Below are positions 1 to 47,796 of a DNA stretch of 47,796 nucleotides, in pieces (the first letter of the stretch is position 1; each line of letters starts with the position of its first letter). The DNA lies in assembly GCA_016788375.1 (NCBI GenBank), contig JAEUSI010000007.1:1-47796 (forward strand), in the 5' to 3' direction. The notes under the pieces are model-generated. The model made no database searches, was not told where the DNA came from, and saw only the letters and a list, made by a program, of their open reading frames with translations. Source of the stretch: Ignavibacteria bacterium. GTDB taxonomy: Bacteria > Bacteroidota > Ignavibacteria > Tepidaquicellales > Tepidaquicellaceae. The position numbers were made by a program, and so were the translations under genes.

Positions 1-199
1 AATAATTAATGGAATTTTAATATTATCAGCTATCTAATAACCCTAATTCCAACAAGCTTAAAACATCTAATTCAAGTCATCTTAAAATTGAAAAACAAAA
101 AAAAATTATCATTAAAAATCCTTTTCCCAAAGAATAAAAATTTTTATTAATTAAAATATACCTTAAAAATTCAAGCAATATCATTTAAAGTCCCGATGT

Positions 200-1501
200 T
201 TACTTCAAAAGAATCATTCTTTTTGAATCACTGAATCTGTTTCCAATATTACTCGCTTCAATTCTGTATAAATAAATCCCGCCCGGAAGATCAGATGCGT
301 TCAGTTCGACCGAATGATAACCGGCTTGTTTAAACTCATTCACAAGTGTTGCAATTTCTTTTCCTGTAATGTCAAAAACTTTAATGCTGACAATTCCGTC
401 TGACGGGATTTCATAGCCGATAGTCGTTGACGGATTGAATGGATTTGGATAATTCTGACTTATGCTGTATCCGGGAGGATTTTTAATTTCAACTTCATTC
501 GCAAGATTGTGATACCCGGAGTTTCCGTTGAAATCAATTTGCTTCAGCCTGTATTTGTAAATACCGGGAGTGAGATTTTTGTCTGTGAAAGTATAACTGA
601 CCGGATATGATGATGTTCCGTTTCCTTTCACGGTTCCGGTCTTAGTCCATACCGAACCGCTGGATCTTTCAATTTCAAAATGAGAGTTATTTTTTTCGGC
701 TGATGTTGTCCAGTTTAAAATTACGTTTTGCTTTGAAACTCCGGAAGTGAATGAAATCAATTCCACAGGCAATGCACCGTCTGGAAACCATCCTCTGTTG
801 ACATAGATTCCGTCAACATACAAAAACAGGGGAGACTGTGTTTGCCCCTGCCACAAAACAACACCGTCAAGATTCGGTGCATCCGGCACATCATTCGATT
901 CTGGAAGAATTGTAGGTAATGGCTCAGTTAATGGCGGAGGACTGGAAACATTAAAAACAAACAAACTTACTTCATCATTATTACTGCCGCTGATAAACTT
1001 ATATTTAACTACAAAAAGGTATGTTTCACCAACATTGAAAAGAGGCGAAGTAAAGTGAACATCATACTGGTTTGATTTTGTTATAGCCAGTTGAAATTCG
1101 GGAGAATCATACTCCTTAATATAAACTTTTGCATAATATCCGGTATCAGAGCTTCGAAGAGAAAAAAAATGTTCGCCGTCGGTAAACGGATAAATAACTT
1201 TGAGCATGAAGGATGCATAAACCGACCCGTCTGTTTGCACAGATGAAAGAAGGGAGTAGACGCTGTTGCCGCCGGCTGCACTCAGTGCAGCCATGTTACC
1301 TATTCCTGATCCCTGATATCCCGGGAAAGTAAGTCCGGGGGATAATACCGTTATCGGTGATACCGGCATTCCGATATTAGTCCAGTTACCCGTCTGAAAA
1401 AGATAAATTCCCTGAGGATAGTTAAAATTATCTACAAATATCTGACCGTAAGATTTTGCAGTGATAAAGAAAATGCAGAATAAAAGTGTAAGTTTATTCA
1501 T
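200..1501 (-). CDS. Secreted protein with type IX secretion sorting domain
   Basis: The 433-residue product starts with a signal peptide (about residues 1-20, ending SYGQ). Residues 20-240 are beta-rich, with no cysteine clusters, and resemble the jelly-roll/lectin-like ectodomains common in FCB secreted proteins; I cannot name the family. Residues about 244-340 (beginning LPVELISFT) are the fibronectin-like segment that often precedes a sorting tail. Residues 345-433 are a type A type IX sorting domain with NYPNPFNPST, VFDITGKEI and GIYLYRI, ending in basic and hydrophobic residues (KRMILLK). By family knowledge the protein is exported by Sec, then passed across the outer membrane and anchored or released by the type IX system. 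No part of that machinery is encoded in the window. It is a stand-alone gene with no close partner. Its ligand is unknown. Confidence 0.85.
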   Translation of the reverse strand: MNKLTLLFCIFFITAKSYGQIFVDNFNYPQGIYLFQTGNWTNIGMPVSPITVLSPGLTFPGYQGSGIGNMAALSAAGGNSVYSLLSSVQTDGSVYASFMLKVIYPFTDGEHFFSLRSSDTGYYAKVYIKEYDSPEFQLAITKSNQYDVHFTSPLFNVGETYLFVVKYKFISGSNNDEVSLFVFNVSSPPPLTEPLPTILPESNDVPDAPNLDGVVLWQGQTQSPLFLYVDGIYVNRGWFPDGALPVELISFTSGVSKQNVILNWTTSAEKNNSHFEIERSSGSVWTKTGTVKGNGTSSYPVSYTFTDKNLTPGIYKYRLKQIDFNGNSGYHNLANEVEIKNPPGYSISQNYPNPFNPSTTIGYEIPSDGIVSIKVFDITGKEIATLVNEFKQAGYHSVELNASDLPGGIYLYRIEASNIGNRFSDSKRMILLK

Positions 1502-2336
1502 CCGGATATAATTTAAATAAAATAATGATTGCTGCTGAAATTATTCTGATAACATTGAAGACAAAAGGATTACCGGTAAAATTTTACAGTTAATTTAATT
1601 ATTCTCTTTTCACATCTCAATACTGAAAAGCGGATTTCCGGAAAACCCCTCTGCTGACCAAATTTATTTTAACCTGTTGAATTAATTATGAAAATAAATG
1701 AAAATCAAAATTTAATAAAACAACCAGAAAACAAACCTGCCTGTGAAAAATTGCCTGTCATAAATTCCAGCAATGAGGTAAGTAAATATCACTTTTCTGA
1801 CGAGCGAGTTCCGAAGTAATCAAAACTTTTTAGGAGTTGTAATTTGTGCAGACAAAGCGAAAGAATATCAGGCAATTTATCCCCGGCAGGCGATTTTTCT
1901 TTTGCGGATATTTTCTTAGCCTGCCCCCGAATGCTTTTACCGGGGCTCAGAAGAAATGCGACTATCTTAAATCTCAAAGATTTAATACAACGTTTTGGAC
2001 GGATGTGGAAATTTTTCAATGCTGCCGGAGATAAATTCATGTTATATAAAATTATCTTACAAGAATTACAAATCAGACAAAGCTCTCAGCAGTTGAAATA
2101 CAATCCGGTATGATTGCAATTATCTATACTGCCGCTAAGTGTCAAAATCATAGAGTGTTTCATTTTAAAACATCTCTTTTTTTGTGTCTCACATGCCGGA
2201 ATTATTAAACTAATGTTTGATCCGTCTTAGATAAAAAATATTTCTCTGACAAAACCATACAACAAAGTAACAAAGAGAATTTATAATATACTATTGTTCC
2301 CTTTGTTTCACAGTGTTTAAATAATCTGTAGTGTTT

Positions 2337-2384
2337 GCAGAGTCTGCTTTTGAAATCACCTCTGTCATGGAAACGCAGACATGA
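2337..2384. repeat. Dispersed intergenic repeat, copy 1
   Basis: This 48-base segment (GCAGAGTCTGC at the left end, CGCAGACATGA at the right) matches 5013-5061 at about 42 of 49 aligned positions by my hand count, with one 1-base gap. Both copies are in intergenic DNA and in the same orientation, about 2.7 kb apart. Neither contains an open frame. The sequence is rich in CTCTG/GCAGA words. A mobile or repetitive noncoding element is the simplest reading, but only two copies are visible here. Confidence 0.6.
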
Positions 2385-2402
2385 AGAGACTCAGACGGAA
2401 GC

Positions 2403-2440
2403 AAAAAAACCTGAGACAGGAACGGCATCACTGTCTCAGG
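2403..2440 (-). terminator. Intrinsic terminator of the 2474-3217 gene
   Basis: On the minus strand a perfect 10-bp stem, CCTGAGACAG paired with CTGTCTCAGG (2431-2440 and 2410-2419), encloses an 11-base loop and is followed directly by seven T residues. It lies 34 bases past the stop codon of the minus-strand orphan gene. This is a textbook Rho-independent terminator. Confidence 0.85.
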
Positions 2441-2473
2441 TTCTGATACTTACTACCAAATCAGTGTTAACAA

Positions 2474-3217
2474 CTACAAGTGTTTTATCTCAGGCACATC
2501 AATGAAATCCTTCAGATGCGGTTTTTCGAATTCATAAACGAAAGGCATAGTAATCTTCACACCGGCTCTGATACAGAGTTTATTTACATTCAGCATCTCA
2601 AACTCATCACAAGAATTGATGAGTCCTTTATTACACTTCTGAACATCATCCCATATGCTGTTGTTTCCCTTAATCAGTTCCAGCTGCTGCAAGAGATGTT
2701 CAAAATCTTCTTTCCAGCTTGTTCCTTCCGTTCCCCTGATGATCGTATAAACAGAGTTGGGGATATTTCCGCATTGACCAGGAATAGGATTTAAACTTCC
2801 CGGAAGAGGAGGTACAGGATTAAATCCCAACTCCTCGCTTTCTTTTTGCCTGCTCTCCCAATATTCCAAGACTTTGGAATCACAAGAGAAATCTTCATCT
2901 TTTACTTCTCTTACTGTAACTCTGATACTTTGTATTACTGTGAATGCATTATTACCGGGTTTGGCTGCTGCATGAGTTATTTTAGCCGGACCTAAGTAAC
3001 TGGTTTTGTATACTACCGCTGAATTCTCAAAACTTCTTTCGTAATCAGATATCCATTGCTTAGCGCGTGAAATTGCATCAGCGTATGCGTCCCATGCGCA
3101 TTTCAAATCCGATTCGTTATTTCTTTCAGGAGCTTTATAAGTTGCAGAACCTGCAACAATAGTTGAACTTCTTTTTTCTGCATTCGGCTTTTTATTGCCG
3201 TCTTTAGTGATTCCCAT
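2474..3217 (-). CDS. Orphan cytosolic protein with strong SD, function unknown
   Basis: I do not recognise the family. The 247-residue product begins MGITKDGNKK. It has no signal peptide or membrane segment. It has a basic N-terminus, a proline-rich centre (around NPVPPLPGSLNPIPGQ) and six well-spaced cysteines (in KCAWD, FSCDS, GQCGN, KCNKG, NSCDE, KLCIR). An upstream GTG at 3229 is also in frame, but it lies inside the SD itself, so the ATG at 3217 is the better start. The SD complements nearly the full anti-SD with about 8 bases of spacing, which is rare among genes here. It is followed by a clear terminator and preceded by a possible small partner ORF (3239-3493) and a promoter. The gene therefore looks functional and perhaps well expressed. 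Horizontal origin is possible but not shown. Confidence 0.75.
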   Translation of the reverse strand: MGITKDGNKKPNAEKRSSTIVAGSATYKAPERNNESDLKCAWDAYADAISRAKQWISDYERSFENSAVVYKTSYLGPAKITHAAAKPGNNAFTVIQSIRVTVREVKDEDFSCDSKVLEYWESRQKESEELGFNPVPPLPGSLNPIPGQCGNIPNSVYTIIRGTEGTSWKEDFEHLLQQLELIKGNNSIWDDVQKCNKGLINSCDEFEMLNVNKLCIRAGVKITMPFVYEFEKPHLKDFIDVPEIKHL

Positions 3218-3225
3218 AGTTCTTT

Positions 3226-3236
3226 TCACCTCCCTT
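3226..3236 (-). promoter_or_regulatory. Near-perfect Shine-Dalgarno site
   Basis: The minus strand reads AAGGGAGGTGA, then 8 bases, then the ATG at 3217. GGAGGTGA complements the 16S 3' end over eight bases. Most genes in this window have no visible SD, as is usual in Bacteroidota-type genomes, so this site is unusual. It fixes the start of the orphan gene at 3217 rather than at the GTG at 3229. Confidence 0.8.
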
Positions 3237-3238
3237 CA

Positions 3239-3493
3239 TCATTTTGATTTACACAAAATTATTAACGGCTGAATGCAGATTAAATGCAAATAATCTTCCT
3301 CCTGTTTAAGTGTGCACAGCGAAAATTTCTGATTACTTAAAAATGCAGTCCACGCAAAGTCACTCCCCGTAATATCATCAAAGGAAGCGGATAGATTAAA
3401 AAAGTAACTCATCCAGAACGGGTATTGTATTATTTCCTGATGCTGTGTTTGAGCATTGATAACTGATTTTTTATAACTGAATGCAGGATGCAT
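3239..3493 (-). CDS. Possible small protein upstream of orphan gene
   Basis: An 84-codon frame (starting MHPAFSYKK) lies just upstream of the orphan 247-residue gene. Its TGA stop (3239-3241) is 21 bases before that gene's ATG and directly before its SD. A good promoter match ends about 25 bases ahead of its ATG, so it would be the first gene of a two-gene transcript. Against this, it has no SD, no recognisable domain and no signal peptide. It could instead be a roughly 270-base untranslated leader of the downstream gene. I see no homology either way. Confidence 0.4.
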   Translation of the reverse strand: MHPAFSYKKSVINAQTQHQEIIQYPFWMSYFFNLSASFDDITGSDFAWTAFLSNQKFSLCTLKQEEDYLHLICIQPLIILCKSK

Positions 3494-3517
3494 TTCTTTT
3501 CAATTCTTATTCTCATG

Positions 3518-3548
3518 TAAAAATATTATTCATGTAAAGCCAATCAAA
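3518..3548 (-). promoter_or_regulatory. Candidate Bacteroidota-type promoter
   Basis: On the minus strand TTTG (3545-3548) is followed by exactly 19 bases and then TATTTTTA (3518-3525). This matches the TTTG-N19-TAnnTTTG consensus of Bacteroidota sigma-A promoters except for the last base. Transcription would start near 3512, about 20 bases before the 84-codon ORF. Confidence 0.5.
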
Positions 3549-3618
3549 TATTTCCCGAGACAGACAGAAAATAATACAAACATTGTTTTCATGAAACGGC
3601 TGTAACTAAATGCAGAAT

Positions 3619-4842
3619 TTATTTTATCAGTGCAAATTTTTTTGTTTGGGAAAACGAACCGGATTGAAGTGTGTAATAATAAATTCCGGAAGAATAATTT
3701 TCTCCGTTCCAGTACTTAATGTGTTTTCCTTCAGGCAAAAATCCAGAATATACTTCATTTATTTCCCTGCCTGAAATATCAAATACTTTAAGTGTAACCC
3801 GGTTCCATTCAGGCATATAAAAAGATATAGAGGTCGAAGGATTGAACGGATTAGGATAATTCTGATACAACTGAAACTCCTTCACTTCTGCAGCATACTG
3901 ATTTATACCGGTGACGATCTCAGACAAAGGACGTTTCCAGATTTTACCTGAAGACGAACCCGCAAAAAAATAATTATCTTTAACTGTCATTGAGCTGATA
4001 TTAGTATCAGTAAGACCCTGATTAACTTCATTCCATATTCCCGAAGATTGATTGAAATAAAATATACCATCGCCGTCTATTCCGGCAAACAGACTTGCTC
4101 CGTTCAAAAAAAGACTCCTGACTTTTAAATCCGGCAGACCGGAATTTATAGAATGCCATTGTGAATCTCCCGAATCTGAATAATAGATGCCTCCGCCGAA
4201 AGTGCCGCAATATGCCTTATCATCTGACTGAATAACTGAACGGACACTGAGATTAGTAAGTCCTGAAATGAATATATTCCAGTTAATACCGCTGTTAGTG
4301 GACCGGTATATTCCCCCTTCAAGACCGATACAGAATTTTGGAGACTTGCTGCTTATAGAATACAGCAGATCACCTTCACCCAGCGCAAACCGCAACCAGT
4401 TCAAACCGTTGTTTGTCGTGCGGTATATGCCGGCAATTATTAATCCTGCATACACTCCCGTACTGTCCGACAAAAGCGCTTTTATATTCAACTGACTTAA
4501 CCCCTGGTTTGACTGAATCCAGCTGTCCCCGTAATCAGTGCTGTAAAAAAATCCCCCACCTGAAGTTCCAGCATAAACAAAGTTGTTCCATGCTGACATT
4601 GTCTGAACAAATAAAAAATTTTTCAGACCGGTATTTTTCTGAATCCATACGGAACCGTTATCATCTGAACGATAAACTCCGTTTTCAGATGTACCTGCGA
4701 AAATATACTGACCGGTGTTTATTAAGCAATTAACATTACCGCCGTTAAAATTACCGGAAATACTCCATTGGGAAAATGTTTTTAAAGGTGAAATCAGCAG
4801 GAGTGAATATATAAAGAGTAATTTGTAAAAATATTTCACCAT
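3619..4842 (-). CDS. Secreted seven-bladed propeller protein with type IX sorting domain
   Basis: This 407-residue protein has a signal peptide (about 1-25, ending TFSQ), a beta-propeller body and a type A type IX sorting domain from about residue 323 (NYPNPFNPST, VFDISGREI, GIYYYTL, final KFALIK). The body holds seven repeats of about 40 residues. Each has an aliphatic strand, a glycine step (AGTSENGVYRS, AGTSGGGFFYS, AGLIIAGIYRT, IGLEGGIYRS, CGTFGGGIYYS, AGIDGDGIFYF, AGSSSGKIW) and, in most, a BNR/Asp-box-like turn ending in Trp. This resembles the Ycf48/sialidase-type propellers common in Ignavibacteria. No sialidase active-site arginines are evident, so a binding or structural surface role is more likely than enzyme activity. 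It is a single gene. Confidence 0.85.
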   Translation of the reverse strand: MVKYFYKLLFIYSLLLISPLKTFSQWSISGNFNGGNVNCLINTGQYIFAGTSENGVYRSDDNGSVWIQKNTGLKNFLFVQTMSAWNNFVYAGTSGGGFFYSTDYGDSWIQSNQGLSQLNIKALLSDSTGVYAGLIIAGIYRTTNNGLNWLRFALGEGDLLYSISSKSPKFCIGLEGGIYRSTNSGINWNIFISGLTNLSVRSVIQSDDKAYCGTFGGGIYYSDSGDSQWHSINSGLPDLKVRSLFLNGASLFAGIDGDGIFYFNQSSGIWNEVNQGLTDTNISSMTVKDNYFFAGSSSGKIWKRPLSEIVTGINQYAAEVKEFQLYQNYPNPFNPSTSISFYMPEWNRVTLKVFDISGREINEVYSGFLPEGKHIKYWNGENYSSGIYYYTLQSGSFSQTKKFALIK

Positions 4843-5214
4843 TCAGTCAGAATAATTTATAATAAAATACAAAAAAATATTTGTATATATTTTGCAATTA
4901 TTTATTCGGGATTTAAAGATTGTTAACCGGATTATCAGCCGGTAAAGCAAACGGCTTTTGACTGTGAAGCCCGGGTCCGATTATTAAATCAATAACTTCA
5001 GTTGTGGTCCCCGCAGAGTCCTGCCTTTGAAAGCAGCTCTGTCAGGGAAATGCAGACCTGAGTCACTCTGCCCTGACGAGTTTAACAATCTTCACATCAA
5101 TTTCCGGATCCGGCAATTTTTATCACAATGTATAAAATAATTCTCAGAGACTTCTGGTCTTTGAGGCAATTCTCAGAATTTCGTTTTAAAGTAAATTTGG
5201 GGTACGGGAAAATT
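4843..5214. other. Intergenic region with repeat copy and palindromes
   Basis: These 372 bases hold no gene. They contain the second copy of the dispersed repeat (5013-5061), an inverted pair GTCAGGG/CCCTGAC (5041-5047 and 5071-5077), a perfect 10-bp palindrome CCGGATCCGG (5104-5113), and AATTCTCAGA twice (5139-5148 and 5168-5177), the second as part of the palindrome AATTCTcAGAATT. The last 100 bases lie downstream of the minus-strand PAP2-like gene. Confidence 0.6.
5013..5061. repeat. Dispersed intergenic repeat, copy 2
   Basis: This is the partner of 2337-2384, same orientation, about 85 percent identical by hand alignment. It begins GCAGAGTCCTGCC and ends TGCAGACCTGA. Unlike copy 1 it is followed by an inverted pair GTCAGGG/CCCTGAC that could form a hairpin partly inside the repeat. 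Confidence 0.6.
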
Positions 5215-5865
5215 TCAAAGATGCTCAGTGCTCTTTTTGAATTTTCTGTGCAGCATTTTTACAATCTGATATGATGTAAACGAATACACAAGTCCAGCAT
5301 AAACATCAATTGAGTAATGCGCTTTCTGCAGTATTACGCTGACTCCGACTGTAATTGTAGCAAGAAGGAAATATGCTTTCAGATACTTATTCCTCGCAAC
5401 CTGAAAAAGCATAAACGCAGTTGATGTATGCCCCGAAAAGAATAAATCCTTGATTATCTTCTGTCCCGTTCCCATTATGAAAACTACCGGGTCTTCAAGA
5501 TCTATGCATCCCGGAGGCGGATCAAGCGGAACAAGATACATTGCCGCCATTCTGAAAACTACAAGCAGCGTGTATGTCTGAAAAGCAGTTATAAGCTGAG
5601 CCGGATTGAAGCTGAATGCAACCAGACCGATTACAAGCGAAGAGTATATTGCAAAAAACAGAAGCGGGTTCAGATCTACAGCAGTAAAGTATCTCAGCAG
5701 CGGATCGTCCAGTACAACTCCCGGTCTTGCTTCGTTAAACAGCAGATATCTGCTGAATGTATAAACCGTGATTATTAAGAATAAAACGGTGAGTATGAAT
5801 TCATATTTCGATGAAGGTTCGCTCAAAAATATTTTCCACCGCGCGAAGTAACCTGTTTTCAACAA
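5215..5865 (-). CDS. PAP2-superfamily membrane protein, sphingomyelin-synthase-like
   Basis: The 216-residue integral membrane protein has about five or six hydrophobic helices (24-44, 64-84, 88-110, 150-178, 186-206). It carries the two catalytic motifs of the PAP2_C/sphingomyelin-synthase branch: SGHTS at 144-148 and HYSIDV at 183-188, giving the His146/His183/Asp187 triad. Members transfer or hydrolyse phospho-headgroups of lipids at the membrane. Whether this one is a lipid phosphatase or a phosphotransferase cannot be told from sequence. It is the last gene of a minus-strand run and lies 25 bases after the broken DinB-like gene. Confidence 0.75.
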   Translation of the reverse strand: MLKTGYFARWKIFLSEPSSKYEFILTVLFLIITVYTFSRYLLFNEARPGVVLDDPLLRYFTAVDLNPLLFFAIYSSLVIGLVAFSFNPAQLITAFQTYTLLVVFRMAAMYLVPLDPPPGCIDLEDPVVFIMGTGQKIIKDLFFSGHTSTAFMLFQVARNKYLKAYFLLATITVGVSVILQKAHYSIDVYAGLVYSFTSYQIVKMLHRKFKKSTEHL

Positions 5866-5890
5866 TTGAAGTGATAAGTTTAATAATTCA

Positions 5891-6385
5891 TCAGAACATT
5901 TTTTTCCCGGCTTTCACCGCTAAAACACCGAGCTGTCCGCCGTGATACATCTGATGAAGATTCCATGCCATTACGACAATTCCCTTTGTCTTAAAATAAC
6001 CCGTGAAATTTTCATCTGCATTCTCCGGAATTTCGTCAAGTTCATGATCTTTCAGTTCAGAATATATTTTCTTATTCTTCTCAAAAAGCATGTTCCATTT
6101 GTTTTTTAATTCCGAAACCGGCGGATAGCTTTCAGGCGGCTGAAGCCGGCTTCCCTGCCCGAATAATTTCTGGTATTCCGGAAAAAGGAGTTCACCCTTT
6201 CCCATGTAAACGGAAAAATCATCGTCAGAAGAAATCAGATGACCGAGTATCCATACGCCGTGATTTTTTCCGGGAGAGATTTCTCATCTGAATTCCTCAT
6301 CCGACAGAGTGTTTATATAATTATTCAGCCACTCAACCATCATGATATACTGTTCCCGGAATTTTGCTGATGTGTTATTTTCCAT
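5891..6385 (-). pseudogene. DinB/YfiT-like gene interrupted by in-frame TGA
   Basis: Reading from the ATG at 6385, the frame is open for 33 codons (MENNTSAKFREQ...EEFR), meets TGA at 6284-6286, and continues in the same frame to 5891. The full length would be 164 residues, the usual size for DinB-like four-helix proteins. Sequence on both sides of the stop fits the family: the N-terminal helix (YIMMVEWLNNYINTL) before it, HGVWILGHL after it, and AWNLHQMYHGGQLG near the C-terminus. The last supplies a His of the His3 metal site. The 104-residue frame starting at 6205 lacks the first helix and first metal ligand, so it is unlikely to be functional alone. The cause may be a recent nonsense mutation or a sequencing error; I see no frameshift. 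Confidence 0.7.
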
Positions 6386-6447
6386 TTAAATATAATTTTT
6401 TATACTTTATTCACCCGCAATTTCTTCCCGCATCTCCCGTTTCACGT

Positions 6448-7044
6448 TTAAGAATCAATCGTAATATTTTCCGTCGGAAGCAAATCTATAAAATGCCAGA
6501 TGTTACAGTAAAAATCCCCGGGTCCGAAAAAATCCTTAGCAACTCTTTTAATGCTTCCGTCTCCCGATTTTTCAAAAACGGAAACTCCGGGCCAGTAATT
6601 GTGCTTGCCGTCCTTTATGAAATCATATCCCATGTCAAAAATAAAATCCGTTCCGTCAGCCGAATATGTTCTGTAATTCCATCCATGCTCTTCGGCGAAT
6701 TTCTTATGAACCTCCGGCTTGTCCGGACTCACAAGTACAAAAGACGCTTTCTTTTCTATTTCTTTATAAGTGTCCTTGAATCCGTCCGCCCACATCGTGC
6801 AGTACGGGCATCCTTTACCCATATTATGCACGAGTATCAGATGATCTTTATCTGCGAACATCTCCGAAAGTTTTACATCCTTTCCTTCCCTGTCCTTCAA
6901 TACATAATCCTTTACATCCATCGCTGCAAGTTTCGAATTCAGTTCGATTTTTTTCTTCCTCAGAGCTTCGATTTCTTTTTCAATTCCGCTTATCTCTTTT
7001 TCTATGTTTTTTCTTTCGCCTTCCGGCAGTCTGTCTGTGCTCAT
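6448..7044 (-). CDS. DUF899 thioredoxin-like protein
   Basis: This 198-residue cytosolic protein has an N-terminal coiled-coil helix (about 8-40), then a thioredoxin-like fold with CPYC at 79-82 in the motif VHNMGKGCPYCTMWADGF. Later features fit the DUF899 family: FVLVSPDKPEVHKKFAEEHGW and a C-terminal segment with NYWPGVSVF and FYCNIWHFIDLL. The family is predicted to be a disulfide or thiol oxidoreductase; its substrate is not established. The gene is 33 bases downstream of a VOC gene in a minus-strand run, a setting (VOC, DinB, DUF899) that often points to small-molecule or stress detoxification. Confidence 0.8.
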   Translation of the reverse strand: MSTDRLPEGERKNIEKEISGIEKEIEALRKKKIELNSKLAAMDVKDYVLKDREGKDVKLSEMFADKDHLILVHNMGKGCPYCTMWADGFKDTYKEIEKKASFVLVSPDKPEVHKKFAEEHGWNYRTYSADGTDFIFDMGYDFIKDGKHNYWPGVSVFEKSGDGSIKRVAKDFFGPGDFYCNIWHFIDLLPTENITIDS

Positions 7045-7077
7045 TCCGGTATTTTTTAAATTTACAAAAGATGTTTT

Positions 7078-7428
7078 TTATGAATGTTCCGGGTTTACAA
7101 GCTGAAACCAGTTGCCCTCCGGATCTGTAAATGTCAGGCAGTTTTCCGATCCGTCGGTACCTCTGAATTCAAGGCCTCTCCCGGCAAGTTCGTTTTTTGT
7201 CTTTACAAGATCAGATGTGTAAAGAACAAATCCCGTGTTTGAATCTTCGTATTCCTTCGCTTTCAGATTATTTTTTCCCGGTCTTAATAAAATTTCATTC
7301 TCTCCGAGTTTCATCCAGACAAATTTTTCCTGCTGAACAGCAACAATTTCAAAGCCTAAAATCTTCTCATAAAACTCTTTTATCTTCAGCGGATCTTTAA
7401 CGAATATTTCAATGTGTCCGAACTTCAT
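7078..7428 (-). CDS. VOC-family protein (glyoxalase/bleomycin-resistance fold)
   Basis: A 116-residue protein with the paired beta-alpha-beta-beta-beta units of the vicinal oxygen chelate fold: N-terminal GHIEIFVKDP and FYEKILGFEI, C-terminal TFTDPEGNWFQLVNP. His4 (in KFGHIEI) and a late Gln/Glu would be metal-ligand candidates. The substrate cannot be inferred; members include glyoxalases, dioxygenases and antibiotic-binding proteins. The gene starts 9 bases after the upstream TPR gene ends, so the two are probably co-transcribed. Confidence 0.8.
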   Translation of the reverse strand: MKFGHIEIFVKDPLKIKEFYEKILGFEIVAVQQEKFVWMKLGENEILLRPGKNNLKAKEYEDSNTGFVLYTSDLVKTKNELAGRGLEFRGTDGSENCLTFTDPEGNWFQLVNPEHS

Positions 7429-7437
7429 TATATTTTA

Positions 7438-8304
7438 TTACAGGGTTTCCGAAAGTTTCTTCATCCTCTCTAATCTTTCCTTTTCATATTCGGCAAGCCA
7501 GATGTCTTTTGAAAGCATTTTATACGCAATACCGAAATTCTTTTTTGACTCAGCCGTATTTCCCTTTATCAGATTGCATTCTCCGAGTTCTTCGTAAATA
7601 TAACCGTCTTCCTCAAGATTTCTTTCTTTAATTTCTTCAAGTAGTTTTTTGTGAATTTCCATCGCTTCATCGATTCTGTCAAGCGACCGTAAAGTTCTTC
7701 CGACACACCATTTTGCCATTATTTCCCTCTGACCGTTCTTTTTTTCATTATGCCATTTTACATTTTTTTCAAATATCTCAAGCGCTTTCCGGTAGTCTTT
7801 CATATCATGATAAGTCCAGCCGGTATTATTATAAAGCGAACCAAGCCATCCGTTTGCCTTCTTGTCTTTTGAATTCTCCGCAATCTTCATTGCAGTTTCA
7901 TTCCATTTAAGCGAGTCTTCTCCGGATTCTGTAATTCCGAGCATGTGAGCTGCATCAACAGTGAAATTGTCAAATCCGTTTTCCCTGCTTATTTCAAATG
8001 CTTTCAGAAACAACTCACGCGCTTTTTCAATAATCTTTGATGAATTGAAAGTCCTTCCCCTTTCCAGAAGATATCTTACCTTTGCAAGTTTGAATTCATC
8101 TGAAATCTGCGGCTCAGCTTCGTCAAGAATTCTGTGCGCTTCATCAAATTTCATCTGAAGACCTAATGTTCTTGCTATCTGCGTCAGTAACTGAAGGTAT
8201 GCTGATTTGTCCCCGGTGTTTTTTACTTCAGGCAGGATTTCCCTGAATTTCTTTTCTGTCTCTTCCGGATTATTGTAATTCCAGAGTGAATCAAAATCGG
8301 TCAT
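7438..8304 (-). CDS. Tetratricopeptide-repeat protein
   Basis: The 288-residue, all-helical cytosolic protein has no signal peptide. It contains several TPR-like units: AHRILDEAEP, ARELFLKAFEIS, GWTYHDMKDYRKALEIFEKN, AMEIHKKLLEEI and ELGECNLIKGNTAESKKNF. TPR arrays bind peptides or proteins, so a scaffold role is likely; no enzymatic domain is present. It heads a closely spaced set with the VOC gene (9-base gap). Confidence 0.8.
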   Translation of the reverse strand: MTDFDSLWNYNNPEETEKKFREILPEVKNTGDKSAYLQLLTQIARTLGLQMKFDEAHRILDEAEPQISDEFKLAKVRYLLERGRTFNSSKIIEKARELFLKAFEISRENGFDNFTVDAAHMLGITESGEDSLKWNETAMKIAENSKDKKANGWLGSLYNNTGWTYHDMKDYRKALEIFEKNVKWHNEKKNGQREIMAKWCVGRTLRSLDRIDEAMEIHKKLLEEIKERNLEEDGYIYEELGECNLIKGNTAESKKNFGIAYKMLSKDIWLAEYEKERLERMKKLSETL

Positions 8305-8349
8305 TATATTTTCTGTTTTCCGTCAATATAATTCAACTCGATTTTACAT

Positions 8350-8604
8350 TCAATTATTTATTTCTATTTCTTTCCTGTCTTTGTCTGAAGATGATTTATT
8401 CGATGCAATCCAGAACAGCACCGTAAACGCAGATATAAAGTAAGGAAAGATTCCGTACAGAGTGTCAGATACGGAATGAGAGTTTTTGTCTGCTGCAATA
8501 AAGACCGTTGCGCAGAATACTGCCGTCAGCAAATATAAAATAATTCCTGAAGCGGATACCGGAAGATAAATCCATCCCGTTTTTACAAACCAGTTTGATT
8601 TCAT
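8350..8604 (-). CDS. Small two-helix membrane protein
   Basis: The likely start is the ATG at 8604, giving 84 residues beginning MKSNWFVKTGWIYLPVS. The frame is open further upstream to 8697, but that part reads as polar, low-complexity sequence typical of a translated leader. Two hydrophobic helices (about 11-33 and 47-66) flank a short segment, HSVSDTLYGIFPYF. I recall similar small Bacteroidota membrane proteins with the SHSVSDTLY motif, but no function is known. The charged tail would be cytoplasmic. It lies 45 bases upstream of the TPR gene. Confidence 0.65.
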   Translation of the reverse strand: MKSNWFVKTGWIYLPVSASGIILYLLTAVFCATVFIAADKNSHSVSDTLYGIFPYFISAFTVLFWIASNKSSSDKDRKEIEINN

Positions 8605-8786
8605 GATTTGATTATTAAGTTTATTGTTATTGTGAGTCTGATACTTTTTGTTTTTTAAAAAACGGTAAATTAAAACCGATGTTTCATTTGCTGTCAATAA
8701 ACAAGTTTCGGCAATATTGACTGATGATAATTCAATGGACTTTTTACAAGTTTATAATATAAGTAATTTGAATAAAAATAATCAAA

Positions 8787-10217
8787 ATGAATTTTTCAAG
8801 AATAGGTTTCGGATGTTACAGAACGGATATTAACATTAAAGAACATTATGATGCATTGATAAAAGCGCTTACGTCAGGGATTAATTTAATTGACACTTCC
8901 GCCAATTATGCCGACGGAAGAAGCGAACAGCTCATCGGTAAAGTTATTGATGATCTGACTGCGGGCGGTAAATTAAGCCGTGAGGATATGACGCTTGTTA
9001 CAAAAGGCGGGTATATTCAGGGACAGAATTTCAGATTTGCTTCCAGGCTGAAAGCAGAGGGCAATCCGTTTTCTGAAGTTGTGGAGTTTGCAGACAGACT
9101 CTGGCATTGTATCAGTCCAGATTTCCTTCAGGATCAGATCAGCAGACAGCTTCACAGACTGAATCAGGAATACATTGACATATATCTTCTCCACAATCCC
9201 GAATATTTTCTCGAACATGAAAAAAGTCTTAACACGGATTTAAACACCGCAAGAAAAATTTATTATGAACGAATAGGGAAAGCATTTGAATTTCTTGAAA
9301 CAAAAGTACGCGAAGGTAAAATCGGATGTTACGGAATTTCTTCAAATACATTTCCGGTGCGGTCAAATGAATATACATTCACATCGCTTGAAGAAGTTTT
9401 AAAAACTGCAGAATCCGTTTCTGCCGGGAATCATTTCAGAGTGATACAGATGCCGTTTAACCTGATCGAAGCCGGCGCAGTGACAAATAAAAATCAGTCG
9501 GACAATAAACTTACAGTCACTGAATTTGCCTGCGCAAACAATATAAAGATACTGATAAACAGACCTCTGAATGCAATCAGCTCAAAAGGACTGGTTCGCT
9601 TTTCGGATTTCAGCTTTGATGCGTTTAATGAAAAAGATTTTATCAGACAGATAAGATTAGTCAGGTTAATGGAAGATGATTTTATGGATGAAAGAATTGC
9701 AAACGAATACTTAAGCGGAGACGAGGTTAAGGAATTCGGAAAACTCTTTGAGTTCGGACGCTTGATTGAGGAGAACTGGAAATTTTTCGGCAGCATCGAA
9801 CATTTTAATGACATGATAATGCAGAATTTTGCGCCGAAGATAAGCGCTGTTACGCGATTAACCGAAGAAAAAATTTCAGACGAAGACTTAAAGAAATTCA
9901 GCGCGGATTATATTAAGGAAACATATCTGCTTCTGAATTTCGTCGGCAATTATTATAAAATGAAAGCCGCGAAAAGAAGCAGTTTTATTCACGGACTGAT
10001 CAATAAAAACCTTGACGGGAAGTATCACTCCCTTACTCTTTCACAGAAAACAATGCTTCTGCTTGCTTCCGTAAACGGGATTGACGGCATACTTGCGGGA
10101 ATAAGGAAAGAATCTTACGTTGATGATGCATTACAAATTCTTTCAGCAGAAAAAATTAAAAACGCAAAGGAGATAATCCGGTTTGTATCAGAGGAAATTG
10201 AAATTTCAGCCGCCTGA
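8787..10217 (+). CDS. Aldo/keto reductase with C-terminal extension
   Basis: The 476-residue protein opens with an aldo/keto reductase barrel. The tetrad is visible: Asp36 and Tyr41 in LIDTSANYADGRSE, Lys73 in LVTKGGY and His136 in IYLLHNPE. FGCYRTD at the N-terminus is typical of bacterial members. NAD(P)H-dependent carbonyl reduction is the expected chemistry. The protein is longer than the usual 300-330 residues: about 140 extra residues after the barrel are helical, without a recognisable domain. There is no signal peptide. It is the first gene of a plus-strand set and overlaps the next gene by 35 bases, so the two are probably translationally coupled. Confidence 0.85.
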   Translation: MNFSRIGFGCYRTDINIKEHYDALIKALTSGINLIDTSANYADGRSEQLIGKVIDDLTAGGKLSREDMTLVTKGGYIQGQNFRFASRLKAEGNPFSEVVEFADRLWHCISPDFLQDQISRQLHRLNQEYIDIYLLHNPEYFLEHEKSLNTDLNTARKIYYERIGKAFEFLETKVREGKIGCYGISSNTFPVRSNEYTFTSLEEVLKTAESVSAGNHFRVIQMPFNLIEAGAVTNKNQSDNKLTVTEFACANNIKILINRPLNAISSKGLVRFSDFSFDAFNEKDFIRQIRLVRLMEDDFMDERIANEYLSGDEVKEFGKLFEFGRLIEENWKFFGSIEHFNDMIMQNFAPKISAVTRLTEEKISDEDLKKFSADYIKETYLLLNFVGNYYKMKAAKRSSFIHGLINKNLDGKYHSLTLSQKTMLLLASVNGIDGILAGIRKESYVDDALQILSAEKIKNAKEIIRFVSEEIEISAA

Positions 10218-11280
10218 AAAAAAAGCCGGCTCTGATAAAGTCAGACTGATTGCAGCAGTTTCCGTAACTGCGCTGGCAATTATTCTTATTTACCTTTACA
10301 TCAGTTCCGGCTCTGATAATGATAATCCTGTAAATATAGAAAAAATCAGCAGGCACGTTACAAAGGAAATTATCTCAAAGGATATTGATTCAGTATTGTT
10401 TTCATTCGGAATAAAAAGAGAATGGATAAAAGAAGTTCCACTGAAAGAAAGCATTCCCAGTCGGGAAAATATGATTTCCAAAGAAATAAAAATACCGTCG
10501 GATCTGCTTACTATCGAACTTAACTACGAGCTCACAAACTATTTCAAATCTGTAAATCTGAAAGACAGGGCTGCCGAAGATCCGAAAACAAAAAATCTTG
10601 TCATCAGCATATACACTCCGGGAGATTCTGCGGATAAGTTAACCGGAAAACTGAATTTCATTTATACGGATTCAGTAAGAAGAAATGCTTCAGAAGTCTG
10701 CATTATACTTGACAGTCTTGATTTCTATCCTCTCGGCGATGTTCAGAAGATCCTGTCTTCGCCGGAAAACTTTTCACTTTTTCTTCCGATGAGAAATGAC
10801 AAAGCCGATTATCAGTCGGACATTCAGGAATCCGGAAAGGATTATGTAATTGATTTCATCATCGGCGATGAGAATGACGTGGCAGCGGATTTTAAATCCG
10901 ATATGAGCGAAAAAATATGGAAATCAAAAGTCAAGACTGTATCGGTCAGTTATGCGGGAACAAGCGGAATAATTCTGACTGACAGAAAGGATCTGAAGGA
11001 GTTTACAAATCTTATCAGGGAAGAATTCACTAAGAATGAAATGAAAGTTTTCAGTGACTCTTTTTTTACGCCTCTGAAAACGAACGATCAGAAAATCAAT
11101 TCATTGTTTGAAAATATTGTTTCCAATTCCGTACCGGGTAAAAGATTTCAGATATATGCCGTTAATATGAGTCCTGAGGAGTTTAAGGAATATGAAAGCA
11201 AAGTCTACAGTCTGAAAAAACTCGGTTATAAATTTATAAGATTCAGTGAAGCGATGAAAAGACTGAGCTCTGAACAGTAA
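10183..11280 (+). CDS. Membrane-anchored YibQ-like (divergent polysaccharide deacetylase) protein
   Basis: A 365-residue protein starting at TTG 10183, overlapping the reductase gene. AAAGGAG at 10166-10172 with 10 bases of spacing supports this start. Residues 19-43 form one membrane anchor; the rest would be extracytoplasmic. The C-terminal half follows the order of the divergent polysaccharide deacetylase family (YibQ): a hydrophobic strand ending in acidic residues (EVCIILDSLDF), a block ending FSLFLPMRN, and a final GYKFIRFSEAMK. The family's DDxG-like start is replaced by LDSLD and I find no clear metal-binding His pair, so catalysis may be lost. The family assignment rests on motif order only; a fully novel protein remains possible. 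Confidence 0.6.
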   Translation: MYQRKLKFQPPEKKAGSDKVRLIAAVSVTALAIILIYLYISSGSDNDNPVNIEKISRHVTKEIISKDIDSVLFSFGIKREWIKEVPLKESIPSRENMISKEIKIPSDLLTIELNYELTNYFKSVNLKDRAAEDPKTKNLVISIYTPGDSADKLTGKLNFIYTDSVRRNASEVCIILDSLDFYPLGDVQKILSSPENFSLFLPMRNDKADYQSDIQESGKDYVIDFIIGDENDVAADFKSDMSEKIWKSKVKTVSVSYAGTSGIILTDRKDLKEFTNLIREEFTKNEMKVFSDSFFTPLKTNDQKINSLFENIVSNSVPGKRFQIYAVNMSPEEFKEYESKVYSLKKLGYKFIRFSEAMKRLSSEQ

Positions 11281-11309
11281 AATTTCAGAATTAATATTAC
11301 AAATAAGAC

Positions 11310-11762
11310 ATGACACAGAACGAAATATTCATGAACTATGCATTCAGGGAAGCCGAAACTGCATTTGAGAAAGATGAAATACCCGTCGGCTGCGTAATTG
11401 TTTTCCGGAATGCAATTATTGCCAAAGCGCATAATCTGACTGAATCACTGAAAGACCCGACTGCGCATGCGGAAATTCTGGCGATAACATCCGCTTCGGA
11501 ATATCTGCAGTCAAAACAGCTTATCGGCTGCTCAATGTATGTGACTCTCGAACCCTGCTCTATGTGCGCCGGAGCGATAGTTCTTTCAAAAATAGAAAAT
11601 CTATTTTTCGGGGTTTATGACACAAAAAGCGGAGCGTGCGGAAGCGTGCTTAACATTACAAACAATAAAGCGCTTAACCACAGCTGCAATGTTCTGGGAG
11701 GAATAATGGACGATAAATGCGCGGGGATTCTGAAAAGTTTTTTTGAAGTCAGAAGAAAATAA
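11310..11762 (+). CDS. tadA: tRNA-specific adenosine deaminase
   Basis: The 150-residue protein has the zinc-dependent deaminase signature: HAE at 53-55 (DPTAHAEILAI) and PCSMC at 82-86 (YVTLEPCSMCAGAI), plus EIPVGCVIV near the N-terminus and DTKSGACGSV after the zinc site. These match TadA, which converts A34 to inosine in tRNA-Arg(ACG). Length and motif spacing are normal. Guanine/cytosine deaminase relatives are possible but fit less well, given the SKIENLFFGVYD segment. It converges with rsmA, with only 15 bases between the two stops. Confidence 0.88.
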   Translation: MTQNEIFMNYAFREAETAFEKDEIPVGCVIVFRNAIIAKAHNLTESLKDPTAHAEILAITSASEYLQSKQLIGCSMYVTLEPCSMCAGAIVLSKIENLFFGVYDTKSGACGSVLNITNNKALNHSCNVLGGIMDDKCAGILKSFFEVRRK

Positions 11763-11777
11763 ACTTCGCAGACTGTA

Positions 11778-12617
11778 TCATCCGGTTGGCTTTTTCAGCA
11801 GCATTATTTTTTCATGAAGAGCAATAAACTCTTCAATGCCGACAGTTTCCGCTCTTCTCGAAAAATCAAAATCAATATCTTCCGTCTGAATCCGGTTCTT
11901 TTCGAAAAAAACCTTTAGTGAATTTTTCATTGTTTTTCTTCTCTGACCGAAACTCTGCTTTACCAGCGTTTTAAATCCATCCCTGTCAGTAATCTTAAAT
12001 TCATTCTTTCCGAATCGAAATCTTACAACGGATGATTCGACTCTGGGTTTCGGAAAGAATGCAGTCGGAGGTACGCCAAACAATATTTCCGGAGATGAAT
12101 TGATCTGAGTCTGTACTGCAAGTATCCCGTAATCCTTAGTGCCGGGTTTAGCCGTAAGTCTTCTGGCAACTTCCTTCTGCATCATAAGCACCGCGGAGTC
12201 AATGATACCGGCAGAGTCATAAAGCTTAAACAGAATTTCGGTTGTTATATTATACGGAATATTACCTATTATTTTCAGCTTTCTTTTTTCGCCTTTCAGG
12301 TCAAACGAACTTAAAATCTCCTCATTTATATTTACGTCCAGAAAATCTTTATGAATCATAAGTAACCTGTCCTGATATTCCGAAGACAGTTTTTCGTAAA
12401 TAGATTTATCGAGTTCCACAGCGGCGAAATTTCCGGTAAGCTTATGAATATACTTTGTCAGCACGCCTTGTCCGGGTCCGATTTCAGCCACGGGATCACC
12501 GGGACTTATATCAAGGGATACGACAATTTTCCGTGCGATATTTTCATCCACAAGAAAATTCTGTCCGAGAAATTTTTTCGGCCTGTATTTATTGTATTTT
12601 TCTTTGTTTGAAATCAA
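11778..12617 (-). CDS. rsmA: 16S rRNA adenine dimethyltransferase RsmA (KsgA)
   Basis: The 279-residue protein has KKFLGQNFLVD near the N-terminus, the SAM-binding EIGPGQGVLT (45-54) and the adenine methylase motif NIPY at 119-122. It closes with the helical RsmA C-terminal domain (SFGQRRKTMKNSL). It dimethylates A1518 and A1519 of 16S rRNA late in 30S assembly. No ATG is available near the N-terminus, so TTG at 12617 is the likely start, 11 bases after the stop of the penicillin-acylase gene. The pair is probably co-transcribed. Confidence 0.93.
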   Translation of the reverse strand: MISNKEKYNKYRPKKFLGQNFLVDENIARKIVVSLDISPGDPVAEIGPGQGVLTKYIHKLTGNFAAVELDKSIYEKLSSEYQDRLLMIHKDFLDVNINEEILSSFDLKGEKRKLKIIGNIPYNITTEILFKLYDSAGIIDSAVLMMQKEVARRLTAKPGTKDYGILAVQTQINSSPEILFGVPPTAFFPKPRVESSVVRFRFGKNEFKITDRDGFKTLVKQSFGQRRKTMKNSLKVFFEKNRIQTEDIDFDFSRRAETVGIEEFIALHEKIMLLKKPTG

Positions 12618-12628
12618 GCTGATGCAGG

Positions 12629-15151
12629 TTATTCTGCCGGTTCAAATGAAAGAAGCTTTAGCTTTTCCTTCTTAAGATCTTCAAAATCCACGGATACTTT
12701 TTTATAATCACCGTTAAGCCATAATCTTGCCTGATCATTGTAATTCTGATGAAGAGGCTGACCGGACTGTCCGGTGGGAATTATCGACAAATACTCGTTT
12801 ACTCTGGACAGATCAGTAATCATTCTCATCGAAGGACCGAGATTGCTTTCAAACTCCCCGTTTTTAAGAGAAGCAAAAAAACTGTATTCAAGATTATTGA
12901 CAGTAGTTCCGCTGCCGCTGATTTTAAAGGGACCAATATTCAGCATTGAGCTCAGGGCAGGAACTATTCCGAGAGGATGTTTCATTTTTACAGTATGAAC
13001 TTCACCCCACTGCCATTTATTCTGATCTGAACCGTATTTTGTAATCAGCGCGGATACGGCATCATAGAAACTTTTTCTAAGAATCTGTTCCTTCGAAAAA
13101 TTATTTTCAAAAACAGCGGATGAGCTCTGCTGTAAAAGCCGGGCAGTATTTCTTACCGGGATGTTTTTGAGAAAAAGATAATTCTCAAAAATTTCCTCAC
13201 CGAGTATATCCCTGTAAAGATTTTTATAAAGCTGAATTTCAAATTCGGAAAAAAGAGTTGCCGCGGTGCTAGCAGTTTTGAATTCATAATCCCAGTTCTT
13301 GAGCAGATCAAGATACGTCCTTACATCACCGGTTAAATTTGCCGTATCGCCGAAAGCTTCAAAGAGGAATCTGCAGAAATCCTTTGCCTGAATACTGTAC
13401 ACATCCCTCTGCATGAGTTTCATTTCATCTTCTGTTATCACAGGACTTGAAATAATCATTTCTTCGATTCTTTCGGCTCTGTAATGAGGCTCATAAAGAT
13501 TGGAAATATAGTACTGATAATTTTTCTGAGGCTTATTGTTTGCCGTTACGATATATCCTTCCGGCGGATTGAATGAAGACGGGAGTTCGTTATAAGGAAC
13601 AAAGCCCTTCCATTCAATTTCACCTCCGGACGGAAAGCCGGCCGTGTTTTCATCTGCAATATTTACTCTGAGCGGTACAAGTCCAGCCGAACTGTATCCG
13701 ATATTTCCGGAAGTATCCGCATAAATAAAATTCAGCGCAGGTGTGCCGTAAGTTTTCAGTGCATTTCTGAACTGATTCCAGTCTGCAGCCGTGTTAATAT
13801 TGTAAAAAGCTTCTATCTCGTCACTGAATTCAAATCCCGTCCATCTGAATACTAGAATTTCATTTTCTCCCGAATGAAATTTCTGATTATTGGTAAATCC
13901 GGTTTTCTCAAGACCCGAAATTACCGGACCTGCAAGGGTGGTATATGTATAAAATTCATAGTTATCCGGACTGTCTTTAATTTTTATGCTTTCAAAAGTG
14001 CTGTCAGGAAAGAAAGAAACATTTCTGTACATATACTTTTTACTGTCGGCGGAATCTTTTTTCAGCAGAAGAAAATCGGAATCATCGCACATTAAGTTTG
14101 TAAGACCCCAGCTGATTTTCTGATTGTGGCCGATTGCAATACCGGGAATCCCCGGAATTGAAAATCCGCAGACGCTGAATTTTTTCATGTTGTCATACAG
14201 ACTGACTTCATACCACTTTGAAGGAACGAGAAGCGAAAGATGTGGGTCATTTGCCAGAAGGGGTTTTCCGTTTTCGGTGCGGCTGCCGGAAATTACCCAT
14301 GAATTACTTCCAATATGTGTGCCGTCTGTACCGTAAAATTCCCTGAACTTTCTAGAAACATCAAAATAATTTTTCCCGAGTTCTGAAGCTGATGCATAAT
14401 ATTTTTCCGTAAGCATATTATAGCCGGTGGATTTATTCCCGGAAGTTTTCTTCGTGTTGTCATTTTTAGATTTTTCGATTTCATTCTTCACGATAAACGG
14501 AGCATCTTCGGGATAACCGGGGAAAAAGTCCTTAGCTTTTTCATATCCGAATTTTTTGACGATTTCTCCGAACATCATATCAGTATACCATGAAAGATTC
14601 AGTTCCCATCCCATTAACCTCAGAACCATAACAGAATGTTCAGGTTTCCATTCTTCGGGCTTGTAATTCAGAATATCAAATTCGAGAGGAAGCTCTTTTG
14701 AATTTGTGCTTATGAAATAATTTATACCGCTGCAGTAAGCGGAAAGAATAGATTTAGATTTGAGAGAAAGTTTTTTGTAAATATCCGCCGAGACTCTTGC
14801 AATCCCGATAGTTCTGAAGAGAATATCAAAATCAATCAGGTCTTTTCCCATAATTTCTGAAAGCCTGCCTTCGGCTACTCTGCGGGCAAGATCCATCTGC
14901 CAGAGCCTGTCCTGCGCATGCATATATCCGAGTGTAAAATACATATCGTTTTCATTTTCTGAAAAAATATGAGATACTCCCTGTTCGGTTTTGTAAATAT
15001 TGATTTTATCCGAAATTCCCTTAACTTTGACAATTCCGGATTCATCATAAAAAGATTTTTTTGTAAGATTATTGAATAATAAACCGGCAGTTATCAGAAG
15101 AATAACAAGCAAAAAGATAATTCCGAAAATGTTTTTAAACAGCGGGCGCAA
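12629..15151 (-). CDS. Penicillin acylase family (S45) Ntn-hydrolase
   Basis: An 840-residue precursor with an N-terminal signal anchor (about 7-29). The alpha-chain region carries MHAQDRLWQMDLARR and EGRLSEIMG, both typical of the family. A linker follows, then the autocatalytic junction HIG/SNSWVISG. Ser282 would become the N-terminal nucleophile of the beta chain, followed by PLLANDPHL. WGLTNL, YIVTANNKP and a late NDQARLW fit the beta chain. S45 enzymes hydrolyse amide bonds of penicillins, acyl-homoserine lactones or cephalosporins; the substrate cannot be assigned here. The protein would act in the periplasm. It is the upstream partner of rsmA. Confidence 0.9.
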   Translation of the reverse strand: MRPLFKNIFGIIFLLVILLITAGLLFNNLTKKSFYDESGIVKVKGISDKINIYKTEQGVSHIFSENENDMYFTLGYMHAQDRLWQMDLARRVAEGRLSEIMGKDLIDFDILFRTIGIARVSADIYKKLSLKSKSILSAYCSGINYFISTNSKELPLEFDILNYKPEEWKPEHSVMVLRLMGWELNLSWYTDMMFGEIVKKFGYEKAKDFFPGYPEDAPFIVKNEIEKSKNDNTKKTSGNKSTGYNMLTEKYYASASELGKNYFDVSRKFREFYGTDGTHIGSNSWVISGSRTENGKPLLANDPHLSLLVPSKWYEVSLYDNMKKFSVCGFSIPGIPGIAIGHNQKISWGLTNLMCDDSDFLLLKKDSADSKKYMYRNVSFFPDSTFESIKIKDSPDNYEFYTYTTLAGPVISGLEKTGFTNNQKFHSGENEILVFRWTGFEFSDEIEAFYNINTAADWNQFRNALKTYGTPALNFIYADTSGNIGYSSAGLVPLRVNIADENTAGFPSGGEIEWKGFVPYNELPSSFNPPEGYIVTANNKPQKNYQYYISNLYEPHYRAERIEEMIISSPVITEDEMKLMQRDVYSIQAKDFCRFLFEAFGDTANLTGDVRTYLDLLKNWDYEFKTASTAATLFSEFEIQLYKNLYRDILGEEIFENYLFLKNIPVRNTARLLQQSSSAVFENNFSKEQILRKSFYDAVSALITKYGSDQNKWQWGEVHTVKMKHPLGIVPALSSMLNIGPFKISGSGTTVNNLEYSFFASLKNGEFESNLGPSMRMITDLSRVNEYLSIIPTGQSGQPLHQNYNDQARLWLNGDYKKVSVDFEDLKKEKLKLLSFEPAE

Positions 15152-15274
15152 ATTATAAAATTGAAAACATTAATTATAAATTTCTTCCTGAAACGCAAGA
15201 AGAAAACCTGTCAGCTAAATTTTTTGGAAATTCGCAAATATAATATTCAAATAAACCATAAAAATTAAGTGCAG

Positions 15275-15292
15275 TGTGATACAGGAATCACA
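15275..15292. promoter_or_regulatory. Candidate operator, TGTGAT-N6-ATCACA
   Basis: Perfect 6-bp inverted arms with a 6-base spacer. The arms match the half-sites of CRP/FNR-type operators, but the spacer is two bases longer than in the CRP consensus (TGTGAT-N4-ATCACA). It lies between divergent promoters, a usual place for a dimeric regulator. Confidence 0.3.
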
Positions 15293-15393
15293 TCAGTTCA
15301 AATGATTGTACAAGTATCAGTTTCAACACGGAGCATTTGTAAAACTGAATTAATTTTTCTTAATTTACCAGATTGATTAAATTCATTATGTCC

Positions 15394-15425
15394 GTTGATT
15401 TCAAACAGGCGAATAATTATTTTTA
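15394..15425 (+). promoter_or_regulatory. Candidate promoter of the lipoprotein gene
   Basis: GTTG (15394-15397), a 20-base spacer and TATTTTTA (15418-15425) fit the Bacteroidota TTTG/TAnnTTTG pattern with two mismatches. A GGGAG SD at 15441-15445 sits 8 bases before the ATG at 15454. Confidence 0.35.
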
Positions 15426-15453
15426 GACAAACTTAATAACGGGAGACAACATT

Positions 15454-15873
15454 ATGAAACTTATTTTCAACAAAGCTCGGGTAATTCTTTTTGTTTTTAT
15501 CTTATCGGTTTTTGCCGGCTGCGGCGGAAGCGGCACTTCGCCGGAATTAAGCGGATACAAGGCTGATCTGAAAATACAGATCCAGGAAATGACAAATGTG
15601 CTTTTCGGAGGACTTTACTCGAAATTTATGAGCACATATGTGGACCCTTCTTATATTAATTCGGAAGGCGGCATGGATGCGGCAATGCTTGAATTCAGCA
15701 ATGCCGAACAGCAGCTGCTTTACAAAGACCTTAAAATCGCAAAAAATATTTCTCCGTTGTACAATTCATCCAAAAAGCAACTGACGTATGTAAATGAATT
15801 AATGGTTAAGCCGATTACATTTAAACTGATAAACGGCAAATGGTATATGATGGGTGACTGGTTTAATAATTAA
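15454..15873 (+). CDS. Small lipoprotein, function unknown
   Basis: This 139-residue protein has a lipoprotein signal peptide: basic start, hydrophobic core (VILFVFILSVFAG) and lipobox FAGC, with Cys23 as the lipidation site, followed by a Gly/Ser linker (GGSGTS). The mature part of about 115 residues has no recognised domain. It ends with a beta-rich stretch (PITFKLINGKWYMMGDWF) resembling the closing strand of small NTF2-like periplasmic proteins; that comparison is weak. A promoter and an SD are visible upstream. It appears to be a single gene. Confidence 0.8.
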   Translation: MKLIFNKARVILFVFILSVFAGCGGSGTSPELSGYKADLKIQIQEMTNVLFGGLYSKFMSTYVDPSYINSEGGMDAAMLEFSNAEQQLLYKDLKIAKNISPLYNSSKKQLTYVNELMVKPITFKLINGKWYMMGDWFNN

Positions 15874-15945
15874 ACAATATGCAGTAAAACGGAATTTATC
15901 TTTATTAATACAGGAAATTTTTTTTATTAATCTAAAAATACCGAA

Positions 15946-16314
15946 ATGAAAAACAGAGTAGTGCATTTTGAGATACCCTGTGACAATCCGGAAAAGACGA
16001 CTGAATTTTTTGCAAAAGTATTCGGATGGAAGTTTCAGCAGTTCGGAAACGAGCAATACTGGCTTGCAGTAACCGGAGAAGAGAAAACGCCCGGCATCAA
16101 CGGAGCATTTATGAAAAAGAGAGATCCTTCTCAGCCGGTGGTCAACACAATTTATGTGGAAAACATTGACGAAACTGCCGGGCAGATAGAAAGTGCAGGA
16201 GGGCAGATTGTAGTCCCTAAAATGCCGATTCCGTCTGTCGGCTGGGTTTTATACTTCAAGGATCCGGACGGAAATATTCACGGAATCTGGCAGGAAGATA
16301 AATCGGCTTCTTAA
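15946..16314 (+). CDS. VOC-family protein
   Basis: A 122-residue protein with the glyoxalase/VOC fold of the subgroup that starts VVHFEIPCDNPEKTTEFFAKVFGW. The second half has VNTIYVENIDETAGQIESAGG and ends YFKDPDGNIHGIWQED. His7 and the late Glu/His near IHGIW are the metal-ligand candidates. Relatives are often annotated as glyoxalase-like and many lack known activity. It is not similar to the other VOC gene at 7078 beyond the fold. It stands 72 bases after the lipoprotein gene and may be expressed independently. Confidence 0.8.
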   Translation: MKNRVVHFEIPCDNPEKTTEFFAKVFGWKFQQFGNEQYWLAVTGEEKTPGINGAFMKKRDPSQPVVNTIYVENIDETAGQIESAGGQIVVPKMPIPSVGWVLYFKDPDGNIHGIWQEDKSAS

Positions 16315-16598
16315 TTCAAGACAGAAAACAGATCAGAAGATATTTTCAATAAAAGGATAAATGAAATTCAGCAGATATATCCTTTCAGCATTTTTTGCTT
16401 TTGCGAACTGAACTTAAAAATGAGTACTTAATTTTATACTTTCAGGATACACCATTCTGGTTCAAAAACTCTCACATTTAAGAAAACACTTTCTGCACAA
16501 AACCGCTATAAGCATTATATTGGATTTTATTTTTACGGGTAAGTGATTAAGTTAAAATACATTTACAAAAATATTTTCATCAAAGAAAAAACACACAA

Positions 16599-18512
16599 AT
16601 GTCCCAGACCAAAATTAAATGCCCGAACTGCGGAGTTGAAATAAAGGTTGATGAAATCTTTGAGCATGAAGCAGAAGAGAAATTCAGGAATGAATATGAA
16701 AACAGGCTTGCAGAGCAGATTTCTGTTCTGAACAAGAAGAAAGAAGAAGCCGCAAGGGAAGTGCTCAGATTAAAAAGGCTAAAGGAAGATCAGGACGATA
16801 TTATCAGAAAAAAGCTTGAAGAAGAGAAGGATAAATTAAAGTCCGAAGCGTTTTTTCTTGCAAAAAAGGAAGTTGAATTTGAAATGCTGAAGATTAAACA
16901 GGAAAATGACATTAAATCGAAAGAGAATCTCCAGTTAAAAAAGAAGGAAGTCGAAATTCTCAACAAGGAAAGGCAGCTGAAGGACAAGGCGGATCAGCTT
17001 GAACTGGATGTGGAAAGGATGATGATTGAAAAGGAAAAGGAAATTCAGGATAAAACAATCCGCCGGGAACAGGAGAAGCATGATCTAAAGAAAAGGGAGT
17101 TTGAACAGCAGCTTGAAAATCAGCAGCAGATGATTGATGAATTAAAGAAGAAGGAAAATGAGCTCAGAAATTCCGAGCTTGAGCTGATTGAGAATACAAA
17201 GCAGTTAAAAATTGAAAATGAAAAGAGACTGATTGAAAAAGCGCGGGAAGCTGAAGAACTTGCAATCAGAAAAGAGAGGGAGAAAAGCGAATTACAGCAG
17301 AAGGAATTTGAAAAGCAGCTTGAAAGTCAGAAGAACAGGATTGAAGAACTTGTCAGAACGGAAAATGAATTAAAAAACAGGGAAGACGAATTAAGAAAGA
17401 AAGCTGAAGAAATCAAAGCAGAAGCAGAAAGAACAATTAAGCAGAAAGAAAAGGAATCGGAAGAAATTAAAGCCGAGGCGGAAAGGCAGATAAAACAGAA
17501 AGCGAAGGAAACCGAAGAGGAAGCCGTCAGAAGGGAGAAGGAAAAAAGCGGCTTAATGCAGAAGGAGCTTGAAAAGAAGCTTGAAAGCCAGAGAAACATG
17601 ATTGAAGAGCTGAAGAGAAAAGAAATTGAAATGATAAGCAAGGAAAGAGAATTAAAGAATAAAGCCGAGGAAGAAAAACTTGAAACGGAAAAACTATTTC
17701 TTGAAAAATCCAGGGAGATTGAGGACAGAGCCGTAAGGAAAGAACAGGAAAGAAGCGAACTTCGTCAGCGTGAATTTGAAAAAAAGCTGGAAGATCAGAA
17801 GAAACTTATAGATGAGCTGAAGAAAAAAGCCGAGCTCGGTTCGCAGCAGTTTCAGGGAGAAATACAGGAACTTGCGCTTGAAGAATTTCTGAGAGGTACA
17901 TTTCCGTTTGACACGATAAATTCGGTAAAGAAAGGCGAGCGCGGAGCGGATGCTGTTCATATTGTAAAAAACAATCTGCAGCAGGACTGCGGAATAATTA
18001 TTTATGAAAGCAAGAGAACAAAGGCATTCAGCGAAGGCTGGATTGAAAAATTAAAGGAAGATCAGAAAATTCATCAGGCGGATATAGCGGTGATAGTAAC
18101 AGAGACAATGCCTAAGGACATGGAAAGATTCGGCTTAAGGCAGGGAGTATGGATCTGCAGTTTTCAGGAAATCAAGAGCCTCTCACTTGTGCTGAGGGAA
18201 ATGCTGATAAGGACACAGTCTGTAAGAGTCATTCAGGAAAATAAGGGAGAGAAGAAGGATATGCTTTATAATTATCTGACGAGCAACGAATTTGTTCAGC
18301 AGATTGAAGCAATCGTCGAAGGATTTACCGGAATGCTGAGTGATTTGCAGAAAGAAAAGATTGCAATGGAAAGAATATGGAGCACAAGGGAAAAACAGAT
18401 AAGGAAAGTTCTGACGAATACATCTTCGATGTACGGCTCAATAAGAGGGATTTCCGGAAATGCAATCGGAAGCATAAAAGCGCTCGAACTTCCCGAAGCG
18501 GAAGAAGATTAA
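16599..18512 (+). CDS. DUF2130 coiled-coil protein with zinc ribbon and nuclease-like domain
   Basis: The 637-residue protein has three parts. Residues 1-20 form half of a zinc-ribbon-like motif (KCPNCGVEI). Residues 25-415 are a long, highly charged coiled coil. Residues about 416-637 are the DUF2130 domain, with GADAVHIV (449-456), CGIIIYESKRTKAF (464-477) and ADIAVIVTETMP. The D...ESK pattern fits a PD-(D/E)xK restriction-endonuclease-like fold related to RmuC. The coiled coil contains four copies of a roughly 36-residue segment (from 151, 220, 307, 376), spaced 69, 87 and 69. DUF2130 function is unknown; a role in DNA processing is inferred from fold only. It is first in a five-gene run. 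Confidence 0.85.
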   Translation: MSQTKIKCPNCGVEIKVDEIFEHEAEEKFRNEYENRLAEQISVLNKKKEEAAREVLRLKRLKEDQDDIIRKKLEEEKDKLKSEAFFLAKKEVEFEMLKIKQENDIKSKENLQLKKKEVEILNKERQLKDKADQLELDVERMMIEKEKEIQDKTIRREQEKHDLKKREFEQQLENQQQMIDELKKKENELRNSELELIENTKQLKIENEKRLIEKAREAEELAIRKEREKSELQQKEFEKQLESQKNRIEELVRTENELKNREDELRKKAEEIKAEAERTIKQKEKESEEIKAEAERQIKQKAKETEEEAVRREKEKSGLMQKELEKKLESQRNMIEELKRKEIEMISKERELKNKAEEEKLETEKLFLEKSREIEDRAVRKEQERSELRQREFEKKLEDQKKLIDELKKKAELGSQQFQGEIQELALEEFLRGTFPFDTINSVKKGERGADAVHIVKNNLQQDCGIIIYESKRTKAFSEGWIEKLKEDQKIHQADIAVIVTETMPKDMERFGLRQGVWICSFQEIKSLSLVLREMLIRTQSVRVIQENKGEKKDMLYNYLTSNEFVQQIEAIVEGFTGMLSDLQKEKIAMERIWSTREKQIRKVLTNTSSMYGSIRGISGNAIGSIKALELPEAEED

Positions 18513-18548
18513 AATTAAAAGTTTATAATAAATCTATCTGTAATTAAT

Positions 18549-18884
18549 ATGATGATAGCAGTGGCAGGACCGTATTCGGCGGAAACGGAAGAGGAAAGAA
18601 AATCGAATCTTGATGCTATGAATACTGCGGCAGCCGAAATATATATGAAAGGTCATATTCCCGTTATCGGAGTGAATGCGGCTTTGTTCATCACGGAAAA
18701 GCTGGAGAAAAATATCAGAAAGAAAGCAATGACGGAGATATCGCTTGCAGTTGTGGAAAAATGCGATGCACTGCTGCTGTTAAAAGAATCTCCGGGAGCG
18801 AATCTTGAGCGGGATCTTATATTATCACAAGGAAAGAAAATTTATGAAAGCACGGAAGAAATTCCGTTTGTAAGGGACATTTAG
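18549..18884 (+). CDS. DUF4406 protein (nucleoside deoxyribosyltransferase-like)
   Basis: A 111-residue single-domain protein starting MMIAVAGPYSAET. The pattern of glycine-rich start, ERKSNLDAMN, GHIPVIGVNAA and CDALLLLKESPGANLERDL fits DUF4406, which shares the fold of nucleoside 2-deoxyribosyltransferases. The usual catalytic Glu is plausibly within SPGANLERD, but activity has not been established for the family. It lies 36 bases after the DUF2130 gene and 34 bases before a nitroreductase, so it is likely co-transcribed. Confidence 0.75.
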   Translation: MMIAVAGPYSAETEEERKSNLDAMNTAAAEIYMKGHIPVIGVNAALFITEKLEKNIRKKAMTEISLAVVEKCDALLLLKESPGANLERDLILSQGKKIYESTEEIPFVRDI

Positions 18885-18918
18885 AATAAAATCAATAATT
18901 CAGAAATAATTAATTTTT

Positions 18919-19695
18919 ATGGATCTTTTCGAAGCAATAGAAAGCCGCAGGACAACAAACACCGCATTTCTGAAAAAGAAAGTTTCAAGTGAGCACATTG
19001 AATTACTCATAAAAACAGCTTCACATTCGCCAAGTCATTTCAATTCCCAGCCGTGGAGATTTATAATTATAGAAGACGATATGCTGATTAAGCGCATAGC
19101 GAAAATTGCGGGAGATTCGATGGTGCAGCTAATGGATGACGGAAGATTCTGGAAGCAGTACAGGAAATATTTCCGTTTCAGCGAAGAGGAAACTGAATCC
19201 AGCGGGGACGGCATACACATTGATCATCTTCCTTCGTATCTGAAGCCGTTCGCTAAAAGTATTTTTTCCGAAGCCGGAGGGAAAGTGATTTCAAAATTCA
19301 GAGTTTCCAGAATACTGGGTAACGATGAGGAGAAGCTTGTTGCAACATCGCCTCTGCTGTTTGTAATCCTTCTGACAAAAGAAGAATATAAAAAAGAAGA
19401 ACTTTCCGGATTTTATTCTGTGATTTCAACGGGATGCGTGATTCAGACACTATGGCTTGTAACGACGGGAATCGGAATGGGCATGCAGTTTATTTCAACA
19501 CCCGGGGAAATTCCCGAAAACTGGAAACTGATTTCTGATATGATTGAAATTCCCGGCACATATGAAATGATGGCAATATTCAGAATGGGATATACAGATC
19601 CTTCGGTTAAGAGACCTGTCATAGACTGGAAGTCTTCACAAAGAAAAAGCATTAAAGAGCTTGCATTTAAAAATGTTTTCGGAAACAGTTTGTAA
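18919..19695 (+). CDS. Nitroreductase-family flavoprotein
   Basis: A 258-residue protein with the FMN-dependent nitroreductase start IESRRTTNTAF and SHSPSHFNSQPWRFI, where the Arg/Ser/Asn residues bind FMN. Later motifs fit the family: IQTLWLVTTGIGMGMQFIS and a Gly/Pro-rich C-terminal strand (MAIFRMGYTDPSVKRP). A NAD(P)H-dependent reductase of nitro or quinone compounds is expected. The native substrate is unknown. The middle (about 75-125) is longer than in minimal nitroreductases. It is third in the five-gene plus-strand run. Confidence 0.85.
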   Translation: MDLFEAIESRRTTNTAFLKKKVSSEHIELLIKTASHSPSHFNSQPWRFIIIEDDMLIKRIAKIAGDSMVQLMDDGRFWKQYRKYFRFSEEETESSGDGIHIDHLPSYLKPFAKSIFSEAGGKVISKFRVSRILGNDEEKLVATSPLLFVILLTKEEYKKEELSGFYSVISTGCVIQTLWLVTTGIGMGMQFISTPGEIPENWKLISDMIEIPGTYEMMAIFRMGYTDPSVKRPVIDWKSSQRKSIKELAFKNVFGNSL

Positions 19696-19735
19696 ATCTT
19701 TCTTATAAAAATTTATAATACACTACTTTACCGAA

Positions 19736-20056
19736 TTGACAGATACAGGAAATGTTCTGATATACGCCTGCTTAATAATTTACGCAGTGAATTATATTAC
19801 CGGCTGGCTTCTGTATACAGGATTAATAAGGCTCGGCAGGTCAGTACATCAGATAATGTTTGCATTTCTTATTCTTAATCTCATAATTATACTGATATTT
19901 TTAAAATTACCTTTATCAGAAAAAATAATTTGTGCATTATCTTTGAGTGCAATGTTAATGCTTCCTTTCGGAAAGAAAGGAGGGTTGTATCACATAGCGC
20001 TCAGCAGTGCGGGGCTGGTTTTAATGTTATTACTAATTTTCAAAAAATATTTTTAG
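19736..20056 (+). CDS. Small four-helix membrane protein
   Basis: The likely start is TTG at 19736; no ATG is available. The 106-residue product is almost entirely hydrophobic, with about four helices (8-28, 37-56, 62-76, 83-103). I do not recognise the family. It sits between the nitroreductase (40-base gap) and a transporter-like gene (35-base gap). This suggests a membrane partner in the same transcript, but nothing shows its role. Confidence 0.65.
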   Translation: MTDTGNVLIYACLIIYAVNYITGWLLYTGLIRLGRSVHQIMFAFLILNLIIILIFLKLPLSEKIICALSLSAMLMLPFGKKGGLYHIALSSAGLVLMLLLIFKKYF

Positions 20057-20091
20057 AATTTGAATCGAAAAATAACCGGAAATAAAAGCTG

Positions 20092-21177
20092 ATGTGGAAA
20101 ACTGAAGAAGGCAGCACAGGAAGACTAATACAGCTTTGTATCGGATACTTTGTTTTTTATGTGATTACGGGAATAAGCGTAAAATATTTTCTCGGGAGTT
20201 CGGAACAGGGTTTTCCGGGAATGAACGATCTTGAATATCTGGTTTACAGCACAATCGGCGGAAATGTATTTGCACTGTCCGTTGTACTCATACTGAAATG
20301 GTACAAGATACAGTCCAATAACTACGTTAAAATTTTCGGGATTAATCTGCCGTCTGAACTTATCTATATAATTCCTTCCGGAATCTGCACTGCTGTTGTA
20401 ATTCCTACTACAACTCTCATGTATTCGCTTCCGATATCCGTAATGGTAGCAATGGTAATGATGAGAGGCAGCATAATAATAATCAGCAGGCTGATAGACG
20501 CTATTCAGATAAAGCAGGGAATACTGAAGAAGCATGTTTACAGGGAAGAGAATATAGCTGTTGCGTTTGCTTTGACAGCGGTAGCTATAAATTTATTCTG
20601 GAATAAAAACGGAGGGTTTGATTTTATTTACAATTCCGCCGCAGTGATTATATTATCCTGTTACATCACCGCTTATTTCATAAGAATTTACATAATGAAT
20701 TATTACAAAAACACCCGGGGAAAAAATATTAAACAGGATAACAAGGGATTTTTTGCTCTCGAGCAGATATCCGCAACTCTTACAATGCTTGCAGCAGGAA
20801 TTATAATTTATTATTCAACTGAAATATTCGGTTCACACTATAAACAGGTTGCAGTATTCAGGGATACTTTTGACAATCCCGGAGCAATGTGGGGCTGGGC
20901 TGTAATAGCTGGCACTGCATTCGGTATTGTTGCTTTTTTCTCCGTTTTTATATTCATGTTCAAGGGAAGAACTGCTACATTCGCAGGACTTGTAAACAGA
21001 CTTACTTCATTAATTGCAGGAACAGCCGCGACACTTATATTTTACTTTTTTTTCGGAGGGAAATTTCCAGCTACAGAAGACTGGATTTCGCTGATTTTCA
21101 TATTAATAGCGGTTGCATATATTTCCAGGGCAGAAAAGAAGCGTACAGCCGAACTAATAGCTTTAAAGGAAATCTGA
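20092..21177 (+). CDS. Polytopic membrane protein, DMT/EamA-like transporter
   Basis: The 361-residue protein has about ten hydrophobic helices. The C-terminal pair (FAGLVNRLTSLIAGTAATLIF and WISLIFILIAVAYIS, then RAEKK) resembles the end of drug/metabolite-transporter proteins, and the internal MMRGSIIIISRLID matches a DMT helix. A loop of about 40 residues (from about 205) is hydrophilic. The substrate is unknown. It is the last gene of the run; its stop is three bases before a strong terminator. Confidence 0.65.
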   Translation: MWKTEEGSTGRLIQLCIGYFVFYVITGISVKYFLGSSEQGFPGMNDLEYLVYSTIGGNVFALSVVLILKWYKIQSNNYVKIFGINLPSELIYIIPSGICTAVVIPTTTLMYSLPISVMVAMVMMRGSIIIISRLIDAIQIKQGILKKHVYREENIAVAFALTAVAINLFWNKNGGFDFIYNSAAVIILSCYITAYFIRIYIMNYYKNTRGKNIKQDNKGFFALEQISATLTMLAAGIIIYYSTEIFGSHYKQVAVFRDTFDNPGAMWGWAVIAGTAFGIVAFFSVFIFMFKGRTATFAGLVNRLTSLIAGTAATLIFYFFFGGKFPATEDWISLIFILIAVAYISRAEKKRTAELIALKEI

Positions 21178-21179
21178 AA

Positions 21180-21210
21180 CAGCAGAACTTCTTCTGCTGA
21201 TTTTATTTTG
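21180..21210 (+). terminator. Intrinsic terminator after the DMT-like gene
   Basis: CAGCAGAA (21180-21187), a CTTC tetraloop and TTCTGCTG (21192-21199) form a perfect 8-bp stem, followed by ATTTTATTTTG. It lies two bases past the stop codon and separates the five-gene plus-strand run from convergent marC. Confidence 0.8.
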
Positions 21211-21835
21211 ACAAAGAAGGGATCATCTGCTGAAGCCCTGAAAAGACGAGCTGAACTGCAATAGCTGCAATTAACAAACCTGTAACTTTAGTCATTACTT
21301 TTATTCCCGTCGGTTTCAACACTGTTTCAAGTCTTGAGGCGGCATTAAGGGAAATAAACGCTGCAATACTGACAAGCAGGACAATTCCGGTAAGAATAAT
21401 ATCTCCTTCTATACCGCTGCTTTTGCTTCCGTAAAGTATAACACCGCTTATCGCGCCAGGTCCCGCCATCAGAGGAATTGCAAGAGGAACAATTGCAATA
21501 TCAGAAGGATCTTCCCTGTTGTCATCAGGAAGGCTTTTGTCGCCGGAATTTGATTTTCCGAAAATCATATCAAGAGCAATGATAAAAATAATAATACCTC
21601 CGGAAAGAGTAAAAGCCGGAATTCCGATACCGAAAGCTTCAAGAAGATACCTTCCGAGATAAAGCGAAATCAGAAGAACAATAAAAACAGCAATAGAAGT
21701 TTTTCTTGTTATCATGACTTTTTCTGATTGAGAAAGATTCGCGGTTTTTGTAAGAAAGAGGGGAATTCCTTCCATAGGATTTACGAGAACAAATATTGCA
21801 ATAAAGATCTTGATGTAATAAGCAACTTCTTCCAT
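21203..21835 (-). CDS. MarC-family inner-membrane protein
   Basis: The 210-residue form starts MEEVAYYIKIFIAIFVLVNP at ATG 21835. The frame extends to 22018, but that part is low-complexity and overlaps the divergent ppk gene. Six helices are visible. Family motifs include FVLVNPMEGIPLF in helix 1, the inverted counterpart PLAIPLMAGPGAISGVIL, and GIKVMTKVTGLLIAAIAVQLV near the end. MarC proteins were once linked to multiple antibiotic resistance, but that role is not supported; their substrate is unknown. It is divergent from ppk with a 94-base spacer. Confidence 0.85.
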   Translation of the reverse strand: MEEVAYYIKIFIAIFVLVNPMEGIPLFLTKTANLSQSEKVMITRKTSIAVFIVLLISLYLGRYLLEAFGIGIPAFTLSGGIIIFIIALDMIFGKSNSGDKSLPDDNREDPSDIAIVPLAIPLMAGPGAISGVILYGSKSSGIEGDIILTGIVLLVSIAAFISLNAASRLETVLKPTGIKVMTKVTGLLIAAIAVQLVFSGLQQMIPSLSK

Positions 21836-21929
21836 AATTATTGTTTTTCTTTCAAGATAGCATCTTTTACTCTTTAAATAAATTGAATAGAATATGAAGG
21901 ATATAAGAATTAAATTATTAACACATAAT

Positions 21930-24068
21930 ATGAATAAAAGCAAATCCGAATATTTATTAAACCGCGAGCTCAGCTGGATTGAATTTAACAGGCGTGTTCT
22001 TGAAGAATCGAAGGACAAAACTCAGCCTGTTCTCGAAAGATTAAAATTTCTTTCCATTTTCAGCACAAATCTTGATGAATTTTTCATGATCCGTGTTGCC
22101 GGACTGAAGCGTCAGGTAAAAAGCGGAGTGAACGAACTTTCCACGGACAAAATGACTGCACAGGAGCAGAGAGATAATATTTATGACAAACTAACGCCGT
22201 TGGTTGAAGAGCAGTACAGGGTTTTCAATGAGGAAATAATTCCGGAGCTTGCCGCAAACGAAATCAGATTCATTAAATACGAAGAATTAAATGACGAAGA
22301 AAGAAAAACAGTTGACGATTATTTTGAAGACGAAATATTTCCCGTTCTTACACCGCTTGCAATTGATAATGTTCATCCCTTTCCGAACCTTATAAACAGA
22401 AGTCTTGCGCTTGCGATAATACTTGATGACCCGGATACAAATGAAGTAGAAGAGAAAGTCTGCGTAATTCAGATTCCGAGCAATATATCAAGATTTTATA
22501 CGGTCGGATCAGACGGTAAAAACAGTTTTCTTCTGCTCGAGGAAATAATAAAAGCTAATGCGGAAAAGTTGTTTTCCGGGATGAGATCAATTGACTGTTT
22601 TGCATTCAGGATAACACGTAATGCCGATCTTGAACTTGAGGAAGAAGAAGCGGCGGATCTTCTGACGCTTATTGAAGAAGAAGTTAAGAAAAGAAGACTC
22701 GGTATTCTTGTCCGTCTTGAAATTGACAAAAAAATGCCGGATAAACTGCTGCATTTTCTTGTAAATATTCTCGATGCAGAGAGCAATGAAATATACAGAA
22801 TTGACGGTCCGCTTAATCTCGGTGATATGATGACTCTTTATAAAATCGACAAGCGTGAACTGAAATACGAAGGCTTTACTCCGAGAATATCATCATTTTT
22901 CAGGGAGAAGGAAGATTTTTTCAAGGAAATTTCAGAGCATGATGTGTTTCTTCATCATCCGTTTTATTCTTTTTCTTCAGTCAGTGAATTTATTGCTCAG
23001 TCGGCTGAAGATCCGAATGTTTACGCAATAAAACTGACTCTTTACAGAACAAGCGGTGATTCTCCGATTATTAAATCGCTTATTGAGGCTGCCGAAAACG
23101 GCAAACAGGTTACTGCAGTGGTCGAATTAAAAGCAAGATTTGATGAGGAGAATAATATTATCTGGGCGCGCGCGCTTGAAAATGCCGGAGTGCATGTTGT
23201 ATACGGGCTTGCCGGACTTAAGACGCACTGCAAAATTGCGCTTGTCGTCAGAAAAGAGGAAAAGGGAATGAAAAGATACATTCATCTGAGCACGGGAAAT
23301 TATAACGCAGTCACTTCAAAAATTTATACAGACTTCGGGCTTTTTACCGCAAGTCAGGATTTCTGCAAAGATGCTTCTAACCTGTTCAATTATCTGACAG
23401 GTTATTCAAAACATAACAATTACAAGAAACTGCTTGTAGCACCTCTGAATCTGAGAAGAAAGATGCTAAAAATGATTGACGAAGAAATCAAATCCCATAA
23501 GGAAAACGGCAACGGCTATATTCTGTTTAAAATCAATTCAATGGTAGACGAAGAAGTCATAATGCGTTTGTATCAGGCATCAAGAAACGGAGTAAAGATT
23601 GACCTGATTACGAGAGGCATCTGCAGGCTTAAACCGAAGGTCAAAGATCTCAGTGAAAATATAAATGTTTACAGCATCGTAGGAAGATTTCTCGAACACA
23701 GCAGGGCTTATTATTTTCACAATAACGGTCATCCGAGACTATATCTCGGAAGCGCAGATGTTATGCAGAGAAATTTTGACAGGAGAATAGAAGTTTTATT
23801 TCCGGTTGATGACAAAAGGATAAGGGACGATATTACAGAAATTTTAAAACTGTATTTAACTGACACTGAAAAAACATGGGTGATGATGAGCAACGGTTCG
23901 TACATCAGAAAATCCGAGTTTCTCATGGAAAATTCGGATCATTATGACAAAGTAAACATTCAGGAATACTTTGTGAAGAAAGTAATAAAGAAGTATGAAA
24001 AGGAATTAAAGCAGGAAATGAGAAAGAAAGTCACCCGCAACGGTGTTCATAAAAAAACAGAAGCATAA
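21930..24068 (+). CDS. ppk1: Polyphosphate kinase 1
   Basis: About 712 residues from the ATG at 21930 (MNKSKSEYLLNRELSW); an in-frame ATG at 21894 would add 12 residues. It catalyses reversible transfer of ATP gamma-phosphate to polyphosphate. Family motifs appear in order: NRELSWIEFNRRVLEES, LKFLSIFSTNLDEFFMIRV, then the phospholipase-D-like catalytic half with YIHLSTGNYN (the phosphorylated His) and GRFLEHSRAYYFHN (the second essential His). Length is normal. It is divergent from marC and 42 bases upstream of carB. A motif-complete enzyme is very likely active. Confidence 0.93.
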   Translation: MNKSKSEYLLNRELSWIEFNRRVLEESKDKTQPVLERLKFLSIFSTNLDEFFMIRVAGLKRQVKSGVNELSTDKMTAQEQRDNIYDKLTPLVEEQYRVFNEEIIPELAANEIRFIKYEELNDEERKTVDDYFEDEIFPVLTPLAIDNVHPFPNLINRSLALAIILDDPDTNEVEEKVCVIQIPSNISRFYTVGSDGKNSFLLLEEIIKANAEKLFSGMRSIDCFAFRITRNADLELEEEEAADLLTLIEEEVKKRRLGILVRLEIDKKMPDKLLHFLVNILDAESNEIYRIDGPLNLGDMMTLYKIDKRELKYEGFTPRISSFFREKEDFFKEISEHDVFLHHPFYSFSSVSEFIAQSAEDPNVYAIKLTLYRTSGDSPIIKSLIEAAENGKQVTAVVELKARFDEENNIIWARALENAGVHVVYGLAGLKTHCKIALVVRKEEKGMKRYIHLSTGNYNAVTSKIYTDFGLFTASQDFCKDASNLFNYLTGYSKHNNYKKLLVAPLNLRRKMLKMIDEEIKSHKENGNGYILFKINSMVDEEVIMRLYQASRNGVKIDLITRGICRLKPKVKDLSENINVYSIVGRFLEHSRAYYFHNNGHPRLYLGSADVMQRNFDRRIEVLFPVDDKRIRDDITEILKLYLTDTEKTWVMMSNGSYIRKSEFLMENSDHYDKVNIQEYFVKKVIKKYEKELKQEMRKKVTRNGVHKKTEA

Positions 24069-24110
24069 AACTCATTCTGAATTAATATTCAAATCACACC
24101 TTAACAGCTA

Positions 24111-25601
24111 ATGCCAAAAAGAACAGATCTTAAGACAATTCTAATTATCGGAAGCGGTCCGATTGTTATCGGTCAGGCATGTGAATTTGACTATTCGGGT
24201 ACGCAGGCTGTTAAAGCGTTAAAAGAAGAAGGCTACAGAGTAGTTCTGATTAATTCAAATCCTGCAACTATCATGACTGATCCTGAAATCGCAGATGCAA
24301 CCTATATTGAACCGATTACAAGTTACTTTATCGAAAAAATAATCATAAAGGAAAAACCCGATGCGATACTTCCGACTATGGGAGGACAGACTGCGCTGAA
24401 TGCCGCTATGGATTTACACACGAAGGGAATACTGAAGAAGTACCAAGTCGAACTTATCGGAGCAAAAGTAGAAGCAATCAGAAAAGCGGAATCACGCGAA
24501 GAATTTCACGACGCGATGAAGAAGATAGGACTAGAGGTTGCTAAGGGTATCTTTGTAAAAAATTTCAATGAAGCAAAGGAGTTTGCGGAATCAACGGGAT
24601 TCCCTGTAATAATCAGACCTTCATTTACACTCGGAGGCACAGGAGGCGGAATTGCATACAACATAGAGGAATTTGAACAGATGGTGAACAGGGGACTTGA
24701 AGCATCTCCGATAAACGAAGTGCTTATAGAAGAATCTCTCATCGGCTGGAAAGAATTTGAGCTTGAAGTAATGAGAGACAAAAACGATAATTTTGTGGTA
24801 ATCTGTTCGATAGAAAATTTTGATCCTATGGGAGTTCATACGGGAGATTCAATAACGGTAGCTCCTTCTCAGACGCTGAGTGACAGGCAGTATCAGATTC
24901 TCCGTGACGCAGCGAAGAAAGTAATTTCGGAGATCGGGGTTGAAACCGGCGGATCAAATATTCAGTTTGCCGTAAATCCCGATACCGGAAGAGTAATTGT
25001 AATAGAAATGAATCCCCGTGTTTCAAGAAGTTCTGCGCTTGCATCAAAGGCAACCGGATTTCCGATTGCAAAAATCGCCGCAAAGCTTGCAGTCGGTTAT
25101 ACGCTGGATGAAATTCCGAATGACATAACGAAAACAACACCTTCATGCTTTGAACCGGTTATAGATTATATCGTAGTTAAAATACCGCGCTGGGATTTTG
25201 ACAAATTCCGTTCTTCAAATCCGGAAAGCGACGTACTGGGAATTCAGATGAAATCAGTCGGAGAGGCCATGTCTTTCGGAAGAAATTTCAAGGAAGCATT
25301 GCAGAAAGCGCTTCGCTCGCTTGAAAACGGCAGGGCAGGTCTCGGTTCTGACGGAAAGGATGTTTACGGATACAAAGCGATTTTAAAAATGAATGATGAA
25401 GAAAAATCGAATCTCAGGTTGAAAATTCTGAACAAACTCAAGACTCCCAGAAGCGATAATATCTTTTACATTCGTTATGCACTGCTCCTCGGAGCTGCGA
25501 TAAATGAGATACATGATTCAACGAAGATTGATAAATGGTTTCTGAATCAGATGCTGGAAATTATTGAAATGGAGAGAGAGCTGCATGAGTATGAATTATA
25601 G
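24111..25601 (+). CDS. carB: Carbamoyl-phosphate synthase large chain, N-terminal half only
   Basis: The 496-residue product matches only the first half of CarB (usually about 1,070 residues). It has the start [20 protein letters not shown], a complete first ATP-grasp domain ([46 protein letters not shown]) and the beginning of the oligomerisation domain, then stops at ...[11 protein letters not shown], corresponding to about residue 497 of the E. coli protein. The bases after the TAG encode nothing like CarB in any frame. This half makes carboxyphosphate and carbamate; the missing half phosphorylates carbamate. Either the subunit is naturally split, as in Aquifex and some methanogens, with the partner elsewhere, or the gene is truncated. 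Confidence 0.9.
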
Positions 25602-25737
25602 GATTTTCAATAAAACAGGTTTTGTAAGTCGGTAAACAAGTTCCGCTTAGTTTGATTCTCTTTAAATTTTAACAGCAGGATTTTTGCAAAAATTATTTCC
25701 TGAAATCAGCTGCGTCACTATTCACAGATTTGCAATA

Positions 25738-27417
25738 TTATACAACTCCAATACTCTTATCCAAAGTCCGTCTCGAAAAATATACAATTATCATTACCAT
25801 CAGAAAAAGCAGAATGCCGTAAGCAGCAGCTGCGCCGGTATTATACATTCTTATCTGCGAATAAATTTCGACAGAAATAGTTTTTGTAGAGTATGAATAA
25901 AGAAGAATCGTTGAAACAAATTCCCCGACTGAATTTATGAATACAAGCAAAGCTCCGTTCAGTATTGAGGGAAGAATCAGCGGTACAATTATTTTTCTGA
26001 AAGTTCTCGAGCCTCCGGCTCCGAGAGTTTGCGAAGCTTCCTCAAGCGAAGGGTCTATCGAATGAAATCCGGCTACTGATGACTGAGTCATCACAGGCAA
26101 ATTTCTGACCGCGTAAGCAAGCGGAAGAATCCAGTATGTTCCAACCAGTGATACAAACGCAGTAAACACCGTCGGGGAGTTAAAGCTTAAAATAAATCCG
26201 AGCGCAATTACGGTTCCGGGAATTCCGTAAGGCAGAGACAAAACACCTTCAAGTATACTTTTTCCTTTCAGATTTTTATTAGTGATTATAAACGAGGAGC
26301 TGACTCCGATTAAGAGTGTAATTACAACCGCTGCCAGAGACATTCCGACGCTGTTTCTGAATGGTTCGAAAAACTGCGGATCACTTAAAATCCGGGAATA
26401 ATTTTCAAGTGTAAACGACTCGCCGAAAAAATTCCTCATTAGCGAACCTTCGGGAATCAGTGACAGAAAAAGAAGCGTAAGAATCGGCAGCACGATAAAA
26501 ATTGCAAATATAAACGCAGCAGCCGTGCTGAATAATCCGAAGCTTTTTTTCGGATGTAATGTCGTTGATTTCGGAGTTCCTTTATATCTTTGTGTAATAA
26601 TTTTTTTCGAACGGTATAGTCTCAGTAAAATCAGAAATGCAACCGATATAATTGCAAGCAAAACAGAAAGTGCCGAAGCAAATGAATTATCTCCGTTTAT
26701 CTTAGCGTTGAAAATTTCCGTTGTAAGAAATCTGTCCGATCCTCCGAATATAAATGGCGCAGAAAATGACGCCATGCTTGCCATGAATACAATCAGCGAA
26801 GCTCCGGTAATTGAAGGAACAAGCTGCGGAAGAATTATTCTGAAAAAAGTTTTTGATCGTGATGCACCCATTGAATAGGAAGCATCTGTTACGGAAGAAT
26901 CGATTTTCTTTAGTCCGGATGTCACAAACAGAAAGAACATCGGATAAAACGAGTAAATATGAATTACGATTATCGCAGTCCATCCGTCAAATCTGAAAAT
27001 CGGATTATGAAGATTAAAAACGGATGATAACAATTTTATCAGCAGTCCGTTTTCATTCAGCAGAAAAAGAAAAGCAACAACACCAATAAGCGGAGGCGTT
27101 GCCAACGGAATCAGCAGCACGGACGTTAATATTTTTTTTAACGGTATTCTGTGATACTGAAATGCATAAGCAAAATAAATTCCGGTTATTCCGCTTCCTG
27201 CAACCGTAATAACGGACAGCAGGACGGAATTGAATGTTGCGCTGAAGGAAGTTTTTGAAAACAGCTGCGAATATGACGTAAATGAAAATATATTGCCCGG
27301 ATTAAGCAAACTTTCCTTTAAAAGCGAATAAAGCGGAAATATAATATAGCCTGTTATGAAAAAAATTATTATCAGAAGAGTAACAATATTTAAACCCGAT
27401 AATTTATTCTTATTCAT
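25738..27417 (-). CDS. ABC transporter permease, two fused MetI-like domains (Fe3+/thiamine/phosphonate type)
   Basis: The 559-residue protein has about twelve helices in two homologous halves. Each half has the EAA-type loop that contacts the ATPase: DASYSMGASRSKTFFRIILP in the first and EEASQTLGAGGSRTFRKIIVP in the second. This single-chain dimer architecture is typical of FbpB/SfuB-type iron, ThiP and related permeases. Its ATG overlaps the stop of the ATPase gene (ATGA), which shows tight coupling. Substrate specificity is uncertain. Confidence 0.85.
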   Translation of the reverse strand: MNKNKLSGLNIVTLLIIIFFITGYIIFPLYSLLKESLLNPGNIFSFTSYSQLFSKTSFSATFNSVLLSVITVAGSGITGIYFAYAFQYHRIPLKKILTSVLLIPLATPPLIGVVAFLFLLNENGLLIKLLSSVFNLHNPIFRFDGWTAIIVIHIYSFYPMFFLFVTSGLKKIDSSVTDASYSMGASRSKTFFRIILPQLVPSITGASLIVFMASMASFSAPFIFGGSDRFLTTEIFNAKINGDNSFASALSVLLAIISVAFLILLRLYRSKKIITQRYKGTPKSTTLHPKKSFGLFSTAAAFIFAIFIVLPILTLLFLSLIPEGSLMRNFFGESFTLENYSRILSDPQFFEPFRNSVGMSLAAVVITLLIGVSSSFIITNKNLKGKSILEGVLSLPYGIPGTVIALGFILSFNSPTVFTAFVSLVGTYWILPLAYAVRNLPVMTQSSVAGFHSIDPSLEEASQTLGAGGSRTFRKIIVPLILPSILNGALLVFINSVGEFVSTILLYSYSTKTISVEIYSQIRMYNTGAAAAYGILLFLMVMIIVYFSRRTLDKSIGVV

Positions 27418-28427
27418 TTTAAAATTCTGGCTTTACTTGTTAACAGCTTCAATCCGGCTTTATCGCCTGCACTGAACTCCGGTTTGGAATTACCCGAAGA
27501 CTGAATTGATTTTATCAGCTGATTTCTTATTTCGACAGTATATTCAACAGAAAATCCAGTAAACTGTACATCCGTAATCAGACCGTAATCTTTGCCTTCG
27601 CCGGAAACCGGAATTACTTCCTCAGGCAGAACGCAAAGTTTTTCACCGGGCTTAATGGATACATTGAAAATATCCCCCGACATGACATCATTAAAAAAAT
27701 TTGAGTGTCCGATAAATCCTGCAACAAAACTATTTTCAGGATTGTAATAAACATCAAAAGGATTTCCTGTCTGCTGTATTACTCCGTTATTTAAAACTGC
27801 AATCCTGTCCGAAAGCGCCAGTGCTTCAGTCTGATCGTGAGTAACATATACTGAAGTAATTCCGGCTTCACGCTGAAGTCTTTTAAGTTCGTTCCTCGTT
27901 TCAAGCCTGAGAGAATAATCTAAATTTGAAAGAGGCTCATCGAAGAGAATGAGATCAGGCTCGGTGACAATAACTCTTGCCAGAGAAACTCTCTGCTGCT
28001 CTCCTCCGCTCAAAGTGGTTACCGATACATCAGACTTATGACTTATCTGAACTTTTTCAAGAACCGAATATACTTTCTCTCTTATAATATTTTTATCTGT
28101 TTTTTTTACCTCAAGCCCGTAAGCAACATTTTCATAAACTGTCATATTCGGAAACAGAGCATAGTTCTGAAATACAATCCCTGTCTTTCTTTTCTGAGGC
28201 GTAAATCCGGTTGAATCAATATTATTTATTATAATCTTTCCGGCATCCGGAAACTCAAGCCCGGCAATTATCCGCAGAAGAGTAGTTTTACCGCAGCCGC
28301 TCGGACCGACAATGGAAAAAAATTCACCCTTTTCAACGGTCAGATTAATTTCAGTGAGAACATTTGTTCCGTTGAATTTTTTTGAAATATTTACCGCTTC
28401 AAGACATGCTGTTTTTTTCCGTTGCAT
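27414..28427 (-). CDS. ABC transporter ATP-binding protein (FbpC/PotA-like)
   Basis: A 337-residue ATPase with Walker A GPSGCGKTT (41-49), Q-loop VFQNYALFPNMTV, signature LSGGEQQR, Walker B LILFDEPLSNLD and a switch His in YVTHDQTEA. A C-terminal domain of about 100 residues with beta strands (PGEKLCVLPEEVIPVSG) resembles the regulatory TOBE-like extension of FbpC/PotA/UgpC proteins. It energises the adjacent permease, whose start codon overlaps its stop. Confidence 0.9.
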   Translation of the reverse strand: MQRKKTACLEAVNISKKFNGTNVLTEINLTVEKGEFFSIVGPSGCGKTTLLRIIAGLEFPDAGKIIINNIDSTGFTPQKRKTGIVFQNYALFPNMTVYENVAYGLEVKKTDKNIIREKVYSVLEKVQISHKSDVSVTTLSGGEQQRVSLARVIVTEPDLILFDEPLSNLDYSLRLETRNELKRLQREAGITSVYVTHDQTEALALSDRIAVLNNGVIQQTGNPFDVYYNPENSFVAGFIGHSNFFNDVMSGDIFNVSIKPGEKLCVLPEEVIPVSGEGKDYGLITDVQFTGFSVEYTVEIRNQLIKSIQSSGNSKPEFSAGDKAGLKLLTSKARILK

Positions 28428-28455
28428 TTATTTGTTTAATTTAAACGGAGAGAGT

Positions 28456-29481
28456 TTACTTTGACTTCCCTTTTATTTCCGAATCCCATTTCTTCATCCA
28501 TTCGGATTCATTTTCAGAAATCATGTTCCAGTCAAGATCCATAGTCTTATAATGAGCACCGGCTATCCATTGCGGAAGTTTATCCTGAGGGATATCCGAT
28601 CTTGCAGGAATCCTGTAAAATTTTTCCGCCTGAAGAATCAGACTCTGTTCTGAAGTTACGAATTCATAAAACTTTTTTGCCGCTTCCGGATTCTTTGCGC
28701 CTTTTACAATTGCAATACCGTCGGTCAGAACTACTGTTCCGCCTGAAGGGAAATTGTATCCGAAGGGATAATTGTAAAGTGTTTTCTGCAGAATAATATC
28801 GGGCATGTTCCATAATGAAACTGCAGCCTCATTCCCGGAAAGCTTGATATACATTTGTGTCGGATCAGCAGCATATGATGAAGTATTGGCATCAAGTTTC
28901 CTGAGCCATTCAAAACCTTCCGCCTCATTTCCTGTATTTCTTATTGAGTTAGCTATAATTGCAGAATAAATAACTCTCATAGTTCCCGAAGCCATAGGAT
29001 TTCTTATAATGATTCTATCCTTCCACTCCGGCTTTACAAGATCATTCCAGTCCTGAGGTGAATTCTGATTTGTCAGGATTTTATCGTTAAAAGCGATTAC
29101 CTGCGGAGTCAGAAATGTGCCGAACCAATATCCGTTTTTACTTTTTGCAGAAGAAGAAATTTTATCAGCCCATACGGGAATATATTTTTCCAGCAGATTC
29201 AGTTTTTCCGCACGCATAAAAATCGTAGAAGGCGCACCCCACCAGACATCCGAAAGCGGATTTTCCTTTTCAGTCTTTATTCTGTCAAATACTTCCTGCG
29301 AACCCATATCAAGCCACTGAACATCAATACCGGGATTCACAGATTCAAACTGCTTTTCAAATTCAGTCAGCATTTCCTTTCCGTGCGGAGAGTAAATAAC
29401 CAGTTTTGTTTTATTGTTATCTGAACAGCCGGAAATAATTACCGTCATCAGCAGAAAGATATAACTGAAAATACTTTTCAT
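28456..29481 (-). CDS. ABC solute-binding lipoprotein (FbpA/AfuA-like)
   Basis: The 341-residue lipoprotein has lipobox ISGC (Cys19). The mature fold matches cluster-D type 2 solute-binding proteins: LVIYSPHGKEMLTEFEKQFE, DVWWGAPSTIFMRAE and EWKDRIIIRNPMASGTMRVIY. Relatives bind Fe3+, 2-aminoethylphosphonate, thiamine or similar ligands. The adjacent tyrosine pair that coordinates iron in classical FbpA is not evident around TSSYAADPTQMYIKL, so iron should not be assumed. Its ATG follows the stop of the PIG-L gene with no gap (TAG then ATG). The ligand may therefore be related to the PIG-L product. Confidence 0.85.
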   Translation of the reverse strand: MKSIFSYIFLLMTVIISGCSDNNKTKLVIYSPHGKEMLTEFEKQFESVNPGIDVQWLDMGSQEVFDRIKTEKENPLSDVWWGAPSTIFMRAEKLNLLEKYIPVWADKISSSAKSKNGYWFGTFLTPQVIAFNDKILTNQNSPQDWNDLVKPEWKDRIIIRNPMASGTMRVIYSAIIANSIRNTGNEAEGFEWLRKLDANTSSYAADPTQMYIKLSGNEAAVSLWNMPDIILQKTLYNYPFGYNFPSGGTVVLTDGIAIVKGAKNPEAAKKFYEFVTSEQSLILQAEKFYRIPARSDIPQDKLPQWIAGAHYKTMDLDWNMISENESEWMKKWDSEIKGKSK

Positions 29482-30405
29482 CTATTTATATTCTTTTTGA
29501 GGATAATAATTTATCTTAAGTTCATCAAACAGTTTCCGGGTTTTCTCCAGTCCGGATTTCGGATTGATGTCAAAATACCAGTAATTTTCAATATCACCGC
29601 GGTTAGTCAGCATCTGCATTGTTCCCTGAGATTTATGCTCTGCAATCACCCAGTTTACTATAATTTTATAATCAAGCGCGTCTTTATAACCGAATTTCTG
29701 TGTCCTGTCAAACTGAAAAGGTATGGTGTCGGAAACATTTGTAACAGGATATCCTTCAAATCCTCTGTAAACAAATTTTACCGAGTCATTTTTATTCGAG
29801 GTGCTTACGCCGAGAACAACAGGCCGTGAATTTGAATCCAGAGATACAACGGTTTCAAGAGCGAGTATTCCGGCAGAGCTGTGATGAGCGTGAGTACCTT
29901 TTGTCGGTATTAATATAAAAACGTAATCATAATTCTCTTTCACAATTAAATCTTTTAACTTATTTCTGATATAATTCAGATCCCAGATATTGCTGTCGAG
30001 TATTTCCGAAATATCGGCGGAAGTAATATACCGGTGATCCTTCTGATTGAAATAATAATAATTCCTGATTCCGACAATCCTTCCTCCTGCTTCAAGTTCT
30101 TTTTTACGTATTTCGGGAAGGTACTTTCTTCCGGTATCTTCAATTGTTAATTCATGTCCGTATATTTCCTCGGATAAAGTAGAATACTTGTATCCTCCTT
30201 CACCGTTGGTAATCAGCGCTAAATCCACGATTCCGTTCAGATCGTGAACGATTTTATAATTTGTTGCGGAAAATACCGCATCGTCGTCCGGATGAGCAGT
30301 TACCATCAGAATTTTCGGGGGTGTATTCTGCGAAAAAGAATCGGCAGTAATAAACAGAAATACTAAAAATGGAATAAGTTTCGATAAACGGTTAAACAAA
30401 TTCAT
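29482..30405 (-). CDS. Secreted PIG-L family N-acetylglucosaminyl-type deacetylase
   Basis: A 307-residue protein with a signal peptide (1-26, ending SFSQ). Metal-binding motifs of the PIG-L/LmbE fold are present: AHPDDDAVF at 37-45 and THAHHSSAG around 175. Family members remove acetyl or other acyl groups from amino sugars or conjugates using zinc. BshB of bacillithiol synthesis belongs here and bshA is 10 kb away, but this protein is exported and longer, so I do not assign it as BshB. It is first in a four-gene operon with a binding protein and ABC transporter, suggesting it trims a substrate before uptake. Confidence 0.85.
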   Translation of the reverse strand: MNLFNRLSKLIPFLVFLFITADSFSQNTPPKILMVTAHPDDDAVFSATNYKIVHDLNGIVDLALITNGEGGYKYSTLSEEIYGHELTIEDTGRKYLPEIRKKELEAGGRIVGIRNYYYFNQKDHRYITSADISEILDSNIWDLNYIRNKLKDLIVKENYDYVFILIPTKGTHAHHSSAGILALETVVSLDSNSRPVVLGVSTSNKNDSVKFVYRGFEGYPVTNVSDTIPFQFDRTQKFGYKDALDYKIIVNWVIAEHKSQGTMQMLTNRGDIENYWYFDINPKSGLEKTRKLFDELKINYYPQKEYK

Positions 30406-30527
30406 TCAGTTGCCTTAAAAAATAATTTATCTAACTTATCAATAGACAGTTTAATTTTCAAGTGGGAAGATTATTATCAATTCCGGATTATCAGAGAGGA
30501 AAAATTTTCGAAGACATGAAGTAATCA

Positions 30528-30542
30528 TATGAATCATTCATA
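30528..30542. promoter_or_regulatory. Candidate operator palindrome
   Basis: TATGAATCATTCATA is a perfect 7-bp inverted repeat about one central base. It lies 65 bases before the mmsA start, in the 201-base spacer shared with the divergent PIG-L operon. A dimeric regulator controlling one or both directions is possible. No regulator gene is nearby. Confidence 0.3.
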
Positions 30543-30606
30543 AGTTATATTTCCTTTAATTTGAAATTTAAAAGATATACTTTTCTAACACAAAAATTTT
30601 AAAAAC

Positions 30607-32067
30607 ATGAGCACAAAATACAAAGAAGTAAAGAATTATATTGGCGGGGAATTCACTAAAAACGGTCATAAAACCCTTGATGTAATTTGTCCTTCGGACG
30701 GACAAAAAATATCCACAGTTCCTTTATCCGATAAAAATGATCTTGACAAAGCTGTTTCAGCCGCAACAGATGCATTTAAGCGCTGGTCAGCAACTCCGAT
30801 AAAAGAAAGAGTTCAGGTGTTTTACAGGTATAAGACTCTTCTGGAAAAGAATTTGAAAGAACTTGCAGAACTCACGCATATTGAAAACGGAAAAACCATG
30901 GATGAATCTGCAGCTGAAATTGAGAAGAGCATAGAGCTGACAGAATTTGCATGTTCACTTCCTCAGCTGATCGGAGGTGAGTTACTTGAAGTAAGTTCGG
31001 GTGTTGAATGCAGAATCGAGCATAAGCCGCTCGGAGTCGTAGCATCTATTGCCCCGTTTAATTTTCCTCACATGGTTCCTCACTGGACAATTCCGAATGC
31101 GATAGCTCTCGGGAACTGCATGATTCTTAAACCTTCCGAGCATGTTCCCATCAGTTCAAACAGGATCGCCGAAATGCTTAAGGAAGCCGGACTTCCCGAC
31201 GGAGTTTTTAATGTTGTAAACGGAGACAGAGAAATTGTTGAGGCTGTCTGTGATCATCCGGGAATAGCCGCAGTATCATTTGTAGGTTCGACAAAAGTTG
31301 CAAAAATAGTATACAGGAGAGCAACGTCAAATCTGAAGAGATGCGTTGCGCTGGGCGGTGCAAAGAATCACTTAATAGTTCTGCCGGATGCACATCCCGG
31401 AATGACTGCAAACAATGTAGCGGCTTCTATGTCGGGTTGTGCCGGGCAGCGATGCATGGCTGCTTCAGCAATGGTTGGTGTGGGAGAGGTTGACGAAATT
31501 ATAAAAAAGATTTGTGAAGAAGCAAAAAAAATTATTCCCGGAAAAAATCTCGGTTCTGTGATCACAAAAGAAGCTAAGGAAAGAATCGAGAAATATATAA
31601 CAGAAGCCGAGAAGCTCGGCGCTAAAGTTTTAGTTGACGGAAGAAATACAGTGGTCGAAGGGAAAGAAGAAGGGTTTTATGTGGGACCGACAGTGATAGA
31701 TTATGTAACTCCCGGAATGGCAATTGCAAAAGAGGAAGTCTTTGGTCCAGTACTTTCGATTATAAGAGTGAAGGATTTGGATGAAGCAATCGGAATTGAA
31801 AACACTTCCGAATACGGAAATGCAGCATCTGTATTTACACAGAGCGGAAGCGCTGCAAGATATGTGATGGATCATGCAAGCGCAGGAATGATAGGGATAA
31901 ACATCGGCGTGCCTGTTCCGAGAGAGCCGTTTTCATTCGGCGGATGGAATGAGTCAAAATTCGGAGTGTGTGATATTACGGGAAAGAGTTCGATCGAATT
32001 CTGGACATTGCTCAAGAAAACCACTACAAAGTGGAATCCTGAAGCAAAGAAAAACTGGATGAGCTGA
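30607..32067 (+). CDS. mmsA: CoA-acylating methylmalonate/malonate-semialdehyde dehydrogenase
   Basis: This 486-residue aldehyde dehydrogenase is of the MmsA/IolA type. It has KPLGVVASIAPFNFPHMVP, NCMILKPSEHVP and the catalytic Cys283 in GCAGQRCMAASAM, which matches MmsA (GAAGQRCMA) and not generic aldehyde dehydrogenases. It oxidises methylmalonate or malonate semialdehyde with NAD and CoA, giving propionyl- or acetyl-CoA with loss of CO2. This is the final step for beta-alanine or beta-aminoisobutyrate from uracil or thymine, as well as for valine and inositol breakdown. The aminotransferase, transporter and dihydropyrimidinase downstream point to pyrimidines. The usual mmsB is absent. Confidence 0.9.
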   Translation: MSTKYKEVKNYIGGEFTKNGHKTLDVICPSDGQKISTVPLSDKNDLDKAVSAATDAFKRWSATPIKERVQVFYRYKTLLEKNLKELAELTHIENGKTMDESAAEIEKSIELTEFACSLPQLIGGELLEVSSGVECRIEHKPLGVVASIAPFNFPHMVPHWTIPNAIALGNCMILKPSEHVPISSNRIAEMLKEAGLPDGVFNVVNGDREIVEAVCDHPGIAAVSFVGSTKVAKIVYRRATSNLKRCVALGGAKNHLIVLPDAHPGMTANNVAASMSGCAGQRCMAASAMVGVGEVDEIIKKICEEAKKIIPGKNLGSVITKEAKERIEKYITEAEKLGAKVLVDGRNTVVEGKEEGFYVGPTVIDYVTPGMAIAKEEVFGPVLSIIRVKDLDEAIGIENTSEYGNAASVFTQSGSAARYVMDHASAGMIGINIGVPVPREPFSFGGWNESKFGVCDITGKSSIEFWTLLKKTTTKWNPEAKKNWMS

Positions 32068-32246
32068 GTTATTTTATTACCATACTTTTCTCATAGAAAA
32101 TAGGATATACATTCAGGCAGATGAATTCACTTTTAAATTGCTGATTCCGGGAAGATTTATATCAGACAGTATGTCAGAGTTTAAAAACAGATTCTTAAAT
32201 TCAAAGATTATTTTTTTTACAAAATGTACATTCACTTCTGAAACAG

Positions 32247-33035
32247 ATGTTCAAACTTAAAGGAAATGATTACACACAGGAAGAGATAAAGCAATGGTAT
32301 ACTGAAGAAGAGGAATGGCATAATCAGTTTTCTGACGGAAGGAATGAATCGGGTGATTACTGGATAATATATGAAGTCTTTAACAGGAAATATGCGGTTG
32401 ACAGATTTGCAGAATTAACAAAAGAAAAAAAAGTTTTGTCTTTCGGATGCGCCGAAGGAAGCGATACTGCAAAGCTTTACGGGGAATACGGATTCAGATT
32501 ATACGGAATAGAGTCTTCGGAAGAACTTATACGGGCATTCAGAAAAAATTTCCCGGGATCGAAAATTGAAAAAGCTACAACAGAAGGAAGAATAAATTAT
32601 CCGGAAGATTTTTTTGATTATATATTCTGTTTCGGAGTGCTTCATCATATACCAAACGTATCATTTGTCTTAAAAGAATTTCACCGTGTACTTAAGCCGG
32701 GAGGAATTGCAATTATCAGAGAGCCTGTCTGCTGGATGTATTCGGGAAATGTAAAGCCGGACGAACTTAGTCCGAATGAGAGGGGTATTCCGGTGAGTTT
32801 TTTCAGGACAGAATTTGAAAATCTGGGCTTTGATATTCTTGAAATTCATAAATCATATTATAAGCCTTTGATGTTTCTATTAAGAAAATCAAAATTTCTC
32901 TGCAGATTTCCGGAACTGATGTATCACACGGACAGACTTTTATGCAGTCTGCCGGATACGGGTAAATATTATCCGGAAAATTTTCCGGACAGATTTGCGG
33001 CAAGTTCGGCTTATTATACGGTCAGAAAAAAATAA
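32247..33035 (+). CDS. Class I SAM-dependent methyltransferase
   Basis: A 262-residue protein with the Rossmann methyltransferase core: motif I VLSFGCAEGSDTAKL, acidic ribose contact YGIESSEE, motif II DYIFCFGVLHHIPN and post-II LKPGGIAIIREP. The C-terminal 90 residues are aromatic and less conserved. The acceptor substrate is unknown. It lies between mmsA (179-base gap) and the aminotransferase (29-base gap), so it is probably co-transcribed with the latter. Methylation is not a known step in pyrimidine breakdown, so its presence in this cluster is unexplained. Confidence 0.8.
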   Translation: MFKLKGNDYTQEEIKQWYTEEEEWHNQFSDGRNESGDYWIIYEVFNRKYAVDRFAELTKEKKVLSFGCAEGSDTAKLYGEYGFRLYGIESSEELIRAFRKNFPGSKIEKATTEGRINYPEDFFDYIFCFGVLHHIPNVSFVLKEFHRVLKPGGIAIIREPVCWMYSGNVKPDELSPNERGIPVSFFRTEFENLGFDILEIHKSYYKPLMFLLRKSKFLCRFPELMYHTDRLLCSLPDTGKYYPENFPDRFAASSAYYTVRKK

Positions 33036-33064
33036 TTTAATTTAAACCATAAATATTCAAAAAA

Positions 33065-34414
33065 ATGGAAACTACAGCTTCTTTAAAGGAAGAGATTATT
33101 TTAAACAGCATGAATCACACGCTTACTTCATGGTCGAAGCAGCGAGGTGTGAAACCTCTTGTAATTGACAAAGCTGAAGGCGTATATCTTTTTGACAGCG
33201 ACGGGAAAAAATACATAGATTTTTCTTCACAGCTAATCTGCGTAAATATTGGACACGGACATCCTAAAGTCGCAGAAGCTGTTGCCCGGCAGATGAGCGA
33301 AGTCAGTTACATTTATCCCGGCATGACTACAAAAGCTAGAGCAGATCTCGGAAAAAAACTTGCCGATATTTCTCCGGGAAGTCTTAACAGAGCGTTCTTT
33401 ACGCTCGGCGGAGCTGAAGCCGTTGAGAATGCCATAAAACTTGCACGGCTTTATACCGGCAGGCATAAGATTGTGACGCTTTATTTATCTTATCATGGAG
33501 CTACATATGCTTCGGCATCAGCAGGCGGTGATCCGAGAAAACTTCCTATGGATTCGCAGCAAGCGCCGAATTTTGTACATGCAGAGAATCCGTATTTTTA
33601 CAGATGTCCGTGGAATACAAAAACTCCGCAGGAATGCACTGAAAAAGCGCTTGAGCATCTTGAGAGAGTCGTACAGTATGAAGGTCCGAATAACATTGCC
33701 GCAATTATGCTTGAAGGCGAATCTGGTTCTTCCGGATGTATTAAATACACACCCGGCTACTGGAAAGGCGTGAAGGAAATTGCTGATAAATACGGATTGC
33801 TGACGATTGATGATGAAGTAATGAGCGGTTTCGGAAGAACCGGAAAGTGGTTCGGAATTGATAATCACGGTGTTGAACCTGACATTATGTGCATGGCAAA
33901 AGGAATCACGTCGGCATACCTGCCTCTCGGCGGAATTATGGTTAAGGAAGAAATTGCAAAGACATTTGACGACAAACCGTTAATGCTCGGACTGACATAC
34001 TCATCACATCCTGTAACTCTTGCAGCGGCTAATGCAGTGATTGATGTTTATAAAGATGAAAATTTAATTGAGAACGCGGAAATTATGGGACAGTATATTG
34101 ACTTAAGAATGGTAGATATGAAAGAAAAACATCCTTCTATCGGAGACTGGAGAAATACCGGTTTGCTGGGCTGCATTGAACTCGTAAAAAACCGTGAGAC
34201 AAAAGAGCCGATGGCAAGATGGAATGCTCCGCCGGAAGAAATGGGAATCATGAATAAAGTGATGGCAAAGATTTCAGAGCTGGGAATGTATACTATGGGC
34301 AGATGGAATTTTATTTTTGTTGCCCCTCCCTTGTGCGTGACGAAGGAGCAGATAGACGAAGGTCTGGATATAATTTCAGAAGCGCTGAAAATTGCTGATG
34401 ATGAAGTAAATTAA
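33065..34414 (+). CDS. Class III aminotransferase (beta-alanine:pyruvate type)
   Basis: The 449-residue PLP enzyme is of fold type I, class III: YLFDSDGKKYIDFSSQL, VNIGHGHPKV, FFTLGGAEAVENAIKLAR, SYHGATYASASAGGDPR, the Asp motif LLTIDDEVMSGFGRTG and the PLP lysine in DIMCMAKGITSAYLPLGG. It resembles beta-alanine:pyruvate and taurine:pyruvate aminotransferases. Next to an MmsA and a dihydropyrimidinase, the best role is converting beta-alanine or beta-aminoisobutyrate to the semialdehyde used by MmsA. Taurine or another omega-amino acid is an alternative. Confidence 0.85.
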   Translation: METTASLKEEIILNSMNHTLTSWSKQRGVKPLVIDKAEGVYLFDSDGKKYIDFSSQLICVNIGHGHPKVAEAVARQMSEVSYIYPGMTTKARADLGKKLADISPGSLNRAFFTLGGAEAVENAIKLARLYTGRHKIVTLYLSYHGATYASASAGGDPRKLPMDSQQAPNFVHAENPYFYRCPWNTKTPQECTEKALEHLERVVQYEGPNNIAAIMLEGESGSSGCIKYTPGYWKGVKEIADKYGLLTIDDEVMSGFGRTGKWFGIDNHGVEPDIMCMAKGITSAYLPLGGIMVKEEIAKTFDDKPLMLGLTYSSHPVTLAAANAVIDVYKDENLIENAEIMGQYIDLRMVDMKEKHPSIGDWRNTGLLGCIELVKNRETKEPMARWNAPPEEMGIMNKVMAKISELGMYTMGRWNFIFVAPPLCVTKEQIDEGLDIISEALKIADDEVN

Positions 34415-34475
34415 CTATTAAATTATTTTTCGGATTTGCGATTGAATAATAATTGATTTTAAGAAAAATTATTGC

Positions 34476-34495
34476 TTGCGGTTGTGTTTCCGCAA
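34476..34495. other. Small hairpin after aminotransferase gene
   Basis: TTGCGG (34476-34481) and CCGCAA (34490-34495) form a 6-bp stem with an 8-base loop, 61 bases past the aminotransferase stop. It is followed by AGGAGGGA, not T residues, so it is a poor plus-strand terminator. It could be an RNA-processing or stability element. Confidence 0.3.
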
Positions 34496-34596
34496 AGGAG
34501 GGATTTGTAATATGGTATTAATTTTTCTATGAAGTAAATATTTCCGGATAAATCCGGTTTTAATCTGATTTAAGTTTAAAAAATACATAAAGTAAA

Positions 34597-35325
34597 ATGA
34601 AAATTATTTCAGTGTTGTTTTTAATTACATTAATTGCAGCAAGCTGGACATCGGATTCCGGAGTTACGGAAAATACAGATGACGAAGTTTGTTTTGAACG
34701 TGACGTGCTTCCAATATTTCTGAAAAACTGTGCATTGAGCGGATGTCATAATTCCGAATCGGCAAAACACGGATTTGTATTTGATTCTTATTTAAACATT
34801 ACTACAAGCAACAGAGGCAGGGCAATAGTTCCGTATAATCTCAAGAAGAGCAAGGTATACAAAAAGATAACCGAAGACACAGATAATGACAGAATGCCGC
34901 CGCCGCCAAATCCTCATTTAACATCTGCAGAGATTTCAATTATCGGCAAATGGATTCTTGCCGGAGTTCCGGATTCAAAATGCAGCGACACAGGAAAACT
35001 TAATGAAAGCATTGGAAAGAGCAAAGACTCCTTAGTAATTTCAGATAAAGCAGAAGGAAATTGTGATACATTGAATTTAACTTATAAAGATATACAGCCG
35101 GTAATTGAAAAAAATTGCTATAAGTGTCATTCAGGTAACTCTCCTTCGGAACTGTTCAATCTTGAAACATATTCACAGGTAAAGGAAAAAGGTGATGAAG
35201 GAAAATTGTACGGATCTATAAATCATTTACCCGGATTTAAATCCATGCCCAGGAAAGCTCCGAAACTTGAAGGATGCGATCTGTCGAAAATTAATTCATG
35301 GATAAACAGCGGTATGCCGGAATAA
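34597..35325 (+). CDS. Secreted cytochrome c-like protein with two heme motifs
   Basis: A 242-residue protein with a signal peptide (about 1-19) and two related domains. Domain 1 has ERDVLPIFLKNCALSGCHN, a CX4CH heme motif, then RMPPPPNPHLTSAEISIIGKWILAGVP with a Met ligand candidate. Domain 2 has YKDIQPVIEKNCYKCHSG, a normal CXXCH, and SMPRKAPKLEGCDLSKINSWINSGMP. This matches the planctomycete-type cytochrome domain common in FCB bacteria. It would carry electrons in the periplasm. Its place between an aminotransferase and a nucleobase transporter suggests, without proof, a redox step in this catabolic cluster. Confidence 0.75.
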   Translation: MKIISVLFLITLIAASWTSDSGVTENTDDEVCFERDVLPIFLKNCALSGCHNSESAKHGFVFDSYLNITTSNRGRAIVPYNLKKSKVYKKITEDTDNDRMPPPPNPHLTSAEISIIGKWILAGVPDSKCSDTGKLNESIGKSKDSLVISDKAEGNCDTLNLTYKDIQPVIEKNCYKCHSGNSPSELFNLETYSQVKEKGDEGKLYGSINHLPGFKSMPRKAPKLEGCDLSKINSWINSGMPE

Positions 35326-35386
35326 ACTGTTTTCATACACGATAAGAAATTCCGAAAGTGTTTTAATTAATTTTAATAAAAACTCA

Positions 35387-36898
35387 TTGTCAGAAAAAGA
35401 CAAATCTGAATCAGTAATTAATACCGGAAATAATTCACCTTCATTATACAGTGAAGATCTTGCACCTGTCCCGCCGGAAAAGCGAACATGGGGAACATGG
35501 AATTATGCTGCATTATGGATAAGTATGAGTCTTTGCATCCCGACATATATGCTGGCAAGTTCGCTGATTGACGGAGGAATGAACTGGTGGCAGGCAATTT
35601 TGACAATTTTCTTAGGAAATACAGTTGTACTTATTCCGATGATTTTAAACGGTCATGCAGGGACAAAATACGGAATTCCTTTTCCGGTCTTTGCAAGAGT
35701 AAGTTTCGGAACTAAAGGCGCAAACATTCCCGCAATGCTGAGAGCTATTGTTGCATGCGGATGGTTCGGTATTCAGACATGGATTGGAGGATTTTCATTA
35801 TTTCAGATGTTAAGAGTCTGGTTTCCTTCAACCGAAAAACTGCCTCAGATTTTTCCTGATTTTTTCGGATTAGAGACAGGACCGGCCATATGTTTTTTCA
35901 TTTTCTGGCTTCTTAACATGTATGTTGTCTATCTCGGAGTAGACAGCATAAAAAAACTCCTGGTGTTCAAAGCTTTTTTCCTTCCTGCAGCTGCAATTGC
36001 CCTTTTATTATGGGCTATTTCAGCCGGTAACGGACTGGGACCAATATTGTCTCAGCCGTCAAAATTTCAGAACAGTTCAGATTTCCGTGATTATTTTTTT
36101 CCTGCTTTAACTGGAATGGTAGGCTTCTGGGCGACACTTTCGCTTAACATTCCTGATTTTACCCGATATGCAAAAAGTCAGAAGGCTCAAATTACCGGAC
36201 AGATAATCGGACTGCCTCCTTCAATGACTTTGTTTTCATTTATAGGAGTTGTGGTTACTTCTGCTACAGCTATTATATACGGAAATACAATCTGGGATCC
36301 TGTTGTACTTGCGGGAAAGTTTGAAAACAAAATTCTTGTAAGCATTGCAATGATATGTATCGCTGTTTCAACACTTGCAACTAACATTGCAGCAAATATC
36401 GTAAGCCCTGCAAATGATTTTGCACATCTTTCCCCTTCAAAAATTAATTTCAGAAAAGGCGGATATATAACAGGAATTATCGGAGTATTAATTTTCCCAT
36501 GGAAATTAATTTCCGACCCGACGGGATATATTTTTACATGGCTTATAGCTTATTCAAGTCTGCTCGGACCGGTGGGAGGAATTATGATAGCCGATTATTA
36601 TTTTATTAGAAAGAAAAATCTGAACATACGTGATCTGTATGAAGAAAATGGCGAGTACACATATGCAAACGGATTTAACAGATGTGCTCTTACAGCACTT
36701 GTTTGCGGTATTATTCCGAATGGACCCGGCTTTTTGACAACAGTTGGTCTGATCAGCAAAGATGCTTTTCCTTTTTGGATTGAAAATCTTTATCACTATG
36801 CATGGTTTGTAGGATTCGGTGTTTCTTTTCTGGTTTATTTAGTTCTGATGAAAAATAAGCCTGCAGGTATTATTGTTTCTGAAAATGAAAATTTATAA
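35387..36898 (+). CDS. NCS1-family nucleobase/hydantoin:cation symporter
   Basis: The 503-residue protein has about twelve helices and strong NCS1 motifs: LAPVPPEKRTWGTWNYAALW, GHAGTKYGIPFPVFARVSFG and RAIVACGWFGIQTWIGG in the N-terminal half, and FTRYAKSQ in the middle. It starts at TTG (35387), as no upstream ATG exists. Known members import uracil, cytosine, allantoin or 5-substituted hydantoins with Na+ or H+. With the dihydropyrimidinase gene 44 bases downstream, uracil, thymine, dihydropyrimidine or hydantoin is the likely cargo. Confidence 0.9.
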   Translation: MSEKDKSESVINTGNNSPSLYSEDLAPVPPEKRTWGTWNYAALWISMSLCIPTYMLASSLIDGGMNWWQAILTIFLGNTVVLIPMILNGHAGTKYGIPFPVFARVSFGTKGANIPAMLRAIVACGWFGIQTWIGGFSLFQMLRVWFPSTEKLPQIFPDFFGLETGPAICFFIFWLLNMYVVYLGVDSIKKLLVFKAFFLPAAAIALLLWAISAGNGLGPILSQPSKFQNSSDFRDYFFPALTGMVGFWATLSLNIPDFTRYAKSQKAQITGQIIGLPPSMTLFSFIGVVVTSATAIIYGNTIWDPVVLAGKFENKILVSIAMICIAVSTLATNIAANIVSPANDFAHLSPSKINFRKGGYITGIIGVLIFPWKLISDPTGYIFTWLIAYSSLLGPVGGIMIADYYFIRKKNLNIRDLYEENGEYTYANGFNRCALTALVCGIIPNGPGFLTTVGLISKDAFPFWIENLYHYAWFVGFGVSFLVYLVLMKNKPAGIIVSENENL

Positions 36899-36942
36899 AT
36901 AATTCAACAGAATTAAATTTATTAACATAAAAATAATTTATT

Positions 36943-38325
36943 ATGTCTGTATTGATTAAAAATGGAAGAGTTATCACTGCATCTGAAGATTATATAGCGG
37001 ATATTTTTGTCGAAGGAGAAAAAATTTCTGCAATAGGCAGAAATTTAAAAGCAAATGCTGATGAAACTATTGATGTTTCGGGTAAATTTGTTTTTCCCGG
37101 CGGAATAGACCCGCATGTACACCTGGACATGCCTTTTATGGGTACATTTTCAAGTGATAATTACGAAACCGGAACTCTGGCTGCTCTTTACGGAGGAACA
37201 ACAACTGTAATTGACTTTATTTTACAGACTCAGGGCAAATCGTTATACAGTGCACTTGATGAATGGAGAAGCCGTTCTGACGGAAATTGTTACAGCGACT
37301 ATTCTTTTCATATGGCGGTAACTGATTTCAATGATGAGACTAAAAAAGAAATTAAGGATTTGATCTACAAAGAAGGTATTACTTCTTTCAAGACTTTCAT
37401 GGCTTATAAAGGTGCACTTATGATTGATGACAGACAAATGATAGGATTAATGAATGAAGTCAGGGATATGGGCGGACTCGTAACTGTTCATGCAACCAAC
37501 GGCGATATGATAGATTATCTGACAGCAAAACACAGGTCAGAAGGAAAACTTTCTCCTCTATATCATTATCTTTCACAGCCTGAAATTTCCGAATCAGAAG
37601 CAGCCGGAAGATTTGTTGATATGGCTTATCATACAGATGTACCATGCTATATTGTGCATCTGACCTGCGAAGGTGCTTTAAATCAAGTAAGGGATGCAAC
37701 AAGACGCAATCAGAAAGTGTTTGTTGAAACATGCATTCAGTATCTGATTCTGGATGCTTCATTATACGAAAAAGATTTCGAAGGAGCAAAATGGGTAATG
37801 AGTCCTCCTTTGAGAGAGAAAAAAGATCAGGCAACTTTGTGGGCAGGAATAAATCAGGGATTAGTGCAAGTTGTCGGAACCGATCATTGTCCTTTTGAGT
37901 GGAAAAAGAAACTTATGGGTGAAAAAGATTTTTCAAAAATTCCAAACGGTCATCCTGCAATAGAAAACAGAATGGAACTGTTATTTTCAGAAGGCGTCGA
38001 TAAGGGAAAAATAAGTCTGAACAGTTATGTAGAAGTCACTTCTACAAATTCAGCTAAAATTTTCGGGATGTTCCCGCAAAAAGGAACTGTCGGTATCGGA
38101 AGTGATGCTGATCTGGTGATATTTGATCCGAAAAAAAAACATACTTTATCTGCCAGGTCCCATCATATGAATGTAGATTACTCTGCTTATGAAGGCAGAG
38201 AAGTAAACGGAAAAGTTGAGACTGTTTTGATGAGAGGAAATGTGGCTGTTCATGAAAATAAGGTAAAGATCGGTAAGGGTTACGGGAAATTCATTAAGAG
38301 AGGAAAAGCAAGTAAAATTATTTAA
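36943..38325 (+). CDS. hydA: Dihydropyrimidinase/hydantoinase
   Basis: A 460-residue amidohydrolase with every metal ligand of the D-hydantoinase/dihydropyrimidinase family: His58 and His60 (DPHVHLD), the carboxylated Lys150 (TSFKTFMAYKG), His183 (VHATNGD, where HAENGD is usual), His239 (YIVHLT) and Asp314 (GTDHCPF). SPPLREKKDQ is also diagnostic. It opens the ring of dihydrouracil or dihydrothymine to N-carbamoyl-beta-amino acids. The beta-ureidopropionase that should follow is not in the window. It is the last gene of the catabolic cluster and is probably co-transcribed with the transporter. Confidence 0.92.
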   Translation: MSVLIKNGRVITASEDYIADIFVEGEKISAIGRNLKANADETIDVSGKFVFPGGIDPHVHLDMPFMGTFSSDNYETGTLAALYGGTTTVIDFILQTQGKSLYSALDEWRSRSDGNCYSDYSFHMAVTDFNDETKKEIKDLIYKEGITSFKTFMAYKGALMIDDRQMIGLMNEVRDMGGLVTVHATNGDMIDYLTAKHRSEGKLSPLYHYLSQPEISESEAAGRFVDMAYHTDVPCYIVHLTCEGALNQVRDATRRNQKVFVETCIQYLILDASLYEKDFEGAKWVMSPPLREKKDQATLWAGINQGLVQVVGTDHCPFEWKKKLMGEKDFSKIPNGHPAIENRMELLFSEGVDKGKISLNSYVEVTSTNSAKIFGMFPQKGTVGIGSDADLVIFDPKKKHTLSARSHHMNVDYSAYEGREVNGKVETVLMRGNVAVHENKVKIGKGYGKFIKRGKASKII

Positions 38326-38351
38326 GTATGTTAATAATAATACTGTTTTTT
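38325..38351 (+). terminator. Weak intrinsic terminator after hydA
   Basis: AGTAT (38325-38329) pairs with ATACT (38340-38344) across an AT-rich loop and is followed by G and six T residues. The stem overlaps the stop codon and is short. The T-tract is convincing; the stem is not. Confidence 0.35.
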
Positions 38352-38425
38352 ATCTCAGATTAAAATATTCAGTTTTTAAACAGCAGGGATATGATAATTT
38401 TCCGTAATTAATTTTCATAAAAATT

Positions 38426-39052
38426 ATGAAATTTAAAGAAGGAAATTTTTATCATATATACAATCAGGGAATTAACTATCAGAATATTTTTTTCAGGAGA
38501 AAAAATTATTCGTACTTTTTGTTCAAATTAAGAAAATATATCAGACCTTTTTGCGAACTTAATGCATATTCGCTGATACCCAATCAGTTTCAGTTACTTA
38601 TTTATTCAGTTAAAAGTACAACTATTCATGATTCAAAAGGAAAGAATAATCTAAGCGAAGGATTCAGATTGTTATTGAGTTCATATGCAAAGGGAATTAA
38701 CAGACAGGAAAACAGAAGAGGATCATTATTTATGCAGAATACAAGATGTAGATATATTTCACCTGATGATTTGTTAGCGGGATATTGTTTTCAGTATATT
38801 CATCAAAGTCCTGTGAGAAATCAGTTAGTGAAAAAACTCAGCGAATGGGAATTTAGTTCTTACAAAGAATATTCAGAAAGAAAAGATAATGGTGTGTGTA
38901 ACAGAGTACTTACCGGAAAGTTACTAGGAATTGACAATACAGATATTGAAAACTACACAAATAATTTGTTGTCTGAAGAAATAATTAAAAAATATTTCAA
39001 AAACATAGAAAGAAATGTGCCACATTTTCAAAATGTGCCACACTTTAGTTAG
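38426..39052 (+). CDS. RAYT/IS200-like protein with altered HUH motif
   Basis: The 208-residue protein has the Y1-transposase (REP-associated tyrosine transposase) layout: FYHIYNQGIN at the N-terminus, the strand pair around YFLFKLRKYI, the HUH strand, SLFMQNTRCRYI, YIHQSPVRNQLV and the Tyr region WEFSSYKEYS (Tyr146 or Tyr149). The expected PNHFHLLI is PNQFQLLI: both metal-binding histidines (positions 54 and 56) are glutamines. With no HUH site the usual single-strand nicking should be impossible. Flanking insertion-sequence ends are not evident. The last 12 residues are a tandem NVPHFQ/NVPHFS encoded by palindromic repeats. A decaying or domesticated RAYT fits best. Confidence 0.75.
   Translation: MKFKEGNFYHIYNQGINYQNIFFRRKNYSYFLFKLRKYIRPFCELNAYSLIPNQFQLLIYSVKSTTIHDSKGKNNLSEGFRLLLSSYAKGINRQENRRGSLFMQNTRCRYISPDDLLAGYCFQYIHQSPVRNQLVKKLSEWEFSSYKEYSERKDNGVCNRVLTGKLLGIDNTDIENYTNNLLSEEIIKKYFKNIERNVPHFQNVPHFS
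39013..39046. repeat. Tandem palindromic repeat at RAYT gene end
   Basis: AAATGTG-C-CACATTT (39013-39027) is a perfect 15-bp palindrome and also the first of two copies of an 18-base direct repeat. The second copy at 39031 reads AAATGTGCCACACTTT, with one arm mismatch. The repeat lies within the last codons of the RAYT-like gene. RAYT proteins typically act on short palindromic sequences, so this may be such a site. Confidence 0.6.
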
Positions 39053-40695
39053 TATTAATGTAATAATAATATTTTATTTAAAAATATATAATTTCGGAAA
39101 ATTAAATCAATATCAAATGTTAACTTCCCTGTTTTCTTCATAGAACAGTTCTTCGATTCTAACTGATAGCTTTTCATTGCGTTTATCTGTTATTTATATT
39201 GTGAGTATTTTTTCATTAAAACTGTTTTTCGATTTTAATCTTTATTATTTCAGATAAGTGAATCATAAATTCGCAATGAACTGATTACTGATCTTCTGAA
39301 ATAAATTTCTCCTTACTTAAGAAAATGTCTGAAAGCATCAATCGCAGAAAATGCCCGATCCTTCATTTTTTGTTCATAATTTATTCTAAGTGTATAACAT
39401 TTTACCATTACTTTCATCAGAAACAATCTGAAACTTGTCTTATAAAATACTTAAGAGCTTTATTGTAATATTTAAATCTGCAATTCATAAAAGCCTTACA
39501 GTAATTAACCATCAGATTTTTCTCCTGCAGGAGATATCCGGTTCTGAAACCTGTTTAAAAAATCATCAACCCATTTTAAATCATCAGCCTTATAGGCGGA
39601 CGAAAAAGGAGAAACAATATTTTCATAGAAAGTATAACTTTGCAGAGTAAATTTTCTTTCAAATATTTGCTTAAACTATATATACCTATTCTTGTAAAAA
39701 TTTCCTTCACCGAGTCTTAATCTGTATATCGCAAAGGAATAAGGCACAAAAAGAATGTAATAAACATCTTCATCAGTAAAACTTCAGATACCTGTTTTCA
39801 GCTCCGGAAGTTCTCTGTAACATATTTGGCTTTTGTCAGTTCAAGTTTAACAATCTGTCTGTATAACATAAGGGAGGAATTCAATTTAGTTTAATCATTA
39901 TTAGGAAGTTCCATATATTTTTGAACATCTTCAGATCAAACTTAATGTTACCGTGATTTCTGTTTGTTTACATATTTGAGTAACTGCAAATTATATCTAT
40001 AGTGAATACTAATATAATGAATCTGATTCTATTTATATCAGATCGAACAAGTAACCTGTTTTCTTAAATTTGAAATGTGAAGTATTTATTTTTGAAAATT
40101 GATAATTGAAATAATAATATAACTCATCCTTTATTTCAACCTTTCCGAGAAAATCTTTAATTTTCTTTTCCTTCTGAACATAGAAAGATTATAGATTGCT
40201 TTTTTGCGAAGTTTGTTTAGTCCAGTATCTTTGCCGGTTCCTATTATCATAAGTGCAGATACCGAGATAGACATTGATAACTGATACATATCCGAAACAA
40301 AATATTTTATTTTAGAAAAATTAAACTTCCCCCGCAAAAAAAGCATACGGAAAATTTCTTCTTCGTTAAAGCAGGGAAAATTAATCAGGGATTAAATTTT
40401 AGAACAGTTTCACTCAATCATACAACATTTTGATGTTTTCTGAAAAAAGAAAAGCTGACAAAATTCCTAAATCTGTTTATTTCCTGCTTTAAATATGTCT
40501 ATAAATGTTTTTACAGGTTTTGTATTTGTCAGTTATTTAAGATTTATTTTATAACGGATTGATTTCCGGAAGCTGTATAAAGTAATTGTTATGATGATTT
40601 ACAAGAAATTAAGCAGGCGTTACAAACCGAAGTGTTTTTAATTTAAATCCGGATAAAAAATGTAAGGAAATTTGTTTTACTTGCAAACATTATAT
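39053..40695. other. AT-rich 1.6-kb region without an intact gene
   Basis: This region lies between the 3' ends of two convergent genes, so no promoter space is needed, yet it spans 1,643 bases. Short open frames (39435-39650 plus strand; 40131-40346 minus strand) have no recognisable motif. A minus-strand stretch, 39676-39846, reads as plausible protein (VYYILFVPYSFAIYRLRLG) but carries an in-frame TGA at 39784-39786, so it may be a gene remnant. Near its left end are an imperfect direct repeat (39134-39162 and 39209-39238) and an inverted pair TTCATTGCG/CGCAATGAA (39173-39181 and 39272-39280). No tRNA is visible. Confidence 0.6.
39134..39238. repeat. Imperfect direct repeat pair
   Basis: Two segments of about 30 bases, 39134-39162 and 39209-39238, share the pattern TTCAT.(A)AAC.GTT.TTCGATT.TAA with a period of about 75 bases. 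No third copy is seen. Two copies do not make a CRISPR array. Confidence 0.4.
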
Positions 40696-41838
40696 TCATC
40701 CCGATATTATCTTCTCGTAAAACTTCTCATACATCGGGACAATATTATTTTCGCTGAGTTCTTCAGCCCGTTTGCGGGCATTTGCGGAAAGCAAATCATA
40801 CCTCTTCTGATTGGAAAGCAGTTCTACGGCATATTTGGCCATTCTTTCAACATCACCAATTTCTGCAATATAACCTGTTTCTCCGTGATGATTAAGTTCA
40901 GGAAGACCTCCGACACTCGATGAAATCACGGGTACTCCGCAACTCATTGCTTCGAGTGCAGCAAGACCGAAACTTTCCGATTGTGAAGGAATAACAAAGA
41001 TATCTGAAACTGAAAGAAGCTCTACAAGTGAATCCTGCTTGCCCATGAATTTTATTTCTTCAAATATACCTAATTCCCTGCTGAGCCTTTCACAGTCTCC
41101 CCTTTCCGGACCATCACCTACCAAAATGAGCTTAGTGTCAATTTTCTTTTTTACCTCGTCGAATATTTTTATTACATCCTGAACTCTTTTTAACGCCCGG
41201 AAATTAGAGGTATGAATCATTATCTTTTCTCCGTTCGGAGCGAAGTTTTTCTTGAAACATTTAGTTTTTTCATCTTCTTCCCTTTTATATTTATTTACGT
41301 CAATAAAATTGGGAATCACTTCTATTTCCTTATTAATCTTGTACTGCTGCTGTGTTTTATCCCTGAGAAATTTTGAAACTGCCGTTACTCCGTCGGATTT
41401 TTCTATGCTGAATTTCATGGTTGGAAGAAAACTCGGTTCGAGACCTGTCAGAGTAATATCGGTTCCGTGAAGAGTAGTGATGAATTTTATGTCAATTGAA
41501 TTGTTTGTCTCGGATTTGAGAATTTCCCTCGCAAGATATGCACTTGTCGCATGTGGAATTGCATAGTGAGCATGAAGCAGATCAAGATCATTGAACCTAA
41601 CTACTTCCACCATTTTACTGGCAAGCGCTATGCTGTATAAAGGAAATTCAAACAAAGGATAACTGTTTATTTCAACTTCATGATAAAAAATATTGTCAAT
41701 AAAACCGTTCAGCCTGGTCGGCATTGCATAAGAAATAAAATGAATTTCATGTCCCCTGAGCGCAAGTGCTTTACCAAGTTCAGTAGCTACAACACCGCTT
41801 CCTCCGTATGTAGGATAACAGGTAATTCCTATTTTCAT
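40696..41838 (-). CDS. bshA: N-acetyl-alpha-D-glucosaminyl L-malate synthase
   Basis: The 380-residue GT4 glycosyltransferase carries clear BshA hallmarks: start KIGITCYPTYGGSGVVATELG, LLHAHYAIPHATSAYLA, TLHGTDITL, GVTAVSKFL and the GT-B donor site VIPSQSESFGLAALEAMSCGVPVI. It couples UDP-GlcNAc to L-malate, the first step of bacillithiol synthesis, in the cytosol. The deacetylase BshB and the cysteine ligase BshC are not in this window. The neighbouring gene is divergent and unrelated. Confidence 0.93.
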   Translation of the reverse strand: MKIGITCYPTYGGSGVVATELGKALALRGHEIHFISYAMPTRLNGFIDNIFYHEVEINSYPLFEFPLYSIALASKMVEVVRFNDLDLLHAHYAIPHATSAYLAREILKSETNNSIDIKFITTLHGTDITLTGLEPSFLPTMKFSIEKSDGVTAVSKFLRDKTQQQYKINKEIEVIPNFIDVNKYKREEDEKTKCFKKNFAPNGEKIMIHTSNFRALKRVQDVIKIFDEVKKKIDTKLILVGDGPERGDCERLSRELGIFEEIKFMGKQDSLVELLSVSDIFVIPSQSESFGLAALEAMSCGVPVISSSVGGLPELNHHGETGYIAEIGDVERMAKYAVELLSNQKRYDLLSANARKRAEELSENNIVPMYEKFYEKIISG

Positions 41839-41858
41839 ATCATTATTTTTTTATGGGG

Positions 41859-41889
41859 TAAATATACTCTATTAAGTTTTTAAGAGAAA
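41859..41889 (-). promoter_or_regulatory. Candidate bshA promoter
   Basis: On the minus strand TTTC (41886-41889), a 19-base spacer and TATATTTA (41859-41866) match TTTG-N19-TAnnTTTG at all but the last base of each box. The bshA ATG is 21 bases from the -7 box, so the leader would be very short. Confidence 0.3.
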
Positions 41890-41960
41890 TTCATTTCTTA
41901 CATCAGCACAAAAAAACGGAATGGCATTAAATTTGAATTAAAAGATAACTTCATTATTTG

Positions 41961-41968
41961 TATTTTTG
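41961..41968 (+). promoter_or_regulatory. Candidate -7 box of the cDPG-synthetase-like gene
   Basis: TATTTTTG is an exact TAnnTTTG, 42 bases before the ATG at 42011. The nearest upstream TTTG (41932-41935) is 25 bases away, longer than the usual 19, so only the -7 half is convincing. Confidence 0.3.
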
Positions 41969-42010
41969 TAAGTAATTAAAGCTTAATTATTCTAAAATTA
42001 ATTATCATCT

Positions 42011-43336
42011 ATGAAAAAGATTAAAGCAATAATAATGGGTGCTGCAGGACGTGACTTCCATAATTTTAATGTTTGTTTCAGAAATAATCCTGCCTATGAA
42101 ATAGTTGCATTTACGGCAACACAGATTCCTTTTATTGACGACAGAAAATATCCGGCTGAGTTAAGCGGCAGGCTTTATACATCGGGAATACCGGTTTATC
42201 CGGAAGAGATGCTGCTCGGTCTGATAAAGAAATACAATATCGAAGAGGTTATATTTTCATATTCGGACGTGACATTTAATTATGTTATGACAAAAGGCGC
42301 ACTGATAAATGCCGCAGGAGCATCATTTAAAATGCTCAGTTATGAACAGACAGCGGTAAAATCCTCCAAACCTGTAATTGCAGTCGTTGCTTCGAGAACT
42401 GGCGCGGGGAAAAGTCAGACTTCACGCAAAGTTGTGGAAATTCTTCATAAGCTCGGAAAGAATACTGTTTCAGTAAGGCATCCGATGCCGTATGGTAATC
42501 TCGTTAAGCAGAAAGTTCAGAGATTTGCGCAGATATCGGATCTTGCAAAACATAAGTGCACAATAGAAGAAATGGAAGAATACGAGCCGCATATTTCACA
42601 AGGCAATGTTATTTATGCCGGAGTAGATTATGAAGCAATTCTCAGAGAAGCTGAAAAAGAAGCTGATGTAATTATCTGGGACGGAGGAAACAATGACCTC
42701 CCGTTTTATAAAAGCGATCTGGTTATAACGGTAGTTGATCCGCACAGACCTGGACATGAACTTAATTATTATCCGGGATTTACAAATCTTCTGATAGCTG
42801 ATGTTGTGGTTATTAATAAAGTCGAATCCGCTGATCAGAAAAATGTCAATGCTGTAAGGGAAAATATAAAGAAATACAATCCTGAAGCATTAATAGTAGA
42901 AGCTGCATCGCCTATTTCTCTTGAAAAAAAATCGGATGAAAAACTGATACGCGGTAAAAAAGTTCTCGTTATTGAAGACGGTCCGACATTAACACACGGT
43001 GAAATGAAATACGGTGCAGGAACTTTGGCAGCGCAGAAATTCGGTGCAAAGGAAATTACTGACCCTCGGAAATATGCTGTGAAAACAATTAAAGATACTT
43101 ATTCCAAATATCCGGCTATAGGCAATCTCCTTCCGGCTATGGGATACGGAAATAAACAGATAAAAGATCTTGAAGATACAATAAACAAAGTACCGTGTGA
43201 CTGTGTTATCATCGGAACTCCGATTGATCTGAGAAGACTTATTAAATTTAAAAAGCCGGCAGTCCGGGTAAATTATGATCTGCAGGAAATCGGAAAACCG
43301 GATCTGTCCGAGATTATTTCGCGAATGCTTAAGTGA
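42011..43336 (+). CDS. Cyclic 2,3-diphosphoglycerate synthetase-like GTPase
   Basis: The 441-residue protein begins with a Rossmann-like segment (KAIIMGAAGRDFHNFNVCFR). A P-loop nucleotide-binding domain follows, with VVASRTGAGKSQTSRKVV (Walker A at 127-135), DVIIWDGGNNDLPFYKSDLVITVVDP and a guanine-type motif VVINKVESAD. The C-terminal third has GPTLTHGEMKYGAGTLAA and IGTPIDLRR. This is the architecture of archaeal cyclic 2,3-diphosphoglycerate synthetase and its bacterial homologues. The bacterial role is unproven; enzyme, GTPase or chaperone functions are all possible. It is monocistronic, with a -7 box upstream and a long hairpin terminator downstream. Confidence 0.85.
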   Translation: MKKIKAIIMGAAGRDFHNFNVCFRNNPAYEIVAFTATQIPFIDDRKYPAELSGRLYTSGIPVYPEEMLLGLIKKYNIEEVIFSYSDVTFNYVMTKGALINAAGASFKMLSYEQTAVKSSKPVIAVVASRTGAGKSQTSRKVVEILHKLGKNTVSVRHPMPYGNLVKQKVQRFAQISDLAKHKCTIEEMEEYEPHISQGNVIYAGVDYEAILREAEKEADVIIWDGGNNDLPFYKSDLVITVVDPHRPGHELNYYPGFTNLLIADVVVINKVESADQKNVNAVRENIKKYNPEALIVEAASPISLEKKSDEKLIRGKKVLVIEDGPTLTHGEMKYGAGTLAAQKFGAKEITDPRKYAVKTIKDTYSKYPAIGNLLPAMGYGNKQIKDLEDTINKVPCDCVIIGTPIDLRRLIKFKKPAVRVNYDLQEIGKPDLSEIISRMLK

Positions 43337-43454
43337 TATTTGTGTAAAGAATAATTCAGCTTATGCTTATGAAATATTTTGAATTGCTGTACTGATTTAT
43401 CCTGCTGATTTATTTAATGACAGTTTATATTTTTTGAAGTTATGTTTCCTATGC

Positions 43455-43513
43455 AAAAAAAAGTTTTTCAAATGTGAAGATTCAGAATCTTCTTCAAATG
43501 AAAAACTTTTTTA
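43455..43513. terminator. Long bidirectional terminator hairpin
   Basis: AAAAAAGTTTTTCA (43457-43470) pairs with TGAAAAACTTTTTT (43499-43512) and the centre folds further as GAAGATTC-A-GAATCTTC (43477-43493), leaving a small internal loop. T-tracts end it on both strands. It sits between the convergent GTPase gene and the barrel gene at 43555. Confidence 0.8.
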
Positions 43514-43554
43514 TTAAAATGAAATAACAACTTACTTTTTATAAGGCTTCTTAA

Positions 43555-44208
43555 CTATCTGCCGAAATCATATGAAACACCGCCGGAATATTCAAATCCG
43601 GTCATCATGGCAGAAGGCTGATCTATGTATGAATCCCCGTTCTGGTAAAAACTGTTATTGTAATTGATGTTAAAGTTTATGCCGACATTTCTTGCAAATT
43701 TAACATCAAATCCGAATCCGACCTGAAATGCATATTTAATCAGAAACTGATCATCCTGTCCGCCGGCAAGATAGTTATTGTTGGTAATAAGATTAATGCC
43801 GTTCATGAATGAGAAATACGGCATTACGATATTTTTATAAACATAATACCTTCCTCCGATATGAACAGGATACACCTTGAAATCAGCGTATCCGGAATCA
43901 ACCCCTGCTCTTAATTCATGCGTCATATATCCTATCCGCAGAACTGCAAGCCATGAATTCGGAAAATACTTTCCGTAATTTAAAAGAACTCCGCTTCCGT
44001 AATCATATTTATCACCGAATTGCCCGAGATTGCGGATATAATTGTAACTGACAAACACCTGATTATCAAGCTGTTTCAGATAATCCTTATTATTCATTTG
44101 TTTAAGATAATCCTTGTTTTTCAGACCGGATGAATTCCCGTGATTCAGGGACTGGGAATAGCTGAGTCCTGAAACCGCAAAAGTTAATATTAATAAAATT
44201 ATTTTCAT
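43555..44208 (-). CDS. Outer-membrane beta-barrel-like protein
   Basis: A 217-residue protein with a signal peptide (1-19, ending SYSQ). The mature part alternates aromatic and polar residues in strands typical of small 8-10-strand barrels: QVFVSYNYIRNL, AVLRIGYMTHEL, FQVGFGFDVKF, GINFNINYNN and the final SGGVSYDFGR. A short exact duplication, NKDYLKQ, occurs at 31-37 and 40-46, before the first strand. The function is unknown. It begins 16 bases after the DUF3943 gene, so the two are probably one operon. Confidence 0.75.
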   Translation of the reverse strand: MKIILLILTFAVSGLSYSQSLNHGNSSGLKNKDYLKQMNNKDYLKQLDNQVFVSYNYIRNLGQFGDKYDYGSGVLLNYGKYFPNSWLAVLRIGYMTHELRAGVDSGYADFKVYPVHIGGRYYVYKNIVMPYFSFMNGINLITNNNYLAGGQDDQFLIKYAFQVGFGFDVKFARNVGINFNINYNNSFYQNGDSYIDQPSAMMTGFEYSGGVSYDFGR

Positions 44209-44224
44209 AAACTTATTTATAGTT

Positions 44225-45946
44225 TTATAATATTCTTGTTTTGAAGAAAACTCTTAATATGGGAGTCTGATAAGTTACATCAGGAGCATTCGTTTCAGGC
44301 TGTCCGGGTACATTGTAACCAAAGTAATCTTCCGGATAAAAATAATAACTTTTTCTTTTGTAATATCCCGCTCCGATTCCGAATACAAAATAATCCTTAA
44401 GGGGAATCTGTAAATTCACAGAACCTTCCTGAAGAAAATGCTTGGAATATGCAGGCTCGCTTTGTGTCCAGATATAATTCATTGAATACTGAATATTGAA
44501 TACTTCCCATGTATCATTATTAAAAAGCGACAGGCTTGCCTGAGCTCCGAGACCCTGACCGAAATCATAGCTTCTTCCATCAACTGAATCATAGAAATAA
44601 TCATTCGGAGTTCCTCCCATTGGAATAAATCTTATTCCGGCTCTTGTCTGAATATCAAATGTCTTGTTGACAGTCCAGTAAGAATTAAGCTGTTCGACAA
44701 CAGAAGCAGCTCCGTAAAGAAATCCGGGATTATTTATATAATTATAATTAAGAGTTGTTTCAAGTGTGTGCTTGACATTTTCCTTGTCGGATATCTGGAA
44801 CGCCATAAGACTGCCTACGGCATTCATGCTTGTAAGATTCGGAGATGAAGATGCAATTGCAATATTATAAACAAAATGTGAGAACGGTGTCGTATGATTT
44901 AACTGATACGGATCACCGTATTTAATTATCATTTCAAATATACCGTCTAATTCTTTAGGACCGGCATTATGTACAGAATCTTCCTCAAGCAGGACTCTTG
45001 TTCCGGCATCAAGCGTAAGTTCGAATTCTTTCGGTTTTCGCCAGGCAGGATTCGGAAAGACTCTTGAAATTTCTCCGTTCACAAGCCTAGTAAACAATCT
45101 TACGGGATTTACTAAACCTCCTGCAATTTCAGTCCAGACTCTGTGTGAACCTCTTGCGGTGTTGTCCGTAATCATAGTTGAAAGCCTGTAAAGAATTTCA
45201 CCGAATGCAGCGCCGTTCATTCCAGTATTTACCCAGTCATTGATGGCAGGCTGATTCGTTTCCATAAATGTTTCCCAGATATAGCTTCCGGCAAGGGCAA
45301 ACGCCGATGATTCCCAGAAATTGTATCCGTTTGACCTTCCGCTGTTATAAAACAAATTGCCGCCGTAAGGATGTGAAAACAGATTTGTCAGAAAATTATC
45401 GCCGTCATAATTCCAGCCCTGATTCAGATTGGACCATATAGACTGAAATCCGATAAAAGGCCATCTTTCTTCGGATGTTGAATCCCATGTTCTTAAATAT
45501 CTTGCCATCGCCCATGGTATGAAAATATTGAACAGCACTCCTTCGCCTACTGCCAGACCGAAATGCCTGCTGGATTCCCACGGCTTGTAGTCAGGAGGAA
45601 AGTAGTTTGATATATCCACTTTTTTATTTAACTGACCCGTAGACAGCTGAGACAAAGGAATATATTTGTCTTTGGGAGAATCCTTACTGTCAAAACTTTT
45701 TGAAAGAATGTTGTTGTTTATCCCTGATAAACTTTTTACATATGATGAAGCAAATTGATTTGATTTACCGGAATTCAGACGGAGATTTATTCCTGAATTA
45801 TTATCTGCTGCGGAAATTTTTCCGGATATGTTTTTTAATGTCAGCTTTTCTGTTTTTGGCAATTGCTGTGCTGAGGAAAATTCTGCCGACGAAGAAATCA
45901 AAGCAATTATGATTATAACACAAACAGTAAAATTTTTCATTCGCAT
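44225..45946 (-). CDS. DUF3943 outer-membrane protein
   Basis: The 573-residue protein has a signal peptide (1-27, ending SSAQ). A low-complexity linker follows to about residue 110, then the DUF3943 domain with FSHPYGGNLFYNSGRSNGYNFWESS, SYIWETFMETNQPAINDWVNT and GEILYRLSTM. The C-terminal 270 residues are beta-rich (VNLQIPLKDYFVFGIGAGYYKRKSY, ending RVFFKTRIL) and look like an outer-membrane barrel. DUF3943 function is unknown; its conserved helices suggest a lipid-facing or plug role. It is the upstream partner of the small barrel gene at 43555. Confidence 0.8.
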   Translation of the reverse strand: MRMKNFTVCVIIIIALISSSAEFSSAQQLPKTEKLTLKNISGKISAADNNSGINLRLNSGKSNQFASSYVKSLSGINNNILSKSFDSKDSPKDKYIPLSQLSTGQLNKKVDISNYFPPDYKPWESSRHFGLAVGEGVLFNIFIPWAMARYLRTWDSTSEERWPFIGFQSIWSNLNQGWNYDGDNFLTNLFSHPYGGNLFYNSGRSNGYNFWESSAFALAGSYIWETFMETNQPAINDWVNTGMNGAAFGEILYRLSTMITDNTARGSHRVWTEIAGGLVNPVRLFTRLVNGEISRVFPNPAWRKPKEFELTLDAGTRVLLEEDSVHNAGPKELDGIFEMIIKYGDPYQLNHTTPFSHFVYNIAIASSSPNLTSMNAVGSLMAFQISDKENVKHTLETTLNYNYINNPGFLYGAASVVEQLNSYWTVNKTFDIQTRAGIRFIPMGGTPNDYFYDSVDGRSYDFGQGLGAQASLSLFNNDTWEVFNIQYSMNYIWTQSEPAYSKHFLQEGSVNLQIPLKDYFVFGIGAGYYKRKSYYFYPEDYFGYNVPGQPETNAPDVTYQTPILRVFFKTRIL

Positions 45947-46083
45947 TGATTTTATTGGATAAGGAAAAACTTTTATGGGTTCAAATTACAAAAAATAAAA
46001 TTATATATAAACTTACTATTTTATAAAAAATATTTTAAATACGGTGAATTATTATCTCTCTAAATATTCTGCAACAACTGAAT

Positions 46084-46713
46084 TCATAATTCCACCGAAA
46101 CCGTAATCAGCACAAACGGATCATCAATGCTCAGATTGTAAAGATATGCCGTCAGCTCCCAGTTTTTATAGCTTCCACCGGCAAGAAATCCTGCCTGAAT
46201 GTCGGAAGAAGAATTATTCTCTACTGTATTCTCATAACTTATTCCGAAAAACAGCCAGTCTGCCGGCGAATAGGAAAAGTCAGTCCAGTTATAATAAAAA
46301 TTATTTTCGCCGTCATTGAAATCAAATACATATTCGGGATTGCTGTTAAGTTCAAATCCGGCAAAATTAAATGTTAACTCAATTCCCGCAGATGCTCCGT
46401 CTATATTCCCGGCTAGAAATCCTGCCATCGGAATTATTTTATATTCAAAATTCTTTCCTCCGGAGAAATTATATCCTGCCCACCCAGAAAATGTCTTCTC
46501 GTCTTCATAATTATACCGTGCTTCAAGATGAAGCTTTTTTTTATCCGCCTGCACAACCGGAGTGAATATAAACGGATCGGAAAAATAAAAATTTGCTTCA
46601 AGATTAATATTCCATTTTTCTGTTTCAGAAGAATCGCTTTCCTGCGAAAATGAATAAACGGGAAAATATATGGTGAGCATAAATCCCGTAATAAACATAT
46701 AAATGTTTTTCAA
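46084..46713 (-). CDS. Secreted beta-barrel-like protein
   Basis: A 209-residue protein with a signal peptide (1-24, ending SFSQ). The mature part is beta-rich with alternating patterns (KLHLEARYNYEDE, FSGWAGYNFSGG, DWLFFGISYENT, WELTAYLYNLS) and ends in a hydrophobic strand, FVLITVSVEL. This suggests an 8-10-strand outer-membrane barrel. There is no catalytic motif and no clear partner. It is separate from the DUF3943 pair by 137 bases. Confidence 0.7.
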   Translation of the reverse strand: MKNIYMFITGFMLTIYFPVYSFSQESDSSETEKWNINLEANFYFSDPFIFTPVVQADKKKLHLEARYNYEDEKTFSGWAGYNFSGGKNFEYKIIPMAGFLAGNIDGASAGIELTFNFAGFELNSNPEYVFDFNDGENNFYYNWTDFSYSPADWLFFGISYENTVENNSSSDIQAGFLAGGSYKNWELTAYLYNLSIDDPFVLITVSVEL

Positions 46714-46847
46714 CTCTGCTGTATTAAGTTATTGTCTCAATCAAGACGATGATGCTTTAAGCACCGACTTAACGGAAAACCGGTAACTAGATAACATCTG
46801 ATTTTAATTATAAAAACTTCAGATTGATTTTTAAATACAAGTGTGTT

Positions 46848-47759
46848 TCAGGCTGTCTTCAAATGCTCTCTGTTCAGCTCAGTTACTTTTTCCTTTATCC
46901 ATTCCTTGTGCGGCAGTTCAATGCTGAGATCAAATTCAGGCAAGTCTTTTACTGATTTACAGAAAGAGATGCGGTATTTGATCATTTTATAAACTGTATT
47001 AACAAAATTTTTATTCAACTTTTTTTCGGAGGCGGAAAGAGTTTTTTCATTAGATAAAAAATGTCTGTAGGAGTCAATCAGAGAAAGCGCGTTGTCAAAA
47101 AGACCGAGTTCATAATAAGATCTCAGCATAAGATTCCTCATATCAATCTTAAGCATAAAATGATCCGGCTTTATCTTGTTAATGCTTTTCAGAGCTTCGG
47201 CGAATTTTCCTCTGTGGAAATAATATTCTGAGCATCCGAAGTGATACATGTTTTCTCTTTTATCCGGCAGGATTTCCGATTTGTATTTCCTGATGAATTT
47301 ATAAGCCCACGAATATTTCTTAAGCTCAAGACTGAGAAGAAGAACAGTCCGGAAAAGTTCGACCGGAATATCGGTCGATACATCCGATTTGTAATACTTG
47401 TTTTCAAGAATGAAATTATATATTTCGAATCTTTCTTTTTCGAAGCAGAAGTTATCCCCGGATTTCACCGATTTTTTTTTCAGCATGCAGTATCTGATCA
47501 GATTTATTGTATGCAATCTGATTTCAATTCCGAGAAGTGCTGCGTTACTCAATATCAGATTCTTGTAATCAAAGTAATACTTTGTGTTATCCATGTTCGA
47601 AAACGCAAGAAAATTTGCATGATGCAGTCGGAAGATTAAGGATTCTTTTTCATTTCCGGAGTTTTCAGAAAGCATTGCAAGAAATTTACCGAAGTCTATT
47701 GTTCTGAGCATTGATAAAACGATATTGTCTTCTTCATTAATATCATATGTTTTTTTCAT
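46848..47759 (-). CDS. Helical-repeat (TPR-like) protein
   Basis: A 303-residue all-helical protein without signal peptide. The C-terminal half has repeat-like pairs: ENMYHFGCSEYYFHRGKFAEALKSINKIK and LMLRSYYELGLFDNALSLIDSYRHFL, matching a TPR-like family common in Ignavibacteria. The N-terminal half (about 1-150) is helical but diverged. No enzyme motif is present; a scaffold or regulatory role is plausible. The start is the ATG at 47759. Only 37 bases of upstream sequence are in the window, so its promoter and any partner cannot be judged. Confidence 0.75.
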   Translation of the reverse strand: MKKTYDINEEDNIVLSMLRTIDFGKFLAMLSENSGNEKESLIFRLHHANFLAFSNMDNTKYYFDYKNLILSNAALLGIEIRLHTINLIRYCMLKKKSVKSGDNFCFEKERFEIYNFILENKYYKSDVSTDIPVELFRTVLLLSLELKKYSWAYKFIRKYKSEILPDKRENMYHFGCSEYYFHRGKFAEALKSINKIKPDHFMLKIDMRNLMLRSYYELGLFDNALSLIDSYRHFLSNEKTLSASEKKLNKNFVNTVYKMIKYRISFCKSVKDLPEFDLSIELPHKEWIKEKVTELNREHLKTA

Positions 47760-47796
47760 GATATTAAGATTATCATAAATCCTGCAAATTTCCTTT

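Follow-up and report, generated by a model that had tools for sequence, protein, structure and literature searches.

The window, the stretch of 47,796 nucleotides analysed here, contains an open reading frame (ORF) for a RAYT-like protein with glutamines in place of both histidines of the HUH motif. This raises the question whether the gene is a nuclease in very recent decay or encodes a DNA/RNA-binding protein that no longer nicks, the two possibilities offered by an earlier inspection of the letters (the sequence-only reading). The ORF starts with ATG and runs without interruption over 208 amino acids, and its translation includes AYSLIPNQFQLLIY. The features of the protein are as follows:

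38426..39052, + strand: ORF of a RAYT-derived protein of 208 aa in which the metal site is absent (QFQ); sub-threshold NCBIfam match and 4er8 fold match
38585..38593, + strand: codons 54-56, CAG TTT CAG, giving Q-F-Q instead of H-u-H (column statistics)
38795..38797, + strand: Tyr124, the kept catalytic-tyrosine position (alignment)
38807..38809, + strand: Ser128 at Tyr+4, replacing the Asn that serves as third metal ligand (alignment; ligand role from PMC6006769)

At the site of the RAYT motif PNHFH the window protein reads PNQFQ, and the region of Tyr124 is aligned to Tyr115 of the E. coli RAYT whose structure has been determined (4er8). The exchange of both HUH histidines for Gln and the retention of the Tyr region over full length with no frameshift, both asserted by the sequence-only reading, are thereby confirmed. 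The third ligand, the Asn of the Y---NP motif (N119 of E. coli TnpAREP according to PMC6006769), is lost as well, and Pro at Tyr+5 is kept in the clade of four described below. This third-ligand loss, the conserved locus and the dispersed palindrome set go beyond what had been noticed before. The source genome (G000, 3.54 Mb) is a draft assembly in which a second close copy of the gene was not found, the sole other match having an E-value of 0.1. As judged by motif reading, contig C116 of this genome carries a RAYT-like ORF with intact motifs (PNHLH and YIHRNP).

Pfam yielded no match to the window protein at E-values up to 1. The NCBIfam family REP_Tyr_transpos (NF047646) was matched with an E-value of 2.1e-6 and 27.7 bits, whereas the curated cut-off is 80; with 46.2 bits, L134, which is HFH, does not reach it either. 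The best AlphaFold2 model, based on an alignment of six sequences, has a mean pLDDT of 83.3 and a pTM of 0.84, the pLDDT over five models ranging from 83.3 to 54.1. In this model, strand 54-60 carries Q-F-Q, and helix 117-131 carries Tyr124. In the structural check proposed by the sequence-only reading, the best match in the PDB is 4er8_A, a RAYT in complex with a REP hairpin (Z 16.4, r.m.s.d. 2.5, Foldseek E 2.0e-7; 158 residues aligned of the 165-residue chain), and the Y1-transposase fold is present over the full length. The next structural matches are transposases of the IS200/IS605 type (Z 7.6-9.4). Matches to tRNA-His guanylyltransferase (Z 5.9-7.7) were judged to reflect a common arrangement and no kinship. 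A shared fold does not establish function, and the protein is classified here as RAYT-derived and not as an active RAYT, since the HUH histidines and the Asn at Tyr+4 are absent.

A search of 44 genomes from this order gave matches at E <= 1e-6 in 14, counting that of the window. The three sequences closest to the window protein are encoded in G424, G425 and G419, which belong to the same family as the window's genome; they are 49%, 47% and 45% identical, respectively, and their frames are intact. Their motifs read NQFN, NQFN and SQFN, and the same-family genome G409 has NHFH. In all four proteins the first HUH position is Gln (Gln54 in the window), the second is N, N, N or Q, and the residue at Tyr+4 is not conserved (S, K, K, L). 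When a profile of the four was run against 391 genomes of the class, the same four came out on top, all below E 1e-101, followed by G409 with E 2.2e-63. They form one clade in a tree of 69 non-redundant rows (support 100/98) and again, after masking of the three ligand columns, in a tree of 31 rows (98/94). In both midpoint-rooted trees this clade is nested among HFH rows, which indicates common descent with HUH-intact RAYT members. The sequence-only reading had envisaged that all homologues might prove to be HFH; three orthologues lack both histidines.

His, His, Tyr and Asn are all present in 64 of the 69 non-redundant rows, which were obtained after dropping six duplicates. Both His and the Asn are missing with the Tyr kept in four rows, namely the window protein and its three orthologues, and the remaining row, L051, has HFE and Thr at Tyr+4. 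All 39 additional rows have H, H, Y and N (40 were fetched, and L154, a 16-aa fragment, was dropped). Outside the clade the four residues are kept in 103 of 104 aligned relatives, and the Tyr is conserved in all 108 aligned rows, including the four clade members. Left out of these counts under the start-codon rule were L019 (8 aa) and L028 (28 aa), both of which read NHFH. Conservation in 90% or more of the HFH rows applies to 25 columns; the window protein keeps 21 of these residues, and the four losses are the three metal ligands and Cys49. L037 likewise keeps 21, L036 19 and L035 17. Since only the ligands and Cys49 are lost, with wider losses in L035 and L036, the damage in the window protein is centred on the metal site.

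Row L051 (L051:1501-1968, G424:C77) represents a second RAYT-like ORF of G424 with an intact 214-aa frame, in which two of the three ligands are altered on a branch separate from the clade of four. At E 1e-5 nothing was matched among phage records, and the four matches among plasmids are distant (25-30% identical). Among viral contigs no relative was found with the clade profile A2, and the broader profile A3 retrieved two rows, both NHFH. The viral contig IMGVR_UViG_3300033553_000531 (L134:2001-3531) carries an HFH RAYT-like gene directly upstream of type II cas1 (TIGR03639, 318.3 bits).

The locus of the gene is defined by two neighbours:

36943..38325, + strand: dihydropyrimidinase (D-hydantoinase), immediate upstream neighbour, conserved in all four clade genomes (TIGR02033, 588.5 bits)
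40696..41838, - strand: bshA, the next gene downstream (TIGR03999, 549.6 bits)

In each of the four clade genomes the gene is situated directly 3' of the dihydropyrimidinase gene. The latter was found at E <= 1e-100 in 14 of the 44 genomes of the order, four of which have the RAYT-derived gene directly 3'. In the fetched 1.0-1.5 kb downstream it was not found in the other ten, which include G395, from the genus of the window, and G423, from the genus of G424 and G425 and 67% complete. Both G395 and G423 gave no match elsewhere in the genome at the cut-off used, and tblastn detected no relic behind dihydropyrimidinase in the fetched stretches. The order dihydropyrimidinase, RAYT-derived gene, bshA is shared by the window and G419, and in G395 dihydropyrimidinase is followed by bshA with the RAYT-derived gene absent. 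Presence in three genera at one site, combined with absences inside two of them, is most simply read as old inheritance with losses, a site-directed gain being a further possibility. Between the gene and bshA (39053-40695) lies a 1.6-kb AT-rich stretch with 27% G+C. The only listed ORF of at least 80 aa in it, 40672-40923 (+), extends into bshA in antisense orientation. A search of this stretch at E 0.05 for remnants of genes from five neighbouring stretches was negative.

For the orthologues of G424 and G425 a dN of 0.083 and a dS of 0.58 were obtained, corresponding to a dN/dS of 0.14 (NG86) or 0.15 (YN00). The neighbouring dihydropyrimidinase has a dN/dS of 0.037 (NG86) in the same pair, and the constraint on the RAYT-derived gene is thus real but weaker than that on its neighbour. 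Between genera dS is saturated (1.3-2.2), and selection on the window branch is therefore judged by frame survival and residue retention instead of a ratio. The suggestion of a Q-F-Q clade under purifying selection, which the sequence-only reading had put forward for checking, stands in so far as Q occupies the first position in all four and the G424/G425 ratio is about 0.14, but the second position is N, N, N or Q and dS on the window branch is saturated. Very recent decay, in turn, is rejected, because the loss is common to three orthologues at one syntenic locus and the G424/G425 pair is under purifying selection.

The hairpin element of the clade has the form GTGTGGCACA-TTT ... AAA-TGTGCCACAC, with arms AAGTGTGGCACATTT / AAATGTGCCACACTT. 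In G424 and likewise in G425, 10 of 11 hits of GTGTGGCACA are arranged in five inverted pairs; two inverted pairs each account for all 4 hits in G423 and for 4 of 5 in G419. About 1e-4 to 1e-3 inverted pairs are expected, and the 10-mer has 35 hits in six genomes versus 6 for the reversed control. The unpaired arm-like hits are lone matches (G424:C427, G425:C120, G000:C52, G000:C301, G419:C28, G425:C186 and G423:C381). In G424 and G425 the inverted pairs are found beside the gene and at four further sites each, and palindromes that accompany the gene and also occur at other sites are a feature shared with RAYTs. In G419 both inverted pairs flank the gene, so that the orthologue (L124, G419:C6) is bracketed by one full element on each side, resembling a terminal-inverted-repeat unit. 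G395 has no GTGTGGCACA, but a related 12-mer, TGTGGCACATTT, forms one short hairpin there. Since the gene was not found in G395 and G423 but one short hairpin is kept in the former and two long ones in the latter, neither partner strictly needs the other.

All 14 long elements are inverted doublets with a divergent spacer that can form a hairpin, as in a REPIN. Watson-Crick pairing is found in 14 of 14 elements at fourteen of the 15 stem positions and in 13 of 14 at the remaining one. Thirteen of the 15 positions are invariant, one varies between A-T, C-G, T-A and G-C and another between T-A and C-G; where change occurs, stem pairing is kept via two-sided changes. In seven orthologous comparisons with flanks of 71-92% identity, 26 of 26 arm positions are identical every time, versus loop matches of 50/67, 18/34, 28/33, 57/69, 16/33, 16/33 and 27/34, a contrast that is overstated because the arm 10-mer was the search key and the comparisons are not independent. 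The missing G424 orthologue of the site G425:C213 falls at contig ends; an orthologue of G424:C193 is likewise missing from G425.

The window itself contains one member of this set:

39016..39042, + strand: hairpin within the 3'-terminal part of the ORF, with a short loop, belonging to the GTGTGGCACA-arm set (folding)

Folded as single-stranded DNA, this segment gives -8.0 kcal/mol (z -3.97) on the + strand and -11.8 kcal/mol (z -6.0) on the - strand. The repeat at 39016-39052 is translated into the C-terminal VPHFQNVPHFS, which is absent from the three orthologues. Four hits of GTGTGGCACA were found in the window's genome, with no long pair among them: the ORF-end hairpin and a short hairpin at C70 contain one each, and the other two lie in unrelated sequence. 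This genome thus has two short hairpins and none before the RAYT-derived gene, and its own copy, fused into the ORF end, is of the short-loop kind with no long doublet. Rfam gave nothing at the gathering threshold in 38200-40800. The adjacent palindrome to which the sequence-only reading referred does exist as a hairpin, but it lies inside the ORF and belongs to a small dispersed set. The RAYT-like ORF at G000:C116, intact as judged by its motifs, could be an alternative partner for the hairpins.

Several hairpin sites lie close to start codons. The distance from the hairpin end to the start codon, identical in G424 and G425, is 33 nt for an amidohydrolase, 17 nt for an amino-acid permease, 9 nt for a RluA-family pseudouridine synthase and 42 nt for the RAYT-derived gene itself. 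In G419 the right arm lies 8 nt before the start of the RAYT-derived gene, and three of the four clade genomes have a hairpin before this gene's own start. The pseudouridine-synthase site of G423 was left out of the start distances, as the rule chose an ATG inside the element. The sites G425:C213 and G423:C459 are located 9-10 nt after a stop codon, and G424:C193 is positioned between divergent genes, 300-440 nt from either. Several sites lie between co-directional genes. This is a common setting for REPs, and a leader function is therefore suggested, no more.

Hairpins are also associated with the HFH relatives. A scan for GTGGCAC/GTGCCAC was positive near the gene at five of eight HFH loci (L003, L008, L038, L039 and L040) and negative at L004, L006 and L007, and this hairpin core accordingly does not go with the protein family everywhere. 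The 12-mer TTCGTGGCACGA was counted in 7 of the 13 searched genomes of one genus. It occurs 51 times in G399, 32 times in G306 and 29 times in G401, which are HFH genomes, and 4, 3, 3 and 0 times in the same-genus genomes G271, G400, G408 and G403, which had no match at E <= 1e-6. In G399, G306 and G401 it constitutes a REPIN-like family. Many G399 copies are inverted and about 79 nt apart, with 22 of the 51 sites spaced 78-81 nt when chosen as neighbouring inverted pairs. The HFH genome G409 has zero TTCGTGGCACGA and its own variant, GGTGGCACGG.

The explanation adopted here, with modest confidence, is that the clade represents a nuclease-dead, vertically inherited RAYT which is kept by selection, is most likely hairpin-binding and perhaps regulatory. 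Fold, Tyr, locus and hairpins are kept, the ligands are lost and the hairpins are few, and from these computed features we infer loss of nicking, hairpin binding and regulation, in decreasing order of strength. A RAYT grips its hairpin and, by means of metal and Tyr, cuts next to it; removal of three ligands should stop cutting and spare the grip. The whole metal site, i.e. both HUH histidines and the Asn at Tyr+4, would have been lost in the common ancestor of this small clade, and the folded but nicking-dead protein would then have been inherited vertically at one locus under selection. By what is known of the family, the ligand loss argues strongly for an inability to nick. In view of the fold and the hairpins, the clade protein is likely to bind the hairpin with the arms AAGTGTGGCACATTT / AAATGTGCCACACTT, either in folded single-stranded DNA or in RNA. 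The location of hairpins just before start codons, including that of the gene itself in three of four genomes, points to probable regulation and autoregulation. By this hypothesis the protein might be a small regulator, or a hairpin-occupying protein with autoregulation, acting on a few genes including its own. Binding without nicking, the second possibility of the sequence-only reading, is hence favoured on the indirect evidence of the fold, the three-ligand loss and the conserved hairpins.

A more specific proposal, possible but rather doubtful, is that a REPIN-RAYT system has turned cis-regulatory, in which case the dead RAYT would bind the leaders of the pseudouridine synthase, the permease, the amidohydrolase and itself and control their expression. 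If true, this would be the transcription-factor-like role so far only speculated for RAYTs.

Slow decay, in which catalysis was lost in the ancestor, the gene is lingering and the hairpins persist unchanged from a time when the RAYT was active, is considered unlikely. It would account for the absence of the gene from the locus in two same-genus genomes, for the low number of hairpins (the arm 12-mer is present 51, 32 and 29 times in three HFH genomes), and for the faster evolution of the window copy. This copy has the longest end branch of the four (1.21 versus 0.63, 0.13 and 0.10) and 34 lineage-unique residues versus 19 in L035, and it departs at 14 and keeps 51 of the 65 positions common to G424, G425, G419 and G409, so that relaxation in the window species is possible. 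However, the low dN/dS of the G424/G425 pair, the conserved arms and start-codon distances and the intact frames of three orthologues at 45-49% identity to the window copy are at odds with slow decay, since simulated neutral drift breaks the frame well before such divergence is reached. In a simple, substitution-only simulation on the L035 coding sequence, 3 of 1000 frames were stop-free at 0.2 substitutions/site and 0 of 1000 at 0.31, and dN on the window branch is near 0.31 (three-point sum on NG86 values).

Two further explanations are slightly less likely still. In a rewired nuclease, the amides of Gln54 and Gln/Asn56 might hold a metal weakly, or the Tyr might act metal-free, allowing slow or specialised processing of single-stranded DNA. 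HUQ motifs are functional in some viral Rep proteins, and both the invariance of the Tyr and the identity of Gln54 in all four would suit such an enzyme; yet the third ligand is gone and its replacement varies, which is unexpected for a rewired metal site. No better are the prospects of an antagonist, which would compete for hairpins or form mixed complexes with intact RAYTs and thereby limit hairpin spread. Hairpin copy numbers are low and, by motif reading, RAYT-like ORFs with intact HuH and Y coexist in G000, G424, G425 and G419, but nothing indicates that these recognise the same hairpin, and E. coli TnpAREP is regarded as monomeric. The sequence-only reading had also allowed for errors in the two codons. 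Their origin in sequencing or assembly, for which the draft state with its 345 contigs might speak, is rejected as having a negligible chance, because both histidines and the Asn at Tyr+4 are missing from three further assemblies as well.

The proposal of a nuclease-dead RAYT retained for hairpin binding has to be set against what is known of the family. PMC6006769 reports that out of 924 sequences the 722 in which the HuH and the Y motif were both present were kept, that absence of the motifs was taken to suggest non-functional proteins, and that 5 of 10 class 3 members are without conserved HuH or Y. Motif-less RAYT relatives as such are hence not new, and clades of the kind described here would drop out under a filter for HuH and Y. 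Apparently new is the retained clade lacking the metal site: a literature search of open-licence papers found no description of a retained RAYT without both histidines. A conserved RAYT that is presumably unable to nick and is accompanied by few conserved hairpins would be a natural case of binding uncoupled from catalysis.

With RAYT / TnpAREP (4er8; class 2 TnpAY1 in PMC6006769) the clade shares the fold, the catalytic Tyr, the Pro at Tyr+5 and the dispersed palindromes, but it differs in that the defining metal site, i.e. the HUH histidines and the Asn at Tyr+4, is absent. Another group for comparison is TnpAY1 subclass 2.6 / RAYT group 5 of Bacteroidetes, for which the same paper gives NH[LIV]H, YIH[QN]NP and 'atypical secondary structures'. 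Going by the printed motifs alone, the YIHQNP of HFH relatives such as L003 and L038 agrees with this group, whose description also includes unusual hairpins that flank the gene and recur at other genomic sites. In contrast, the relatives have NHFH instead of the printed NH[LIV]H, and the window clade is without H, H and N. TIRtrons / TIRYTs, as presented in PMC3733652, consist of a RAYT-like gene flanked by terminal inverted repeats with copies elsewhere, an arrangement comparable to that of G419; the TIRYTs aligned there are said to keep the HUH motif, whereas the clade does not.

Like REPINs as defined in PMC8049555, the elements of the clade have two inverted arms and a divergent spacer and can form hairpins in single-stranded DNA or RNA. 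They differ in number: the window's genome has no long pair, and G419, G424, G425 and G423 have only 2-5 each. Their arms are 15 bp and their loops 33-34 or 66-71 nt long, and four G424/G425 pairs occupy orthologous positions. The same paper describes RAYTs as single-copy, vertically inherited, domesticated transposases, the exact function of which it calls unknown, and cites a speculation that REPIN and RAYT might act as a pair of promoter and transcription factor. In the clade described here, this idea becomes testable on a few sites.
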